Assembly: GCF_003841405.1 (NCBI RefSeq)
Contig: NZ_PXYA01000003.1
Span: 434,001 to 498,000 of the forward strand
Length of the DNA: 64,000 nucleotides
Source of the DNA: Tetragenococcus halophilus subsp. halophilus DSM 20339
GTDB lineage: Bacteria > Bacillota > Bacilli > Lactobacillales > Enterococcaceae
Direction of reading: 5' to 3'
The notes beneath the pieces are model-generated. The model was given only the letters and a program-made list of their open reading frames with translations. It made no database searches and had not been told where the DNA came from. Below are positions 1 to 64,000 of the stretch, piece after piece (position 1 is the stretch's first letter; every line of letters starts with the position of its first letter). Position numbers and translations under genes: made by a program.

Positions 1-2
1 AA

Positions 3-557
3 ATCCTTTACAAAGACGAAAATGTGTTAGAAAAAGGATATAATCTACCAAAATATCGTACGCATTTAGGCATGGTCTTTCAATCCTTTAATCTATTTGC
101 CAACATGGATGTATTAGAAAATTGTACAACCGGACAAACGACGGTTTTAAAAAGAAAGCCTGAAGAAGCAAAAGAGATTGCGTTAAAACATTTAAAAAAT
201 GTTGGAATGGACCAATTTGTTTCTGCTAAACCAGCTCAATTATCTGGCGGACAAATGCAAAGAGTAGCCATCGCTCGTGCTCTTTGTATGAACCCAGATG
301 TCTTGCTTTTCGATGAACCAACATCGGCTCTTGACCCAGAAATGATCGGTGAAGTATTAAAAACGATCCAGGATCTAGCAGAGACTGGACTGACTATGGT
401 CATTGTTACGCACGAAATGAGTTTTGCTAGAGATGTTTCCGATCGAGTGATTTTCATGGATCAAGGCCTTATCGCCGAAGAAGGAGCGCCGACAGAGTTA
501 TTTGATCATCCAAAAGAAGCACGAACACAAGAATTCTTAAAACGAATTCGTTCATAA
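3..557 (+). CDS. amino-acid ABC transporter ATP-binding protein (5' truncated by window edge)
   Basis: Energises uptake of a polar amino acid, probably the glutamine/glutamate or cystine class, as the cytoplasmic ATPase of an ABC importer. The frame is open back to base 3, so the Walker A segment and N-terminus lie outside the window. Visible parts are a Q-loop ([10 protein letters not shown]), the ABC signature [15 protein letters not shown], Walker [14 protein letters not shown] and the switch histidine in VTHE. The C-terminal '[15 protein letters not shown]' is typical of the GlnQ/HisP polar-amino-acid subfamily. Permease and binding-protein partners are not visible, so the substrate is unassigned. 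A terminator follows directly. Confidence 0.93.
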
Positions 558-562
558 ATAAC

Positions 563-625
563 AAAAAAGAATTGAGACAAAAATCTGCAGTAGTGCGGAA
601 AATACTAATGTTTCAATTCTTTTTT
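563..625 (+). terminator. intrinsic terminator after the ABC ATPase gene
   Basis: Arms AAAAAAGAATTGA (563-575) and TCAATTCTTTTTT (613-625) are perfectly complementary over 13 bp and end in a T-run. They enclose a loop of about 37 nt. Confidence 0.7.
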
Positions 626-732
626 GTAAACAAATAATTTAGAAAATAAAAAAAATTTCTTCTTTTCTAATTGCTATTTCTTGTTGATTTTGTTAAGTTG
701 TTAGTTATAAAACGTGAAAGAAGTTGGTTTAT

Positions 733-2082
733 ATGGAAAAAAAGCTATCATTTAGAGATTATTTAACCATTGGTTCCATGCTTTTCGGCTTGTTTTTTGG
801 TGCAGGAAATTTGATTTTCCCCGTTCATTTGGGCCAGGAAGCAGGCGCAAATGTCACTGCTGCTAACTTAGGTTTGTTAGTTACAGGTGTTGGTTTACCT
901 TTTTTAGGAGTTATTGCAATGGGGGTTTCACAAAGTAGCGGTGTGTTTGAATTATCCTCAAGAGTCAATAAGCCTTATGCTTATATCTTTACTATTTTGC
1001 TTTATTTGGTCATCGGTCCTTTCTTTGCGCTACCGCGTTTAGCTACGACTTCTTATGAAATTGGGATTGCCCCTCATATCCCAAATGACCAGCAAGGTCT
1101 AGTATTAGCAGTTTTTAGTATTTTGTTTTTCATAACGGCTTGGTGGTTTTCCAGAAAGCCTTCAAAAATTTTAGATTATGTTGGTAAGTTTTTAAACCCA
1201 GTCTTTTTAGTCTTACTTGCAATTTTACTACTATTAGCATTTGCTAATCCCTTAGGAGACGTTGCTAACGCTCCAGTACAAGCTAGTTACCAGAGCGGTG
1301 CCTTTTCAGGTGGTTTTATCGAAGGTTATAATACCTTAGACGCATTAGCTTCATTAGCTTTCGGGATTCTAATTATAGAAGCAATAAAAAACCGGGGTAT
1401 CAAAGAACCCTCGACAGTTGCAGTAGATACGATAAAATCCGGTACTATTAGTATCATATTGATGGGAATTATTTACAGTCTTTTGTCTTACATGGGAACG
1501 ATGAGTCTAGGAGGATTTTCTGTTAGTGAAAACGGTGGTGTTGCTTTAGCACAACTTTCGCAACATTACTTAGGGACTTATGGTAGCATTATCTTAGCGT
1601 TGATCGTTATTGTTGCTTGTTTAAAAACAGGAATCGGTTTGATCACCTCATTTTCCGAAACCTTTTCAGCGCTATTCCCTAAAGGAAATTACATGTTTTT
1701 TACTATACTAGTTAGTGCAATGGCTTGTTTATTTGCTAACGTTGGTTTAACAAAAATCATAGAACTAGCTACACCTGTCTTGATGTTTTTATATCCTTTA
1801 GCAATGACATTGATTATCCTAGCCATTATCGGCCGACTATTTAATAACGATCCTCGTGTATATCAAATTACTACTTTATTTACCTTAGTGGCTTCCATTA
1901 TTGACGGTTTAAATGCTGCACCAGCCGTTGTAAGTCAAACAGGATTTGCTCAAACACTTATCCAATTAGGCGAACAATATTTCCCACTATTTGCAATCGG
2001 CATGGGTTGGGTTTTACCAGCATTCATCGGTTTTATTATCAGTCTAATCTGGTATGCAATCAATAAAAACAAGCATGCTTGA
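733..2082 (+). CDS. brnQ: branched-chain amino acid:cation symporter BrnQ
   Basis: Integral membrane carrier importing leucine, isoleucine and valine with Na+ or H+. The 449-residue hydrophobic protein has about 12 membrane segments and begins with the family hallmark '[17 protein letters not shown]' near residues 16-32; length matches the family. An in-frame TTG lies 9 nt upstream at 724, but ATG 733 is preferred because AAAGAAG (about 717-723) sits 9 nt before it. The gene is monocistronic: terminators lie on both sides. Family membership is clear; no regulatory site was recognised. Confidence 0.95.
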
Positions 2083-2101
2083 CTTAACAAATGATCTATT
2101 T

Positions 2102-2134
2102 TCCCCCATCAACTTTTTGGTGGGGGATTTTTTT
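2102..2134 (+). terminator. terminator of brnQ
   Basis: Stem TCCCCCATCAA (2102-2112) pairs with TTGGTGGGGGA (2117-2127) with one wobble and is followed by seven T. It lies 20 bp after the brnQ stop. Confidence 0.85.
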
Positions 2135-2136
2135 AT

Positions 2137-2168
2137 AAAAAAATCCCCGTTGGCGTTTAACCAACGGG
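2137..2168 (-). terminator. minus-strand terminator downstream of the 122-aa gene
   Basis: CCGTTGG (2147-2153) and CCAACGG (2161-2167) form a stem. Read on the minus strand it is followed by a T-run (A-run 2137-2143 on the plus strand). It abuts the brnQ terminator, forming a convergent pair. The 128 bp between it and the gene at 2297 show nothing recognisable. Confidence 0.7.
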
Positions 2169-2296
2169 ATCGGAGTTAAATGAAAAGTGAAAAAGTTGTT
2201 TAAGTTTATCTGCAACTATGATTATAGTGTAAAGAATAGTTGTGAAGATTTTATGATAAAATGTTATTAAAAAATATAAATTAGATAATCATCCAT

Positions 2297-2665
2297 TTAT
2301 CTTGCAAATTTCACGTTCTCTCCGGTTGGCGTTAAAATACTGATTTTATCAATCCTGTCCAATGAGATCATACGAGTTAATTGCGAATTATTTCTTAACT
2401 TTATTGCAATTTGGTCTTTATTTATCGTTTTTCCAACGACCCATCCGACTAGTACTTCAAATTTATCAACTTTTTCCGTTTTTAATTGGAGTACTAATAA
2501 ACTATTTTGTACCTTGGCTTCCTGTAATTTTAACTGGATATAAGCTAGTTTTTCTTTTTCCACACGTTTATCATGGTCATCACTTAAAAAAGTATCTAAT
2601 AATGTGGCAGAATATAGTTGGATAAATTTTCCCAGTTTATTTAAAACTTTAGGCTTTTTTTCCAT
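2297..2665 (-). CDS. conserved hypothetical protein, 122 aa
   Basis: I do not recognise this family. The protein is small and charged. Residues 1-60 look helical and coiled-coil-like, rich in K, E, L and Q. Residues 65-118 look like a compact beta domain ('VLVGWVVGKTINKDQIAIKL'). There is no signal peptide or membrane segment, so it is probably cytoplasmic. The ATG is backed by GGAAG about 8 nt upstream. It lies 22 bp downstream of the tyrosine phosphatase gene on the same strand and is probably co-transcribed with ruvAB and the phosphatase. Confidence 0.6.
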   Translation of the reverse strand: MEKKPKVLNKLGKFIQLYSATLLDTFLSDDHDKRVEKEKLAYIQLKLQEAKVQNSLLVLQLKTEKVDKFEVLVGWVVGKTINKDQIAIKLRNNSQLTRMISLDRIDKISILTPTGENVKFAR

Positions 2666-2687
2666 ACCCTATCTTCCTTTCTTGTCC

Positions 2688-3146
2688 TTAAGACCCTTCT
2701 TTAAACCGATTTAACCATGGCTTCATACCTTCCATTAACATTTGATACGTCTTTTCAAATTGACCCGAGTACCATGGATCTGGAATTTCTTGCTTTTGTT
2801 TTCCGTTAACAACTTCCATATATAAATGAACCTTATTCGCTGTTCCTTGTGGTGCCCGAGCAATTAAATCAGCTACATTCTGATGATCCATTCCAATAAT
2901 CCAATCAAATACATAATAATCTTCATCCGTTATCGGACGTGAACGCATTGAAGAAAAATCGACGCCTTCACGTTTTAAAATCGCTTGCGTTCCGGGATGC
3001 GGTAAATTCCCCTGTTCCCAACTACTAGTCCCTGCTGAATCAATGGGTAATATGTGTCCTCTTGCTTTGCTATATTGTTTCATTAATCCCTCTGCCATAG
3101 GCGAGCGACAAATATTTCCTAAACAGACAAATAAAACTTTTTGCAT
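2688..3146 (-). CDS. low-molecular-weight protein-tyrosine phosphatase
   Basis: Cytoplasmic phosphatase acting on phosphotyrosine proteins or small phosphoesters. The N-terminal P-loop CLGNICRSP (residues 8-16) is the C-X5-R-S signature with the nucleophilic cysteine and the binding arginine. The C-terminal DPWYSG supplies the general-acid aspartate. At 152 residues it has normal LMW-PTP length. AAAGGAG lies 5-6 nt before the ATG. It follows ruvB by 23 bp, a placement consistent with one ruvA-ruvB-PTP transcript. The physiological substrate cannot be deduced. Confidence 0.93.
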   Translation of the reverse strand: MQKVLFVCLGNICRSPMAEGLMKQYSKARGHILPIDSAGTSSWEQGNLPHPGTQAILKREGVDFSSMRSRPITDEDYYVFDWIIGMDHQNVADLIARAPQGTANKVHLYMEVVNGKQKQEIPDPWYSGQFEKTYQMLMEGMKPWLNRFKEGS

Positions 3147-3169
3147 AAATTTCTCCTTTATTTTATCTC

Positions 3170-4177
3170 TTATACAAATTTATCTTGATAAGGATATTGG
3201 AAATGTTCATAAGAACGAGCTGTAGCAACTCTTCCTCGCGGCGTACGTTTTAAAAATCCTTTTTGAATTAAAAATGGTTCATACATATCTTCTACAGTTT
3301 CCCGTTCTTCTCCAATGTTTACCGATAATGTATTTAAACCAACCGGCCCACCTTCATATAATTCAATCATCGTCTTGATTAACTTTTGATCAATATAATC
3401 TAGTCCTTCATTGTCCACCTGTAACAAAGATAAAGCTTTATCCGCTATTTTTTGATCAATCACGCCATCAGCTTGCACTTGCGCAAAATCGCGAATTCTT
3501 TTTAGTAAACGATTAGCAACGCGAGGAGTACCACGAGAGCGACGGGCAATTTCTATAGCCCCTTCATGAACAATTTCTGTTTGAAAAACAGAGGACGAAC
3601 GTAAAACAATTTCTTTTAAGTCTTTTTCCTCATAATACTCCATATGAGAAATAATTCCAAAGCGATCTCTTAAAGGAGCTGAGAGCATACCCGCTCTAGT
3701 TGTAGCACCAATTAAAGTAAAAGGTGGTAAAGGAAAATGCACCGGATGACTTGTTGTACCTTGCCCCACCATGATATCAACATAGAAATCTTCCATGGCA
3801 GAGTATAACATCTCCTCAGCAACTCTTGGTAGCCGGTGGATTTCATCTATAAATAATACATCACCAGGTTCTAATTCATTCAATGTAGCAATTAAATCTC
3901 CCGGTTTTTCAATAGAGGGGCCACTTGTTGTACGTATATGTACTTGCATTTCATTGGCGATCACCATTGCCATCGTAGTTTTTCCTAAACCAGGTGGGCC
4001 ATATAACAGGACATGATCAAGCGCTTCTTCTCTATTTTTAGCCGCTTGAATATAGATCTTCAACTCTTCTTTTACCTTATCTTGCCCAATATATTGTGAT
4101 AATAACTGGGGACGTAATGATTTTTCATAAAGTTCTTCTTCCTGACTTGCGTTTGGTGATCCCATCCGTTCTGCCAT
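3170..4177 (-). CDS. ruvB: Holliday junction branch-migration ATPase RuvB
   Basis: Hexameric AAA+ motor that, with RuvA, drives branch migration of Holliday junctions in recombinational repair. The 335 residues include Walker [10 protein letters not shown], Walker [10 protein letters not shown], sensor 1 GATTRAG, the arginine-finger segment APLRDRFG and the C-terminal winged helix ending '[22 protein letters not shown]'. An upstream in-frame ATG at 4195 exists, but ATG 4177 is correctly spaced from AAAGGAGGG. It lies 33 bp after ruvA, the usual operon order. Confidence 0.97.
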
Positions 4178-4210
4178 ACAAGACCCTCCTTTCATTCAAA
4201 TAAACGCTAA

Positions 4211-4804
4211 TTACTTCTTCATCATTATCTTCAAGGCTTTTCTCAAATATTCATCTGTCGTCATTGCCTCTTCTTCTTTTAACGACTTATAACTCTTTTT
4301 AACTTCCTTTTCAGTATAACCTAACGCTTGTAAAGCTTCCATAGCTTCTTCTAAAGCGGAATTTTCTAAGGAAGATTGGTCTGTATTTTGGTTTGTTGCT
4401 GGTGCTTCGCCAAGCTTTCCTTGCAAATCCAAAATTAATTGTTGGGCGGTTTTTTTACCCACACCCGGAAACTTCGTTAAAAAATTAATATCAGAAGATT
4501 CTATTGCTGCAATCAAACCTTCATGATCTTCATTTGCCATAATTGCTAGACCACTTTTAGGCCCAATTCCAGAAACACTGATTAATCGTAAAAATAGATT
4601 TTTTTCTTCAAGGGTATTAAAACCATACAATGTATGCGCATCTTCACGAATGACTTGATGTACAAAAATTTTCACTTGTTGATTAACTTGACTACTATAT
4701 TGATAAGGATTTCCTGCAGCAATTTGATAACCAACGCCATTATTTTCCAGAACAATATACGCTGGGTGGATCTCTGTTAATTTACCGATAATATATTCGT
4801 ACAT
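4211..4804 (-). CDS. ruvA: Holliday junction DNA-binding protein RuvA
   Basis: Tetrameric junction-binding partner of RuvB. It starts [20 protein letters not shown] (N-terminal OB fold), then shows two helix-hairpin-helix motifs ('[13 protein letters not shown]' and '[13 protein letters not shown]') and a C-terminal RuvB-interacting helical domain ending '[15 protein letters not shown]'. The start ATG at 4804 has GAAAGGA 6 nt upstream; an earlier in-frame start at 4852 is not supported. At 197 aa it has normal length. An IS200-type element begins about 55 bp upstream, so native promoter sequence is limited. Confidence 0.96.
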
Positions 4805-4834
4805 AGTTTTTCCTTTCTGCACGTATGTTCCCTT

Positions 4835-4843
4835 ATTATAACA
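4835..4843 (-). promoter_or_regulatory. extended -10 promoter of ruvA, next to an IS end
   Basis: Minus-strand TG-T-TATAAT (TATAAT at 4840-4835) gives an extended -10 about 30 bp upstream of the ruvA ATG. No good -35 is visible at the expected spacing. That position falls where IS200-derived sequence begins, around 4858-4864. Confidence 0.5.
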
Positions 4844-4861
4844 CAAAACCATATAAAATCA

Positions 4862-5575
4862 TAACCACCCTTCAAAAGGGTGGTTTGCTCTGGGGCTATA
4901 AGCCCCCAATACTAGCCAGCGTCTCAAGGCGCTGGCTTTCACTTTGTTCAAGCCACACTGGTTTTGTCGCTTTTGCTACCTCTCAAGAGGTGTTTTTATC
5001 ACTCTCTAACCCTTAAAAGGGTCTGCATATTCTCGAACACTTAGTTTATCTAAGGCCATATCATGTTTTTCTTGCTCTTGAATATATTTCTTGATGGTTG
5101 CCTCATTAAGACCCACTGTGCTCACATAATAACCTTCTGCCCAAAAATGACGATTCCCAAATTTGTACTTCAAATTGGCATGTTTATCAAACATCATCAT
5201 GGCGCTTTTTCCTTTTAAATACCCCATAAAGCTAGAAATACTTATCTTCGGTGGTATACTTACGAGCAAGTGAACATGATCGGGCATCATATGTCCTTCT
5301 AGGATTTCTACACCTTTATAACTGCACAATCTTTTGATAATCTCTTGTAGACTTGCTCTGTATTGATTATAAACAATTTTTCTTCTATACTTGGGGGTGA
5401 ATACAATATGGTATTTGCATAACCATTTTGTATGGGCTAAACTATTTGCTTTGTTAGCCAACTGAATCTCTTCCTTTCATTACCATGTAGCCTGAACAAC
5501 TACATTGTAACGCTAGTGAAGAGATTTTTTTAGTATAACTTTTTCCTTTCCACCCGCATAGCGGGTGGTTTTTTG
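4862..5575 (-). mobile_element. IS200/IS605-family element (single tnpA)
   Basis: The region between the ruvA promoter and the msrB terminator holds a Y1 transposase gene flanked by hairpin-forming ends. One end has ACCACCCTT/AAGGGTGGT (4863-4883), GGGGCTATAAGCCCC (4892-4906) and GCCAGCG/CGCTGGC (4916-4938). The other has CCACCCGC-ATA-GCGGGTGG (5552-5570). There are no terminal inverted repeats or target duplication, as expected for this family. Exact ends are uncertain by tens of bases; the right end may reach about 5608. No tnpB is present. Confidence 0.8.
5006..5461 (-). CDS. tnpA: IS200/IS605-family transposase TnpA (Y1 HUH endonuclease)
   Basis: Single-strand-specific transposase that cuts and joins at hairpin ends. 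The HUH-type metal site is 'PDHVHLLVSIPP' (H-V-H). The catalytic tyrosine lies in the C-terminal helix 'NEATIKKYIQEQ'. At 151 aa it has full length for the family, with 'HIVFTPKYRRKI' near the N-terminus. It appears intact. GAAAGGAAGAG lies just upstream of the ATG. Confidence 0.93.
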   Translation of the reverse strand: MANKANSLAHTKWLCKYHIVFTPKYRRKIVYNQYRASLQEIIKRLCSYKGVEILEGHMMPDHVHLLVSIPPKISISSFMGYLKGKSAMMMFDKHANLKYKFGNRHFWAEGYYVSTVGLNEATIKKYIQEQEKHDMALDKLSVREYADPFKG

Positions 5576-5617
5576 TTTCGCACGCTACGCGAGCTCAACC
5601 CGGTCTAAAGACTTAAT

Positions 5618-5644
5618 AAAAAAATCGCTCCAAATTGGAGCGAT
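5618..5644 (-). terminator. terminator of msrB
   Basis: ATCGCTCCAA (5624-5633) and TTGGAGCGAT (5635-5644) form a perfect 10-bp stem, followed on the minus strand by a T-run. It lies 15 bp after the msrB stop and is untouched by the neighbouring IS200. Confidence 0.85.
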
Positions 5645-5658
5645 CATAAATAATATTT

Positions 5659-6096
5659 TTATTCAACATATTGGACGTAATCTTTGTAACCCTTATCTTT
5701 CATTTCAGCTAGAGGAATAAATGATAAAGCAGCTGAATTAATACAATAACGCAAGCCACCATCTTCTTTGGGACCATCATTAAAAACATGACCCAAATGT
5801 GAATCAGCTTGTTCACTTCTTACTTCGGTGCGTGGTTGGGCTAAAGTAAAGTCTGCCTTTTCCTGTATGCTTGAGCCAGGTATTGGTTGAGAAAAGGATG
5901 GCCAGCCACACCCTGCATCATATTTTTTTGCTGAAGCAAAAAGTGGTTCTCCACTTACTACGTCAACATAAATTCCTTTTTCATAAAAATCATCATATTC
6001 TCCTGAAAAAGGACGTTCTGTCGCATTCTCTTGTGTCACTGCATAGGCAGTAGAAGAAAGTTGTCCTTTTAAATTATTTTTTGTTTGTTTAAACAT
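5659..6096 (-). CDS. msrB: peptide-methionine (R)-S-oxide reductase MsrB
   Basis: Reduces the R-epimer of methionine sulfoxide in oxidised proteins, using thioredoxin-type reductant. Visible motifs are '[10 protein letters not shown]', '[21 protein letters not shown]' spread over residues 90-110, and the catalytic cysteine in '[11 protein letters not shown]'. The paired zinc-binding CxxC motifs of some MsrBs are absent, which is a normal variant. At 145 aa it has standard length. It is monocistronic, between the rRNA operon terminator and its own terminator; GAGGGTGAG precedes the ATG. Confidence 0.95.
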
Positions 6097-6164
6097 TTAC
6101 TCACCCTCTTTAAATACATTTTCTCTTGTTTAAATCAATTTGTCTAATATTACGCTTTTTTAAT

Positions 6165-6197
6165 ACAAAAAAAGGATTCCAGCGATTGGAATCCTTT
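6165..6197 (-). terminator. rRNA operon terminator
   Basis: AAAGGATTCCA (6171-6181) pairs with TGGAATCCTTT (6187-6197); read on the minus strand the stem is followed by a T-run. It starts about 12 bp beyond the 5S gene. Confidence 0.85.
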
Positions 6198-6208
6198 ACC
6201 TTTATCTC

Positions 6209-6324
6209 GCGTGGCGATGTCCTACTCTCACAAGGGGAAGCCCCTCACTACAATTGGCGCTAAGAAGCTTAACGACTGTGTTCGGCATGGGAACAGGTGT
6301 CTCCTTCTTGCCATCATCACCACA
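6209..6324 (-). rRNA. rrf: 5S ribosomal RNA
   Basis: About 116 nt. The minus strand begins TGTGGTGATGATGGCAAG, contains the conserved loop 'CCCATGCCGAACAC' and ends in GCCACGC. Ends are approximate to a few bases. An 85-bp spacer without tRNA separates it from the 23S gene. Confidence 0.95.
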
Positions 6325-6409
6325 CAACTTGACGTTGAGTGAACCTTTTGGTTCCCTCAAAACTGGATGAAAAACAACTTCTCGCTTCACCGAAAATCCA
6401 AACCTTTGT

Positions 6410-11105
<4,696 letters not shown>

Positions 11106-11279
11106 ATTTGATCGATCAACACCGTTGATCGTACTTAGCTCTTCAACTTTTTGCTCGCGTGTTGTTCGCGTTATTGCTTGGTTGCTTCTTCTTTTAAAGA
11201 AGCGCCCGACACATTGGTTCGTTTGCTTGCTTTGTTCAGTTTTCAAAGGTCTACTGCTTGTTGCTTCATTAGCTCATTT

Positions 11280-11308
11280 ATTATATCATCTAAGCAACAC
11301 ATCGTCAA
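11280..11308 (-). promoter_or_regulatory. rRNA operon promoter P2 (proximal)
   Basis: Minus-strand TTGACG (plus 11303-11308), a 17-bp spacer and TATAAT (plus 11280-11285). It lies about 180 bp upstream of the 16S gene. Confidence 0.85.
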
Positions 11309-11367
11309 ACATTTTCTTTATTCTTTCAATAACAAAATTTCAACTATGTTTTATTTGCAACTCCGTT

Positions 11368-11396
11368 ATTATAACAAGCGATATTTTACATGTCAA
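11368..11396 (-). promoter_or_regulatory. rRNA operon promoter P1 (distal)
   Basis: Minus-strand consensus TTGACA (plus 11391-11396), exactly 17 bp, then TATAAT (plus 11368-11373). It lies 88 bp upstream of P2, the usual tandem arrangement of rrn promoters. Nothing else is recognised in 11397-11530. Confidence 0.9.
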
Positions 11397-11530
11397 CAAC
11401 ATTTTAGTCATTTATAAAAAATATCCTGAGCGAAAGTTCAGCTAAAACAAATGTGTTGTTTTCGACAACGTTGAATACTTTACTACGTTTTTTTACGAAA
11501 GTCAATTATAAATTTCTATTTTTTATTATT

Positions 11531-11574
11531 AAAAAGATAAAAAATAGCTTACCTAATAAAATAAGCTATTTTTT
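11531..11574 (-). terminator. terminator of mutL
   Basis: AAAAAATAGCTTA (11539-11551) pairs with TAAGCTATTTTTT (11562-11574) over 13 bp, with a T-run on the minus strand. It starts 12 bp past the mutL stop and insulates the rRNA promoters. Confidence 0.85.
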
Positions 11575-11585
11575 ACAGTTATAGA

Positions 11586-13613
11586 TTAATGTGGATCTTG
11601 AATACGTTTGAACATTCTTTCCATATCGTAATTATCAAAATGAATCAATACAGGTCTTCCATGGGGACAATTGAACGGATTTTCGCATGCCGCTAAATCA
11701 GTTAATAAAGCCCGTGCTTGCGAATCGTTCAAATAATGATTTGCTTTAATCGATCGTTTACAACTCATCATAATCGCAGATTTTTCTCGAAATTTCTTTA
11801 CACTGACTTCTCCTGTCGTCAAAAGCATATCGATCATTTCACGGATTGTTTCTTCCTCTTGCCCTTGTGGATACCAAGTAGGATGAGAACGAACAATAAA
11901 ACTATTCGCACCAAATTCCTCCAAATAAATCCCTACGCCTTCTAACAAATCAGCTTGTTCTTTTAAACGAAGAGCATCATCATTAGGGTAATCAAGAACA
12001 ATGGGGACCAACAATTCTTGGAGGTCTGTGGAAACTTCTCCAATCTGACGGCGAAAGTATTCATACTTGATACGTTCTTGCGCCGCATGTTGATCAATAA
12101 TATATAAGCCTTCTGTATTTTGTGCAAATAAATAAGTCCCATGCATCTGTCCAAAATAGTCCAATTGCGGAAAACGTTCTTCAGTTGGTTTCTCTGTCAT
12201 TATTTTTTCCATCAATCGACGATTCTCTTTCTGATGTACATCAAATTCTGGATGATCCGCTATCGATTCCTGAGCGTTTTTTTTCAGATACGCTTGTTCT
12301 TTTTCCACAGTTTCTAGAGAGCTATTTTCACTATCAAGTTCATTTTCTTGACTGGAAAATGTTGATATGTCAGCTTCCTCCGATGTATTTCCATAAAAGC
12401 CCTCAACTTTTCCACTTTCATCCCCAACTTTATCCACAAAGTTTTCCACAGGCTTATTAACCGTTTCATTTACGTAGAAATCGCCTGTCTGCTTATCATA
12501 AGCTAATCCTTTTTTTTCATTCTTTGTAGATTCTTCAAAATCCATGGATAATTGTTGTGCTTTTTCTTGTTCGCTAACCTTTTTATTAAAATCTAAATTT
12601 TCCGCTGCATTAGGGATAAGATTTTCTTCTCTTAAACGTTCGTTAATTGTTTTAGACAACAAAGTTGTTAATTCCTGTTCTTTTGACAAGCGTACTTCTT
12701 GCTTAGTTGGATGAACGTTAACATCGACAAGTAGTGGATCCATCTCAATTTCAATGACCGCAATCGGAAATCTACCCACCATTAACTTAGAACCATAGCC
12801 GTTAACAATCGCTTTATTTAAAGCAAAATTTTTAATATAACGTCCGTTGACAATTGTGGACAAATAATTACGGGTTGCTCGCGTTACTTCAGGCAAAGTG
12901 ACGTAACCATGAATTTTAAAGTCTAAATCTTCCGCTTGAATTTCTCTCATTTTCTTAGCAGTCTGAACACCATAAATCCCTGCCATAGTCTGTTTTAAGT
13001 CGCCGTTTCCAGAAGTCGAAAGCATTTGATTTCCCTCATGTACTAAATGAAAGGCGACATTGGGATGACTTAAAGCTAAACGATTAACGATATCTCCTAT
13101 ATGAGCTAACTCTGTCTGCAGTGTTTTAACGTATTTCAACCGAGCAGGCGTATTATAAAAAAGATTCTCTACAATAATCTTAGTACCTTGTCTTAATACG
13201 GAAGGTTGATTTTCTTCAATTTTTCCACCTTTTAAATAAAGATAGGTCCCTTGACTGGCATTTTCAGTCGCTGTTTCAAAAGTAATTTCTGATACAGAAG
13301 CAATACTAGGTAAAGCTTCTCCACGAAAACCCAACGTACGAATACGAAACAAGTCGTCACGGCTATGTATTTTACTTGTTGCATGACGTTTAAAAGCACT
13401 CTCGGCATCTTCCGGGCTGATACCTGTTCCATTATCTATGACTTGGATTTTTTTTAACCCTGCCTCTTCTAATAAAATATTGATTTGTGTGCTATTTGCG
13501 TCGATAGCATTTTCAATTAACTCTTTGACGACTGAGGCTGGACGCTCAACAACTTCTCCGGCAGCAATTTGATTGGTGAGTCTTTCGGATAATTCCAGGA
13601 TTTTATCACTCAT
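11586..13613 (-). CDS. mutL: DNA mismatch repair protein MutL
   Basis: Dimeric GHKL ATPase and latent nicking endonuclease that couples mismatch recognition by MutS to strand excision. The N-terminal ATPase shows 'ELIENAIDA', 'DNGTGI' and 'GFRGEALPSI'. The linker, about residues 340-490, is acidic and variable. The C-terminal domain has the endonuclease motif 'DQHAAQERIKYE', 'CPHGRPV' and a likely clamp-binding 'QELLVPI'. At 675 aa it is full length. The ATG lies inside the target duplication of an IS4 element. The native ribosome binding site (AAGGGAAAG) is now about 1.5 kb upstream. The transposase stop codon ends 3 nt before the ATG, so translation may depend on coupling. Confidence 0.96.
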   Translation of the reverse strand: MSDKILELSERLTNQIAAGEVVERPASVVKELIENAIDANSTQINILLEEAGLKKIQVIDNGTGISPEDAESAFKRHATSKIHSRDDLFRIRTLGFRGEALPSIASVSEITFETATENASQGTYLYLKGGKIEENQPSVLRQGTKIIVENLFYNTPARLKYVKTLQTELAHIGDIVNRLALSHPNVAFHLVHEGNQMLSTSGNGDLKQTMAGIYGVQTAKKMREIQAEDLDFKIHGYVTLPEVTRATRNYLSTIVNGRYIKNFALNKAIVNGYGSKLMVGRFPIAVIEIEMDPLLVDVNVHPTKQEVRLSKEQELTTLLSKTINERLREENLIPNAAENLDFNKKVSEQEKAQQLSMDFEESTKNEKKGLAYDKQTGDFYVNETVNKPVENFVDKVGDESGKVEGFYGNTSEEADISTFSSQENELDSENSSLETVEKEQAYLKKNAQESIADHPEFDVHQKENRRLMEKIMTEKPTEERFPQLDYFGQMHGTYLFAQNTEGLYIIDQHAAQERIKYEYFRRQIGEVSTDLQELLVPIVLDYPNDDALRLKEQADLLEGVGIYLEEFGANSFIVRSHPTWYPQGQEEETIREMIDMLLTTGEVSVKKFREKSAIMMSCKRSIKANHYLNDSQARALLTDLAACENPFNCPHGRPVLIHFDNYDMERMFKRIQDPH

Positions 13614-13615
13614 TA

Positions 13616-15136
13616 CTCAAGTTTCGCACACCAAATTCGGTAGATAAGCCTTGATATAATTGGGCAGCGTATCGATCCAGAGCTGCAGTTGACTTTCAAT
13701 GAAGTCTTGTAGTTTATGACTCGCTTTTTCACTGACTGCTTGCAAAATGTCCATTAGTTCTAATAAAGCCACCGACCAGTCAAGTTCTTTTATTTGGTCA
13801 GCAAGTTCATAAAATAAGCCGCCTAAGGTCCGCTCGTCATTGGCACAGCGTTGTTGCCAACTTAATAAGATGTAGCGCGTGAACACAATGGTGGTATGAC
13901 AAATCAAGGCTTGATAATTGCGCGTTTGGGTTTCTTGTGACAAATGAAGGAGAGATTTGGAAACTTTAAAGAACGTTTCTATGTCCCAGCGAACCGAGTA
14001 CGTCTTCACGATTTCTTGGGATGACAAAGTCAGGTCATCTGTCATAAGGGCTAACCAAGCACTTTGGTTATTCCGATTTTTGACAAAAACGATTTTGACG
14101 GGGGTCTTCCCGCTGCTTGGCTGAACAATAATAGAGGAAATGATGGCTTCTTGACAGTATTCCTTTATTGACTTTTGGTAGAGTTCGCTTAATTTATATA
14201 AACGTCTTTGATAAAAATATTGGGTCTTGCCATTTTTTGCCATACCTAGGGTATGGATGCCTAAATCATGCAAACGATCGATCATTTTAGGAGAGGTAAA
14301 CCATTTATCCATTAACACATGACTGGCGTAAACGCCTTGATCAAGGGCTCTTTGCACCATCTCAATGGCCACATCAGGCATAGATCGTTGGGCTTCTTTG
14401 AAGCGTTTTGCCCCACTCGTTCTTTGATCACTTTCCGCTTGTTTTTGATTGACTTGGTTTTTGCCTGAAAGCAATCCAAAATCAATAGGAATAAAAGAGT
14501 ACCCATCAGAAAAGCCTAAAGTTAGCATGCGATAGCCTTTATAACCTTTTTGTAAAGCATGATCCCAAAGGCGCGCCAAACCAGGCACTTTCTGACTTCG
14601 ATTTCGATAGAACGTTGAGTCATCCAAAACAAGCGTACGTAGATGGGTACTTGGATCTGTTAATCGATGGATCTTTTCGATCACAGAAGCACTAAAACGA
14701 AGCAGAAAGCTACGCCAATTATTGTGCGGATCGTTCATCAAACGGTAAACGGTATCTTTCTTCATATATTGATCTGCTTCACGTCCGCTGAGGACTTGGT
14801 TCAAGGTCTTGCCCTTAAACACTAAACTGAAAAGAAAAGTAAAAATAATGGCGGGAGAATAGCCTTTTTGCTTACAAATAGAGGTTTGTCGTAAACATTT
14901 CAGGACGTTCAGTTCAGAAAAAATTGCGTTCATTTCATTTGGTAATTGATTTTTGATGTTTTTTAAGTGTATCATAAGAGCAAGAACTCCTTGTTTTTAG
15001 ATTTGTCGTTAAATCCATTATAAAACAAAAGGAGTTCTTTTTGTATCCTTTGAACAAAAGTCAAGCGAACCATTATTTTACTATCAGCGTTGTTCTATCA
15101 AAGGGACATCATCATTTTGGGTATGCGAAACTTGAG
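13616..15136 (-). mobile_element. IS4-family insertion sequence between mutS and mutL
   Basis: A 1,521-bp element. The left end CTCAAGTTTCGCACACC and the right end GGGTATGCGAAACTTGAG form inverted repeats with one mismatch. A 6-bp duplication TCATTA flanks it (13610-13615 and 15137-15142); if the ends are counted as ACT/AGT the duplication is CATT. It carries one intact transposase on the minus strand, the same orientation as mutL. Removing it restores mutS, an 18-bp gap with a good ribosome binding site, then mutL. Confidence 0.93.
13617..14975 (-). CDS. IS4-family DDE transposase, 452 aa
   Basis: Cut-and-paste transposase. Catalytic residues fit the DDE pattern: the first Asp in 'LVLDDSTFYRNRS', the second in 'HVLMDKWFTSPKM', and the YREK signature 'YSVRWDIETFFKVSK' with spacing Y-2-R-3-E-6-K. 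It is full length and apparently active. The stop codon TGA lies 3 nt before the mutL ATG. It is related in layout, but not closely in sequence, to the IS4-type transposase at 23127. Confidence 0.95.
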   Translation of the reverse strand: MIHLKNIKNQLPNEMNAIFSELNVLKCLRQTSICKQKGYSPAIIFTFLFSLVFKGKTLNQVLSGREADQYMKKDTVYRLMNDPHNNWRSFLLRFSASVIEKIHRLTDPSTHLRTLVLDDSTFYRNRSQKVPGLARLWDHALQKGYKGYRMLTLGFSDGYSFIPIDFGLLSGKNQVNQKQAESDQRTSGAKRFKEAQRSMPDVAIEMVQRALDQGVYASHVLMDKWFTSPKMIDRLHDLGIHTLGMAKNGKTQYFYQRRLYKLSELYQKSIKEYCQEAIISSIIVQPSSGKTPVKIVFVKNRNNQSAWLALMTDDLTLSSQEIVKTYSVRWDIETFFKVSKSLLHLSQETQTRNYQALICHTTIVFTRYILLSWQQRCANDERTLGGLFYELADQIKELDWSVALLELMDILQAVSEKASHKLQDFIESQLQLWIDTLPNYIKAYLPNLVCET

Positions 15137-15155
15137 TCATTACTTTCCCTTCTTT

Positions 15156-17744
15156 CTATTCTTGGGCCGATTGCTTTAGTTCATATAATTTATTTAATGC
15201 ATCTAGCGGTGTCATATCCATAACATCTAAGGATTGTAATTCTTTGATAACATTAGACTCTGTTTTGCTATCTTCATTAAATAAAGATAACTGCTGACTT
15301 TGCTCAATATTTTCTTCTACAACTTCAGCTTCTTTAGGAATATTCTGATTTTGCAAGGTTTTCCCTTTTTCTAAAGCTTGTAAAATAATATCTGCTCTAT
15401 CTAACAGTTCTTCAGGTAATCCAGCAATTTTTGCCACATGGATTCCGTAACTTTTATCTGCCGGTCCATCCATCATTTTATGCAAAAATACTAAATCTCC
15501 GTCTTTTTCAACTGCACCCACATGTATATTTTTCAACTGAGTTAATTCATCTTGCAAGACAGTTAGTTCATGGTAATGGGTAGAAAATAAAGTTTTAGCC
15601 CCCACATGTTGGTGAATGTATTCAATAATTGCTTGAGCTAACGCCATACCGTCATAAGTAGCTGTCCCCCGTCCTAATTCATCAAATAGGACTAGACTAT
15701 TAGCTGTCGCATGCGATAAAGCTTGGTTAGCTTCCATCATTTCAACCATAAAGGTACTTTGACCTGCAATTAAATCATCGCTTGCCCCAATTCGTGTAAA
15801 AATACGATCAAAAATCGGCATAACAGCAGACTGTGCCGGTACAAAGCAACCCATCTGAGCTAAAATCACTGTCAAAGCTAATTGTCTCATGTAAGTACTT
15901 TTCCCTGACATATTAGGTCCGGTAATCAACAATATCAATGTTTCTTGATCCATTTGAATAGAGTTGGGAATATATTCTTGGGCACCCAATACTTTTTCTA
16001 CTACTGGATGACGTCCTTCTACAATATCTAATGTTTTATCATCGCTTAATTCTGGTCGAACATATTGATAACGCTCGCTGATTACAGCAAAACTTTGCAA
16101 TACATCTGTCGTGCTGATCATTTTTGCTAAATACTGCAGGCGGTCAATTGCTTGTTTAACCTTTTTCCTTACATCCAAAAACAATTCGTATTCTAAATCA
16201 ACAGATTTTTCTTCAGCTTCTAAAATCTGTTTTTCTAATTCCTTTAGTTCCGGGGTAATAAAACGTTCCGCATTGGCTAATGTTTGCTTACGTTCATACC
16301 TTCCTTCTTCAAGATTAGCTAGATTGGCTCTAGTAATTTCAATATAATAACCAAAAACTCGATTATAGCCAACTTTTAAGTTCTTTATTCCTGTTTTGTT
16401 ACGTTCTTTTGCTTCAAGTTCGGCGATCCATTGTTTACCATTACGCATAGCTTCTCGATACTTATCTAATTGTTCATTAAAGCCGTCTTTGATTACATTG
16501 CCTTCAGTAACTGCAATCGGAGCTTCTTCATTGATCGCCTGTTCTATCAGCTGTACTAAATCCTCCATAGGTTCCATGCCTTTTAGCGTTTCTACCCATT
16601 CTCCTTGGTCGATTCCTTCTAAAATGCTACGAATCGCCGGCACTTGTTCTAATGAAGTTTTTAATTGCAATAAATCTCGACCATTCACATTGCCAAAAGC
16701 CACTCGTCCAGCCAAACGTTCAAGATCATAAACTTTCGTCAGTGCTTGTTTTAAATCTTCTCGCTCAAAAAAAGCTTGTAATAAACTTGCTACTTGATCC
16801 TGTCGTTTTAAAATCGCACTTTTTTGAATCAACGGACGATCTAACCATTGTTTTAGCAAACGGCCACCCATTGCAGTTTTAGTTTCATCTAAAAGCCACA
16901 AAAGCGTGCCATGTTTTTTTCCTGTACGGATAGACTGACTGAGCTCTAAATTCGCTTTAGAATAATGATCCATCTTTAAATAATGATCTACTTCATAACT
17001 TTGTGCCTTTTGTATATGATCTAAGCTGCGTTTTTGTGTTAACAAAAGATAACGTAATAACTTACTTGTCACTTTTTTTTCTAACTCAACAGAAAGCCCA
17101 TCTGTTAAAAACTCAAGTTCGGCATTTGTCTGATCGTCTTCTTGGGTAGAAAACACCACGCCCAAACGGTTTTTTAAAGTTTCTTTCAAAGAATCCGGGA
17201 TTTTATCATCAGTTAAGACAATCTCTTTTGTCTGCAAGGCTGAAGCTTCATTCAAAACACTATCTTCATCTTCTAGTGTAGTACTGCATAATTCCCCAGT
17301 CGTTAAATCAACATAACTTAAGCCATATTGATGATTGTCAAAAGCAAGGGCCGTTAAAAAGTTATTTTCTTTTGCACTCACGCCCTTTCCTTCCATCAAA
17401 GTTCCAGGGGTTACTAATTGAATAACTTCTCTTTTCACCATACCTTTGGTCGTTTTAGGATCTTCAACTTGCTCACAAATCGCCACTTTATATCCCTGTT
17501 CTACGAGAATATCAATATAATTTGTCGCTGCATGATAAGGCACGCCGCACATTGGAATAGGATCTTCAGCATTTTTATTTCGACTGGTCAAGGTCAGTTC
17601 CAGTAACTGTGCTACTTTTAAAGCATCATCAAAGAATAGTTCATAGAAATCGCCCAAACGATAAAATAAAAAGGCATCACGGTATTGCTCCTTGATGCTT
17701 AAATATTGTTCCATCATTGGTGTGTTTTTAGTCTTTTGAGGCAT
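15156..17744 (-). CDS. mutS: DNA mismatch recognition protein MutS
   Basis: Binds mismatches and small loops and recruits MutL. The 862 residues include the N-terminal mismatch-contact motif 'GDFYELF' (Phe inserted at the mismatch), connector, core and clamp domains, and the ATPase with Walker [10 protein letters not shown], '[14 protein letters not shown]' (Walker B) and 'FSTHYHELT'. It is intact at both ends. It overlaps ricA by 17 bp and has GGAGGAAGA before its ATG. An IS4 element follows within 20 bp. Confidence 0.97.
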
Positions 17745-18114
17745 TTAAGTCTTCCTCCTCGATTGCATCATTTACTCGTTTTTCAAAGTTGTCGGTAATA
17801 TAATGCAAAATTTCATTTGCATCTAAAAGCTTCTGCCGATAACTGATAACTAGCGGCTGATCTTCGTATTCTTTTTTCAACCGGTCAATTTCTGCATTCG
17901 CTTGTTTTTTTGCTTCCGGTTTATCATAATGAGCAAATTGCACTGCCGCTTTTTGTACTTGTTTTATTTGCTCCTCCAAAGTTTGTAGTTTTTCATTTTG
18001 CAAAGCCCGTTGTTGAACCTTTTGAAATTCTTGGATGCTGTCATGTTCAGCTAGTAAATCAACTAATTGTTCAAGGGCTACTTGGATTTCTGGTTCTTTA
18101 TTTAAAGGGTTCAA
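17728..18114 (-). CDS. ricA: YmcA/YlbF-family protein, RicA-like
   Basis: In Bacillus, RicA forms a complex with RicF and RicT that promotes mRNA maturation by RNase Y and influences competence and biofilm; a related role is inferred here. The 128-residue all-helical, coiled-coil-rich protein contains '[20 protein letters not shown]' and an acidic tail. Its position between ymdB and mutS matches B. subtilis ymcA. The start is TTG, with GAGGTG upstream. It overlaps the start of mutS, indicating translational coupling. Confidence 0.85.
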
Positions 18115-18138
18115 AACTTACACCTCTATTATTCCTGT

Positions 18139-18936
18139 TTACGCTAAAAATGGCCGGTCTTCATTTATTACGATAGGCTCAATACTTTTAGCAGTACAAC
18201 TTCTTGGGTCAATTTCAACAAGACACGCGGATAAAATATTTCGTCCTTGTTCTACCACTTCAAATCGCTTAGGCAAAGCTGTAATAAACTTTTCGATAAT
18301 AGGGTCTTTTTTCATCCCTAAAATTGCATCATAAGGTCCGGTCATCCCCACATCGGTCAAATAAGCGGTCCCTCTTGGCAAAACACGTGCATCGTTGGTT
18401 TGGACATGTGTATGTGTACCAACTACAGCAGAAACACGACCATCTAGAAACCAAGCCATTGCTTGTTTTTCACTCGTTGTTTCCGCGTGAAAGTCAACAA
18501 ATATATATTTTGTTCGTTTAGCAGCTATCTTCACAAGTTCATCTGCTTTTTTAAATGGGTCGTCAATATCTGTCATAAATGAACGACCTTGTAGATTGAT
18601 TACTGCTAATTCGATATCATTAACTTTAACAAAAACAATTCCCTTACCTGGCGCTTGTTCCGGAAAATTTGCAGGTCTAATCATACGTTTTGCTTCAGAA
18701 ATAAATTCAAAAATATCTCGATTATCCCAAGCATGATTCCCCAAGGTGATAACATCAATACCTTCTTGTAGAAATTTTTTATAAATCTTTTCAGTAATTC
18801 CTTTACCGCCAGCTGCATTTTCTCCATTAGCGATCGTTACCTGCGGAGCGTATTCTTTTTTTAACTTCGGCAAATATTCGGTGATTGTTTTTCTTCCTAA
18901 AGAACCCACCACATCACCTATAAACAAAATTCGCAC
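18139..18936 (-). CDS. ymdB: YmdB-family metallophosphoesterase
   Basis: Cytoplasmic phosphodiesterase (2',3'-cyclic nucleotide type in Bacillus) linked there to biofilm and RNA metabolism. The 265 residues show the metal ligands in 'LFIGDVVGSLGR', 'NGENAAGGKG', 'LGNHAWDN', 'VDFHAETTSEK' and 'VGTHTHVQTND'. Start GTG with GAGGAAA upstream. It heads the ymdB-ricA-mutS-mutL cluster. A TATAAT (plus 18971-18976) lies about 35 bp upstream, but no convincing -35 was found. Confidence 0.93.
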   Translation of the reverse strand: MRILFIGDVVGSLGRKTITEYLPKLKKEYAPQVTIANGENAAGGKGITEKIYKKFLQEGIDVITLGNHAWDNRDIFEFISEAKRMIRPANFPEQAPGKGIVFVKVNDIELAVINLQGRSFMTDIDDPFKKADELVKIAAKRTKYIFVDFHAETTSEKQAMAWFLDGRVSAVVGTHTHVQTNDARVLPRGTAYLTDVGMTGPYDAILGMKKDPIIEKFITALPKRFEVVEQGRNILSACLVEIDPRSCTAKSIEPIVINEDRPFLA

Positions 18937-19149
18937 AGAATTTCCTCTTCTCTTTTTTCTTCTTTTTCCTATTATAATCGTTTTATGTTTTAAAAAAAAG
19001 GTTTTGTCTTATTTGTAAAATAAATTTTGAAAAAGCTTGGTTAAACACACCATTGTCAGCATTTTACAAAAAAATCTCAGATTTCATCTGATAAACAAAT
19101 AAAATCATAGCATTTTCTATGTATTATTTTGACTAAAAAAAATTTCTTT

Positions 19150-19178
19150 TTGACAAATTTATTTGTCATTATGACTTA
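19150..19178 (+). promoter_or_regulatory. promoter with overlapping palindromic operator, XRE operon
   Basis: TTGACA at 19150-19155 overlaps a perfect inverted repeat TGACAAA-TTTA-TTTGTCA (19151-19168). A weak -10 (GACTTA at 19173-19178, or TTATAT at 19176-19181) follows. An operator covering the -35 suggests repression, most simply by the XRE protein encoded next. Confidence 0.6.
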
Positions 19179-19210
19179 TATGTGTTACATTGAAGTTGGA
19201 GGTGCTCAGT

Positions 19211-19414
19211 ATGAAGACTAGACTCAGAGAGCTGCGTGCACGCCAAAGACTCAATCAAACAGAGCTCGCTAAAAGAGCTAAGGTTAGCAGACAAACCATC
19301 AGCTTAATTGAACGGGAAGAGTATATTCCCTCGCTATTAATCGCTAAACGCATGGCGAAAATTTTTAATGAACCCATTGAAAATATCTTTATCTTTGAAG
19401 AGGAGGAATTATAA
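19211..19414 (+). CDS. small XRE/Cro-type transcriptional regulator
   Basis: A DNA-binding repressor-like protein of 67 aa consisting of one helix-turn-helix domain ('NQTELAKRAKVSRQTISLIE', residues 15-34) and a short acidic tail. ATG 19211 follows GGAGGTG with 6-nt spacing; an upstream in-frame TTG at 19190 is rejected because it precedes the ribosome binding site. It ends 1 bp before the next gene, a membrane protein, a pairing common in Firmicutes. It probably autoregulates through the palindrome over its -35. Confidence 0.92.
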   Translation: MKTRLRELRARQRLNQTELAKRAKVSRQTISLIEREEYIPSLLIAKRMAKIFNEPIENIFIFEEEEL

Positions 19415-19415
19415 G

Positions 19416-20108
19416 ATGAGAAAAACTTTAAAAATGTTTCTATATTTAATTATTGGAGCAGCCGTTGGTTTACTCATTTCAAGCACGGCGCGAAGCATCG
19501 GAGGAGATGTTTCTACTGACCGTTTCTACTTAGGCGTCAGTATTACAACAACAATAGTTGCTGCTTTTTTGATTGTTTTAGGAATCTTTCAGTATCGTCG
19601 CTTATTAACAGTGGCCAAAGATTATGTAAAATATATGGATGAAGATTCCTATGATAAATACCGCTACAACAAGCACAACGAAATTCAAATATACGGTGTG
19701 ATAGGGTTTGTATTGTCGCTAGTCAGCCTTGCGATACCCCTAATCACCTATTTTAATTTATCAGTACTCTTATTTTCTTTTATTGTCTATATTGTATCAA
19801 TCATATTTCTTACGCGAACAACAAAACTGATAAATAAACTTTATCCAGAACGAAATCTGCCTCAACCATCAGATAAAAATTATACCGACAAATTATTACT
19901 GGCGTCTGATGAAGGAGAACGTCATATTATGACAACAGCGCTTTATAAAACATTTTCTCTCACTCAAGTCGGGATATTTGTTGGTATCCTACTATTAATA
20001 GCCTATTCGATGCTGACTGGTGAATCACAAATTTTCAGTATTGTTATTCTAGGCATCATCATGATCATCTCAAACACGAGATACTATAGTGAAATTAAAG
20101 AAAAGTAG
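19416..20108 (+). CDS. DUF3169-like membrane protein
   Basis: A 230-aa polytopic membrane protein with about six hydrophobic segments: residues 8-24, 36-58, 84-104, 109-127, 182-200 and 205-222. I assign it tentatively to DUF3169 because of topology and the adjoining XRE regulator. Function is unknown. ATG 19416 has GAGGAGG 9 nt upstream; an upstream overlapping start at 19368 is not supported. It is probably co-transcribed and coupled with the regulator. Confidence 0.75.
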   Translation: MRKTLKMFLYLIIGAAVGLLISSTARSIGGDVSTDRFYLGVSITTTIVAAFLIVLGIFQYRRLLTVAKDYVKYMDEDSYDKYRYNKHNEIQIYGVIGFVLSLVSLAIPLITYFNLSVLLFSFIVYIVSIIFLTRTTKLINKLYPERNLPQPSDKNYTDKLLLASDEGERHIMTTALYKTFSLTQVGIFVGILLLIAYSMLTGESQIFSIVILGIIMIISNTRYYSEIKEK

Positions 20109-20153
20109 TTACAAGACCCTTTTTCTAAATACCTTCTTGCATTCGTTAAGTAT

Positions 20154-20198
20154 AAAAAAGCCTTGTAAAATGGGAATTTACTCCCGTTTTACAAGGCT
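20154..20198. terminator. bidirectional terminator
   Basis: AGCCTTGTAAAATGGGA (20159-20175) pairs with TCCCGTTTTACAAGGCT (20182-20198), a strong stem with a T-run on the minus strand. It serves the HAD gene ending at 20208 and possibly the plus-strand membrane-protein gene. Confidence 0.8.
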
Positions 20199-20207
20199 AA
20201 AATTAAT

Positions 20208-21008
20208 TTATGCTCTTTTTCTAACTGTATTATTTAAAAAGCCCAGTTTGTCTAAAGCTTGCCAAATACCATCATGGTCATTGTCATCTGTGATACGATC
20301 AGCGTATAAAGCCACTTCATCAGAAGCATTTCCCATCGCAACACCACAACCCGAAGCTTGCAACATCTCGCGATCATTCATACCATCGCCAAAAGAAACA
20401 ATGTCTTTTTGTTCAATACCTAATCGTTGGGCGATTTCAAGAATCGTTGCCGCTTTAGAACCGCCTTTTGGTATTACATCTACGCCATTTTCATGCCAAC
20501 GTACAAAAGACAAATTAGGATATTTTTCATCAAAATAATGTTCCAATGATGTATCGTAAAACGCTAGTCCTTGATAAATATCTTCTTTTTGTGGAAAATT
20601 AGGATCTAAATCAGGTGCGCTAGATCCTACTGAATGCATCGCATCTTCTATGTTCGCCAAATTAAAAGTAGTATTCCGCTTATAAGCGTCAATTCCTACA
20701 AAAACCGTATCAACCCCTAAGTCATTGGCTTCGTTTACAAAGCGTTGCATTTCCATCTTGGGTAGTAAACGTTTATAAACTTGATGGTGTTTTAAAAAAG
20801 CGGCTGAACCGTTACAAAGAATATAATTATCAAATTCTAATTGATAAATTAACTCTTGTGCTAGAAAACGTGTACGACCCGTCGCTAATGTCACAAAGTG
20901 TCCTGCTTTTCTAAGTTTCTGCAAAGCTTCAATAGTACTAGCCAAAGGAAGTTTATCAGAATTCAATAAGGTACCATCAATATCAAAAGCAAATAATTTC
21001 CGTCTCAT
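20208..21008 (-). CDS. Cof-type HAD-IIB phosphatase
   Basis: Cytoplasmic phosphatase of sugar phosphates or other small metabolites. Motif I is 'FAFDIDGTLLNS', motif II 'LATGRTR', the motif III lysine is in 'GVDVIPKGGSKAA', and motif IV is 'VSFGDGMNDREML', all in Cof/YidA order, with a cap domain at about residues 85-190. The ATG at 21008 gives 266 aa. A TTG at 21020 is closer to AAAGAGAG, so the start is unsettled. It is monocistronic; substrate unknown. Confidence 0.9.
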   Translation of the reverse strand: MRRKLFAFDIDGTLLNSDKLPLASTIEALQKLRKAGHFVTLATGRTRFLAQELIYQLEFDNYILCNGSAAFLKHHQVYKRLLPKMEMQRFVNEANDLGVDTVFVGIDAYKRNTTFNLANIEDAMHSVGSSAPDLDPNFPQKEDIYQGLAFYDTSLEHYFDEKYPNLSFVRWHENGVDVIPKGGSKAATILEIAQRLGIEQKDIVSFGDGMNDREMLQASGCGVAMGNASDEVALYADRITDDNDHDGIWQALDKLGFLNNTVRKRA

Positions 21009-21121
21009 CTTGTAGGTCAAGCTCTCTTTCGCTAAAATTTATATTCATTTAATACTTAATCACAAATTCCAATGAATTTCAATGACCCTGATATTTACGT
21101 TCTTAATTTTTATTGCCCAAT

Positions 21122-21919
21122 TTAATCCACATAATCAGATTTTGTATTGTTTAACCATGCGTAAACTAAGCCGATAACTATACCTCCGCCAATATAATTA
21201 CCCAGCAAAGCAAAGACGATATTATGAACAAGGTTTGTTACAGTCATTGCGCCCATAGCGCCGTTTGAAGCAAAATATCCCAATGAAAATGCTGGAAAGT
21301 TAGCAATAACGTGCTCATATCCTAAAAAGGCAAAGATAAAAATAATAAAAATAATAGCTAAAACTTTGCCAGCATCATCTTTCATTCTTAAACTAACTAA
21401 AACTGCTGTATTTACCACAATATTAGCAAAAATTCCTTCTACTAAGATTTGTACCGTCGATTTTTCTAACTTAGCTATAAGTGAAGTAAACATATAATTA
21501 TCCGCAGATAAGTCTTGAAAAGTTCCTGTCAATGAAATTAAATAGCCAAATAAAATACCGCCAATCAAATTAAATAAGATACAAGTAAATAAAATTTTAG
21601 TGGCTATCTTTAAATTGATTTTTTTACGATATACCCCCACTGTCATATAAAGCATATTAGAAGTCCCTAATTCTGCATTCATATATAAAATCATCACTAA
21701 AGACCAACTAAACATAAACGCATAGATAAACTTACCCGAACCTGCTGCAACTTCTTCAGCCTGCATTGCTGTGCCAAATGCAACAGCTGTTCCCAGGGTT
21801 AGAAATAGACATGCTAATATAGCGCGAAGAGCATAACGGATATAACTACTTTCAATTAAATCCACTTTTTTTATGATTGATGAATCTATTTTTTCAAATA
21901 ATGCCGATACCGGATTCAT
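21122..21919 (-). CDS. formate/nitrite transporter (FNT) family channel
   Basis: A pentameric membrane channel for small monocarboxylates or nitrite. The 265 aa carry about six transmembrane helices. 'MNAELGTSNMLYMTVG' occupies the position of the conserved FNT pore motif and 'GGILFGYLISLTG' a later helix. Whether formate, lactate, nitrite or hydrosulfide is carried cannot be told. AAAGGTGGG precedes the ATG. An IS1380 element sits about 300 bp upstream and leaves the promoter intact. Confidence 0.88.
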   Translation of the reverse strand: MNPVSALFEKIDSSIIKKVDLIESSYIRYALRAILACLFLTLGTAVAFGTAMQAEEVAAGSGKFIYAFMFSWSLVMILYMNAELGTSNMLYMTVGVYRKKINLKIATKILFTCILFNLIGGILFGYLISLTGTFQDLSADNYMFTSLIAKLEKSTVQILVEGIFANIVVNTAVLVSLRMKDDAGKVLAIIFIIFIFAFLGYEHVIANFPAFSLGYFASNGAMGAMTVTNLVHNIVFALLGNYIGGGIVIGLVYAWLNNTKSDYVD

Positions 21920-21964
21920 TACTTTCCCACCTTTAATATTTAATTAATGTTAACCATCCTTTTT

Positions 21965-21993
21965 ATTCTAATGAGCCAAAATGGGTTTGTAAA
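21965..21993 (-). promoter_or_regulatory. promoter of the FNT channel gene
   Basis: Minus-strand TTTACA (plus 21988-21993), a 17-bp spacer and TAGAAT (plus 21965-21970), about 45 bp before the ATG. The rest of the gap (21994-22210) shows no further recognisable feature. Confidence 0.65.
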
Positions 21994-22413
21994 GCGATTT
22001 CGTGAAAAATAACGTCCTACTTATAGAAGTTTCTACCCAGTTTTACTCTAATATCGTTATATTTCTATTTTTATCGCTTACAAATTTCCAGCTAAGAAAT
22101 AAAAAAACACCTATGATTGAGCGGAAAATTGACTGCCCTTTCCTAGCAAATCATAAGCTCCTGAACTAATCTAGTATTGAAATAAGATAAAAGTCTTGTA
22201 AAAAATAGCATTTAACCTGAATGATTTATAAAAATTTGTGGATAACGCATTCGACTGTTCAACGAGGTGACTTTTATGTTATTTTCCCTTTTTATCGCCG
22301 CTTTTGAATAAAGAATAGAAAGGGATGATCGAACGACGCTAAAAAAAGATAAAATTCTTCCTAGAGAATGAAAGCCAAGCCTTTTTTATCAAGAGGAAAA
22401 GGGGAAAAGTAAA

Positions 22414-22991
22414 CTAGAGATTCAATCGCTGAATTCGTGTAAGGACTTCCCAAAAAAGCGTGTTGTAAACATTCGTACTTGATAAGTGAATTTGCACTTG
22501 ACGCGCGTGTTCTGTGACTTTTCCAGCAATATGAAATAGTTGAAAACGGATCGTGTCAATCACCGTCGTCTTTTTCTCTTGCGGAAAAGTCAGCTGTTTC
22601 ATCAAGTGGATGATATTATAGGCGATAAAACTTAGGGCTAAGCGAACCTTATTCGCTAAAAAGGAAGGACTGTCCGTTTTATCAGCGAAAAATCCGGTCT
22701 TCATTTCTTTAATGAAGTTTTCCATATTCCCTCGTTTTTGATAGAGCTGAAAAATGGTTTGGGGCGAAAGATGAGCGAAATCGGTCACCACAAATTGAAA
22801 TTCGGAAAAAAGTAAAGTTTCGGCTTTTCGAGTAGCCTTGATGGCTACTGTTCGAGATCGGTCCCAAGAATCTGCTTGATAAGCCATCTTAAAATATTGA
22901 TGTTCGGACTTTGTGTAGTCCGTACCGTTGGTATATTGGACAAGATGTTGCGCATAATGAATCAACCGTACGTTATTTTTCAATTTAATCA
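22414..22991 (-). pseudogene. IS1380-family transposase, C-terminal part
   Basis: About 190 codons, starting within the IS4 target duplication. The segment 'YQKRGNMENFIKEMKTGFF' carries the conserved glutamate region of IS1380 transposases. It is in frame with the N-terminal part at 24559-25310. Joining the two with one copy of the 7-bp duplication gives 1,323 bp, or 440 aa, a normal full-length protein. There is no decay other than the insertion. Confidence 0.9.
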
Positions 22992-24558
22992 CTAAAACTT
23001 GAAAGTTCAAAAATACAGTTCATCCCTTGATAAATAAACGTTTTTTTATACAAAAATAGCATGAACCACTCAAATCCTGGTATAATAGAATCAACGAAAA
23101 ACCACTAACCAAGGAGTGTTCATGCCATGTCAATTATAACACAAACAACGCCAAACTCAGAAAAAATTTCTACCTCTGTGTCTGATTTTTTTCATCAGTT
23201 CCATGTAGCTTCTGCTCTTAAAAAATCGAATGCCGTGCACAGGAAGGGTTTCTCCGTTTCTGTTATTTTTTCGTTCCTATTAGCTTCGATCTTTACCAAC
23301 GGTTCTACCTATCGGTTTTACCAAAAGCAAAAGGAACAGCTATCATTTTCAGATAAAACATTTCGCAACGTTTTGAATGATCCGCACATTCATTGGCAAA
23401 AATTACTGATCTTAGTGGCTAAATCCGTCATTACTTTCCTACGTCCATTGACGGATGATGCCCGAAAGACCACGTTTATCGTGGATGACTCCATGTATTC
23501 TCGCTTGAATGCGAAAAAAGTGGAATGTGCCGCTTTACAATACGACCATGCCAAGAAAAAATATTTCAAAGGATTTCGTTATTTACAATTAGGCTGGAGT
23601 GATGGCAATAGCTTTGTCCCTGTTGCTTTTTCGTTGCTCTCCGGGAAAAGAAAGCTCCAATCTGATCTTGATATCGGGGATCAACGCACGAATAGGGGGA
23701 AACGTAAAGCTCAAGCGCTTCGTAAAGGTACGGAAGTGACACTGGAACTGCTTCGATCGGCTTTGAACCAAGGGATCCATGCGGATTATGTCTTATTCGA
23801 TACTTGGTTTTCCAGTCCCAAAATGTTCCAACAGATCCGTGACCTGAAATGCCACTGCGTAGCGATGGTTAAACGTAGTCAAAAGATCTACTACCGTTAT
23901 CAAGGCCAAAAGATGGATGTCAAAGAAATCTTCAAACGAAACAAGAAACGCCGCGGTCGTTCTCGCTATCTTTTGAGTGTCCAAGTAGAAGCTGTCGTAG
24001 AAGGGAAAATCCTTCCCATTAAGTTGGTATATATTCGCAATCGCAATAAACGAAACGACTATTTGGTCTTAGCTTCGACCGATATCGATCTGACCGAAGA
24101 CGAGATCATTCAGCTCTATGCTAGACGCTGGTCGGTGGAAGTCTACTTCAAGATGTGCAAACAATACTTAAAATTAGCCAAGTACCAAGGGATTTCTTAT
24201 GACGGGATCTTTGCGCATACGACACTGGTAGCTATCGGTTATATGATCCTAGCGGTGCAAGAACGTGAAAGTAAAGACGACCGAACGCTTGGCGAGTTAT
24301 TTTATCTTCTCATTGATGAGCTTTCCGAGCTTTCTGTATCGGAAGCCATTCTGCAATTACTCGTTTTATTCCAAGAAGCTTTTGCGGATGAATATGTTTT
24401 GGATGAAGCCGTATTAAATAACATTATCGAACAGTTCCTTGAAAAACTACCTTCCTCTATACAAAAACAGCTCAAGCAAGCAGGTTGAAGTTAATTTTGT
24501 GCATAAGATGCTTAGTATACCAAGGGATACGTATCGAAAAGTAGGTTTCAAGTTTTAG
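22992..24558 (+). mobile_element. IS4-family insertion sequence nested in IS1380
   Basis: Ends CTAAAACTTGAAA (22992) and TTTCAAGTTTTAG (24558) are perfect 13-bp inverted repeats. A 7-bp duplication TTAATCA flanks it (22985-22991 and 24559-24565); if the ends are ACT/AGT the duplication is TAATC. Length is 1,567 bp with one intact transposase. Confidence 0.92.
23127..24488 (+). CDS. IS4-family DDE transposase, 453 aa
   Basis: The catalytic layout matches IS4: first Asp in 'FIVDDSMYSRLNAK', second in 'YVLFDTWFSSPKM', and the YREK signature 'YARRWSVEVYFKMCK' with exact Y-2-R-3-E-6-K spacing. It is full length, with AAGGAGTG upstream of the ATG and no internal damage, so it is probably functional. 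It interrupts the IS1380 transposase on the opposite strand. Confidence 0.95.
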   Translation: MSIITQTTPNSEKISTSVSDFFHQFHVASALKKSNAVHRKGFSVSVIFSFLLASIFTNGSTYRFYQKQKEQLSFSDKTFRNVLNDPHIHWQKLLILVAKSVITFLRPLTDDARKTTFIVDDSMYSRLNAKKVECAALQYDHAKKKYFKGFRYLQLGWSDGNSFVPVAFSLLSGKRKLQSDLDIGDQRTNRGKRKAQALRKGTEVTLELLRSALNQGIHADYVLFDTWFSSPKMFQQIRDLKCHCVAMVKRSQKIYYRYQGQKMDVKEIFKRNKKRRGRSRYLLSVQVEAVVEGKILPIKLVYIRNRNKRNDYLVLASTDIDLTEDEIIQLYARRWSVEVYFKMCKQYLKLAKYQGISYDGIFAHTTLVAIGYMILAVQERESKDDRTLGELFYLLIDELSELSVSEAILQLLVLFQEAFADEYVLDEAVLNNIIEQFLEKLPSSIQKQLKQAG

Positions 24559-25310
24559 TTAATCACATAATGGGCGCCTCGACACTCACATTGTTTATAA
24601 ATTTCCGGTTTGGCAAAGCCACTATCCCCGCGTACAAGCATTGTGGGATCACTCGAACGTTGTTGGTAATGCGCCAACATTTCTACGAGATAATCTTCGG
24701 CGTGGGTGGAGGTATAAGATTTGCCATGACGATGGCGAACATCTAATGCCAATCCGGTTAAACCTTCAAATGCCACAAATGAATGATACCCATTGAGGCC
24801 ATAGTGGTAAATATATTCCCCTGCTTCTTGCTTTCCGTAAGTGGGACAACAGGTGGAATCCAGATCAAGCACGAGTTGTTGGCTGTTTTGCTGGTCCATG
24901 CCTAAATCGCCAAGTTTTTTCGCCACTTGTAATAGTTGATTAACATTTTCTTCTGTCAAGGTATGAAGCAAAGTAGACATCATAAATTGCGAACTAAGGC
25001 GTTCTTGTTTCAATGCTTCCTTAAAAAGGCGATCATATTGTAAGGTATTGGCGTCTCGGTCTCGAGAATAACCAGCGATCAATTGATATAGCCATTGTTT
25101 TACGACATCCAGCCATTCATGTTGGGCGAAGGCACGATACTCTGGAATATGAACGTATTGCGCTAACAGGGAATCAAAACGAATTTGATTTAGAAACTCC
25201 GAAAGTAAGACGAGCCCCGCGTCATTGGTTAAGGTGCCACCGTCATTGGCGATCAAGATGGCTTTTTGCTTATTGAATGTAAGAGAATTTTGTTGTAAAG
25301 TGAAAGACAT
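24555..25310 (-). pseudogene. IS1380-family transposase, N-terminal part
   Basis: It begins MSFTLQQNSLTFNKQKAI at ATG 25310 and includes 'NDGGTLTNDAGLVLL' and the catalytic-core segments 'LVLDLDSTCCPTYGKQEAG' and 'LVRGDSGFAKPEIY' with their aspartates. It runs into a stop (TAA) inside the IS4 end. The C-terminal third lies at 22414-22991. Confidence 0.9.
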
Positions 25311-25511
25311 AAGAACGCACTCCTTATTGTTATGTTTCGTTGACTTTACAATAACACGAAGTGCGTTCTTTTTGTACACCCAGAAGGTGAAGCAACTCAA
25401 CCTTTAGAAAAAAGCACATGCCAAGGATTGAATGATCCTGGGAAAAATTTATAAATCATTCAGGTTTAATATTATTTTATTTACCCCTTAAGATCGTTTG
25501 GCCAAAGTTTC

Positions 25512-25541
25512 TTGACAGCATGCGCAATGACAAGGTATAAT
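25512..25541 (+). promoter_or_regulatory. promoter of rpsD
   Basis: Consensus TTGACA (25512-25517), an 18-bp spacer and TATAAT (25536-25541). The IS1380 end with its duplication stops about 43 bp upstream of the -35, so any UP-element sequence beyond that is IS-derived. Confidence 0.88.
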
Positions 25542-25547
25542 ACCTTT

Positions 25548-25690
25548 CGTGTAAAATAATGCAGCAGAGATATAATAATTCGTCACCAGTTCGTCGCCTA
25601 ATTTAGGTTCAATTGCGTAGCCGCGGCTGCAAAGGTGAAGATTGAAGAGCGCACTACACGAATTATGAATATTTCATCGGATTATTTTAC
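25548..25690 (+). promoter_or_regulatory. structured rpsD leader, probable S4 autoregulatory element
   Basis: A perfect 10-bp outer stem GTAAAATAAT (25551-25560)/ATTATTTTAC (25681-25690) encloses a 9-bp stem ATAATTCGT (25575-25583)/ACGAATTAT (25658-25666). GCAGC (25561-25565) can pair with GCTGC (25626-25630), giving a possible pseudoknot. S4 represses its own mRNA through a structured leader in Bacillus. The same role is inferred here from position and structure. Confidence 0.7.
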
Positions 25691-25720
25691 TCCAAAAACA
25701 ATTATTGGAGGAATTTTTTA

Positions 25721-26332
25721 ATGTCTCGTTATACAGGACCATCTTGGAAAGTTTCCCGTCGCTTAGGTATTTCCCTATCAGGCACTGGAAAAGAATTGGC
25801 TCGTCGCCCATACGCACCAGGTCAACACGGCCCTACTAGTCGTGGTGCCCGCTCTGAATACGGCTTGCAATTAAGAGAAAAACAAAAACTACGTCGTATG
25901 TATGGACTCACTGAACGTCAATTCCGTACATTATTTACTAAAGCAAGTAAAATTAAAGAAGGTAAACATGGTGTTAACTTCATGATCTTACTTGAACAAC
26001 GTTTGGATAATGTCGTTTATCGTTTAGGTTTAGCGACTACACGTCGTCAATCACGTCAGTTAGTTAACCATGGACATATTACAGTTGATGGTAAACGCGT
26101 GGACATCCCTTCTTACCATGTAGCAGTGGGACAAGTCATCGGCGTACGCGAAAAATCAAAAGAAATGTCTGCAATCACAGAAGCTGTTGAATCTGTTGTA
26201 GGTACACCTGCTTTTGTTAGCTTCGATGATGAAAAATTAGAAGGTTCATTGACTCGCTTACCAGAACGCGAAGAATTGACCCCTGATGTTGACGAAGCAC
26301 TAGTTGTTGAATACTACAACCAATTGCTATAA
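25721..26332 (+). CDS. rpsD: 30S ribosomal protein S4
   Basis: Primary 16S-binding protein and 30S assembly initiator. The 203 residues begin [16 protein letters not shown] and carry the S4 RNA-binding domain '[20 protein letters not shown]', about residues 92-111. The N-terminus is the zinc-free type without a cysteine cluster. TTGGAGGAA precedes the ATG. It is monocistronic, as in most Firmicutes, between a structured leader and a terminator. Confidence 0.98.
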
Positions 26333-26346
26333 GATTTTAACTTTAA

Positions 26347-26381
26347 GGCCGAAACTCTTATTAGAGTTTTGGTCTTTTTTT
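26347..26381 (+). terminator. terminator of rpsD
   Basis: GGCCGAAACTC (26347-26357) pairs with GAGTTTTGGTC (26364-26374), with two wobbles, followed by a run of T. Confidence 0.88.
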
Positions 26382-26544
26382 ATGCTTCTTTAGTCACTTG
26401 CATTTATTTTTTTCCAACATCAATATTTTCCCTAATTTTGTCCTCAGTATTTTACTGCTTGGCAAGTAAAAACAACCACTTATCTATAAACAACGGACAA
26501 ATAATATTTATTCTGCTAAGTTTTATTTGAAAGGCGGGATAAAT

Positions 26545-27411
26545 ATGATTCTAACCACTGATAAACTCACTAAAAAATACAAGGCTCAAACAGCCATCAA
26601 CCATTTAAATCTAAGCATCGAGAAAGGAAGTCTGACAGCTCTTCTGGGACCAAATGGCGCTGGTAAATCAACAACAATGCAGCTATTAATTGGCTTGATA
26701 CAACCTACAAGCGGAAAAATTTCTTATCAAAATCAGCTTAAAATTGGTGCAGTTTTTCAAACCAGTGTTTTAGACGATATGTTAACTGTAAAAGAAAATC
26801 TACAAATTCGTGCTGAACAATATCACAATATTGCCAAAACAAGAGTAAAAGAATTGATCGACCAATTAGGTTTAGTTAGCTTTTCTAAGCAAACTTACGG
26901 TAATTTATCTGGCGGACAAAAACGTAGAGTAGATATCGCCCGGGCATTATTAAACGAACCGGAGATCCTATTTTTAGACGAGCCCACAACTGGACTAGAT
27001 ATCCAAACACGCGCAAATATTTGGGCTTTACTAAAAGACTTACAAACTAAACAAAATTTAACGATCGTCTTAACCACACATTATTTAAATGAAGTTGATG
27101 AGGCAGACAAAATTTTTATCATCGACCACGGAACATTAATTACCCAAGGTTCTGCCCAAAATATAAAACAACGGTTCGCAAATAATTTATTATCTGTTCA
27201 ACTAAAATCACAAAAGGACCTACAAGCATTTGATGAATTAGAAGTTTCTACTTTTTGTAAAGAAACCAATAAAATTACATTTTCACCCGAAAGTTCACAA
27301 CAAGCAATCCATTTACTGACAAAATATCAGACATATATTCAAAGTTTTGAATTTCGATTAGGAACTATAGATGACGCTTTTATGAATTTAACCGGAAACG
27401 AGGTGCGTTAA
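26545..27411 (+). CDS. ABC-2 type transporter ATP-binding protein
   Basis: Cytoplasmic ATPase of an exporter formed with the permease encoded next. The 288 aa include Walker A GPNGAGKST, signature NLSGGQKRR, Walker B ILFLDEPTTGLD and the switch histidine in 'TTHYLNEVDEAD', plus a C-terminal accessory domain. ATG 26545 has AAAGGCGGG 6 nt upstream; the in-frame TTG 26527 precedes that site. It is the first gene of a four-gene operon (ATPase, permease, LytTR regulator, DUF3021). Such cassettes often handle antimicrobial peptides or drugs, but the substrate is unknown. Confidence 0.93.
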   Translation: MILTTDKLTKKYKAQTAINHLNLSIEKGSLTALLGPNGAGKSTTMQLLIGLIQPTSGKISYQNQLKIGAVFQTSVLDDMLTVKENLQIRAEQYHNIAKTRVKELIDQLGLVSFSKQTYGNLSGGQKRRVDIARALLNEPEILFLDEPTTGLDIQTRANIWALLKDLQTKQNLTIVLTTHYLNEVDEADKIFIIDHGTLITQGSAQNIKQRFANNLLSVQLKSQKDLQAFDELEVSTFCKETNKITFSPESSQQAIHLLTKYQTYIQSFEFRLGTIDDAFMNLTGNEVR

Positions 27412-28287
27412 ATGAAGGCTTTGATAAAACGTAATTTGCTTTTATATTTCCGTAATAAATCGGGTGTGTTTTTTTCTGTATTAGGTGCGCTTATTTCTTT
27501 TATCCTTTACCTGATCTTTTTAAAAGAAACAATGACACCGGATTGGCCCCAACTATCGCAAAGCAATCAGTTATTGGATACTTGGTTGATTAGTGGTACG
27601 CTAACAGTAACAGCAATCACCACAACACTCACAAGTTTAACTCAAGTTGTTAAAGATCGAGAAACAAAGGTTTTTTATGATCTTTCATTAACTGATATAG
27701 GGGCTAGGCGTCTACAATTGAGCTACTTACTTAGTGCTACTTTAATTGGTATGATTATGCAGGCTATCTTATTCATTGTAATGTTCACTTATTTCTACTA
27801 TGTAAATCATACAGTGATTCATTTGTTACAATTGATAAATGTTTTCCTTTTAATGCTTTTTAGTGCGCTATTATCAGCTACCTTGAATCTTGCGATTATA
27901 CAACAAATAAAAACAGTAGATACCCTCGCAAAATTTAGTTCCATCGTAGGAACGGCTGCAGGTTTTTTAGTAGGGACGTATGTTCCTATTGGTGCATTAC
28001 CTCATTTTGCGCAAGCTTTGATGAAATTAACTCCAGGAAGTTACATTGCTTCTTTATATCGACAAATACTATTAGCTCCTACATTATCGGAAGTTTTCAA
28101 AAATAACCCTACTGTAGGTGAAACTTTTGAAGAGGCTATGGGCGTACGTTTAAAAATTACTGAATTATTAACCTTTCAACAAACTTACATTTTAGTTATA
28201 CTTATGATGTGTATAGCTCTGTTAGTCGCTTTATTGCCTCAATGGCTTAAAAAATACAAAAAATACCATACATTATTTCGAGAATAA
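27412..28287 (+). CDS. ABC-2 type transporter permease
   Basis: Membrane subunit of 291 aa with six predicted helices (about residues 20-38, 58-78, 104-128, 137-160, 175-195 and 255-275), typical of the DrrB/ABC-2 family. 'LTPGSYIASLYRQILL' is a recognisable family segment. It starts immediately after the ATPase stop codon, so translation is probably coupled. Substrate unknown. Confidence 0.9.
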   Translation: MKALIKRNLLLYFRNKSGVFFSVLGALISFILYLIFLKETMTPDWPQLSQSNQLLDTWLISGTLTVTAITTTLTSLTQVVKDRETKVFYDLSLTDIGARRLQLSYLLSATLIGMIMQAILFIVMFTYFYYVNHTVIHLLQLINVFLLMLFSALLSATLNLAIIQQIKTVDTLAKFSSIVGTAAGFLVGTYVPIGALPHFAQALMKLTPGSYIASLYRQILLAPTLSEVFKNNPTVGETFEEAMGVRLKITELLTFQQTYILVILMMCIALLVALLPQWLKKYKKYHTLFRE

Positions 28288-28311
28288 TTTTTAAAGAAAG
28301 AAGGCTTAGAT

Positions 28312-28779
28312 TTGGTTAGATGTCGTTTTGAAATGGACCCACAATTTTCTGTGGCAGAACCTGAAGTTATCGTTCGTGCTGATAGTAAAAACATTGATAT
28401 ACAAGATCTCATAGCCTATATCGAACAGTATCAAAACCAGCTATCTTCAGCTAAAATTCTGCCTGTAAAAACAAACGATCAGCTTATTATGCTTAAAGCT
28501 GAAGCTATTATTTTAGCTGATATTCAGCAATCAACCCTTTTGATTTACACTGTTGATGGAATCTTTGCCACTTCAGAAACCTTGGTTCATTTTGCTAAAC
28601 GAGTAGATAACATTAACTTTATCCAAATCTCAAAACACGCCTACATCAATCTGGACCATCTGCTTTCTTTGTCTGATAGCTTTTCGGGTAATATGACTGC
28701 TACATTGTCTCAAAACATGAAGACAGATGTTAGTCGAAAATATGTCAAATCATTAATGCAACATCTAGGGATTAAATAG
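28312..28779 (+). CDS. LytTR-family DNA-binding regulator
   Basis: The 155-aa protein consists of a short N-terminal region and a C-terminal LytTR domain (about residues 50-150), with the family segment 'FIQISKHAYINLDHL' near residues 102-116. There is no receiver domain, so it is a stand-alone regulator. It uses TTG 28312, with AAGAAGG correctly spaced. It probably controls its own operon; pairing with a DUF3021 membrane protein is a recurrent arrangement in which the membrane protein is thought to restrain the regulator. Confidence 0.88.
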   Translation: MVRCRFEMDPQFSVAEPEVIVRADSKNIDIQDLIAYIEQYQNQLSSAKILPVKTNDQLIMLKAEAIILADIQQSTLLIYTVDGIFATSETLVHFAKRVDNINFIQISKHAYINLDHLLSLSDSFSGNMTATLSQNMKTDVSRKYVKSLMQHLGIK

Positions 28780-28790
28780 GAGGTTTTCCT

Positions 28791-29192
28791 TTGAAAAAAA
28801 TACTTCAATATGCCTGTATTGGCATTGGTTATGGTTCATTTTTTTACTTAATGATATTACTCTATAGACAAGGCATAACACCTACTAGAGAGAGTATTTT
28901 AGCTACTTTATTCATGAGTGCCCTTATCGGGATCAGTGCTATCTTATTTGATATTGAAAAATTAAATTTTTTATCGGCACTTATAATACACTTTATATGT
29001 ACGCTATCTCTTGCTATCGGAATCATGTTTTACAACGAATGGGCTGATGATATCATGCATGATATTGAATTTTGGTTAATATTTATTATTATTTATGTTA
29101 GTGTCTGGGCTATTTCTTGTATCTCAAACTCGCTGAGAGTGGGAAAAATCAATCGAGCTTTATCGAAAAAAAGAGCAAAAAAGGGGTCATAA
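28791..29192 (+). CDS. DUF3021-family membrane protein
   Basis: A 133-aa membrane protein with four hydrophobic segments (about residues 5-25, 37-52, 58-80 and 92-113) and a basic tail 'LSKKRAKKGS'. This matches DUF3021 proteins that accompany LytTR regulators. It starts at TTG 28791 behind AGGAGG. Last gene of the ABC/LytTR operon; presumed membrane-bound modulator of the regulator. Confidence 0.82.
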   Translation: MKKILQYACIGIGYGSFFYLMILLYRQGITPTRESILATLFMSALIGISAILFDIEKLNFLSALIIHFICTLSLAIGIMFYNEWADDIMHDIEFWLIFIIIYVSVWAISCISNSLRVGKINRALSKKRAKKGS

Positions 29193-29265
29193 CAGCATAT
29201 ATTGGTTACAATATGCAACATAATAAGATGTCTCTTCTTTCAACTGTAATTTCGTAAACACTTTA

Positions 29266-29294
29266 TTTACAAAAGGTTAACAATATGCTATATT
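29266..29294 (+). promoter_or_regulatory. promoter of bioY
   Basis: TTTACA (29266-29271), a 17-bp spacer, TATATT (29289-29294). The predicted transcription start falls inside the BirA-like operator. Confidence 0.75.
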
Positions 29295-29296
29295 TT

Positions 29297-29329
29297 ATGT
29301 TAACTAACAATAAAAAAATAGGTTTACGA
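29297..29329 (+). promoter_or_regulatory. probable BirA (biotin repressor) operator
   Basis: Half-sites ATGTTAACT (29297-29305) and GGTTTACGA (29321-29329) are separated by 15 bp. Compared with the Gram-positive BirA consensus TTGTAAACC-N15-GGTTTACAA, the right half matches 8 of 9 and the left 6 of 9. Placement at the start point of bioY supports biotin repression. Confidence 0.65.
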
Positions 29330-29342
29330 AAAAGGTGAACGA

Positions 29343-29882
29343 ATGAAATTAACTTTGCATCAGCAGCTAATGGCTGCTACATTTGCCGGTATTATTGCTA
29401 TTTTTTCTCAGATTATTATCCCTGTTGGCGTCGTCCCCTGGAGTTTACAAACGTTTATTATTGGTTTATCCGTTACCTTATTAGGAAGAAGAGTCGGTAC
29501 TTGGTCAGTTTTAATCTACTTTTTATTAGGATTGATTGGTCTACCTGTTTTTGCCGGTGGCGCCAGTGGTGTAGCGGCCTTATTTGGACCAACAGGAGGC
29601 TATTTAATTGGCTTTATTTTTACTTCGCTCATTATTGGTACCATAATGAAGTATAGAAAGTATAACTTTTTTTGGACAATTATCGCCAACCTTATAGGCT
29701 TTCTTGTGGCCCTTTGTTTTGGTACAGTTTGGCTGAAGTTTATTGCCGATATGGCCTGGTCGGCTGCTTTTGCTACTGGCTTTTTAGGCTTTTTATTTCC
29801 TGAAATCATCAAGTCTATCTGCTCGGGATGGTTTAGCGTTTTATTGATTCATCGCTTACCCCAAAAATTTTTCAGTACTTAA
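29343..29882 (+). CDS. bioY: biotin transporter BioY
   Basis: S-component for high-affinity biotin uptake, working with a shared ECF energising module encoded elsewhere. The 179 aa have six membrane segments and the family motif region 'GLPVFAGGASGVAALFGPTGGY' (spread over residues 61-82). AAGGTG lies 7 nt before the ATG. It is monocistronic with a BirA-like operator, so it should be repressed when biotin is plentiful. Confidence 0.93.
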   Translation: MKLTLHQQLMAATFAGIIAIFSQIIIPVGVVPWSLQTFIIGLSVTLLGRRVGTWSVLIYFLLGLIGLPVFAGGASGVAALFGPTGGYLIGFIFTSLIIGTIMKYRKYNFFWTIIANLIGFLVALCFGTVWLKFIADMAWSAAFATGFLGFLFPEIIKSICSGWFSVLLIHRLPQKFFST

Positions 29883-29922
29883 TAAAATACCAGTCCATAA
29901 TCACATGGGCTGGTATTTTATT
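29881..29922. terminator. bidirectional terminator between bioY and the DUF1054 gene
   Basis: AATAAAATACCAG (29881-29893) and CTGGTATTTTATT (29910-29922) form a perfect 13-bp stem that overlaps the stop codons of both convergent genes. Confidence 0.85.
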
Positions 29923-30523
29923 AAAACTGTAACAGTTGATAGCATGGGACAAGACAACGGTAAGTCGCTAACATATATTCTAATGCTTGTTCCGGTTCTT
30001 GCCACAATTCACTATCTCGAGTAATGATTCTACCTACTTGAAACTCACCTTTTTTAACGTTTTTTAAACGTTCTAAAGCTTGTTTAACATTAGCTTGTGC
30101 AATATATTCATAATTATCCTTCGTATGATCAGTATTCATGACAGTATCAACTGGCAATTGTGTCAGCAATAAACTATTTTGTAAAAGCAGATCAGCCATT
30201 TGTTCTTTTTTGGGCGGTTGGTCAATAATTGATAAATACATAAAGACATATTCTGGCCAAATGCCTAGTTGGAAATGCGGGGTCATTTTGTAGCCCCGCT
30301 TATTATTGCTAAGGGCTGACCATGTATTCGCTGGGGGATAAACACTCCTTCTACGATGTTGCGCAAGATGGATAAATAATGTCTCATTCAATTCTTTTTC
30401 TAGCTCTTTTTTTATCCTTTCATCTAGTTCTTTAAAAATCGGTTGAATTTTTTCGCGAATAGCTTCCATCCGTTCGTCTAAACCCGTAATATCAAAAACT
30501 TTAAAACTTTCTTGCGTAAACAT
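29921..30523 (-). CDS. yktB: DUF1054 (UPF0637, YktB-like) protein
   Basis: A 200-aa soluble protein recognised from 'FKVFDITGLDERMEAIR', 'HLAQHRRRSVYPPANTWSA' and 'PHFQLGIWPEYVFMYL', characteristic of the YktB family in Bacilli. Its biochemical function is unknown. AGGAGGTA precedes the ATG. It follows the phosphoesterase gene by 20 bp on the same strand. Confidence 0.88.
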   Translation of the reverse strand: MFTQESFKVFDITGLDERMEAIREKIQPIFKELDERIKKELEKELNETLFIHLAQHRRRSVYPPANTWSALSNNKRGYKMTPHFQLGIWPEYVFMYLSIIDQPPKKEQMADLLLQNSLLLTQLPVDTVMNTDHTKDNYEYIAQANVKQALERLKNVKKGEFQVGRIITRDSELWQEPEQALEYMLATYRCLVPCYQLLQF

Positions 30524-30543
30524 AAATACCTCCTGCTTTTTCT

Positions 30544-31434
30544 TTAATAATCAAGTAAAACCATTCCTTCTTGCAGCTCATTAAGAATATAACGCTTTTT
30601 ATACTCAGCAAAAGCGTTAGTATAATGTTTTAGTAATGTCCGAGCTTTAAGCGGGTTAAAAGTATCCGCTAAATGATTTTTTAAAATGAACGAACGCGTT
30701 AAATACCACTCATAATAGTAGCCAAATGGACGACAGTGATACACCGTTTGTTGCAACATTTGTTTAGTAAAGCGATGATGTGTATGTCCAAAAACAACTT
30801 GTTCAACATTAGTAAATTCATCCAATACTGCCCCAAATTTCTTGGAACCTAAAAATGCATTTAACTGATTCCAACGTTCATATTTTTCGCTATGTTGTAT
30901 AATGAAGTCTTCTTTTGGCACAAAGTGAGTACTTAAAATGACCTTTTTAGTATCAGGGATAGTCTGCAATGTTTCTTTTAACCGACGACAGATATATTCA
31001 GTGATTTGTGGATCTGAACCTATTCGATCAATAAAACGATCGTACCAATAAAGATTTTTTTTACGCCGATATTCTTTTTCCTCGGCACGCGGAACAAAAC
31101 TATAATCATACCAGCCGTTAACTCCCAAAAGAACAGTTGAATCTGATAGTTTCTTACTTTGAAAATTTAAAAAATGCGGGTCATTAAAATCTTCAAAATT
31201 TGTCTGCTTATCAATATCTGCCATTTCATGATTACCCCAATGAAAAGTCGTGTCTATTTTTTGATCAAAAAAATAGACAACCTCTAAAGTCTTTTCTACC
31301 TTATTGGCCACATCTCCTGCAAAATGAACATGAGTAACATTTAACTTTTCCAGGTAATCTCTTATAAAGTACAATTCTTCATCTAGATGATTAATATCTG
31401 CATGTAAATCTGAAATTACAGCTAATTTTCCCAA
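30544..31434 (-). CDS. calcineurin-like metallophosphoesterase
   Basis: A 296-aa soluble phosphoesterase. Metal ligands are seen in 'VISDLHADINHL', 'HFAGDVANK', 'HWGNHEM', 'LSTHFVP' and 'VFGHTHHRF', the complete DxH-GD-GNH-H-GHTH set. It resembles the TIGR03729 group found in lactic acid bacteria. Substrate unknown. It is 15 bp downstream of an acetyltransferase gene and probably in one transcript with it and the DUF1054 gene. Confidence 0.9.
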   Translation of the reverse strand: MGKLAVISDLHADINHLDEELYFIRDYLEKLNVTHVHFAGDVANKVEKTLEVVYFFDQKIDTTFHWGNHEMADIDKQTNFEDFNDPHFLNFQSKKLSDSTVLLGVNGWYDYSFVPRAEEKEYRRKKNLYWYDRFIDRIGSDPQITEYICRRLKETLQTIPDTKKVILSTHFVPKEDFIIQHSEKYERWNQLNAFLGSKKFGAVLDEFTNVEQVVFGHTHHRFTKQMLQQTVYHCRPFGYYYEWYLTRSFILKNHLADTFNPLKARTLLKHYTNAFAEYKKRYILNELQEGMVLLDY

Positions 31435-31449
31435 AATAGAACCCTTCTT

Positions 31450-32019
31450 TTACGAATGAAACTTTTCCCATTGTGTCTTTGAAATGCTTTTTGTCACTTC
31501 AGTGATTGATTGTCCAGAACTTCTTCTAGCCTCAGGGATGATGCTATCAACGGTCATGCCAGTTTTCTCCATTACACGGCCAGAGTTGATATTTCTTTGA
31601 TCATATTTTGCTTTTATTCGGATTAGATCTAGTTCCTCAAACCCTAATACAAGCAATCGATCACAGGCTTCTGCAGTATAGCCACGTCCCCAATAGTTTT
31701 TATTGATCACATACCCTAACTCCGCAACCGCTGATTCCATATTGACTCTAAGATCTATGGTCCCAATCAATTTTTGAGTTTCTTTTAACTCGATCCCATA
31801 TTTTCCCAAGGGATGTACCATAAAATATTCAGCAATTGCCTCTTTTGTATCCGCCAATGTTTGGTGAGTTTCAAAAACAAACTGGGTGGTCTGTCGATCA
31901 CTGCTATATTCATACATATCTTCTGTGTCTAAAAGCGTCATTGGTCGAAGAAGCAGACGCATTGTTTCCAATTTCGTATTGTTTGCTAAAATGTAGTTTT
32001 TGTTACGATTTAACTTCAT
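31450..32019 (-). CDS. GNAT-family N-acetyltransferase, RimJ/RimL type
   Basis: A 189-aa acetyl-CoA-dependent acyltransferase. Motif A is 'AELGYVINKNYWGRGYTAEA', with 'ETMRLLLRPMTLLDTEDMYE' at the N-terminus, as in RimJ-like enzymes. The acceptor (a protein N-terminus or small molecule) is unknown. ATG 32019 follows AGGTG with 6-nt spacing; the GTG at 32028 overlaps that site and is rejected. Confidence 0.88.
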   Translation of the reverse strand: MKLNRNKNYILANNTKLETMRLLLRPMTLLDTEDMYEYSSDRQTTQFVFETHQTLADTKEAIAEYFMVHPLGKYGIELKETQKLIGTIDLRVNMESAVAELGYVINKNYWGRGYTAEACDRLLVLGFEELDLIRIKAKYDQRNINSGRVMEKTGMTVDSIIPEARRSSGQSITEVTKSISKTQWEKFHS

Positions 32020-32105
32020 TAATGTCACCTACTTTATAAAGTATCCCTTATTATACGCAATTTCAAGAAATTGTGAAGTATTTTAAAAAAAGAATCTGCC
32101 TGTGT

Positions 32106-32111
32106 TATAAT
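32106..32111 (+). promoter_or_regulatory. -10 element upstream of the YueI-like gene
   Basis: TATAAT at 32106-32111, about 30 bp before the ATG. No confident -35 is seen. Confidence 0.5.
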
Positions 32112-32141
32112 AGATTTAACGATTTATCAAGGAGGATTACG

Positions 32142-32591
32142 ATGACAGACGAAGTGCAAAAACATCTAGATAAAGGGATGTACGGTACCCCTTCTGTAAA
32201 TCCTGATGAACAAAAAAGGTTTTTAGGAACTTTTCGTGAACGTGTTTACGTTCGTATGTCTATTCAACAAATGAAAGAAACAGAGAATAAAAAAATCTTA
32301 GAAAAACATCTGACAGATTACCCTAATGCTAATGTTTTGATCAATGGAAACATCAATGAATCACTACAAAGCAGCTACATCCAAATGGTTATGAAAGCTA
32401 GCTTAAAATTTACCGTTGTTGATACTGATTTAAAAGAAGATACGGACAGTGGTCTGCTTGTCATTTCTGATAAAGCAGTCAATGAAGACACAATTGATAT
32501 TCAAGAAAAATTTACCGCTGAGCACGCACAAGCTCCTCAAGAAAAAACAGAGAAAAAAAGTTTTTGGCATAAACTTTTTCATAATAATTAA
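32142..32591 (+). CDS. yueI: DUF1694 (YueI-like) protein
   Basis: A 149-aa cytoplasmic protein. 'DKGMYGTPSVNPDEQKRFLG' followed by 'RVYVRMSIQQM' identifies the YueI family, which has an RNase-like fold but no established role. The tail 'KKSFWHKLFHNN' is basic. ATG 32142 follows AAGGAGG; an upstream in-frame ATG at 32073 precedes the -10 and is rejected. The next gene starts 14 bp downstream. Confidence 0.85.
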   Translation: MTDEVQKHLDKGMYGTPSVNPDEQKRFLGTFRERVYVRMSIQQMKETENKKILEKHLTDYPNANVLINGNINESLQSSYIQMVMKASLKFTVVDTDLKEDTDSGLLVISDKAVNEDTIDIQEKFTAEHAQAPQEKTEKKSFWHKLFHNN

Positions 32592-32605
32592 AGGAGGAAG
32601 CGCTT

Positions 32606-33022
32606 ATGATAGTCCCTACCTATGCGCAGCTGAAAAAAGAGATGACCTTGGCGTTAGACACCCACATCGATATCTTAAAGGATGTTAGTACAATTGAAGG
32701 TAAACACTTAGAGGGTGTCATGTTTATGATGCGTAGTTTCGGTTTTATGCTTGATCGTGCACCTAAAGTTTTATATGAAGAAGACTCAGAGGAAATGAAT
32801 TTTTTGATGTTTCAGTATTACAGTTTATTAAGTGAATTAAAACACAATTTAGCTTTGTATTATCCACAGGCTAAAATTCAAAATCGTACACTGATTGAAA
32901 TCGCCGATACCTTCCCTACTACTTACGAAAAGGATATGAAACAATGGTGGGAAAATTTAACCGGTTTACAAGTAGCAGATAGTAGTAAACAAACCATTCA
33001 CATCCAAAAATTTGATAAATAA
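32606..33022 (+). CDS. hypothetical protein, 138 aa
   Basis: I do not recognise this family. It is a predominantly helical, soluble protein with no signal peptide. Noticeable parts are a Met/Phe-rich helix 'GVMFMMRSFGFMLDRAP', 'FQYYSLLSELKHNL' and 'KQWWENL'. It has a good AAAGGAGG site and is co-transcribed with the YueI-like gene, ending in a strong bidirectional terminator. Confidence 0.6.
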   Translation: MIVPTYAQLKKEMTLALDTHIDILKDVSTIEGKHLEGVMFMMRSFGFMLDRAPKVLYEEDSEEMNFLMFQYYSLLSELKHNLALYYPQAKIQNRTLIEIADTFPTTYEKDMKQWWENLTGLQVADSSKQTIHIQKFDK

Positions 33023-33075
33023 ACAAGAACTTGCTGGTATGTATTAACAAAGTACCAGCAAGTTCTTGTTTATTT
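33021..33075. terminator. strong bidirectional terminator
   Basis: AAACAAGAACTTGCTGGTA (33021-33039) pairs perfectly over 19 bp with TACCAGCAAGTTCTTGTTT (33053-33071), between the convergent 138-aa gene and gshF. Confidence 0.88.
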
Positions 33076-35350
33076 AACGATCTTTTCTTTGAATAAAGTC
33101 AGGATATAAAAGCTTCAATATATCCATCGTCAATCGACGACCTTTTCCCTCAAAGGGATAGCAGTGCATATGCATCATCGGGTTAAAATTAGCTTCAATA
33201 ATACCATACACGTCTGAGCTACTAGCAGGTAAGTTAATATCTGTAATAATCATATCGATCCCACAGATAGCCGCTCCCAGCGTTTGAGCTACCTCAACTG
33301 CGATTTGTTTATAATCATCTGTAAAGGCATCTGTCATATCAATTGAATCCCCGCCGGTTGAGACATTTGAATTATCACGTAGATAGATTGTTTCCCCTTT
33401 ATTAGGAATTGAATCTATTTGATAACCTTGTTCTTGCAAAACAAACTGTTCACTTTGTCCTAAATGAATTTTTTCGAGAGGAGTACGATGATTTTCACCG
33501 CGTAAAGGATCATCATTTTTTCGATCAACAAGTTCTTTGATCGAATGTTTCCCATCACCACTGACATTAGCCGGCACCCGCAACAATACAGCTTTCACCT
33601 GATCGCCAACAACAAAAAACCGGTACTCTGTGCCAGCTAAAAACTCTTCTACTAACACCGAACTATCTTCTGCAAAAGCAGTGTCTATAGCTTTTATATA
33701 GTCTTTTTCATTTGTACCGTCTTTAAACACGGTAATTCCCAGTCCATAATTGGTGGATTTCGGTTTTACAACAATTCCTTTATCACGAAATTCTTCATAA
33801 CTTGAATAAGCTGCTTTTTTATCCGTAAACTCTTTTCCTTGAGGTACCTTAAAGCCTGCTCGTTGTAAAAGTTTTTTAGTGACAGTTTTGTTTTCCATCA
33901 TCAAAGGCGTAATGTAGGTATCTTTACTAGTCATGTTCCCGTTTTTGACGTATTCAGTATGATCTTGTGCAGTTAATTTTAAGAACTGATCTTGTCTATC
34001 TAAAACTTCAACTTGCAGACCCTTTTGTATAGCATCAAATAGAAATATTTGCGTAGAAAGTTCCATATCTGTAAAACCGGCTAGTTGATAAGGAGCTTGC
34101 CAAGCTTTTCTGTAATAAGATAAACCTTGTTGTACAGCTAATTCTTTTTGAGAAGTTTCTTTGCTTGCTAAGTAAATTCTTCCAGCCAGTGTTTTAGCTG
34201 GATCTTCGAGCATTTCCTCCAAATGATCTAAAATTTCAGTAGAAACATTAAGACCTGTTTGTGCAACAAAACTTCTAATTTCAGCTAATAGTTTTTGTGC
34301 TTCATCATAACAAGCTGTTTGTGACAAAGGAGACTCTAATGAAACTAATTCATTTAATTGATCGCCTTGAAACACCCATTCATCAGCCTCTGCTTTTTCA
34401 TCAGTCCATAATAAAAACAACATAAAAATATGGAAAAATTCTACTTCTTCCTTACTAATCCCATATGGTTGGTAAGGGTCCAAATCAATATTGCGCAATT
34501 CGATGTAACGGACAGGTTTATTCGCTAAGTCGGCTACACTCTTTCCTCCTCTTAAACGAACCGGAGCGTAAAATTCTTTTTCTTCAGAAAGTTTGCCTTC
34601 TTCTACCATTTGTTGTATATCAGCTACATATTCTTCAACCGAACGATAAGTAACTTTTACGTCATCATGGTTTTGATAGCCGTATTTACTATTACGAATA
34701 CTTCGTACCGGTTCTTCTGGTCGTTCATGTCCATTAAAGTAATGAGGGCCGCTTAATGGTGAAGCAGCAAAAAAATAAGTGGCAAACCAACGGTAATGTA
34801 AATAGTTCCGTGTCACTTTTAAGTAGACCTCTGATTTGAACTGATGGTAATTTTTATACTCATCTTGTAATTCAAACATTTTACGTACCATTTCATCATC
34901 GAATTCAAAATTAAAGTGGATACCGCTAACCATTTGTTTACGTCTTCCATAAGACATGGCAAGAAAACGTCGATACAGCACATCTTCAAAGTTATCAAGT
35001 TTAGCAATGACAATATTTTCTTCAACTTCTGGTAAGGCTGGCGGCATACTCATTGGCCATAACATTTCTTCTGAATCCATTGAACGATAAGCTGTATCAT
35101 GAATAGCCGCTAACCAATCAAAAAGTTCAGTTATACTATCGGTAATAGGCGTCACTAATTCCATTTGTGTCTCAGCAAAATCCGTTTGAATATAAGGGTG
35201 AAAGCTTCGATTACCTAACGTTTTGGGATAATCTGTGGCTACCAAATCACCTGCTTTAGTTACGCGCTGACTTTCTTTTTCGACACCGTATCGCGCTTTT
35301 AATAAGTAAGGTTTTAATTGTTTATTGGTTAAAATTGGTTTAACGTTCAT
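33074..35350 (-). CDS. gshF: bifunctional glutamate-cysteine ligase / glutathione synthetase
   Basis: A single enzyme making glutathione in two ATP-dependent steps: gamma-glutamylcysteine, then glycine addition. The 758 aa carry an N-terminal GshA-type ligase (about residues 1-450; 'YGVEKESQRVT', 'GIHFNFEFD', 'RYIELRNIDLDPYQP') and a C-terminal ATP-grasp domain (about 490-750; 'VVKPKSTNYGLGITVF', 'VLVEEFLAGTEYRFFV', 'IIEANFNPMMHMH'). This GshAB/GshF fusion is known from enterococci, streptococci and Listeria. AAAGGA precedes the ATG. A TATAAT (plus 35384-35389) lies about 35 bp upstream. Confidence 0.96.
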   Translation of the reverse strand: MNVKPILTNKQLKPYLLKARYGVEKESQRVTKAGDLVATDYPKTLGNRSFHPYIQTDFAETQMELVTPITDSITELFDWLAAIHDTAYRSMDSEEMLWPMSMPPALPEVEENIVIAKLDNFEDVLYRRFLAMSYGRRKQMVSGIHFNFEFDDEMVRKMFELQDEYKNYHQFKSEVYLKVTRNYLHYRWFATYFFAASPLSGPHYFNGHERPEEPVRSIRNSKYGYQNHDDVKVTYRSVEEYVADIQQMVEEGKLSEEKEFYAPVRLRGGKSVADLANKPVRYIELRNIDLDPYQPYGISKEEVEFFHIFMLFLLWTDEKAEADEWVFQGDQLNELVSLESPLSQTACYDEAQKLLAEIRSFVAQTGLNVSTEILDHLEEMLEDPAKTLAGRIYLASKETSQKELAVQQGLSYYRKAWQAPYQLAGFTDMELSTQIFLFDAIQKGLQVEVLDRQDQFLKLTAQDHTEYVKNGNMTSKDTYITPLMMENKTVTKKLLQRAGFKVPQGKEFTDKKAAYSSYEEFRDKGIVVKPKSTNYGLGITVFKDGTNEKDYIKAIDTAFAEDSSVLVEEFLAGTEYRFFVVGDQVKAVLLRVPANVSGDGKHSIKELVDRKNDDPLRGENHRTPLEKIHLGQSEQFVLQEQGYQIDSIPNKGETIYLRDNSNVSTGGDSIDMTDAFTDDYKQIAVEVAQTLGAAICGIDMIITDINLPASSSDVYGIIEANFNPMMHMHCYPFEGKGRRLTMDILKLLYPDFIQRKDR

Positions 35351-35521
35351 AAAATAATCCTTTCTTTTTTATATCCTATAGCTATTATAGCAAACAATAA
35401 AATAGGAAGCTTTAATTTTGTATCGAACAAAAAAAATAATTATATAAAATAAAAAATTAGAAGTTTTGTGAATTTAATATCAATAAACATTGACATTAAA
35501 TAAGAATGGGGGTACGCTAAT

Positions 35522-35540
35522 GATAATGAATATCATTTTC
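35522..35540 (+). promoter_or_regulatory. Fur box upstream of feoAB
   Basis: The 19-mer matches the classical Fur consensus GATAATGATAATCATTATC at 16 of 19 positions. It lies 43 bp before the feoA ATG and about 26 bp downstream of TTGACA (35491-35496), so bound Fur would overlap the start of transcription. The -10 is unclear. Confidence 0.82.
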
Positions 35541-35582
35541 AATATTCAAAAATGCTATATTGCTAATAAAGAAAGGGCTCGT

Positions 35583-36047
35583 ATGAAACAATTAACTGAC
35601 GTTCAATATCATAGTGTTTACCAAGTTCACTATATCACAACGCTTCCCGATACAAAGAAGCATCTACAAACAATCGGCATTGTTCCTGGTAAAAAAATTT
35701 CTTTGTTACAACTTGAACAACAAAATGGTATCATTCTTCTGCAAAAAAGTCGTATCGCTTTAGATCGTTCTATTTTAGAAAACATTTTTGTAGAAGAAGT
35801 ACAAGAAAAAAGTGCTTGGGTTCCACTTGACCAGTTAAATGCTAGTGAGCAGGCAACTGTCGTTAGTATTCACGGTGAAGGTGCTGTCAGAAGGCGTTTG
35901 ATGGATATGGGGGTAACCAAAAATGTCCAAATTTATGTAAGAAAACTCGCACCCTTAGGTGATCCGGTAGAAATAACATTGCGTGGATATGAGCTGACTT
36001 TGCGTAAAAAAGAAGCCTCGCTTATTTTGGTAGAAAAGGAGATTTAA
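35583..36047 (+). CDS. feoA: ferrous iron transport protein A, tandem FeoA domains
   Basis: SH3-like cytoplasmic partner of the Fe(II) transporter FeoB. The 154 aa form two FeoA-like repeats: residues 1-72 ('HLQTIGIVPGKKISLLQ') and 78-154 ('RRRLMDMGVTKNVQIYVRK', 'PVEITLRGYELTLRKKEA'). The second is the better match; the first is divergent. ATG 35583 follows AAAGGG; an earlier in-frame start at 35490 lies upstream of the Fur box and is unlikely. feoB starts 2 bp after its stop. Confidence 0.92.
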   Translation: MKQLTDVQYHSVYQVHYITTLPDTKKHLQTIGIVPGKKISLLQLEQQNGIILLQKSRIALDRSILENIFVEEVQEKSAWVPLDQLNASEQATVVSIHGEGAVRRRLMDMGVTKNVQIYVRKLAPLGDPVEITLRGYELTLRKKEASLILVEKEI

Positions 36048-36049
36048 AA

Positions 36050-38200
36050 ATGGAAAAACAATTTGCCTTAGCAGGCAACCCTAATAGTGGAAAAACGAGT
36101 GCTTTTAACCATCTAACAGGAGCCAATCAATATGTAGGAAATTGGCCTGGAGTGACAATTGAACGCAAGTCAGGGTTATTAAAAAGAAGTAAAATGATAG
36201 CGCTTCAAGATCTGCCTGGAATCTATTCTTTATCACCTTATACACCAGAAGAAGTCATTACCCAAGAGTATTTACTTAATCAAAAACCCGATGCGATCAT
36301 TAATATCATTGACAGTAGTAATTTAGAACGAAATCTTTATTTAACGACGCAACTTTTGGAAACCGGTCTTCCAGTTGTTCTAGGAATGAACATGATGGAT
36401 ATAGTAAAGAAAAACGGGCAAACAATCAATTTGTCTAAACTCGCCTATGGTTTAGGGGTACCAGTGATAGGAATGAGCGCCCTAAAAAAAACAGGCTTAG
36501 AGAAGTTAATTGAAACAACTCAAGAAGAAGCCGAGAAAAATACAGTCGCCTATCCTGCCTACGATCCTAAATTAGAGTCGGCTTTAGATGAAATTAGTGA
36601 TATTTTAGGTAATACTGTTTCCGAAAAACAAGTACGTTGGTATGCTATCAAATTATTTGAAAAAGATCCATTAGCGACAGAAAGTTTAAACTTAAGTTCT
36701 ATACAGAAAAAAGAAATTGACGATATTATCCAAATTACCGAAAAGATATTTGACGATCAAAGTGATGCGATTTTAGTCAATGAACGTTATGAATTTATCA
36801 CACGCTTGATTTCTTTAGCTATGATCAAGGAAGATGGCTTTAAACTAAACCTTAGTGATAAAATTGATCGTTTCGTTACCAATCGTTTTTTAGCTTTACC
36901 TATTTTTGCTATTATCATGTGGGGAATTTATTATCTTTCCATTCAAACCGTGGGAACGATAAGTACAGATTGGGTCACCGACGACTTTTTTGGTGAAATC
37001 GTCCCTGACTTTGTTGAAACTTACCTTATTAGCTGGAATGTTGCTGATTGGATGCAAGGGTTAATTTTAGAGGGAATCATTGCTGGTGTCGGAGCAGTCT
37101 TAGGTTTTTTACCTCAGATTATTATCTTATTCTTATGTTTAGCAATATTAGAAGACTGCGGATATATGTCACGGATTGCTTTTGTCATGGACCGTCTTTT
37201 CCGTAAGTTCGGTCTTTCGGGAAAATCATTCATCCCTATGTTGATTGCAACAGGTTGCGGAGTCCCAGGAGTTATGGCTAGCCGTACAATCGAAAATGAA
37301 AATGATCGACGAGTGACAGTAATGGTAACAACTTTTATGCCTTGTTCTGCTAAATTACCAATTATCGCATTGATTGCAGGCGCTTTTTTTCCAACTAGCA
37401 GCTGGGTAGCCCCTTCGGCTTACTTTGTCGGAATTGCAGCAATTGTACTTTCCGGCATTGCTTTAAAAAAGACACACGCACTAGGTGGCGATCCTGCGCC
37501 TTTTGTTATGGAGCTGCCTACTTACCACCTACCACAAGTAAAAAATGTACTACAACAAACCTGGAATCGCGCAACTGCTTTTGTTAAAAAAGCGGGCACA
37601 ATTATTTTAGTTTCTAGTATTCTTATTTGGTTTACCTCTAGTTTCAATTTTACTTTGCAACAAGTACCAGAAGATCAAAGTATCTTAGCCGCGTTCGGTC
37701 GATTGATCGCACCACTATTTGCTCCTTTAGGCTGGGGACATTGGCGAGGTGCCGTAGCTACTCTTACTGGCTTGATCGCAAAAGAAAATGTTATCGGTAC
37801 TTTTGGTATCTTATATGGCAACTTAGCTTCAGTTTCAGAAAGCGGAAGAGAAGTTCGGGGACTTGTACAAGGCGACTTTACTGCTATTGCTGCCTATTCA
37901 TTTTTGGTTTTTAATCTCCTATGTGCTCCTTGTTTTGCGGCAATAGGCGCGATCCATCGAGAAATGGCTAATTCAAAATGGACGCTACTGGCGGTTATCT
38001 ATCAGTGCGGTTTAGCTTATGCTGTAGCTTTAATTACTTATCAATATGGCTCCGTTATTTTTGGAACAGCCGCAATATCTATGGGCACAGCCGCTGCAAC
38101 TATTATCTTACTTACAATGATCTATTTTATCGTAAGAAAACCGCAACAAAAACAACTCGTTCCCACAGCAATGTTTCCACCATTGAAAGAAGGGAAATAA
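36050..38200 (+). CDS. feoB: ferrous iron transporter FeoB
   Basis: Fe(II) uptake permease with an N-terminal GTPase. The 716 aa show G1 GNPNSGKTS, the switch 'GNWPGVTIE', G3 'DLPGIYSL', G4 'NMMD' and G5 'MSAL', a helical GDI region, then about 10 membrane segments with two gate domains ('LGFLPQIIILF', 'ATGCGVPGVMASRT'). It is the middle gene of feoA-feoB-small protein, under an upstream Fur box, so it is expected to be derepressed in iron limitation. Confidence 0.97.
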   Translation: MEKQFALAGNPNSGKTSAFNHLTGANQYVGNWPGVTIERKSGLLKRSKMIALQDLPGIYSLSPYTPEEVITQEYLLNQKPDAIINIIDSSNLERNLYLTTQLLETGLPVVLGMNMMDIVKKNGQTINLSKLAYGLGVPVIGMSALKKTGLEKLIETTQEEAEKNTVAYPAYDPKLESALDEISDILGNTVSEKQVRWYAIKLFEKDPLATESLNLSSIQKKEIDDIIQITEKIFDDQSDAILVNERYEFITRLISLAMIKEDGFKLNLSDKIDRFVTNRFLALPIFAIIMWGIYYLSIQTVGTISTDWVTDDFFGEIVPDFVETYLISWNVADWMQGLILEGIIAGVGAVLGFLPQIIILFLCLAILEDCGYMSRIAFVMDRLFRKFGLSGKSFIPMLIATGCGVPGVMASRTIENENDRRVTVMVTTFMPCSAKLPIIALIAGAFFPTSSWVAPSAYFVGIAAIVLSGIALKKTHALGGDPAPFVMELPTYHLPQVKNVLQQTWNRATAFVKKAGTIILVSSILIWFTSSFNFTLQQVPEDQSILAAFGRLIAPLFAPLGWGHWRGAVATLTGLIAKENVIGTFGILYGNLASVSESGREVRGLVQGDFTAIAAYSFLVFNLLCAPCFAAIGAIHREMANSKWTLLAVIYQCGLAYAVALITYQYGSVIFGTAAISMGTAAATIILLTMIYFIVRKPQQKQLVPTAMFPPLKEGK

Positions 38201-38201
38201 T

Positions 38202-38336
38202 ATGTCAACATTTATTTTATCAGTTATTATCTTCGGTTTTAGCGCTTGGGCCATTTATCGACAAATCAAGGGTAGAGGCCACTGTGAAGATTGCGACAAT
38301 AGCTGCCCAGTTAAGCATGAACAGGTAAAGAAATAA
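38202..38336 (+). CDS. FeoB-associated cysteine-rich membrane protein, 44 aa
   Basis: A tiny gene 1 bp after feoB. The protein starts MSTFILSVIIFGFSAWAIYR, a single transmembrane helix, then a basic stretch and a CxxCxxxC cluster ('HCEDCDNSCPVK') near the C-terminus. This matches the small Cys-rich proteins commonly encoded after feoB in Firmicutes, thought to act as FeoC-like partners. AAGAAGGGAAA lies just upstream of the ATG. Its exact role is not established. Confidence 0.88.
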   Translation: MSTFILSVIIFGFSAWAIYRQIKGRGHCEDCDNSCPVKHEQVKK

Positions 38337-38405
38337 AAGACTTTAACCTTCTGGATAATTATTGTATAGGAGGTTTTTCTCTAGAGTGTTTCTTTTTTTA
38401 CAAAA

Positions 38406-38457
38406 ATAACCAACCGGCTAAACATTAATCTTGCTTAGCTGATTGGTTATATTTTTA
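38406..38457. terminator. terminator of the feo operon (bidirectional)
   Basis: ATAACCAACCGGCTAA (from 38406) pairs imperfectly with TTAGCTGATTGGTTAT (38435-38450), followed by ATTTTTAT on the plus strand. It lies between convergent feo and ftsY. Confidence 0.7.
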
Positions 38458-38475
38458 TAAAGAAAATAAAGGTTT

Positions 38476-39645
38476 TTACTCTTCTTGTAAAAGTCCTTTG
38501 AAAAGTCCGACGACAAAGTCATTAGGATCAAAAACTTCTAAATCATCAATACCTTCACCAAGTCCGACTAATTTTACTGGTAAATGCAGTTCATTGCGAA
38601 TAGCCAGTACAATACCGCCTTTAGCTGTACCGTCCAATTTTGTCAGTACCAAGCCTGTTACATCCGTCGTTTCTTTAAATTGCTGCGCTTGGTTCATAGC
38701 ATTTTGTCCTGTTGTAGCATCTACTACCAACAGTACTTCATGCGGTGCAGTAGGGTTTTCTCGTTTTATGATTCGTTTAATTTTATCTAATTCATTCATC
38801 AAATTGACTTTATTTTGCAAACGTCCAGCCGTATCAATCAGTAAAACATCAGCTTGTTCTTCTTTAGCTCTAGTCATGGCATCAAAAACGACAGAAGCTG
38901 GATCACTACCGGTATTTCCGCGTACTACTTCCACATCAGTTCGTTCTCCCCATTGTACCAATTGGTCAATAGCTCCAGCACGAAATGTATCCGCCGCTGC
39001 TAGTAATACTTTCTTACCTTCTTGTCTATATTGATGCGCAAGTTTTCCAATACTAGTCGTTTTTCCTGTACCATTTACACCCACGAATAAGAAAACGGAC
39101 AAGTCGTTTTGCTGCTCATTAAGTTCATTGACTTCCATCTCTCCTTCTTCTTCGTAAAGGTCCACCAATTTTTCAATAATAGTATTTTGGACAGCTGCAG
39201 GTTTCTTTGCATTCTTGATTTTTACTTCTTCCCTTAGTTCATCGGCAATCCGCATAGAAGTATCAAAGCCCACATCTGCACCTATTAAAGTATTTTCTAC
39301 CTCTTCAAAAAAGTCTTCGTCTACCGAACGAAAGTTAGCAAACAACTCATTCATACGATCTTTAAACGTTTTACGTGTTTTGCTTAGTCCTTTTTCATAC
39401 TTTTTCTGCGTGTCAGCTGGCGCTTCTTCTATTTTTTCAGTTTCTTCTTGCTCATCAACAGGAAACGCCGTACTTTCAGTGGTTTCTTCAAACTCTTCTT
39501 CTGTTTCAGAGCCTTTTGCAGCATCAGTTTCAGTTGACTCATCAGTTTTTTCGTCTTCTAAGGTTTCTTGTGTTGTATCTTCTGTCTGCTTTTCTTCTTC
39601 TTTATCTTTCACAAAGGCATGTTTAATCTTATCAAAAAGTCCCAT
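38476..39645 (-). CDS. ftsY: signal recognition particle receptor FtsY
   Basis: SRP receptor GTPase that docks ribosome-SRP complexes at the membrane for co-translational insertion. The 389 aa have an acidic A domain (about residues 1-85, very rich in E, T and D), then the NG domain with G1 'GVNGTGKTTSIGKLA', 'DTFRAGAIDQL', G3 'DTAGR' and G4 'TKLDGTAKGG'. AAAGGAG lies upstream of the ATG. Last gene of the smc cluster, 37 bp after the HAD gene. Confidence 0.97.
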   Translation of the reverse strand: MGLFDKIKHAFVKDKEEEKQTEDTTQETLEDEKTDESTETDAAKGSETEEEFEETTESTAFPVDEQEETEKIEEAPADTQKKYEKGLSKTRKTFKDRMNELFANFRSVDEDFFEEVENTLIGADVGFDTSMRIADELREEVKIKNAKKPAAVQNTIIEKLVDLYEEEGEMEVNELNEQQNDLSVFLFVGVNGTGKTTSIGKLAHQYRQEGKKVLLAAADTFRAGAIDQLVQWGERTDVEVVRGNTGSDPASVVFDAMTRAKEEQADVLLIDTAGRLQNKVNLMNELDKIKRIIKRENPTAPHEVLLVVDATTGQNAMNQAQQFKETTDVTGLVLTKLDGTAKGGIVLAIRNELHLPVKLVGLGEGIDDLEVFDPNDFVVGLFKGLLQEE

Positions 39646-39682
39646 TTATGTTTCAACTCCTTTGCCTAAATTTTAATGGCGC

Positions 39683-40495
39683 TCAATTATTGAGTACATA
39701 TTTTTCAACAACTTGTGCAACCCCATCTTCTTCATTAGAAGTGGTGATGATATTTGCTTTTTCTTTTACCTGTTCTACAGCATTTGCCATCGCAACACCA
39801 AATCCTGCGTATTCAATCATCGGCAAGTCATTTTCTTCATCGCCAATCCCCATTACTTCTTCAGGAGAAAAAGCAAGATCTTTGGCTAAAGAAGCAATGC
39901 CAAAGGCTTTAGTAATTCCCTTAGGCATAAATTCCAACAAATTGCCACGAGATTTAATCACTTCATAACGATCTTTGTAAATCGCTGGGATTTTAGCGAT
40001 TTGCTCATCTAAATACTCTTGATGATATCCTACAACAGCTTTATTATATAAACGTTTGCTTGTTAGTTCTTCAACAGACGCTGCTTGAAAAGTTAACAGC
40101 GGATTTAACTGCGGATAAATTGATAAATGCTGAGCTGAAGTTGGCAAAGACAACACCACATCATCTGACAATATATCTAAGGGAAGATCTAGTTCTCTAG
40201 CTAAGTGCGTCAAATCCATAATATCTTCTAATTTCATCGCTGCTTTTTCAACAATTTCTCCCGTATCATTTTTTTGCACTAAACCACCATTAAAAGTAAT
40301 ACTGTAATCCCCAACAGCTTGCATATCCAATTCCTCTAAATAAGGACGAATACCCGCCAGTGGGCGACCAGTACAAATGACGATTTTAGTTCCTTGTGCT
40401 CTAGCCTCTTGCAAAACTTCTTTGTTTTTTAAAGAAATCTTTTTTTGTCCATCTAACAATGTGCCATCTAAATCAATGGCTATCAATTTAATCAT
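39683..40495 (-). CDS. Cof-type HAD-IIB sugar-phosphatase (YidA-like)
   Basis: Soluble phosphatase of 270 aa with motif I 'IAIDLDGTLLDGQ', motif II 'VICTGRPLAGI', the motif III lysine in 'LLEFMPKGITKAFG' and motif IV 'MGIGDEENDLPMIEY'. Its ATG overlaps the smc stop (ATGA), so it is translationally coupled to smc. A HAD gene between smc and ftsY is common in enterococci and streptococci. Substrate not determined. Confidence 0.92.
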   Translation of the reverse strand: MIKLIAIDLDGTLLDGQKKISLKNKEVLQEARAQGTKIVICTGRPLAGIRPYLEELDMQAVGDYSITFNGGLVQKNDTGEIVEKAAMKLEDIMDLTHLARELDLPLDILSDDVVLSLPTSAQHLSIYPQLNPLLTFQAASVEELTSKRLYNKAVVGYHQEYLDEQIAKIPAIYKDRYEVIKSRGNLLEFMPKGITKAFGIASLAKDLAFSPEEVMGIGDEENDLPMIEYAGFGVAMANAVEQVKEKANIITTSNEEDGVAQVVEKYVLNN

Positions 40496-43400
40496 ACACT
40501 ATCTTTCCCTTCAACTGCAATTTGTCCATTTTCTCCTACATCTTTTAACCGAACCGAGACAATTTTAGAAACACCAGATTCTTCCATTGTAACCCCATAT
40601 AATACATTACAAGCTTCCATTGTTCCTTTTCGATGGGTTACAATAATAAATTGCGTGTTATTATTAAAAGTCTGTAAGTAATTAGCAAAGCGTAGTATAT
40701 TCGCTTCATCAAGTGCTGCTTCTACTTCATCCAATATACAAAAAGGAACGGGGCGTACTTGAATAATGGAAAAAAGTAACGCAATAGCAGTCAAGGCTCG
40801 TTCTCCTCCAGAAAGTAAACTTAAATTCTGTAATTTTTTGCCTGGTGGTTGTGCCTCAATTTCAATTCCTGTATTTAATAAATCATTAGGATCTGTCAAA
40901 AATAATTCAGCACGTCCGCCACCAAACATATTAGGGAAAACTACTTTAAATTGTTGTCGAATTTTTTCGAAAATATCCTTAAAACGAGTTTTCACTTCTT
41001 CATCCATTTCACCCATGGTAGTAAACAATTGATTTTTAGCTGCTAGTAAATCTTCTCTTTGCTTATGCAAAAAGTCATAACGCTGAGAAACTTCTTCATA
41101 TTGTTCAATCGCATTTAAATTTACTGGACCTAACTGTTCAATCTTATAACGTAAATGTTGAATCTGTTCTTTTGTTTCATCATTTTTTTCTACCGCTTGA
41201 TAGTCAGCTTCGGCTTTTTCAAAAGTGATATGATATTCTTCTTGTAAATAAGCAAGACGATGATCTAGTAAATTCTCTTGACGATTTTTAGCTACTTCAA
41301 CCGTTGTTTTTTCAGCTAATTTTTCTTTTTGTTCTTGGTTTAACTGACTCAAGCTTTCATCTTGTTCATTGATTTCTTGATACAAACGGTCACGTTTTTC
41401 TCTTTTATCACGTAATTTTACTTGCAGTTCATCTTTTTTTTCTGTTAAAGATGCAATTTGCTTTTGTAAAGATTCTTCGGATACTTCATGATCTGAAACG
41501 TTCGATGTTAAAGATGATAATTGCTTTTCCAATGTTTCTTTTCGCTGTGTTTGTTCTGAAAAAGATTGCTCATTTGTTTGAATCTGTTGTTTAAGTGTAT
41601 TTATTTGTTCTTTATTTACAGCAAGTGTTGCTTTTTTTTCAGACAATTCTTGACTAAGACTTTCTCGTCTTTTTTCTATTAAATCATCTTGTTCATTTAA
41701 GTCTTGCATTTCGTTTTGTAGTTTTTCTAGCTCTTTTCCTACATTTTCTTGCTGTTTTGTTAAGCTTTCTTTTTGTTCTGTATAACTATTGATAAAGTCT
41801 TGTACTTCACGATTTTCAAATTCATAAATTTTCTGCTCTTTATCCAAACGCTCAATTTCTTCCAAAATATGGTTCTTACGACTTTGTAATTCTTGTTCTT
41901 CTAAACGAGAAGATTCACTTTTTGTTCGCAAATTCTCCAGTTCTTTTTGACAATCTGTCGCTTGTTTTTGAAATTGTGCTACTTGTTTTTCAATTGTTTG
42001 TAATCTTTGGTCGCTGCGCTGCGCCTGTTCTTTTAGACTCTGGAGTTCATTTGCCTGACTAAATAAGTTTCCCTTATTGCCACGCTTAGTCGCGCCACCT
42101 GTCATAGAACCTCCAGCATTCATCACATCTCCACTCAAAGAAACCACTCGGTAACGAAATTGTACAGCGCGAGCAATAGCATTGGCACTTTCTAAATCGT
42201 TAGCGATCAAAGTTGTCCCTAATAAGTTCTGCATAATCGCAGAAAATTCTGCAGAAAACTGGACCAATTGGCTAGCAACGCCGATAAAACCATTAACACT
42301 TTGTGCTTGGTTCAATGCTGTAGTGGATATTTGTCGTGGCTTGATTGTAGTCATCGGCAAAAATGTTGCTCGTCCAGCTTGGCGCCTTTTCAAGAAGGTG
42401 ATCCCTTCTCTAGCAGCTACTTCATTTTCTACCACAATATGCTGTGCTTGCGCACCCAAAGCTGTTTCAATAGCCTGAGTATAATCGGATGGTACCTCAA
42501 TTAATTCAGCTACCGCTCCTGCAATACCCGAAAGTTCATTTTGTTGTTGCAAGACAACACGTACTCCTTGATAAAAGCCAGAATGATTTTCTTGAATATC
42601 TTGTAAAGATTTAATTCTAGCTTTAATTTGACGCGTTTCATCCATCAATTGATACATTTTCTTTTGTGCATCTTCATATTGTTTTTGATAGGATTGTTGT
42701 TTTTCTTGTAAACGAGCAAATTGTTTGTTTTCTTCAGATATTGTAGCTTGCAATTGCTCTAGCTGGTTACTTACTTCTGTAACACTTTCTTGTTTTTGCT
42801 GGTAATCTTTGTTTGCATTTTCTTGTTTTTCCAAAGAACTTTGGTTTTTAGCCACTTCTTGTGTATATTGCCGTTCAAGATATTTTAGCTCGTTACCAAT
42901 ATTGGCCTGTTCTTGCATCTGATCTACATATTTAGCCCGCAGTTCTTCGATTAATTCTTTCGTCGATTTTTGGTATTTTTGTAATTCCGCATTTGCTTGT
43001 TCTATTTCTTTTTCAACTGTTTGGGCAAAGCCATTTTTTTGCGATAACTTTTCTACCAAATTCGCTTTTTCTTTTTCTAAAGTGCTAATTTTTTCGTTTG
43101 TTTCCGTTAAGTTTTCTTGGTATTCTTGTGCGCTCTTTTGCGTATGCTTTGAACGTTCTTGTAATACCTCTTTTTGTCCTTCAGCTTGTTTTAACGCTTC
43201 AGCCAAAGAAACTTGACTCTGATTGTTTTCTTCTAACCATTGATCAAGATGACTACGTTTTTTACGCTGTTCTTGTAACTTACTTTCTTTTTCCTGAATT
43301 TGCCGTGCAAGAGCCGCCAACTGTTCGTTTAAACTTTCTAGTTGCTGTGCTGCTTGTTCAAAACCAGACTTTGCTTCCTTCATTTCAGCAACAGTATAAG

Positions 43401-44082
43401 CGACATCAATTTGAGTGAATTCTTCTTTTAATGATAAATACTGCTTGGCAATCTTACTCTGTTCTTTTAAAGGCGCCATCTGATCTTCTAGTTCATAGAC
43501 GATGTCTTGCACACGGCTTAAGTTATCTTCAGTTTCAAAAAGCTTTTGTTCCGCTTGTTTTTTTCGCTGTTTATATTTTAAAACACCCGCAGCTTCTTCA
43601 AAAATCCCTCGTCGATCTTGCGGCTTGCTCGCAAAAATAGCTTCGACTTTTCCTTGAGAAATGATGGAAAAAGACTCTTTTCCAAGCCCGGAATCCATAA
43701 ACAACTCTTGAATATCTTTTAGCCGACAAGCTTGTTTATTCAAAAAGAACTCACTTTCACCCGTTCGGTGTAAGCGGCGAGTAACATTTACTTCACTATA
43801 ATCCACTGGTAAATAATGGTCTGTATTGTCTAATATTACTGTGACTTCACTAATATTCAACGGTTTACGTGAATCCGAACCAGCAAAAATCACATCAGGC
43901 ATTTTTCCACCACGTAAATTGCGGGCAGATTGCTCGCCTAATACCCAGCGTACAGCTTCAGTTATATTGCTTTTTCCACTGCCGTTTGGACCAACAACGC
44001 CGGTTAGCCTATTTTCAAAGTCGATCACTGTACGGTCAGCAAATGATTTAAAACCGGCTAGTTCGATTTTTTTTAAATACAC
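40492..44082 (-). CDS. smc: chromosome condensation/segregation ATPase SMC
   Basis: Core of the SMC-ScpAB condensin that organises newly replicated origins. The 1,196 aa have an N-terminal Walker A 'GPNGSGKSN', two long coiled coils (about residues 170-500 and 670-1000), a hinge around 510-665 ending 'VMNAGGSMTGGA', and a C-terminal head with 'NLSLLSGGERALTAIALLF' and Walker B 'PFCILDEVEAALD'. Start codon GTG. It follows rnc by 9 bp. Confidence 0.97.
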   Translation of the reverse strand: MYLKKIELAGFKSFADRTVIDFENRLTGVVGPNGSGKSNITEAVRWVLGEQSARNLRGGKMPDVIFAGSDSRKPLNISEVTVILDNTDHYLPVDYSEVNVTRRLHRTGESEFFLNKQACRLKDIQELFMDSGLGKESFSIISQGKVEAIFASKPQDRRGIFEEAAGVLKYKQRKKQAEQKLFETEDNLSRVQDIVYELEDQMAPLKEQSKIAKQYLSLKEEFTQIDVAYTVAEMKEAKSGFEQAAQQLESLNEQLAALARQIQEKESKLQEQRKKRSHLDQWLEENNQSQVSLAEALKQAEGQKEVLQERSKHTQKSAQEYQENLTETNEKISTLEKEKANLVEKLSQKNGFAQTVEKEIEQANAELQKYQKSTKELIEELRAKYVDQMQEQANIGNELKYLERQYTQEVAKNQSSLEKQENANKDYQQKQESVTEVSNQLEQLQATISEENKQFARLQEKQQSYQKQYEDAQKKMYQLMDETRQIKARIKSLQDIQENHSGFYQGVRVVLQQQNELSGIAGAVAELIEVPSDYTQAIETALGAQAQHIVVENEVAAREGITFLKRRQAGRATFLPMTTIKPRQISTTALNQAQSVNGFIGVASQLVQFSAEFSAIMQNLLGTTLIANDLESANAIARAVQFRYRVVSLSGDVMNAGGSMTGGATKRGNKGNLFSQANELQSLKEQAQRSDQRLQTIEKQVAQFQKQATDCQKELENLRTKSESSRLEEQELQSRKNHILEEIERLDKEQKIYEFENREVQDFINSYTEQKESLTKQQENVGKELEKLQNEMQDLNEQDDLIEKRRESLSQELSEKKATLAVNKEQINTLKQQIQTNEQSFSEQTQRKETLEKQLSSLTSNVSDHEVSEESLQKQIASLTEKKDELQVKLRDKREKRDRLYQEINEQDESLSQLNQEQKEKLAEKTTVEVAKNRQENLLDHRLAYLQEEYHITFEKAEADYQAVEKNDETKEQIQHLRYKIEQLGPVNLNAIEQYEEVSQRYDFLHKQREDLLAAKNQLFTTMGEMDEEVKTRFKDIFEKIRQQFKVVFPNMFGGGRAELFLTDPNDLLNTGIEIEAQPPGKKLQNLSLLSGGERALTAIALLFSIIQVRPVPFCILDEVEAALDEANILRFANYLQTFNNNTQFIIVTHRKGTMEACNVLYGVTMEESGVSKIVSVRLKDVGENGQIAVEGKDSV

Positions 44083-44091
44083 CTAGGTTCC

Positions 44092-44787
44092 TCACTTACG
44101 TTCAAGATCGGCTAATGCATTAGCTGCCGCATCTTGTTCTGCTATTTTTTTCGATTTGCCGTGACCTTTACCGACTAATTCGTCATCACAATATACTTCA
44201 ATCCAAAAAAGACGCTCATGAGCAGGGCCTTCTTCTTTAACTAAACGATAGTCGATAATACGGTCTCCAGAACGCTGCAAAACTTCTTGCAGACGTGTTT
44301 TATAATCCATCTCATGTGAAAAAGTACCTGATACAACTTTAGGGTAAATAACCATCTCTAAGAATTTCTCAACTTTTTCTAAGCCTTGATCTATATACAA
44401 AGCGCCTAAAAAAGCTTCAAATAAATCACATAATAAAGCTAGACGCTGACGCCCACCGGAATGCTCTTCACCTTTACCAAGAGCGATATAACGATCAAAA
44501 TGACATTCCTTAGCAAATGACGCTAAGCTGTCTTCTCTTACAATCGCCGCTCTTAATTTTGTTAATGTTCCTTCTGGTACGTCTTGATACTGAAAGTATA
44601 AAAATCTAGAAACTAATAATTCTAAGACAGCATCTCCTAAAAATTCTAAACGTTCGTTATCTGATAATTGTAGTTGACGGTGCTCATTCACATAAGATGA
44701 ATGGGTAAATGCCTGATTTAACAAATTGACATCATGGAACACAATACTAAAGTTCTCTTTTAATTCTTTTAAAAACTGTTTGTCCAT
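44092..44787 (-). CDS. rnc: ribonuclease III
   Basis: Double-stranded-RNA endonuclease for rRNA and mRNA processing. The 231 aa include the catalytic signature 'NERLEFLGDAVLELL', the second acidic cluster 'LCDLFEAFLGALY' and a C-terminal dsRNA-binding domain ('DYKTRLQEVLQRSG' to 'KKIAEQDAAANAL'). ATG 44787 with AAGGAATGG upstream; the longer frame back to 44871 lacks a ribosome binding site. Confidence 0.96.
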   Translation of the reverse strand: MDKQFLKELKENFSIVFHDVNLLNQAFTHSSYVNEHRQLQLSDNERLEFLGDAVLELLVSRFLYFQYQDVPEGTLTKLRAAIVREDSLASFAKECHFDRYIALGKGEEHSGGRQRLALLCDLFEAFLGALYIDQGLEKVEKFLEMVIYPKVVSGTFSHEMDYKTRLQEVLQRSGDRIIDYRLVKEEGPAHERLFWIEVYCDDELVGKGHGKSKKIAEQDAAANALADLERK

Positions 44788-44932
44788 TTTTCCATTCCTT
44801 TTCTTTTTTGACCTTCTTACATTATACTGATTTTTACTAAATAATGAAATGATTGTGCGATAAGAAAGCAAAAAACTTTGGGGAAATTTATGGCTTTTTA
44901 TTTCAATAAAAAATCAGAAATTAAGCCCTAAT

Positions 44933-44961
44933 AAAAAAACGACCCTCATTAGAGGATCGAT
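44933..44961 (-). terminator. terminator of acpP
   Basis: On the minus strand CGATCCTC-TAAT-GAGGGTCG (plus 44940-44959) is followed by a T-run. It separates acpP from rnc, implying that rnc-smc can be transcribed separately or by read-through. Confidence 0.7.
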
Positions 44962-44967
44962 CGTTTA

Positions 44968-45210
44968 TTAGTTTAAATTTGAATTAATATAATCAACTGC
45001 TGCGCCAACCGTTTGAATTTGTTCTGCGTCTTCATCGGAAATTTCTGTACCGAATGCTTCTTCTAATTCTAACACAAATTCCATCACACTGATTGAATCA
45101 GCATTTAAGTCATCTTTAATACTCATGGATTCATTTACTTGATCAGCTGCCACTTCAAAGTGATTGGCGATCACTTCAGCTACTTTATTAAATATTTCAT
45201 CACGCGTCAA
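44968..45210 (-). CDS. acpP: acyl carrier protein
   Basis: Carries growing fatty acyl chains on a 4'-phosphopantetheine. The 80-aa acidic four-helix protein has the attachment serine in 'LNADSISVMEF' (DSI instead of the canonical DSL). It starts at TTG 45210, with GGAGGTGA 7 nt upstream. It lies 120 bp after plsX. A second ACP in the fatty-acid synthesis cluster is usual for enterococci, so this could be the PlsX-linked copy. Confidence 0.94.
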   Translation of the reverse strand: MTRDEIFNKVAEVIANHFEVAADQVNESMSIKDDLNADSISVMEFVLELEEAFGTEISDEDAEQIQTVGAAVDYINSNLN

Positions 45211-45329
45211 TTGTACTCACCTCCACGCCGTTATCATAGCAAGAAATAGCTACCCAATATTTTACGATTTTTTATATCGTTTGTCTATACTTTTTTCATT
45301 TTTGTAACAAAAGTTGCATTTTCATTACA

Positions 45330-46334
45330 TTAATTAGCTGCATCATCTCTTTCAAATTGTTCAGTTAGCTTTTCAACGACCTTTGTCTCCAACATCGTAT
45401 GGATCTGTCTAATTGTTGCCGCCACTGCTTCAGGTTCTGTTGCTCCGTGTGTTTTTATAACAGGAGACTTCACCCCGAATAAAACGGCGCCCCCGTATTT
45501 GGAATAATCCATTTCATTTTTTAAACCACCAAGTGCATTTTTTAATAATAAAGCGCCCAATTTTCCTTTGACGCCTTCATCAAGAATGGATTGTTTCAAC
45601 AGTTTAGTAATATTTAAAGCCGTTCCTTCGATTGATTTTAAGACAGCATTACCAGTAAACCCATCTGTCACAACAACATCAGCAACGCCATTTAAAATGT
45701 CGCGAGACTCAATATTTCCCACAAAATTAATGCTAGCTTCATTAGTCAAAAGCTCAAAAGCTTTTTTAGTTACTTCGCTGCCCTTAGATTCTTCTGTTCC
45801 ATTATTTAAAAGTCCTACTCGAGGATTTTCTACCTTTCGAACATTGGCTGCATAAAAAGATCCCAGAATACCGTATTTAAGCAAATGTTCCGCTTTATTT
45901 TCAGCATTAGCACCTAAATCCAGCATATCAAATCCTCTATTTTCACCAATAACAGGTAATGTTGACATTAAACCAGGACGTTCTATGCCTTTAATACGTC
46001 CTACAATAAATAAACCAGCAGCCAAAAGTGCACCTGTATTACCTGCAGAAAAACAAGCATCTGCTTCACCTTTTTTTACAGCTTGCGCCGCTAAAACCAT
46101 TGAAGCTTGTTTTTTGCGACGAATCGCGCGAACAGGTTCATCCTCACTATCTACCTTTTCATCTGTGTGGATAACCGTAATATTGCTTTCATCTGTTACA
46201 TATTTTTTAATTTCTGCTTCTTTTCCGTATAACTGAAATTCAAGCTCAGGAAAATCCTTTTTGGCTAACATTACACCAGAAACAATTGCTTCTGGTGCAT
46301 TATCGCCACCCATAGCATCTACTGCGATCTTCAC
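45330..46334 (-). CDS. plsX: phosphate acyltransferase PlsX
   Basis: Converts acyl-ACP to acyl-phosphate, the donor for PlsY in phospholipid synthesis. The 334 aa begin '[20 protein letters not shown]', with '[20 protein letters not shown]' and '[18 protein letters not shown]' as later family blocks. Start codon GTG, with AAAGGTG upstream. It lies 56 bp after recG in the conserved lipid/repair cluster. Confidence 0.96.
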
Positions 46335-46390
46335 TTTATTTGCACACCTTTCCTTTTCTGATTCATCTTTTTTTAGTATAGCATAAAGCT

Positions 46391-48421
46391 TTAATCAAAA
46401 AACTGGTTCTCTGGATCCTTTTCTTTTAAATAAGCAAGCAAGCCTGCATATTCAGGTAATAATTGCCAATTTTTTTTATGCCATAAACTTTGTGCTTCAT
46501 CTTTGGCTACTTCTAAGATATTAGCGTCAGCTACAATATCAGCTGCGACAAACTCAGGCAGGCCGGATTGTTTAAAGCCAAATACTTCTCCAGGACCACG
46601 TAATTCCAAATCTTTTTGACTTAAAAGAAAACCATTGTTGGTTTCAGTCATAATTTTCATACGTTCTTTGCCTAATTCATTTTTAGGATTAGCCACTAAG
46701 ATACAAGAAGAAGCTTGCTGTCCTCTTCCTACCCTTCCTCGCAACTGGTGCAACTGCGCTAAGCCAAAACGATCCGCGTCTATAATAAGCATTGTTGTCG
46801 CATTTGGAACATCAACACCTACTTCAATCACTGTCGTTGAAACGAGCACTTGAATTTCATTATCTTTAAATGCTCCCATGATCTCTTCTTTTTCCTCAGC
46901 TTTTATTTTCCCGTGAAGTAAGCCTACGACAAAGTTAGGAGAAAAGAAATCTTTCAATTCTTCGTATAACTCTACAGCATTTTGCACGTCCAAGCTTTCA
47001 GATTCTTCGATCAAGGGACAAATTACATACATTTGCTGCCCTTTTTCCAATTCTAAGCGCGCATTTTTTAAAGCATCTTCCAATTGCCCACGTTTGATCC
47101 AATGTGTTTTAACAGGAAGCCTTCCCGCAGGCATTTCATCGATAACCGAAACATCCATTTCACCATAAGCAGTAATTGCTAAAGTACGCGGGATAGGTGT
47201 TGCGGTCATAAATAAGACGTCCGGCTGAAAGCCTTTTTCTCTTAAGCCGCGGCGTTGATTGACCCCAAAACGATGTTGCTCGTCAGTAATTACCAAACCC
47301 AGATTAGAAAAGTCTACCCCTTCTTGAATCAAAGAGTGTGTCCCAACCACAACATCGATTTCTCCTTGTTGTAGTTTTTCAATAATTTCTTGTCTTTCTT
47401 TTGCTTTTGTCGAACTTGTCAAAAGCGCAGTATGTATTTCCAGAGGATCAAACAATTGGTTCAAACTCGCTAAATGCTGCTGCGCCAAAATTTCAGTGGG
47501 CACCATTAAAGCACCTTGAAAGCCCGCTGTAACAGCCGCATATAAAGCAATCGCCGCAACAACTGTCTTTCCGCTTCCTACATCACCTTGTAATAAGCGT
47601 TGCATATGTTTAGCTTGTAAAAAGTCCCGACAAATCTCATTAGTTACGCGTTTTTGCGCATTGGTTAATGAGAAAGGTAATTTTTGCGTAAATGCTTTTA
47701 CCCGTTCTACATCATAATCAATGACGATACCATGTTTTTCTGATTTTTCTTCTTTTTTTAGACCTTGAATTTTCATTTGAAATAAGAAGAATTCCTCAAA
47801 CACTACACGTCGCTTCGCTTGATGATGTTCTTCTGGCGTATTGGGAAAATGCATCGCATACATCGCTTCTTTTTTTTCCATTAGACGATATTTTTCAATT
47901 AAAGATAGTGGAAGATTTTCTTCAATTTGATCGCCAAAGTGAACAAAGGCTTTTTTTATCAAATCAACTAATGTTTGTTGTCGTACCGCTTTACTAACAT
48001 GATAAATAGGCGCAAAATCGCCTTCTTGTTTAGCGCCAAGTATTTTCATCCCTGTTAATGATTTACGTTTACCATCCCACTTACCAAAAACAGCAATATC
48101 TTCAGAAAGGACGATTTTATCCTTTAAGTAAGGCTGGTTAAAAAAAGAAACGCTAAAAACATCATGATCTTGCATCATACGAAATTGCAATCTTGATTTT
48201 TTATAACCAAAACGATTAACAACTGGAGGAGAGACTACGACTCCTTTGATCGTCACTTTTTCTTGGTCATTGATTTCTGCCAAATTTCTTTCTTTGATAT
48301 CATCATAACGAAACGGATAGTAGTTCAACAGATTCTCAATTGTCTCAATGCCCAAGTCAGCCAAGGCTTGCGCACGTTTTTCTCCTACCCCACTAAGTTT
48401 TGTAATTGGTTCTTGCAACAT
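46391..48421 (-). CDS. recG: ATP-dependent DNA helicase RecG
   Basis: Rescues stalled forks and branch-migrates junctions. The 676 aa include an N-terminal wedge/OB domain, helicase motif I '[14 protein letters not shown]', Ia '[13 protein letters not shown]', II '[13 protein letters not shown]' (DEQH), III '[11 protein letters not shown]' and VI '[15 protein letters not shown]', then the C-terminal TRG region. ATG 48421 follows GGTGAT; the longer frame to 48469 is rejected. Confidence 0.97.
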
Positions 48422-48440
48422 TTTATCACCAACTTTCGAA

Positions 48441-48602
48441 AAAGAGGCTGAAACAAAAGATTTCAGCAACGATCAAATCCGAACGACTAGAGAATTACTC
48501 TGACAGTCTTAGTCGCCCTCATCGCTAAAAAATCGGCGAACTGTTGGAACAACTCATCTTTTATGATTCATTGCTGGAAATGACTAATGTTCCAGCCTCT
48601 AT
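48441..48602. repeat. compound hairpin repeat between fakA and recG
   Basis: Outer arms AGAGGCTGAAAC (48443-48454) and GTTCCAGCCTCT (48589-48600) and inner arms TTTCAGCAA (48461-48469)/TTGCTGGAA (48571-48579) form a nested hairpin. The AGAGGCTG outer arm is shared with the element at 53756-53987, so the two are diverged copies of one intergenic repeat family. It may act as a transcript end or RNA-stability structure. Confidence 0.65.
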
Positions 48603-48634
48603 CTAACTTTTAACGTTTTTTTAGAGTTGTCTTA

Positions 48635-50311
48635 TTATTCAGCTGAAAAAAGATAAGGATAAACAGGTTGATTTCCTTCATGAATTTCTACTTCTAATTC
48701 ACTATCAACTGCTAAGACAGCTTCTTCTAGTTTTTTGGCATCTTTTTGTGAACCATCTTCTCCAATGATGATGGTAATGATTTCTGCATCTTCTGTGACC
48801 ATTTGTTTCAAAGTCTCTTTAGCAGAAGTTAACATATCCGCTTCTGATACGACAATTTTTCCATCGACCATACCTAAGAAGTCGTCTTTTTTGATATTAA
48901 TTCCTTCAATACTCGAATCACGAATCGCGTGAGTAATAGAGCCAGAAACAACGGTATCAAGCATTTGTACCATTGCATCTTTATTTTCTTTTAAAGACTG
49001 ACGCTCATTAAAAGCTAACATAGCTGTCATCCCTTGAGAAATGGTCTTAGAAGGTACCACTTCCACAGGGATTTCAACTACTTCTGCTGCTTGCTTAGCT
49101 GCCATAAAAATATTTTTATTATTTGGTAAGATGATCACCTGATCAGCATTGACCTCTTTAATAGCGTTTATGACATCTTCAGTACTTGGATTCATGGTCT
49201 GTCCACCAGAAATCACATATTTAGCACCCAAACTTTCAAAAAGTTCTTTAACGCCATTACCCGCAGCAACAGTAATAATAGCATAGGCACAACGTGGTTG
49301 CTGTTGCGCGTTAGCTTCGTCTTCTTCATCTTTATTTAAAATGGTTTCATGCTGCAAACGCATATTGTCAACTTTTATCTTGATCAATGATCCAAATTTT
49401 TGGCCATAGTTCATTACTTCGCCTGGATATTCTGTATGTACATGGACCTTGATTACTTCATCATCATTGACAACTAACAAAGAATCTCCCAGTTCATTTA
49501 AATAATTCCGAAAGCTATCATAATCAAATTCGCTTTCTACCGTAGGGCCTTCTCCGATCTCAATCATGATTTCAGTACAATAGCCGTATTTAATTTCATC
49601 TGTTGACATCTGCCCTTGTACGCTACGATGATGTTCTGCATTCACTAATTCGTCCATAGCAGCTGGTGATACAAAAGGATCTTCTCCCTCATATTCTCCA
49701 TTTAGTGCATTTAAAAAACCTTCATAAATAAACAACAGACCTTGTCCACCACTATCAACAACACCAACTTCTTTTAAAACCGGCAATAAATCTGGTGTTT
49801 TATCTAAAGCTTTTTTTCCACCTTTTACAATAGCGGTCATAACCTCCACACAATCATCAGAAGAGGCTGCTTTTTTTTCGCCATATTCAGCTGCAATCCT
49901 TGCAACTGTCAAAATCGTACCTTCAACTGGTTTCATTACCGCTTTATAAGCTGTATTGACACCATGTTTAAAGGCCTGTGCTAAATCATTAGCCGATAAA
50001 ACATCCAATTCCCCAATTTGCTTACTAAAACCACGGAATAATTGAGATAAAATAACACCTGAATTACCTCTTGCACCCATTAAAAGTCCTTTTGAAAGGC
50101 AATCAGCTAGCTCTCCTATGTTGTCTGACATTGAATCAGACACCGCCTTAGCGCCGCTGGTCATTGATAAATTCATATTCGTACCAGTATCGCCGTCTGG
50201 TACTGGAAATACATTTAACGAATTAACAAATTCTGCATTTGTTTGAAGACGATTCGCGCCTGCTTGAACCATTTCTTGAAATTGGCTTGCGCTAATATCC
50301 GTTACTTTCAC
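48635..50311 (-). CDS. fakA: fatty acid kinase catalytic subunit FakA (DAK2/YloV)
   Basis: With a FakB fatty-acid-binding protein it phosphorylates exogenous fatty acids for phospholipid synthesis. The 558 aa have an N-terminal DhaL-type kinase domain ('FPVPDGDTGTNMNLSM', 'GARGNSGVILSQLFRGFS'), a central YloV region and a C-terminal DegV-like domain. Start codon GTG behind AAGGAGG. It lies 52 bp after yloU, and plsX in the same cluster continues the pathway. Confidence 0.95.
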   Translation of the reverse strand: MKVTDISASQFQEMVQAGANRLQTNAEFVNSLNVFPVPDGDTGTNMNLSMTSGAKAVSDSMSDNIGELADCLSKGLLMGARGNSGVILSQLFRGFSKQIGELDVLSANDLAQAFKHGVNTAYKAVMKPVEGTILTVARIAAEYGEKKAASSDDCVEVMTAIVKGGKKALDKTPDLLPVLKEVGVVDSGGQGLLFIYEGFLNALNGEYEGEDPFVSPAAMDELVNAEHHRSVQGQMSTDEIKYGYCTEIMIEIGEGPTVESEFDYDSFRNYLNELGDSLLVVNDDEVIKVHVHTEYPGEVMNYGQKFGSLIKIKVDNMRLQHETILNKDEEDEANAQQQPRCAYAIITVAAGNGVKELFESLGAKYVISGGQTMNPSTEDVINAIKEVNADQVIILPNNKNIFMAAKQAAEVVEIPVEVVPSKTISQGMTAMLAFNERQSLKENKDAMVQMLDTVVSGSITHAIRDSSIEGINIKKDDFLGMVDGKIVVSEADMLTSAKETLKQMVTEDAEIITIIIGEDGSQKDAKKLEEAVLAVDSELEVEIHEGNQPVYPYLFSAE

Positions 50312-50363
50312 TGGTAATCCTCCTTAAGTTACAATCGCTGAATATTCAGCTAGTTTTCTGCCT

Positions 50364-50726
50364 TTAATCAGGCAAGACCCGAACACCCTGAACAAAAACA
50401 TTCACTGAATTAGCAACAACGCCAAGCATTGTTTCAAGGTTATATTTTACTTTTTCTTGCACATTACGTGAAACTTCTGAGATTTTGGTGCCATAACTTA
50501 CGATTGTGTATACGTCAACGGCGATACCATTTTCTTCTTGTCGTACCACAACACCACGTGCGTAGTTTTCTTTACGTAAGATTTCATTAATGTTATCTTT
50601 GAGCTGGTTTTTACTAGCCATACCCACGATACCAAAAACATCAGTTGCCGCACCACCGACAACTGTTGCAATGACTTCATTTGTTATTTCAATGGTTCCT
50701 ATCGATGTATTTATTTTTACAGCCAT
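50364..50726 (-). CDS. yloU: Asp23/Gls24-family protein YloU
   Basis: A 120-aa cytoplasmic protein of the alkaline-shock/general-stress family ('INTSIGTIEITNEVIATVVG', 'YGTKISEVSRNVQEKVKYNL'). It is always found upstream of fakA in Firmicutes; its function is uncertain, possibly linked to fatty-acid metabolism or the envelope. ATG 50726 follows AAGGAGG; a longer frame to 50780 is rejected. Confidence 0.93.
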   Translation of the reverse strand: MAVKINTSIGTIEITNEVIATVVGGAATDVFGIVGMASKNQLKDNINEILRKENYARGVVVRQEENGIAVDVYTIVSYGTKISEVSRNVQEKVKYNLETMLGVVANSVNVFVQGVRVLPD

Positions 50727-51038
50727 GATAAGCCTCCTTAGCCGACAAGCCGTCCATTTTATACTACAATATTTTAACACAGCCCACCTCTAAATAAAAG
50801 AAGATGGCCTATCTTAACAAGCTATTAGTAAAATGGCGGTAAGTTTATAAAAATCCAAAGCTGTTTTTTATTCATATAATATCAAAACTGAAATTAGTTG
50901 ATATAATGTAGAAAGTTACTCCTATAGAATTAATTTAATAGATAACTAAATCCTTCAATTATTTTCATAAAAAATTTCATAACCTTGTCTAATTTACAAT
51001 GTTACAGGGAAAAAGTCAATGTAAGAAGAAAATATTAC

Positions 51039-51067
51039 TTGCAAACAGCGCAAAATTGTGCTAAATT
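51039..51067 (+). promoter_or_regulatory. promoter of rpmB
   Basis: TTGCAA (51039-51044), a 17-bp spacer, TAAATT (51062-51067), about 60 bp before the ATG. The rest of the divergent yloU-rpmB gap (50727-51038) is AT-rich and shows nothing further I can name. Confidence 0.6.
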
Positions 51068-51126
51068 CAACTAGTATGAGCGAAAAAACAAGCGCTCCTA
51101 GTTCAAGGCAAAGGAGGAAACTACAC

Positions 51127-51315
51127 ATGTCAAAAGTATGTTATTATACAGGTCGTAAAACAAAAAGTGGCAATAATCGTTCGCATGCGATGAACGCTAC
51201 TAAACGTAGTGTTAAACCTAACTTACAAAAAGTCCGCATTTTGGAAAACGGCAAGCAAAAAAAAGTTTGGGTATCAGCTCGTGCTTTGAAATCTGGAAAA
51301 GTGGAGCGAGTATAA
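51127..51315 (+). CDS. rpmB: 50S ribosomal protein L28
   Basis: A 62-aa basic ribosomal protein with the start '[20 protein letters not shown]' and end '[15 protein letters not shown]'. It has a single cysteine, so it is the zinc-free form. ATG 51127 follows AAAGGAGGAAA; a longer frame from 51058 is not supported. The last codons form the left copy of the 21-bp direct repeat that brackets the AbiE island, and the gene remains intact. Confidence 0.97.
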
Positions 51316-51317
51316 TT
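51297..51317 (+). repeat. left attachment-like direct repeat (attL) in rpmB 3' end
   Basis: A 21-bp sequence covering the last six rpmB codons, the stop and two more bases is repeated exactly and in the same orientation at 53721-53741. The pattern is that of site-specific integration into the 3' end of a conserved gene. Confidence 0.85.
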
Positions 51318-51329
51318 CTTAAAAGTTCT

Positions 51330-51377
51330 AAGAGGGGAAAATGTTGTTATGACAGCATTTTCCCCTCTTTAATTTTT
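51330..51377 (+). terminator. terminator after rpmB
   Basis: AAGAGGGGAAAATG (51330-51343) pairs perfectly with CATTTTCCCCTCTT (51356-51369), followed by TAATTTTT. It lies inside the island, just beyond the left repeat. Confidence 0.9.
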
Positions 51378-51622
51378 GCTTAGATATACTTAGAAACGAT
51401 AAAATTGCTCCCTCTCTGCCCCTTTTTTGCCCCTCAAAAATAACCTTATTTTGAAATATACGTGTTTTACATAACATTCTGATTAAAAATTAAATAATAG
51501 TACGTTTTAATGTAAAATGCGACACTATCAGTCTTTGGGAGTGTATAAGTTATAAAGACATTCGTTTAATCCAATCATTTCTTTAGTAGTTACGTTGTAT
51601 AAATAAACCGACAGAACGAACG

Positions 51623-51656
51623 AAAGCCCCAGAACTATTCAATTCTGGGGCTTTTT
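51623..51656 (+). terminator. intrinsic terminator inside the island
   Basis: AAAGCCCCAGAA (51623-51634) pairs perfectly with TTCTGGGGCTTT (51643-51654), followed by T residues. There is no recognisable gene upstream, so it may be left from a deleted one. Confidence 0.75.
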
Positions 51657-51811
51657 AATGAGTTTTAAACTAGTACAGGCTTGTCAATGACACAATATTT
51701 TTTCACAATAAACTGATTCGTCTTATTATACTGACCACCTAAAACAGCCAGTCTTTCGTTATTTATGTTTTGTTTTTGTCGACTTCATCATAACACAACG
51801 TTTAGCTATTT

Positions 51812-51839
51812 TTGTCCACAGATTGAAATCTGTGGACAA
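51812..51839. repeat. 13-bp perfect hairpin downstream of abiEii
   Basis: TTGTCCACAGATT (51812-51824) and AATCTGTGGACAA (51827-51839) with only 2 bp between. There is no T-run on either strand, so it is not a standard terminator. It may be a protein-binding palindrome or an mRNA 3' stabiliser. Confidence 0.6.
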
Positions 51840-51911
51840 GAGCTTTGCTCCACTTTTCTTCTTTGTCTGGTTCTACTCGTTTGACTCCCTCAACCTTTCT
51901 TTTTTACCGTT

Positions 51912-52799
51912 CTAAATCTCATCGATTTCAAAATCAATATCAATATAATTTTGTTTACGTACTTCAACTAAGTCATCTAAAAATTCTTGAATTTGATCCA
52001 TAACTTCATCAAAGCTAATCCCTTCAGCATATGGTTTACTAACTTCAAAATTCGACCACATTTCTTTTTGCTTATTCGATTGTTTTAAATATTCTAAAAT
52101 CCTATCATAATCTTCAGCCTCGATAGCATTATCTCTTTGATTCATCGTTTTATCCAAACCAACATTAACCTTATCCAAATCAATATCAAGTTTTGCTTTT
52201 GTCAACAAATATAAATCATAATAATCCTTCATCCTTGAATTACTATCGTCAATTTCACCATAAGCCATTAACGTATAAAATTTATCTGTCAGTATTTGTT
52301 CAACAGGATAGCCTGTAATGGAATATTCTTCATCTGTAAAAACAGAACGAACTTTTTCATCGGTATCCATTTCAATAAGGTCCTCACCAGTAGTTAAATC
52401 AACATTAAGTGGAATTTTAACATTACCATTATTAAACATTAACTTTAATTCATAACCATTGTAGTCAAAGGCTTCTCTGGTTTCCCTCAACCCTTTAAAA
52501 TCAAATTTATATTCACCGTCGGGCGTTTGTAAAGAATTAACCATTTCTTTTATGTTCTCTTCATTTAAGTCAAGCCCTTTAACTGTAAAATCTAAATCAC
52601 CAGTTGCTCGATTCTCCAAACCATATGACGTTGTAAGAAGAAAGCCACCTTTCACAGTCAAGTGTTTTGAATACTCTGTTTCACTCAATTGAGCTACAAA
52701 TTGATCCATAGCATACAGCCCATATAATTGTTGAAATGGCAATCCCGTTTCTTTTGCTTTTTGTCGAATAAGATTCTTCATTTTCTGTTTACTTAACAA
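51912..52799 (-). CDS. abiEii: AbiEii-type nucleotidyltransferase toxin
   Basis: Toxin half of a type IV toxin-antitoxin/abortive-infection system. Family members are nucleotidyltransferases that stall growth, in studied homologues by modifying tRNA. The 295 aa show motif I 'KGGFLLTTSYGLENRATGDL' with the DLDF metal-binding aspartates, 'YPVEQILTDKFYTLMAYG' (conserved Lys) and 'SRMKDYYDLYLL' (R-KD-D motif). TTG 52799 has AAAGGG 9 nt upstream, although ATG 52781 is possible. It overlaps the antitoxin gene by 11 bp, implying coupled synthesis. Confidence 0.9.
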   Translation of the reverse strand: MLSKQKMKNLIRQKAKETGLPFQQLYGLYAMDQFVAQLSETEYSKHLTVKGGFLLTTSYGLENRATGDLDFTVKGLDLNEENIKEMVNSLQTPDGEYKFDFKGLRETREAFDYNGYELKLMFNNGNVKIPLNVDLTTGEDLIEMDTDEKVRSVFTDEEYSITGYPVEQILTDKFYTLMAYGEIDDSNSRMKDYYDLYLLTKAKLDIDLDKVNVGLDKTMNQRDNAIEAEDYDRILEYLKQSNKQKEMWSNFEVSKPYAEGISFDEVMDQIQEFLDDLVEVRKQNYIDIDFEIDEI

Positions 52800-53382
52800 C
52801 GGACAAAACCCTTTCGTTAATTAAGTCTTCTATATTGAATCGTTCCCCATAATCTTTTAACCGTTTAATATCTTTATCTTCTCTATTCAGATAATCATCT
52901 AACATCTCCTCAATAATGCCAGGAGCTGCTTTTTCATGGCGCAACATATCAACGATTGTTTTTTCCAAGTTAGTAACTCTTAATGGATTGGAATCCCAAC
53001 TGTCCACCACATCAACATATTCACTAGTCAAATCATTTGCTGACACATAATAAGGCTTGATGTTTTGTTCCTTAGCTGAGATTAAATGATACCCTCTGGG
53101 GAAAGATACATGATAGACAAATGGATAATTGGTACTTAACCAGTGCAGCATAACTGCTGTTTCATGAGAAAAGACACCTTTTGAATATTTCAATTGAAGC
53201 ATAAAGAGATCATCAAAGTAGAGGTCATTTAAAAAATAAACGCCTCGACAATACTTTTGAATATCGTTTCGTTCAACAGCTTTCCTAAGTGTAGAATCAT
53301 TGATACCATATTCATTTGCCATCCCCGTTGTTAAAATGCCGTTATGTTCTTCAAACAATTGAAGTAATGTAGCTTGAATCAT
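52789..53382 (-). CDS. abiEi: AbiEi-type antitoxin / autorepressor
   Basis: Antitoxin of the AbiE pair. Known homologues bind DNA through an N-terminal winged helix to repress the operon and neutralise AbiEii by a separate C-terminal domain. In these 197 aa the winged-helix region is 'NGILTTGMANEYGINDSTLR' (about residues 14-33), followed by the AbiEi segment 'GVFSHETAVMLHWLS' and 'VTNLEKTIVDMLRH'. ATG 53382 follows GAGGTGA. It is first in the operon with its own promoter. Confidence 0.9.
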   Translation of the reverse strand: MIQATLLQLFEEHNGILTTGMANEYGINDSTLRKAVERNDIQKYCRGVYFLNDLYFDDLFMLQLKYSKGVFSHETAVMLHWLSTNYPFVYHVSFPRGYHLISAKEQNIKPYYVSANDLTSEYVDVVDSWDSNPLRVTNLEKTIVDMLRHEKAAPGIIEEMLDDYLNREDKDIKRLKDYGERFNIEDLINERVLSVVK

Positions 53383-53400
53383 GCAAGTCACCTCAATACT

Positions 53401-53428
53401 ATTATAACATAATTCACGTTTCATACAA
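53401..53428 (-). promoter_or_regulatory. promoter of abiEi-abiEii
   Basis: Minus-strand TTGTAT (plus 53423-53428), a 16-bp spacer and TATAAT (plus 53401-53406), about 20 bp before the antitoxin ATG. No clear inverted repeat for AbiEi binding was recognised. Confidence 0.7.
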
Positions 53429-53431
53429 TAG

Positions 53432-53719
53432 TTAGAATGCTAAACCATCACTTAACTGAAATGCGTTAAAGCCCATAATATGATTATTATCTGTTGGGAA
53501 ATTCTCATACCCCAAGCTCTCATACTTCTCAATCGATTCGTCACTGATATAGGATTCCATTTCAGGAACAACAATCGTTCTCCACTCAATGATATCTGCC
53601 CAGTCCACATCTTCGCTTATAAGAACATTATGGTCAGCACCACGGTCACCATCAACAAATCCACCACAGACTTTAATATCATCAATTTCATATATGATTT
53701 CTTCATCAGTTCCATTAGC
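53432..53719 (-). pseudogene. C-terminal remnant of an unrecognised gene at the island's right end
   Basis: The minus strand is open for about 95 codons and ends in TAA at 53432-53434. It has plausible protein composition ('DDIKVCGGFVDGDRGADHNV', 'DWADIIEWRTIVVPEME', 'NNHIMGFNAFQL'). It has no start codon or ribosome binding site. Upstream the frame runs into the 21-bp repeat and a stop, so the gene was truncated at the island junction. I do not recognise the family. Confidence 0.6.
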
Positions 53720-53720
53720 T

Positions 53721-53741
53721 AAAAGTGGAGCGAGTATAATT
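53721..53741 (+). repeat. right attachment-like direct repeat (attR)
   Basis: Exact second copy of the 21-bp rpmB 3'-end sequence at 51297-51317. Flanking bases differ on both sides, which fixes the repeat limits. Confidence 0.85.
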
Positions 53742-53755
53742 ATTTAAAAAATGCT

Positions 53756-53987
53756 AAAAGAGGCTGGGACATAAATAAAGACAAGAAAAAAACCGAACTA
53801 TATTTGATGAGATTTTCTAATTGTCGTGGATTTGCGACGAGGACCTGCTGGACCGCAGGAGCAATGCAATTCGTGCGACGAGTAATCGCAGGAGCAACGC
53901 AATTCGTGCGACGAGTAACCGCAGAAACGATCTCTCTTATAGTTCGGATATTTTATTATTAAGGAGACTTTTGTCCCAGCCTCTTTT
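53756..53987. repeat. large compound hairpin repeat
   Basis: Perfect 16-bp outer arms AAAAGAGGCTGGGACA (53756-53771) and TGTCCCAGCCTCTTTT (53972-53987), plus an inner pair CCGAACTATA/TATAGTTCGG. Similar 'AGAGGCTGGGAC' hairpins recur between genes in enterococci and relatives (recollection, not checked), and a diverged copy lies at 48441-48602. It follows the PNPOx gene and may end its transcript. Confidence 0.75.
53854..53919. repeat. two 33-bp tandem repeats inside the hairpin element
   Basis: Units 53854-53886 and 53887-53919 start CGCAGGAGCAA and differ at about two positions. A third unit begins at 53920 and decays, and a partial one precedes. They sit in the apical part of the large hairpin. 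Confidence 0.8.
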
Positions 53988-54014
53988 ATTTTTTAATTAG
54001 TAGCTTTTAAAAGT

Positions 54015-54443
54015 TTAAGCATGTATTTCAAATGTATACTTGTGCCCTTGCGTTAAGCTATGATAAAAGCCTTCTCCTTCATAAAGTTGGAAGACTTGCA
54101 CATTTTGACGCTCATCTTCATCGGGATAGACCTGTTCTATATAAGGATTTCCACTTAACACCTCTTGCAACTTATCTTTTCCCAATTTCCGGACTTTTCC
54201 TTCGATTCGAATCACTTGTATCAAATAATCTTCTTCTAAAAAACCAGTAATAGCTATTTTAGGGTTACTTTGTAATTGCTTATAAAAATTGGTTTTAGGA
54301 CTGGTCATAAAAAAGACGCCTTCTTCATTGGCCACACCGATATTAATATGACGTGCATGAGGTTGATTGTTTTCATCCACAGTTGAAATTACAGCCACTT
54401 TCATATCTTTTTCTAAAATTTTCATGATATCTTGTATTTCCAT
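54015..54443 (-). CDS. pyridoxamine 5'-phosphate oxidase-like flavoprotein
   Basis: A 142-aa split-barrel protein that probably binds FMN or F420-like flavin. 'VAVISTVDENNQPHARHINI' and 'FFMTSPKTNFYKQLQSNPKI' are typical of the PNPOx-like general-stress subfamily. It is shorter than true PdxH and lacks its C-terminal region, so vitamin B6 synthesis is unlikely. GAGGAGGAA precedes the ATG. Monocistronic. Confidence 0.88.
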   Translation of the reverse strand: MEIQDIMKILEKDMKVAVISTVDENNQPHARHINIGVANEEGVFFMTSPKTNFYKQLQSNPKIAITGFLEEDYLIQVIRIEGKVRKLGKDKLQEVLSGNPYIEQVYPDEDERQNVQVFQLYEGEGFYHSLTQGHKYTFEIHA

Positions 54444-54694
54444 ACTATTCCTCCTCTATTTTATTATTTGCAAAACTACATTTGTGATATATTTCGCAAT
54501 ATTTATTATATTATAACAGATTTACAACATTTATTGAGAAAAATAAGTTTATAAATAATGATTTTCTTAAACACCTTCTCTTACTTAATTTTTGATGAAA
54601 ATTGTTTGTCTTCTCAGTGAACAACTAGTAAACTCATTGGTAACTCACAAAGTTTTTATAATCTTTGTGTATTTTTTTCAAGAAGGGAGTTCAC

Positions 54695-56230
54695 GTGAAC
54701 GATATAGAAAAACAGCAAAATAAAGGCTTTTTCGGTTGGATAGAAAGAGTCGGAAATAAATTGCCTGATCCTGTTATGTTATTCATTATTTTAGCTGCAA
54801 TTGTCATTGTAATATCAGGCATCGCAGGTGCAACAGGCTTAAGTGTCGAATACTTTGACGCTGAAGAAGGAGAGAACCTTACAGTAGAGGCAGTTTCATT
54901 ATTTTCAGCTGGAGGGTTAAATCATATATTTAATTCAGCTGTTGATAATTTTACTGGTTTCGCACCTTTAGGTACTGTACTTGTCGCTATGTTAGGGGTA
55001 GGCGTCGCAGAATGGACCGGACTTATTGTATCCACGTTAAAACGTTTATTATCAAATGTTCCAGCTTTCTTACTTTCAGCAGCTGTTATATTTGCAGGTA
55101 TTATATCAAACATCGCTTCTGATGTAGGTTATGTTGTTATTATTCCATTAGGCGCGCTTATCTTCGCTGGTGCTGGACGCCATCCACTTGCAGGGCTTGC
55201 TGCTGCTTTTGCTGGGGTATCTAGTGGTTTTTCTGCAAACTTACTGATTGGTCCTACTGATGCTTTACTCGTTGATATTACAAACGCAGCACTTAATTCA
55301 GCAGGTATTAATTATGAAATGTCGATTACAGCAAATTGGTACTTTATGATTGTTTCTTCGGTTGTACTCACAATCGTAGGCGCTTTGATCACTGATAAAT
55401 TTGTTGAACCTCGATTAGGCGAATACAAAGGAGACTATCGTCCAGATTTTGAATCATTGACCGATATTGAAAGAAAAGGGCTGCGTAATTCTTTAATCGT
55501 TTTAATCATCTATGTTGTTATTATGGCCTTTTTGATGTTCCCACAAGGAGCAGTATTTAGAAGTTTCGACGAAGCAATTGGCGCAGAGTCCATCAACGAT
55601 TTCTTATCTACGGGTCTGCTTTTGGCAATTTTCTTATTATTCGCTTTACCTGGTTTAGCTTATGGGCTAACAGTGGGTAAAATTAAAAATTCTTCTGATT
55701 TTGTAAAAGGCATGACAGAGGCTATGAGTTCTATGGGAAATTATATCGTTTTAGCTTTCTTCGCTGCACAATTGATCGACTATTTCGAATTTACTAATTT
55801 GGGGACGATTTTAGCAGTATCGGGAGCTGACTTACTAGAATCTATTCACTTAACTGGTTTACCGCTAGTTTTAGGATTTATTGTCGTGGCTGGTTTTATC
55901 AACCTATTTATTGGTTCAGCATCCGCAAAGTGGGCGATCTTAGCTCCTATCTTTGCACCTATGCTTTACAATTTAGACATTGCACCTGAAATGACATTGA
56001 TCGCTTATCGGATCGCTGATTCTTCAACTAATGTTATTTCACCATTGTTGAATTATTTCCCGATGATTTTGATTTTTGCTCAACGTTATGATAATAAAGC
56101 AGGTATTGGTACTTTAGTATCTACCATGTTAGCTTATTCTATGGCATTCCTAGTTACTTGGTCACTTCTATTAGTTATCTGGTTCTTATTTGGATTGCCA
56201 ATAGGTCCTGGGGCAAGTATAGCTTTATAA
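54695..56230 (+). CDS. AbgT-family transporter
   Basis: An ion-coupled membrane transporter of 511 aa with about 13 helices. 'GWIERVGNKLPDPVMLFIIL' at the N-terminus, 'SNIASDVGYVVIIPLGALIF' and 'NLFIGSASAKWAILAPIF' are AbgT/YdaH signatures. Family members import p-aminobenzoyl-glutamate or export antifolates; which applies here is unknown. Start GTG 54695 follows AAGGGAG; an in-frame ATG-like start at 54665 lacks such a site. The 250 bp upstream show no confident promoter; ACAAAG/CTTTGT flank a TATAAT at 54656. Confidence 0.92.
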   Translation: MNDIEKQQNKGFFGWIERVGNKLPDPVMLFIILAAIVIVISGIAGATGLSVEYFDAEEGENLTVEAVSLFSAGGLNHIFNSAVDNFTGFAPLGTVLVAMLGVGVAEWTGLIVSTLKRLLSNVPAFLLSAAVIFAGIISNIASDVGYVVIIPLGALIFAGAGRHPLAGLAAAFAGVSSGFSANLLIGPTDALLVDITNAALNSAGINYEMSITANWYFMIVSSVVLTIVGALITDKFVEPRLGEYKGDYRPDFESLTDIERKGLRNSLIVLIIYVVIMAFLMFPQGAVFRSFDEAIGAESINDFLSTGLLLAIFLLFALPGLAYGLTVGKIKNSSDFVKGMTEAMSSMGNYIVLAFFAAQLIDYFEFTNLGTILAVSGADLLESIHLTGLPLVLGFIVVAGFINLFIGSASAKWAILAPIFAPMLYNLDIAPEMTLIAYRIADSSTNVISPLLNYFPMILIFAQRYDNKAGIGTLVSTMLAYSMAFLVTWSLLLVIWFLFGLPIGPGASIAL

Positions 56231-56243
56231 CAAGTTATTGTTC

Positions 56244-56284
56244 AAAAAACACCCACTTTTGCTATAGCAGTGGGTGTTTTTTAT
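56244..56284. terminator. bidirectional terminator after the AbgT gene
   Basis: AAAAAACACCCACT (56244-56257) pairs perfectly with AGTGGGTGTTTTTT (56269-56282). It lies between convergent genes. Confidence 0.9.
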
Positions 56285-56311
56285 ATCCAACTTATAAACA
56301 TCAAGCTTTTA

Positions 56312-56731
56312 TTAAACATATTTAGCTATTGCAGGATGATTAAGACAGGAATCCATATTTGTACTTTGCCAATGCATTCCTATAACCTTTTTATTACATC
56401 TGATTTTTATTTTTTCATTATCTGTGTGAAAAATAAATAAATTCGTAATTAAGCCCTTTTTAAAAGAAATATCAAATATATCGTCATAAGAAATAGTTGT
56501 GAAGCTTTCTTTAAAATCACCACTCATCGATAACAAAATCAACGTTAGGTAATTTTCACCCAAAACCATAATATATTGTTTCATAGACAGAGCACCTAAC
56601 CCGCCAAACAAAAATAGACTAGCATTAGTAGCACCTGTCCTTCCATAAAGAACGTATTTTGAATGAGTAAAATCTATATCATGTGCTTTAACATAGTTAA
56701 TCACATTTTCAATTTTTGTCGATTGATTCAT
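56312..56731 (-). CDS. hypothetical protein, possible bacterial PH-like domain
   Basis: 139 aa. I do not recognise the family with confidence. A hydrophobic Gly-rich stretch 'ASLFLFGGLGALSMKQYIMV' is followed by alternating strands ('TTISYDDIFDISFKKGLITN', 'LFIFHTDNEKIKIRCNKKV'), which resembles bacterial PH-like proteins. AAAGGAGG precedes the ATG. Its codons are more AT-rich than its neighbours, hinting at an accessory gene. Confidence 0.55.
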   Translation of the reverse strand: MNQSTKIENVINYVKAHDIDFTHSKYVLYGRTGATNASLFLFGGLGALSMKQYIMVLGENYLTLILLSMSGDFKESFTTISYDDIFDISFKKGLITNLFIFHTDNEKIKIRCNKKVIGMHWQSTNMDSCLNHPAIAKYV

Positions 56732-56837
56732 AAGAAAGCCTCCTTTTGACCTATTCAGAAAAGTTTCTTAGCTATGATTATAGATTAAACTCTTCTTATT
56801 ATTAAAATAAAAATTGTAAAATGTCTACAACAAAAAG

Positions 56838-57275
56838 TTAACCAATCTTTTCCGCCAATTCTAAAATGATACCTTCTGGTCCGCGTATGTAACACAGTTT
56901 ATACATATTTTTATAGTTTTGTATTTCACCAATAAGCACTGCGCCCTTCTTTTTTACATCGGCAACAATAGCTTCAATATCTTCGACGGCAAATGCAATG
57001 TGGCGAATTCCTAAAGTATTTGATCCAGGGTATTGAATTCCATTTTTGTCAGCAGGCGAATGAAACTTTACCAACTCTATCATCGTTTCTCCTTCTGGTG
57101 TAGCTAACATCGCCACGGTCTCTTTTACATTACTAAGTCCTATGATTTTTTCTACCCACTCGCCTTTTACTTCGGTTTCCCCCAACTCCTTAAGCCCAAA
57201 TTCAATGAAAAAAGTTTTAACATCAGCAAGGTCATCGACAATAATACCAACATGATCAATACGTTGGATTTTCAT
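56838..57275 (-). CDS. VOC-superfamily (glyoxalase-like) protein
   Basis: A 145-aa metal-dependent lyase/isomerase/dioxygenase fold. 'IQRIDHVGIIVDDLADVKTF' (first beta-alpha unit with His), 'GETMIELVKFHSP' (Glu), 'LGIRHIAFAVEDIEAIV' (His) and 'RGPEGIILELAEKIG' (Glu) supply the four usual metal ligands. Substrate unknown; methylmalonyl-CoA epimerase-like members have a similar layout. ATG 57275 follows GAGGAGG. Monocistronic. Confidence 0.88.
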   Translation of the reverse strand: MKIQRIDHVGIIVDDLADVKTFFIEFGLKELGETEVKGEWVEKIIGLSNVKETVAMLATPEGETMIELVKFHSPADKNGIQYPGSNTLGIRHIAFAVEDIEAIVADVKKKGAVLIGEIQNYKNMYKLCYIRGPEGIILELAEKIG

Positions 57276-57422
57276 ATTCTTACCTCCTCGTACCACCTAC
57301 TGGAAGTCGTACCGATTGGCTTAAGTAAACAAAATGTCTAATTTTTCGAAATGATCATCTTTTGTATAGTTTACCATGAACAAACGCATATAAAAAGGCT
57401 TTCAAATATAGGCATAGAAAAC

Positions 57423-57451
57423 TTGTACTATTTGCAGGCGTCAATTATACT
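57423..57451 (+). promoter_or_regulatory. promoter of the 176-aa membrane protein gene
   Basis: TTGTAC (57423-57428), a 17-bp spacer, TATACT (57446-57451). This implies a leader of roughly 95 nt in which no recognised element is seen. Confidence 0.65.
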
Positions 57452-57553
57452 TAAGTTAAATAAGTACACTGTAAATGTTAGCAAGCTATAAAACACCATC
57501 AAATGTAGAAACCTAGTTTATCTAAGCAAGCTTTTTCCTAAGGAGGATGTCCA

Positions 57554-58084
57554 ATGGATTATCTTAGAGATATTGCCACGTCAGTTGTTATTTATGGTTT
57601 TTTTGCATTTGTTTGGTTTGGGTGGGCATTGGAAGGTCCTAAAAAGAGTTGGGAGAAGTATTTAATTATTGCTTGCGCTACTTCTTTCTTACTCGGCGTA
57701 TTAGGCGTTTATCTAATTTTTACTTATCAAGAAGAAGCCAGTGTATTAACAGAATATGGACTATCCTTATGGTATTATATTATCGTTATTATCGAATTTT
57801 TAGTTGGAGGCATTGGTGCTTATTTGTTATATAAAAAGAAATCAGATAATTACATTGCGCCATGGATTTGTCTTATTGTAGGAATCCATTTCTCCCCTTT
57901 GGCTTTTATCTTCCAAGAACCTACGATGCATCTATTAGCTCTTTTATTTGTCGCTACGACAATTGTTACGATACAACGAATGAAAAACATTTCCTACAGA
58001 GCAAGCGCTATAACAGGCATTGGAGCCGGAAGTACATTGCTATTGTTTGCCGTATTTAACATCCTTCGACTTGTACTTGTTTAA
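57554..58084 (+). CDS. integral membrane protein of unknown function, 176 aa
   Basis: Six hydrophobic segments (about residues 8-28, 38-58, 72-94, 101-118, 122-138 and 150-174) with short loops suggest a compact membrane protein. No enzymatic or transport motif is recognised; I know no close named family. AAGGAGGA precedes the ATG. It ends at a strong bidirectional terminator. Confidence 0.65.
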   Translation: MDYLRDIATSVVIYGFFAFVWFGWALEGPKKSWEKYLIIACATSFLLGVLGVYLIFTYQEEASVLTEYGLSLWYYIIVIIEFLVGGIGAYLLYKKKSDNYIAPWICLIVGIHFSPLAFIFQEPTMHLLALLFVATTIVTIQRMKNISYRASAITGIGAGSTLLLFAVFNILRLVLV

Positions 58085-58120
58085 ATTTTGTTGCTACGAT
58101 TCCTATGCTATCCTTTTACA

Positions 58121-58174
58121 AAAAACCGGAAATAAAGAACCATAGAATAACTATGATTCTTTGTTTCCGGTTTT
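58121..58174. terminator. bidirectional terminator
   Basis: A near-perfect 24-bp stem (58122-58145 with 58151-58174) beginning AAAACCGGAAATAAAG, between the membrane protein gene and the convergent mutS2-like gene. Confidence 0.85.
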
Positions 58175-58198
58175 ATCTTTCAGGAAATGTATAATCTA

Positions 58199-60091
58199 TT
58201 AACGATGTTTGTTCCTATCCTCGGCTTGTTTGCGTAGTTGCTTTTGTGCTTTTTTAGAGCCACGGTCAATATCTTTATTGAATTTTCTTTCATGAAAATC
58301 AATGAAGAGTTGCTCTAAATCGTAGTTTTCCGGATATAAGTGTTCCCTAGATATTTCTAGTGTCAAACGCTTCAAAAGCACCGTATAAAATTGTTTGTTT
58401 ATAGAAATTTGTGCATGATCATGATCTTGGTAGCTATAGAAAAGGCCGCTCTCTTTTAACTCCTGACTCCAAATGCGATCCCCTTTTTGAAAAACTGGCT
58501 GAGCAGAAGATTCTTTTAAAGAGCGTTGTGGTTTTTTCCGCTCAATTTTTGCCGTCGTATAATTTTTATCTACCAAATACTGTTGCGCATTCTGCAAAAT
58601 TTCCGGATAAATTTCCATTTTTTGAGCAATCCAAAAAGCGTTGCTTTGACCTACTTGATTGAGTAAAAGTTGATATTTTGGCGTTAAAGTTGCTGAATCA
58701 AAGGCCATAGCTGCCGTTTGAAAATCTTCATGCTGCAAAGCAAAATCTTTAATCTCACCATAATGCGTGGTAGCAATAATGATAGCTTTCTTTTTATACA
58801 TATATTCCATGGTAGCAATCGCCAAAGCAGCCCCTTCATTAGGCTCTGTGCCACTACCAAATTCGTCTAATAAAATAAGAGTATTGTCCGTTGTTTGGTG
58901 CAAGATATAACTGATATTTTGCATATGGGCAGAAAAAGTACTCAATGAATTTTCCAAGCTTTGCTGGTCTCCAATATCGATAAAAATTTTCTTGAAAATT
59001 CCTATGGAGGAATTTCCTCCATGGTTAACACACAGCCCAAATCCTGTCATTAAGCAAACCAAGGCAATCGTTTTTAATACCACTGTTTTCCCGCCGGCAT
59101 TCGGTCCAGTAATAATTAACCCGCGATTATCTACCCCTAGGGTCAAATCTAGTGGAACAGCATCTTGCAATAGTGGATGTTTTACCTGGTCGAAAATAAG
59201 TTCTTCTTGATCATTTATCGCGATCTTTTTGCCATCGATGCTCTGACTGTATTTTCCCCGAGCAAAAATACTATCCAACTCCACCACAATATCTATACAA
59301 TAACCAATCGCCGTTGCTTGTTCAGCGATTATTCCTGTTAATGTCGCTAAAATTTGATAAACCGCTGCTGTTTCTTCACTTTTTGCAATAATTAATTGAT
59401 CATTTAACTTGCGTACACTTTCGGGCTCAATAAAAACGGTAGTTCCTCAATTGGATCGCTCAATAATCGTCCCTGCGATTTTTGATTGAAAAGTTGATTG
59501 AATAGGTAAAGTATAACGGTCCTCTTTTTTTATGAACAGTCGCTCTTGTACCCAACCATTTGCCGTCGCTTTTTTCAACAACTTATCACAACTTTTTTCA
59601 ATAGTTGCCTGGATATCAGCTGTTTTCCCGCGGATTTTCTTTAACTCTCGCGAAGCCTCATCTTTTACACGGTTTCCATCGACCTTTTCTTGAATAGTCG
59701 TAATAATCTTTTTAAATTCTGTTAGATCATTTGCATAACGAAATAAAGTCGGCGTCTGATATTGATTTTTTTCAAAGAAAGCAGCAATCAAATGAAAGGA
59801 ACGTAAAAAATCGCTATATTCAGTTAATTCACTTGCTTCTAAGATAGCCCCATTTTCAATTTTCTTCGTTAAATATTTAATTTGACTCAAACCCATAAAT
59901 GGGACATGTTGATTCGAATTTAAGATTGCCAATGCTTCTTGCGTCTCGGTTAACCTTTTTTGCACCATATTATAACTAATAGCAGGTTGCTTGTTTTCTA
60001 ATCGTTCTTTAGCATAATCACTAATACATCGATCAATAACGTTTTGCTTAACTTTTGTAAATTCTGTTGCGTCATATAAAGCTGAATTCAT
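58199..60091 (-). pseudogene. MutS2-like ATPase without Smr domain, interrupted by in-frame TGA
   Basis: The frame runs 60091 to 58199 (630 codons plus stop) but has TGA at 59449-59447, after codon 214. Both sides stay in the same frame, so it is a nonsense change and not a frameshift. The N-part resembles MutS2 core/lever ('VKDEASRELKKIRG'). Translation resumes as 'GTTVFIEPESVRKL', a MutS2 hallmark. The ATPase has Walker A 'GPNAGGKTVVLKT', Walker B 'LILLDEFGSGTEPNEG' and 'ATTHYGEIKDFAL'. It is shorter than MutS2 (about 780 aa) and lacks the C-terminal Smr nuclease domain. A sequencing error or read-through cannot be excluded. Confidence 0.85.
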
Positions 60092-60229
60092 TTTTTATAT
60101 CCTTTCTTATTGGAAATAAGATACCCTAAAAACAACGAATTCACTCGTTTTCGTAAAAATAAGTTATTCTAACTTTTGAAATTTTCCATTGTGGTGGCTA
60201 ATATTAAAGGCTATTCGAAGTAAAGGACA

Positions 60230-60397
60230 CTACGCCTCGCTTCCGCTCGCCCTAGTACTGTTCATCATCTACTTTCAACTCCCCTTGGTCGCTGAATCGT
60301 AGTGATTCGGTTTGGGGAACTACGCTCGCTCCTCTCGCCTAGTACTGCTCATCATCTACTTTCAACTCCCCTTGGTCGTTGAATCTTAGTGATTCAC
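60230..60397. repeat. two direct repeats of about 80 bp upstream of the mutS2-like gene
   Basis: Copies at about 60230-60310 and 60320-60397 share 'CATCATCTACTTTCAACTCC' and end in GTGATTC, with small differences near the start (CTCGCTTCCGCTCG versus CTCGCTCCTCTCG). No coding potential is recognised. Confidence 0.8.
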
Positions 60398-60402
60398 AGC
60401 AA

Positions 60403-60574
60403 AAAAGGCGACAGGAAGCCCCATCACCTTTTTAACATTCATTGTTTTCTCAGGTATCTAAAGGCATAACAAATAAGCTTGCCAAAATTTTAGCTTATTT
60501 GTATTCAATTGCTAATTTTAGATACCTACGACACTCATCAAGCAACCTCTTTCTTTAGAAAACGAGTTTTATTT
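60403..60574 (-). ncRNA. putative structured leader or small RNA (unassigned)
   Basis: A minus-strand transcript of about 170 nt is predicted from the promoter at 60581-60609 to the terminator near 60405. Its core is a nested hairpin: AGGTATCTAAA/TTTAGATACCT (plus 60512-60522 and 60452-60462) enclosing AAATAAGCT/AGCTTATTT. Upstream is 'AGAGGTTGCTTGATGAGTG'. It has no open reading frame with a ribosome binding site. It could be a riboswitch/attenuator for the mutS2-like gene or an independent small RNA; I could not match it to a known class. Confidence 0.5.
60405..60435 (-). terminator. intrinsic terminator of the putative leader RNA
   Basis: On the minus strand AAAAAGGTGA pairs imperfectly with TCGCCTTTTTT (plus about 60403-60433), ending in a T-run. 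It lies about 140 nt downstream of the long hairpin promoter start and 310 bp upstream of the mutS2-like ATG. Confidence 0.65.
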
Positions 60575-60580
60575 CCATTT

Positions 60581-60609
60581 ATTCTAAGATAATTTCTACT
60601 ACTTGTCAA
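60581..60609 (-). promoter_or_regulatory. promoter driving the putative leader RNA
   Basis: Minus-strand TTGACA (plus 60604-60609), exactly 17 bp, then TAGAAT (plus 60581-60586), 32 bp downstream of the DUF123 gene stop. Confidence 0.78.
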
Positions 60610-60640
60610 AGAAAGCTAATGATCTCTAAGAAAAAATGAT

Positions 60641-61039
60641 TTAATGAAAAGTTAGCATTGGATTTTTTTCAGTATAAAATAAATGCGATACACATTTACA
60701 ATCAGAGGAGCCAAAGCCTTTTGCTGGAATGCTTCCATTATTTCTTTCTCGCAATCCTGCAAAAAGCTGACATTCACCATCTTTACCTGAATAAGTTTGG
60801 ACTTCTTCTATCTTTAAAAAAGGACGCAGATAATCCAAATGCCAACGCTGCTTTTTTTCTACTGCGATATGTCTATTGACCCTTGAGCGAATATTACGTT
60901 TGGCACTACCTACATAAACGTAATATCCTTTTTCAAATGCAAAATGACCCAGCTTGCCTATCTGTATACTTTCTTGTCTTTTAGGAAGGTACCCTTTCAC
61001 CGCATAAAGTGTATGACTTTCTTTGATTGATTTCTTCAT
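60641..61039 (-). CDS. GIY-YIG/DUF123 domain protein
   Basis: A 132-aa putative nuclease-fold protein. 'EKGYYVYVGSAKRNIRSRVN' is the GIY-YIG-like core (Y-Y-V-Y-V-G-S-A with Arg following). 'RWHLDYLRPF' and 'GFGSSDCKCVSHLFY' are DUF123 signatures. Activity is unproven. ATG 61039 has GGTGG 6 nt upstream; ATG 61045 abuts that site. It is 35 bp downstream of a GNAT gene, on the same strand. Confidence 0.87.
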   Translation of the reverse strand: MKKSIKESHTLYAVKGYLPKRQESIQIGKLGHFAFEKGYYVYVGSAKRNIRSRVNRHIAVEKKQRWHLDYLRPFLKIEEVQTYSGKDGECQLFAGLRERNNGSIPAKGFGSSDCKCVSHLFYTEKNPMLTFH

Positions 61040-61080
61040 TTTCATCCACCTTTTAACTACTACTAAAAATTATTTTAACC

Positions 61081-61491
61081 TCAATAAATGCGATACATCC
61101 CCACTGAACCTGGCGCAGTATAACAAAAACCAAACTGTTGATACAATTTATCGGCCGGACTATCAGCAATTAAGCTAACATATGAGCCTTTAAATGTATG
61201 AGTGTCTAAATAGCCCATAATTTCTGTCATTACTTTTTTACCGAGACCTTTTCTTTGATAAGAAGGGTTTACAGCAATATCTACTACATGAAAAACAGTG
61301 CCCCCATCGCCAATCACTCTTCCCATAGCAATTAGGCAACCTCTATCATAGATCGTAACAGCAAACAGGGTATGCGAAAGACCAATGACAACTGCCTTAC
61401 TATCTTTAACGCTAAGTCCTGCTTTTCGTCTTAATTGGTTGAAACTTTCAGTACTTGGTATTTCATATCTGATTTGATAATTTTTCTCCAT
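61081..61491 (-). CDS. GNAT-family N-acetyltransferase
   Basis: A 136-aa single-domain acetyltransferase. Motif A is 'VVDIAVNPSYQRKGLGKKVM' with the Q-x-x-G-x-G pyrophosphate loop ('QRKGLG'); motif B is near 'ADKLYQQFGFCY'. Acceptor substrate unknown. GAAGGGAAGA precedes the ATG. Probably co-transcribed with the DUF123 gene. Confidence 0.9.
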   Translation of the reverse strand: MEKNYQIRYEIPSTESFNQLRRKAGLSVKDSKAVVIGLSHTLFAVTIYDRGCLIAMGRVIGDGGTVFHVVDIAVNPSYQRKGLGKKVMTEIMGYLDTHTFKGSYVSLIADSPADKLYQQFGFCYTAPGSVGMYRIY

Positions 61492-61640
61492 GTCTTCCCT
61501 TCTTCCCCTTATTATTTTGCATGAATAGCCAAATTACGTTTTTTATAAATATTGTCTATACATGCTTAGCTAATGCTTTGTTCTATGGTAAACTGTCATG
61601 AAGTATGGATAAATTTTCTGGTTGAAGGAGTCTTTTCGTA

Positions 61641-64000
61641 ATGATAAAAGATTTTTTACAAAAAAACAAATGGTATATGATGGCAAGTTTCTTTATTCCT
61701 TTTTTAGTAATGGCCATAATGTATCTAACAATTGGCATCTATCCCGGCAGCGATCGAAGTATTATGGCAAGTGATGCCTTCTCGCAATTTTCTAATTTTC
61801 ATGCCAGTTTTCGCAACGCTTTGTTAGGTGAACAAAGTTTTCTTTATACTTGGAATGCATCATTAGGATTAAACTTTCTTTCTCTAATTTCTTATTACCT
61901 AGGAGGGCTCTTTACCCCGCTTGTGTTATTTTTTCCTAACCAACTAATGCCTGATGCGCTTTATTTTTTAACTTTAATTAAAATAGGTAGCGCTGGATTA
62001 AGTTTCTGGTTCTATGCAAGCCATCGTTTCAAAATTGCAAAAGGCAGTCACATAACGCTAGCAGTTTGCTATGCGCTAATGTCTTTTGTTACTGCACAAT
62101 CTGAGCTTATTATGTGGTTAGACGCCTATATATACCTACCTTTAATTATTTGGGGAATTGATCGACTCATTCAAAAACATAAACCAAAACTCTTATTTAT
62201 TAGCTATTTTATGCTATTTTTCACTAGTTTTTACTTAGGGTTTATGATTGGCGTTTTTTCTTTCCTTTACTTTTTAGTTCAGTTATTTAAAAATTGGAAA
62301 GACAATAAAAAAAGTATTTTACCTTACTTTACCACCTCACTATTAGCAGGCGGCGCGTCAATGATCATCATCTTACCGGCGCTATTAGATTTACGTGCCA
62401 ATGGAGAAGAATTAACACAAATCACTGACCTTAAAACAGAGGCAACGAGTGCTTTCGACTTTTTTATCAAAAATATGATCGGAGTCTATGATACCACTAA
62501 ATATGGCGCCATTCCCTTTATTTATATCGGTCTACTACCTCTTGCTTTTTTTATTTTTTATTTTGTCATTAAGGAAATTCCTTGGAAAGAAAAAATTCTT
62601 TACGGACTATTGGTTGCATTACTAATAGGAAGCTTTTATTTTGTTCCTTTAAATTTATTCTGGCACGGGATGCATGCACCAAATATGTTTTTGTTCCGTT
62701 ATGCTTTTTTATTATCCTTTACGGTAATCATGTTAGCTGGATTTGCTTGGGAAAAATTAAACGAAACAAATGAGCGAAGGTTATTTTACTCTTTTATCTT
62801 TTTAGCTATCGCCTTTGTCTTTACTTATCTTTTAGTCTGCAAAACACGAGAATATCTAGAACCTATTTCATTGATTTTAACTTTATCATTTCTAACCGTC
62901 TATTGTGTGATCTTTTTTTCCTTTTATACAAAAAAATTCTCTTTTAAACAAGCTGTGCTATTTTTACTGATATTTGTAACAGCTGAAATGACGATTAATA
63001 CAAATAGCATGCTACGTGGTATCTTAGATGAGTGGAACTACGCTTCCCGGGAATTGTACACAGAACCTTATCCAGCAATCAATGAACTCGTTGAACAAAC
63101 CAAAGAAGAAAATGATAGTTTCTATCGTTTAGAAAATCTTGATCCAGTTTCTGCCAATGATAGCTTTAACTATGGTTATAGTGGAATTAGTATGTTTTCA
63201 TCTATTAGAAACCGAAACACTTCTGGTTATATGAATATGCTGGGGTTCCGCTCGAGGGGAACGAGTCTAAATATTCGCTATCCTAATAACACGCTACTGA
63301 TGGATAGCTTAATGTCAGTCAAATACAATTTAAGTAAACAACCAATTAACAAGTATGGTTTCAGACAAAAAGATACAAGCGATGACTATCAATTATATGA
63401 AAATCAAAATGCATTACCTTTAGGCTTTTTAACCGACCCTTCTATTGACCAACTGACACAGTTTGAAAATGATAATTTGGCCAACCAAACAAACTTAATG
63501 AACCAATTAGCTGATACAAAAGAAAACTTCTTCCAATTTCAGCCAATCACGGTGACTGATTTGAATAATATAAGTATTGAAAATCAAGGAGCACATACAA
63601 AATTTAGTGAACAAGAAGGAAATGTCGCTAAAGAAGTCACTTGGAAAGTCAATGTACCGGCCCACTCTCAAGCCTACTTAAGTCTATTCCCAACAAATTT
63701 TGGAGAATTAGAAAGTTCTACAGCAACAATCACAGTAAATGGGCAACAAAGAGAAAGTAAAATTGACATTAATGGACAATATTATGATTTAGGTTTTTAC
63801 GACCAAGCACAAACCGTCGAATTTACAGCAAGTTTTTATGGTACCGAAGATATTTCTTTCCAAAACCCACAGGTCGTTACCTTAGATACTGATGCTTTTC
63901 AAAAAAGCGTAGGTAAAATTCAAAATAATAGCGTTGAAATGCAAACAGGAAAACGTAGTGCTCAAGCTAAAGTTGACACAAATACAGCACAAAAATTAAT
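61641..64000 (+). CDS. YfhO-family membrane protein (3' end beyond the window)
   Basis: A large polytopic protein; 786 codons are visible and the frame is open at the window end. It starts MIKDFLQKNKWYMMASFF at ATG 61641 behind GAAGGAG. It shows 'SDAFSQFSNFHASFRNALLG', 'TWNASLGLNFLSLISYYLGG' and about ten membrane helices through residue 450, then an extracellular-looking beta-rich domain. This layout is that of YfhO proteins, implicated in glycosylation of lipoteichoic acid in Bacillus and Listeria; a similar envelope role is inferred. No frame break was seen at the points I checked. Confidence 0.9.
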   Translation, partial: MIKDFLQKNKWYMMASFFIPFLVMAIMYLTIGIYPGSDRSIMASDAFSQFSNFHASFRNALLGEQSFLYTWNASLGLNFLSLISYYLGGLFTPLVLFFPNQLMPDALYFLTLIKIGSAGLSFWFYASHRFKIAKGSHITLAVCYALMSFVTAQSELIMWLDAYIYLPLIIWGIDRLIQKHKPKLLFISYFMLFFTSFYLGFMIGVFSFLYFLVQLFKNWKDNKKSILPYFTTSLLAGGASMIIILPALLDLRANGEELTQITDLKTEATSAFDFFIKNMIGVYDTTKYGAIPFIYIGLLPLAFFIFYFVIKEIPWKEKILYGLLVALLIGSFYFVPLNLFWHGMHAPNMFLFRYAFLLSFTVIMLAGFAWEKLNETNERRLFYSFIFLAIAFVFTYLLVCKTREYLEPISLILTLSFLTVYCVIFFSFYTKKFSFKQAVLFLLIFVTAEMTINTNSMLRGILDEWNYASRELYTEPYPAINELVEQTKEENDSFYRLENLDPVSANDSFNYGYSGISMFSSIRNRNTSGYMNMLGFRSRGTSLNIRYPNNTLLMDSLMSVKYNLSKQPINKYGFRQKDTSDDYQLYENQNALPLGFLTDPSIDQLTQFENDNLANQTNLMNQLADTKENFFQFQPITVTDLNNISIENQGAHTKFSEQEGNVAKEVTWKVNVPAHSQAYLSLFPTNFGELESSTATITVNGQQRESKIDINGQYYDLGFYDQAQTVEFTASFYGTEDISFQNPQVVTLDTDAFQKSVGKIQNNSVEMQTGKRSAQAKVDTNTAQKL

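Follow-up and report, generated by a model that had tools for sequence, protein, structure and literature searches.

Translation attenuators of the ermC type work by a change of partner, in that a stalled ribosome frees arm 2 of the leader, which pairs with arm 3 and thereby opens the Shine-Dalgarno (SD) sequence in arm 4. Translation attenuation of ermC is named in PMC6310831, the accessible part of which also describes the hflXr/rli80 locus of Listeria monocytogenes, with a 14-residue RLR leader peptide, an antiterminator and an HflX protein. For cplR, an excerpt of PMC10201436 shows attenuation at both the transcriptional and the translational level. In Bacillus subtilis, collided ribosomes are split by the ATPase of MutS2, and a mutS2 mutant shows hypersensitivity to chloramphenicol, tetracycline, and erythromycin (PMC10897456, in excerpt). 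Among the open-licence PMC papers returned by searches on MutS2, as judged by titles, abstract openings and excerpts, none describes a leader peptide or attenuator for MutS2.

We analyzed the DNA upstream of a short MutS2-like gene in Tetragenococcus halophilus, in a stretch of 64,000 nucleotides hereafter called the window. Our results suggest that the leader of this gene is probably a ribosome-sensing attenuator of the ermC type, supplemented with a terminator.

Layout of the locus and the downstream gene

The following features were identified, in the order in which they would be transcribed.

60581..60609, minus strand: sigma-70-type promoter TTGACA-17-TAGAAT, 11/12 consensus matches
60558..60567, minus strand: arm 0, ACTCGTTTTC, 5′ strand of the long-range helix P0, 10/10 pairs with 60152-60143
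60546..60549, minus strand: SD GAGG of the leader ORF, read from the sequence
60518..60538, minus strand: leader ORF ATG AGT GTC GTA GGT ATC TAA, Met-Ser-Val-Val-Gly-Ile-stop
60516..60527, minus strand: arm 1, the end of the leader ORF with its stop codon, 5′ strand of the outer stem
60527-60517/60462-60452, minus strand: outer stem, 11 bp, no mismatch
60469..60502, minus strand: inner hairpin P2, ACAAATAAGCT/AGCTTATTTGT, with a perfect 11-bp stem (60502-60492/60479-60469)
60452..60462, minus strand: arm 2, TTTAGATACCT, alternative partners arm 1 or arm 3
about 60401..60433, minus strand: intrinsic terminator, a hairpin of 13-14 bp ending in a T run
60251..60395, minus strand: dispersed repeat, two copies between the terminator and arm 0′, inserted sequence outside the putative switch
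60143..60152, minus strand: arm 0′, GAAAACGAGT, 3′ strand of P0
60119..60125, minus strand: arm 3, GGTATCT, partners arm 2 or the SD of the MutS2-like gene
60100..60104, minus strand: arm 4, the SD AAGGA of the MutS2-like gene, pairing with arm 3 in the local fold
58199..60091, minus strand: short MutS2-like gene, MutS core and ATPase with no Smr match, one in-frame TGA at 59449-59447

The promoter, the nested hairpin with its perfect 11-bp outer stem and the downstream terminator, proposed on the minus strand by a first-pass annotation, were all confirmed. The same annotation had described a stretch without a reading frame that ended at 60403, and both statements had to be corrected: a six-codon ORF with an SD (GAGG, seven bases, then ATG) is present, and the element continues as far as the MutS2-like start codon at 60091. 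The promoter ranked first among 10 promoter-like sites in 2 kb, where 6.6 were expected, and the RNA predicted to start near 60574 and to end near 60401 would be about 174 nt long, in line with the transcript of about 170 nt expected by the first-pass annotation. Folding of a 175-nt RNA gave −51.1 kcal/mol versus a shuffled mean of −32.0 (z −5.6), with none of 200 shuffles as good. The two repeat copies (60251-60308 and 60338-60395) are 58 nt each, 95% alike and 87 nt apart; 28 further matches to this repeat were found in the genome (E ≤ 1e-4), several of them side by side, and it had no Rfam match at the gathering score. Upstream on the same strand, 60641-61491 holds genes for a DUF123 protein (Pfam PF01986) and a GNAT acetyltransferase. 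The sole Rfam match at gathering score in the whole window was a complete rRNA operon on the minus strand (6209-11104).

The element had initially been left without a known class, and an Rfam covariance-model search of 60080-60680 agreed with this, giving nothing credible at E ≤ 10. The six matches in this range were all far below their gathering scores; the CsrC match corresponded to the terminator hairpin, the STnc40 match included the same hairpin, and the lysine riboswitch (RF00168), of which the 5′ end had seemed reminiscent, was not among the six. A structured leader with conserved internal-loop letters around TTGAATA and GTGC is what a ligand-binding riboswitch might offer, but no Rfam family matched credibly and the 5′ strand of the hairpin is a peptide-coding ORF whose third-codon letters vary at Val3, so that the riboswitch reading suggested earlier appears extremely improbable. 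Its companion suggestion, an attenuator upstream of the mutS2-like gene, finds support in what is presented below, namely conservation of the leader ORF, alternative pairings, and the genes that follow.

The protein encoded by the short gene consists of a MutS core and ATPase domain V. No Smr domain was matched at E ≤ 0.001 in Pfam or NCBIfam, either in the two pieces from the window or in two relatives, and in these relatives the NCBIfam mutS2 match stopped at profile positions 535 and 522 of 790. The length is about 630-700 residues versus about 785-840 for housekeeping MutS2. The predicted structure of a relative (AlphaFold, pLDDT 83.8) best matched MutS2 chains from B. subtilis and Thermotoga, and ended in five strands (residues 541-582), which may represent a KOW-like barrel. 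By analogy with its family, the SMR-less MutS2 is probably a ribosome splitter.

In T. halophilus itself, the element could be the relic of a dying gene, a reading compatible with an attenuator in relatives. The gene of the window is interrupted by the in-frame TGA, the open frame in T. halophilus subsp. flandriensis is likewise 215 residues, and repeats are inserted in the leader. However, the leader ORF, arms 0-3, the promoter, and the terminator are all retained, and the gene of T. solitarius has an open frame of 631 residues behind a leader that is 92% identical. Open frames of less than 450 residues were found in five of the 85 family genes. Decay is thus a possibility to be taken seriously, although not the one that we favour, and the leader element may no longer be important in T. 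halophilus.

Leader ORF and alternative pairings in the family

Of the 105 family genomes, 85 carry the short MutS2-like gene, matched at E ≤ 1.2e-40 with 37-100% identity across the first 214 residues; the lower-scoring protein matches listed (23-30% identity) are housekeeping MutS2 of about 785-840 residues. Leader DNA came from upstream regions fetched for 75 genomes and, for the other ten, from the window or earlier loci; main start codons were set by hand in twelve genomes, and leader positions in three. A strict first pattern gave a leader in only 5 of the 105 genomes. A short leader ORF preceded by an SD-like site, the latter defined by a lenient pattern, was detected in 85/85 genomes having the gene; the first leader finder required TGAGTG[TC], and Ser2 and part of Val3 in its 85/85 are therefore built in. 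Because that finder fixed Ser2, a second one without fixed letters after the start codon was run, which picks the ORF whose end pairs best downstream; it returned a Ser2 ORF in 78/85 genomes and the identical ORF in 77/85. A scan for a Ser2 ORF with an SD and a matching arm was positive in 83/85 family genomes versus 30/255 shuffles. A promoter-like site (score ≥ 10/12) was located 5′ of the leader ORF in 68/85 genomes versus 5/85 shuffled controls.

The most frequent leader peptides were MSVSI (17 genomes), MSVVGI (16), MSVVI (12), MSVAGI (9), MSVLGI (8), and MSVTGI (8), the remaining 15 being single forms. Val3 was present in 84/85 leaders and used all four GTN codons (GTA 62, GTC 13, GTG 5, GTT 4), with GCA at codon 3 in one genome, and the stop codon was TAA in 84/85. 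Ahead of mef-like and polyamine genes the Ser2 codon is AGC, and two genomes from other orders use TCT or TCC; it is therefore the amino acid that is kept. Sequence comparison shows the leader ORF, its coding constraint, its link to the gene, and the alternative pairings described next.

The leader hairpin had z < −2 in 75/85 family genomes, and arm 1 against arm 2 alone was matched by at most 10 of 200 shuffles in 60/85, these and all following pairing shuffle counts over genomes ignoring the kinship among them. On the alignment, 85.0% of cells were paired for the hairpin structure versus 38-53% for slid versions, and its covariation score was matched by 0/500 shuffles; two-sided pair changes were no more numerous than in shuffles (168/500). 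RNAalifold returned no pairs from the 81-row leader alignment, for which gaps were blamed, so the hairpin pairs, including the P2 exchanges, were counted on a structure named by hand. Conservation in related genomes and compensatory stem changes had been set out beforehand as checks on the element; the former was found and the finding survived the latter. By eye, the internal loops of the hairpin (TTGAATA and GTGC; columns about 45-60 and 100-105 of alignment A1) seemed over-conserved for a plain attenuator.

Arm 2 also has a partner near the main gene. The arm 2:arm 3 pairing was equalled by at most 2 of 200 shuffles in 68/85 family genomes versus 3/85 for a control stretch, and the best ungapped 10-bp helix contained at least 8 pairs in 74/85; one of its pairs was G-C in 32 genomes and A-T in 31. 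The duplex of the window is weak (−13.7 kcal/mol; 10/200 shuffles as good). When arm 3 was swapped between genomes, 58-60 of 85 still had at most 10 of 100 shuffles as good; since such swaps are largely tolerated, conservation lies in the sequence as such, with limited covariation. The local arm 3:arm 4 fold reached the level of ≤10/200 shuffles in only 32/85 genomes, and in the window the fold of arm 3 onto the main SD had −5.9 kcal/mol, with 42/200 shuffles as good. The spacer between arm 2 and the main start codon ranged from 108 to 492 nt.

The long-range helix P0, formed by arms 0 and 0′, was tested in 76 of the 85 genomes, nine being dropped for a spacer of less than 20 nt after the terminator. 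Cognate pairs were at ≤10/200 shuffles in 57/76, whereas swapped partners reached the laxer ≤10/100 in 10-15 of 76, and control stretches gave 2/85 and 7/85. P0 varies in sequence among clades; Tetragenococcus, for instance, has ACTCGTTTTC/GAAAACGAGT where another genus has ATGAATAGCCAAAGAA/TTCTTTGGCTTATTCA. The strands of P2 were also tried as partners of arm 0 and rejected (3′ strand 16/85 at ≤10/200; 5′ side 2/85).

These pairings bear on whether the terminated leader could be a stand-alone small RNA acting in trans, as its own promoter-like site and terminator, together with the lack of terminator release in the folding model, would allow. Most loci, however, place the leader upstream of one gene family, both arm 2 and arm 0 find complementary sequence next to the SD of this MutS2-like gene, and for arm 0 the best partner is the one from its own genome. 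The conserved pairing close to the SD of the downstream gene speaks for action in cis, and we regard a trans-acting RNA as very unlikely.

The effect of a stalled ribosome in cis was modelled through a masked footprint, Val3 being placed in the P site. For a transcript starting 20 nt ahead of the leader ORF (−20), masking increased the arm 2:arm 3 pairing in 72/85 genomes (mean 0.10 to 0.45) and raised access to the main SD in 45/85, lowering it in 4; the main AUG opened in 47/85 and closed in 23, its access in the window rising from 0.02 to 0.95. For a transcript from −35, which includes arm 0, the nested model favoured P0 and cannot hold both P0 and arm 2:arm 3, because these helices cross. 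Masking then increased arm 2:arm 3 pairing in only 16/85 genomes, SD access rose in 11 and fell in 2, and almost no change was seen in the window. With 60 nt upstream, SD-AUG access rose in 15 genomes and fell in 5. The main SD was paired with the arm-3 region at a mean of 0.55-0.57 in the model. As the outcome was mixed and depended on the transcript start, the evidence from sequence for the alternative pairings is stronger than the support of the energy model for a switch.

A terminator-like hairpin was present in 83/85 family genomes. Masking did not relieve the terminator, its pairing passing from 0.917 to 0.906 (a fall in 8 and a rise in 4 of 83 genomes). Antitermination by arm 2, the sole strand tested as antiterminator, was rejected, its pairing with the 5′ half of the terminator being at ≤10/200 shuffles in 5/83, not above chance.

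Distribution outside the family and other downstream genes

Of 395 genomes in the order, 86 were matched at E ≤ 0.01 by a covariance model (R1) built from 81 distinct leaders; 57 of these belong to the family and 29 lie outside it. All 14 family genomes listed as unmatched were among the 20 that lack the short MutS2-like gene, and the model gave no match in 20 housekeeping mutS2 regions. In the phylum, three of 398 genomes matched, namely that of the window, a second from the same order, and one from a different order, in which the match precedes a MutS2-like gene.

Among 36 further loci, 28 stood before MutS2-like genes, these assignments being made by profile for two, by alignment for ten, and by eye for the rest. 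Leaders were also found before Mef(A)-like MFS genes at two loci (L182 and L184; the Mef match is under the curated cut-off), before an RsgA-RNHCP gene at one (L183), and before fusion genes of BpsA and AdoMet decarboxylase (BpsA-SpeD) at five (L185-L188 and L190); of these non-MutS2 targets, L184, L186, and L187 were assigned by eye and the other five by profile. Leader peptides of the further loci include MSVTDI, MSVIISN, MSVTMSI, and MSSVTVSI, as well as MAIVAISI, which has Ala2, and leaders with Gly3 exist (MSGVCI and MSGVVSK). A pattern scan of named genomes gave 28 loci, 26 of them upstream of a MutS2-like gene, that of Ohessyouella blattaphilus included; the leader of Lapidilactobacillus gannanensis precedes rsgA, and one further locus was too short to judge. 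Five of 15 leader matches (L019-L023), for which tblastn found no MutS2 gene, were dropped as chance, and plasmid searches with two leaders gave no match.

Outside the family, pairings were counted for 48 of 49 loci, L220 being left out for want of a leader ORF (R1 E 0.045): at ≤10/200 shuffles, arm 2:arm 3 was found in 36/48 and P0 in 21/48, and some of these automatically picked arms look wrong (L164 and L172).

Three side observations concern individual groups of loci. In Ohessyouella blattaphilus (Lachnospiraceae; L115), a leader and a MutS2-like gene occur outside the Bacilli (parts at 53% and 41% identity) and were probably acquired by transfer. At the rsgA-like loci, inspection by eye showed a second tiny ORF with an SD after the leader, MTEGI-stop at L183 (about 280-390, reverse strand) and MPIAVK-stop at L120 (about 3230-3420), and these loci possibly carry two switches in a row. 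Leaders of mef-like and polyamine genes (L182, L184, L185, and L188, with variants in L186 and L187) have an extra stretch, TCTATAGATATTCTTACAT..CTCAA, after arm 2, which was not seen in MutS2-like leaders; they perhaps represent a second leader subtype.

In a search by protein alone, 200 genomes of the class were searched and the 20 best short MutS2-like genes from other orders (the same class, but a different order from the host) were taken, with G740 left out as one already seen. A Met-Ser ORF with an SD and a matching arm preceded 19/20 of these genes, while the same kind of scan gave 2/20 for housekeeping mutS2 of the family, 29/200 for shuffles, and 4/20 for the other strand. The peptides were MSEVVSA in ten loci of one genus, MSVVGSK in two, and further MSAVGSN, MSAIGSN, MSAVGSK, MSLVVSSK, MSEVGMS, MSVVGIN, and MSV. 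In the ten loci of that genus (L201-L203, L206, L208-L211, L213, and L214), an in-frame ATG lies two codons upstream, nearer the SD, and would give MLMSEVVSA; the letter-free finder takes this upstream start, and it returned Ser2 in only 7/20 genes of other orders (housekeeping 0/20). The R1 model matched 13 of these 20 genes at E ≤ 1 and 7 at E < 0.001.

The composition of the leaders and the nature of their targets were also considered with respect to a sensor of general translation slowing, or of a shortage of Ser, Val, or Ile as in biosynthetic attenuators, instead of an antibiotic. Val and Ile are indeed frequent in the leaders, and a ribosome-rescue factor could respond to any stalling. 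On the other hand, the MutS2-like gene is not biosynthetic, the leader has a single conserved Ser codon and a widely varying position 4, and efflux-type genes follow related leaders. Such a sensor is therefore unlikely, although less so than the riboswitch or a trans-acting RNA.

Proposed mechanism and relation to known systems

For an attenuator that senses stalled ribosomes, we propose the following course. In the uninduced state, the six-codon ORF would be read quickly, arms 1 and 2 would form the hairpin, and most transcripts would stop at the terminator, while in readthrough RNA arm 3 would cover the main SD. Upon induction, a ribosome would come to a halt within the first codons, the likeliest position having Val3 in the P site and Ser2 just behind it; its footprint on arm 1 would free arm 2, which would take arm 3, and the main SD would open. 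P0 would bring the leader's 5′ end next to the segment that immediately precedes arm 3, and very different spacer lengths could thereby be tolerated, including that of Tetragenococcus with its two repeats. The stalling and its inducer, the succession of steps, the function of P0, and the activity of the protein are all inferred.

Since the product would be an SMR-less MutS2, probably a ribosome splitter, the likely signal would be stalled ribosomes. The inducer is perhaps a peptidyl-transferase antibiotic of the phenicol/oxazolidinone class, a proposal that we make with considerable reserve. Chloramphenicol and linezolid stall ribosomes best with Ala, and less with Ser or Thr, as the next-to-last residue (excerpts of PMC8987054 and PMC11832420), and the conserved Ser2 fits a stall at codon 3, whose footprint also falls on arm 1. 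When Gly occupies the P site, chloramphenicol has hardly any effect (PMC11832420, same excerpt), and the Gly3 leaders speak against one stalling rule; the Mef-like targets would hint at macrolides. Exposure of E. faecium to chloramphenicol raises a MutS2, although the excerpt of PMC12441150 does not say which MutS2. A wider proposal, which we consider conceivable and put forward tentatively, is that an ancient leader shared by Lactobacillales and other orders of Bacilli, with a stall after Met-Ser and a long-range, pseudoknot-like switch in which P0 crosses arm 2:arm 3 over spacers of ~100-490 nt, senses peptidyl-transferase stress and drives a small regulon against stalled ribosomes comprising the SMR-less MutS2, RsgA-RNHCP, a Mef-like exporter, and the polyamine fusion.

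If the attenuator reading is right, enterococci and many other Bacilli would possess, beside HflXr, a second ribosome-splitting route controlled by the sensing of stalls, and a gene commonly assigned to DNA repair would become a candidate for inducible antibiotic tolerance. The leader would moreover hint at the class of inducer and offers a ready reporter.

Like housekeeping MutS2 of B. subtilis (PDB 7qv3 and 8qpp), the product has a MutS core and an ATPase, but no Smr domain was matched in the short MutS2-like protein, which has fewer residues. As at hflXr/rli80 in the accessible part of PMC6310831, a leader ORF and a premature terminator precede a paralogue of a ribosome-splitting factor of which the genome has a second copy; unlike hflXr, the leader peptide has 3-8 residues, mostly begins with Met-Ser, and no antiterminator was found, arm 2 having been tested. 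Very short uORFs also precede the ARE-ABCF genes cplR, vmlR, vmlR2, and lsaA (MRI or MRM, MIN, MK[L/Q], and MAGN, in the excerpt of PMC10201436), the targets of which differ from ours, which is not an ABCF; and in cplR, according to the same excerpt, the terminator hairpin itself hides the SD, whereas in the MutS2 leader the SD would be hidden separately downstream. With ermC, the locus shares a leader ORF within the 5′ arm of a hairpin and the arm 2:arm 3 alternative, although the peptide is Met-Ser-x instead of an erm leader, a MutS2-like ATPase is the target, and the leader has a terminator between the two hairpins and a helix, P0, that ties its ends together. To our knowledge, a long-range helix of this kind, with letters that change from clade to clade, is absent from the antibiotic attenuators described so far.
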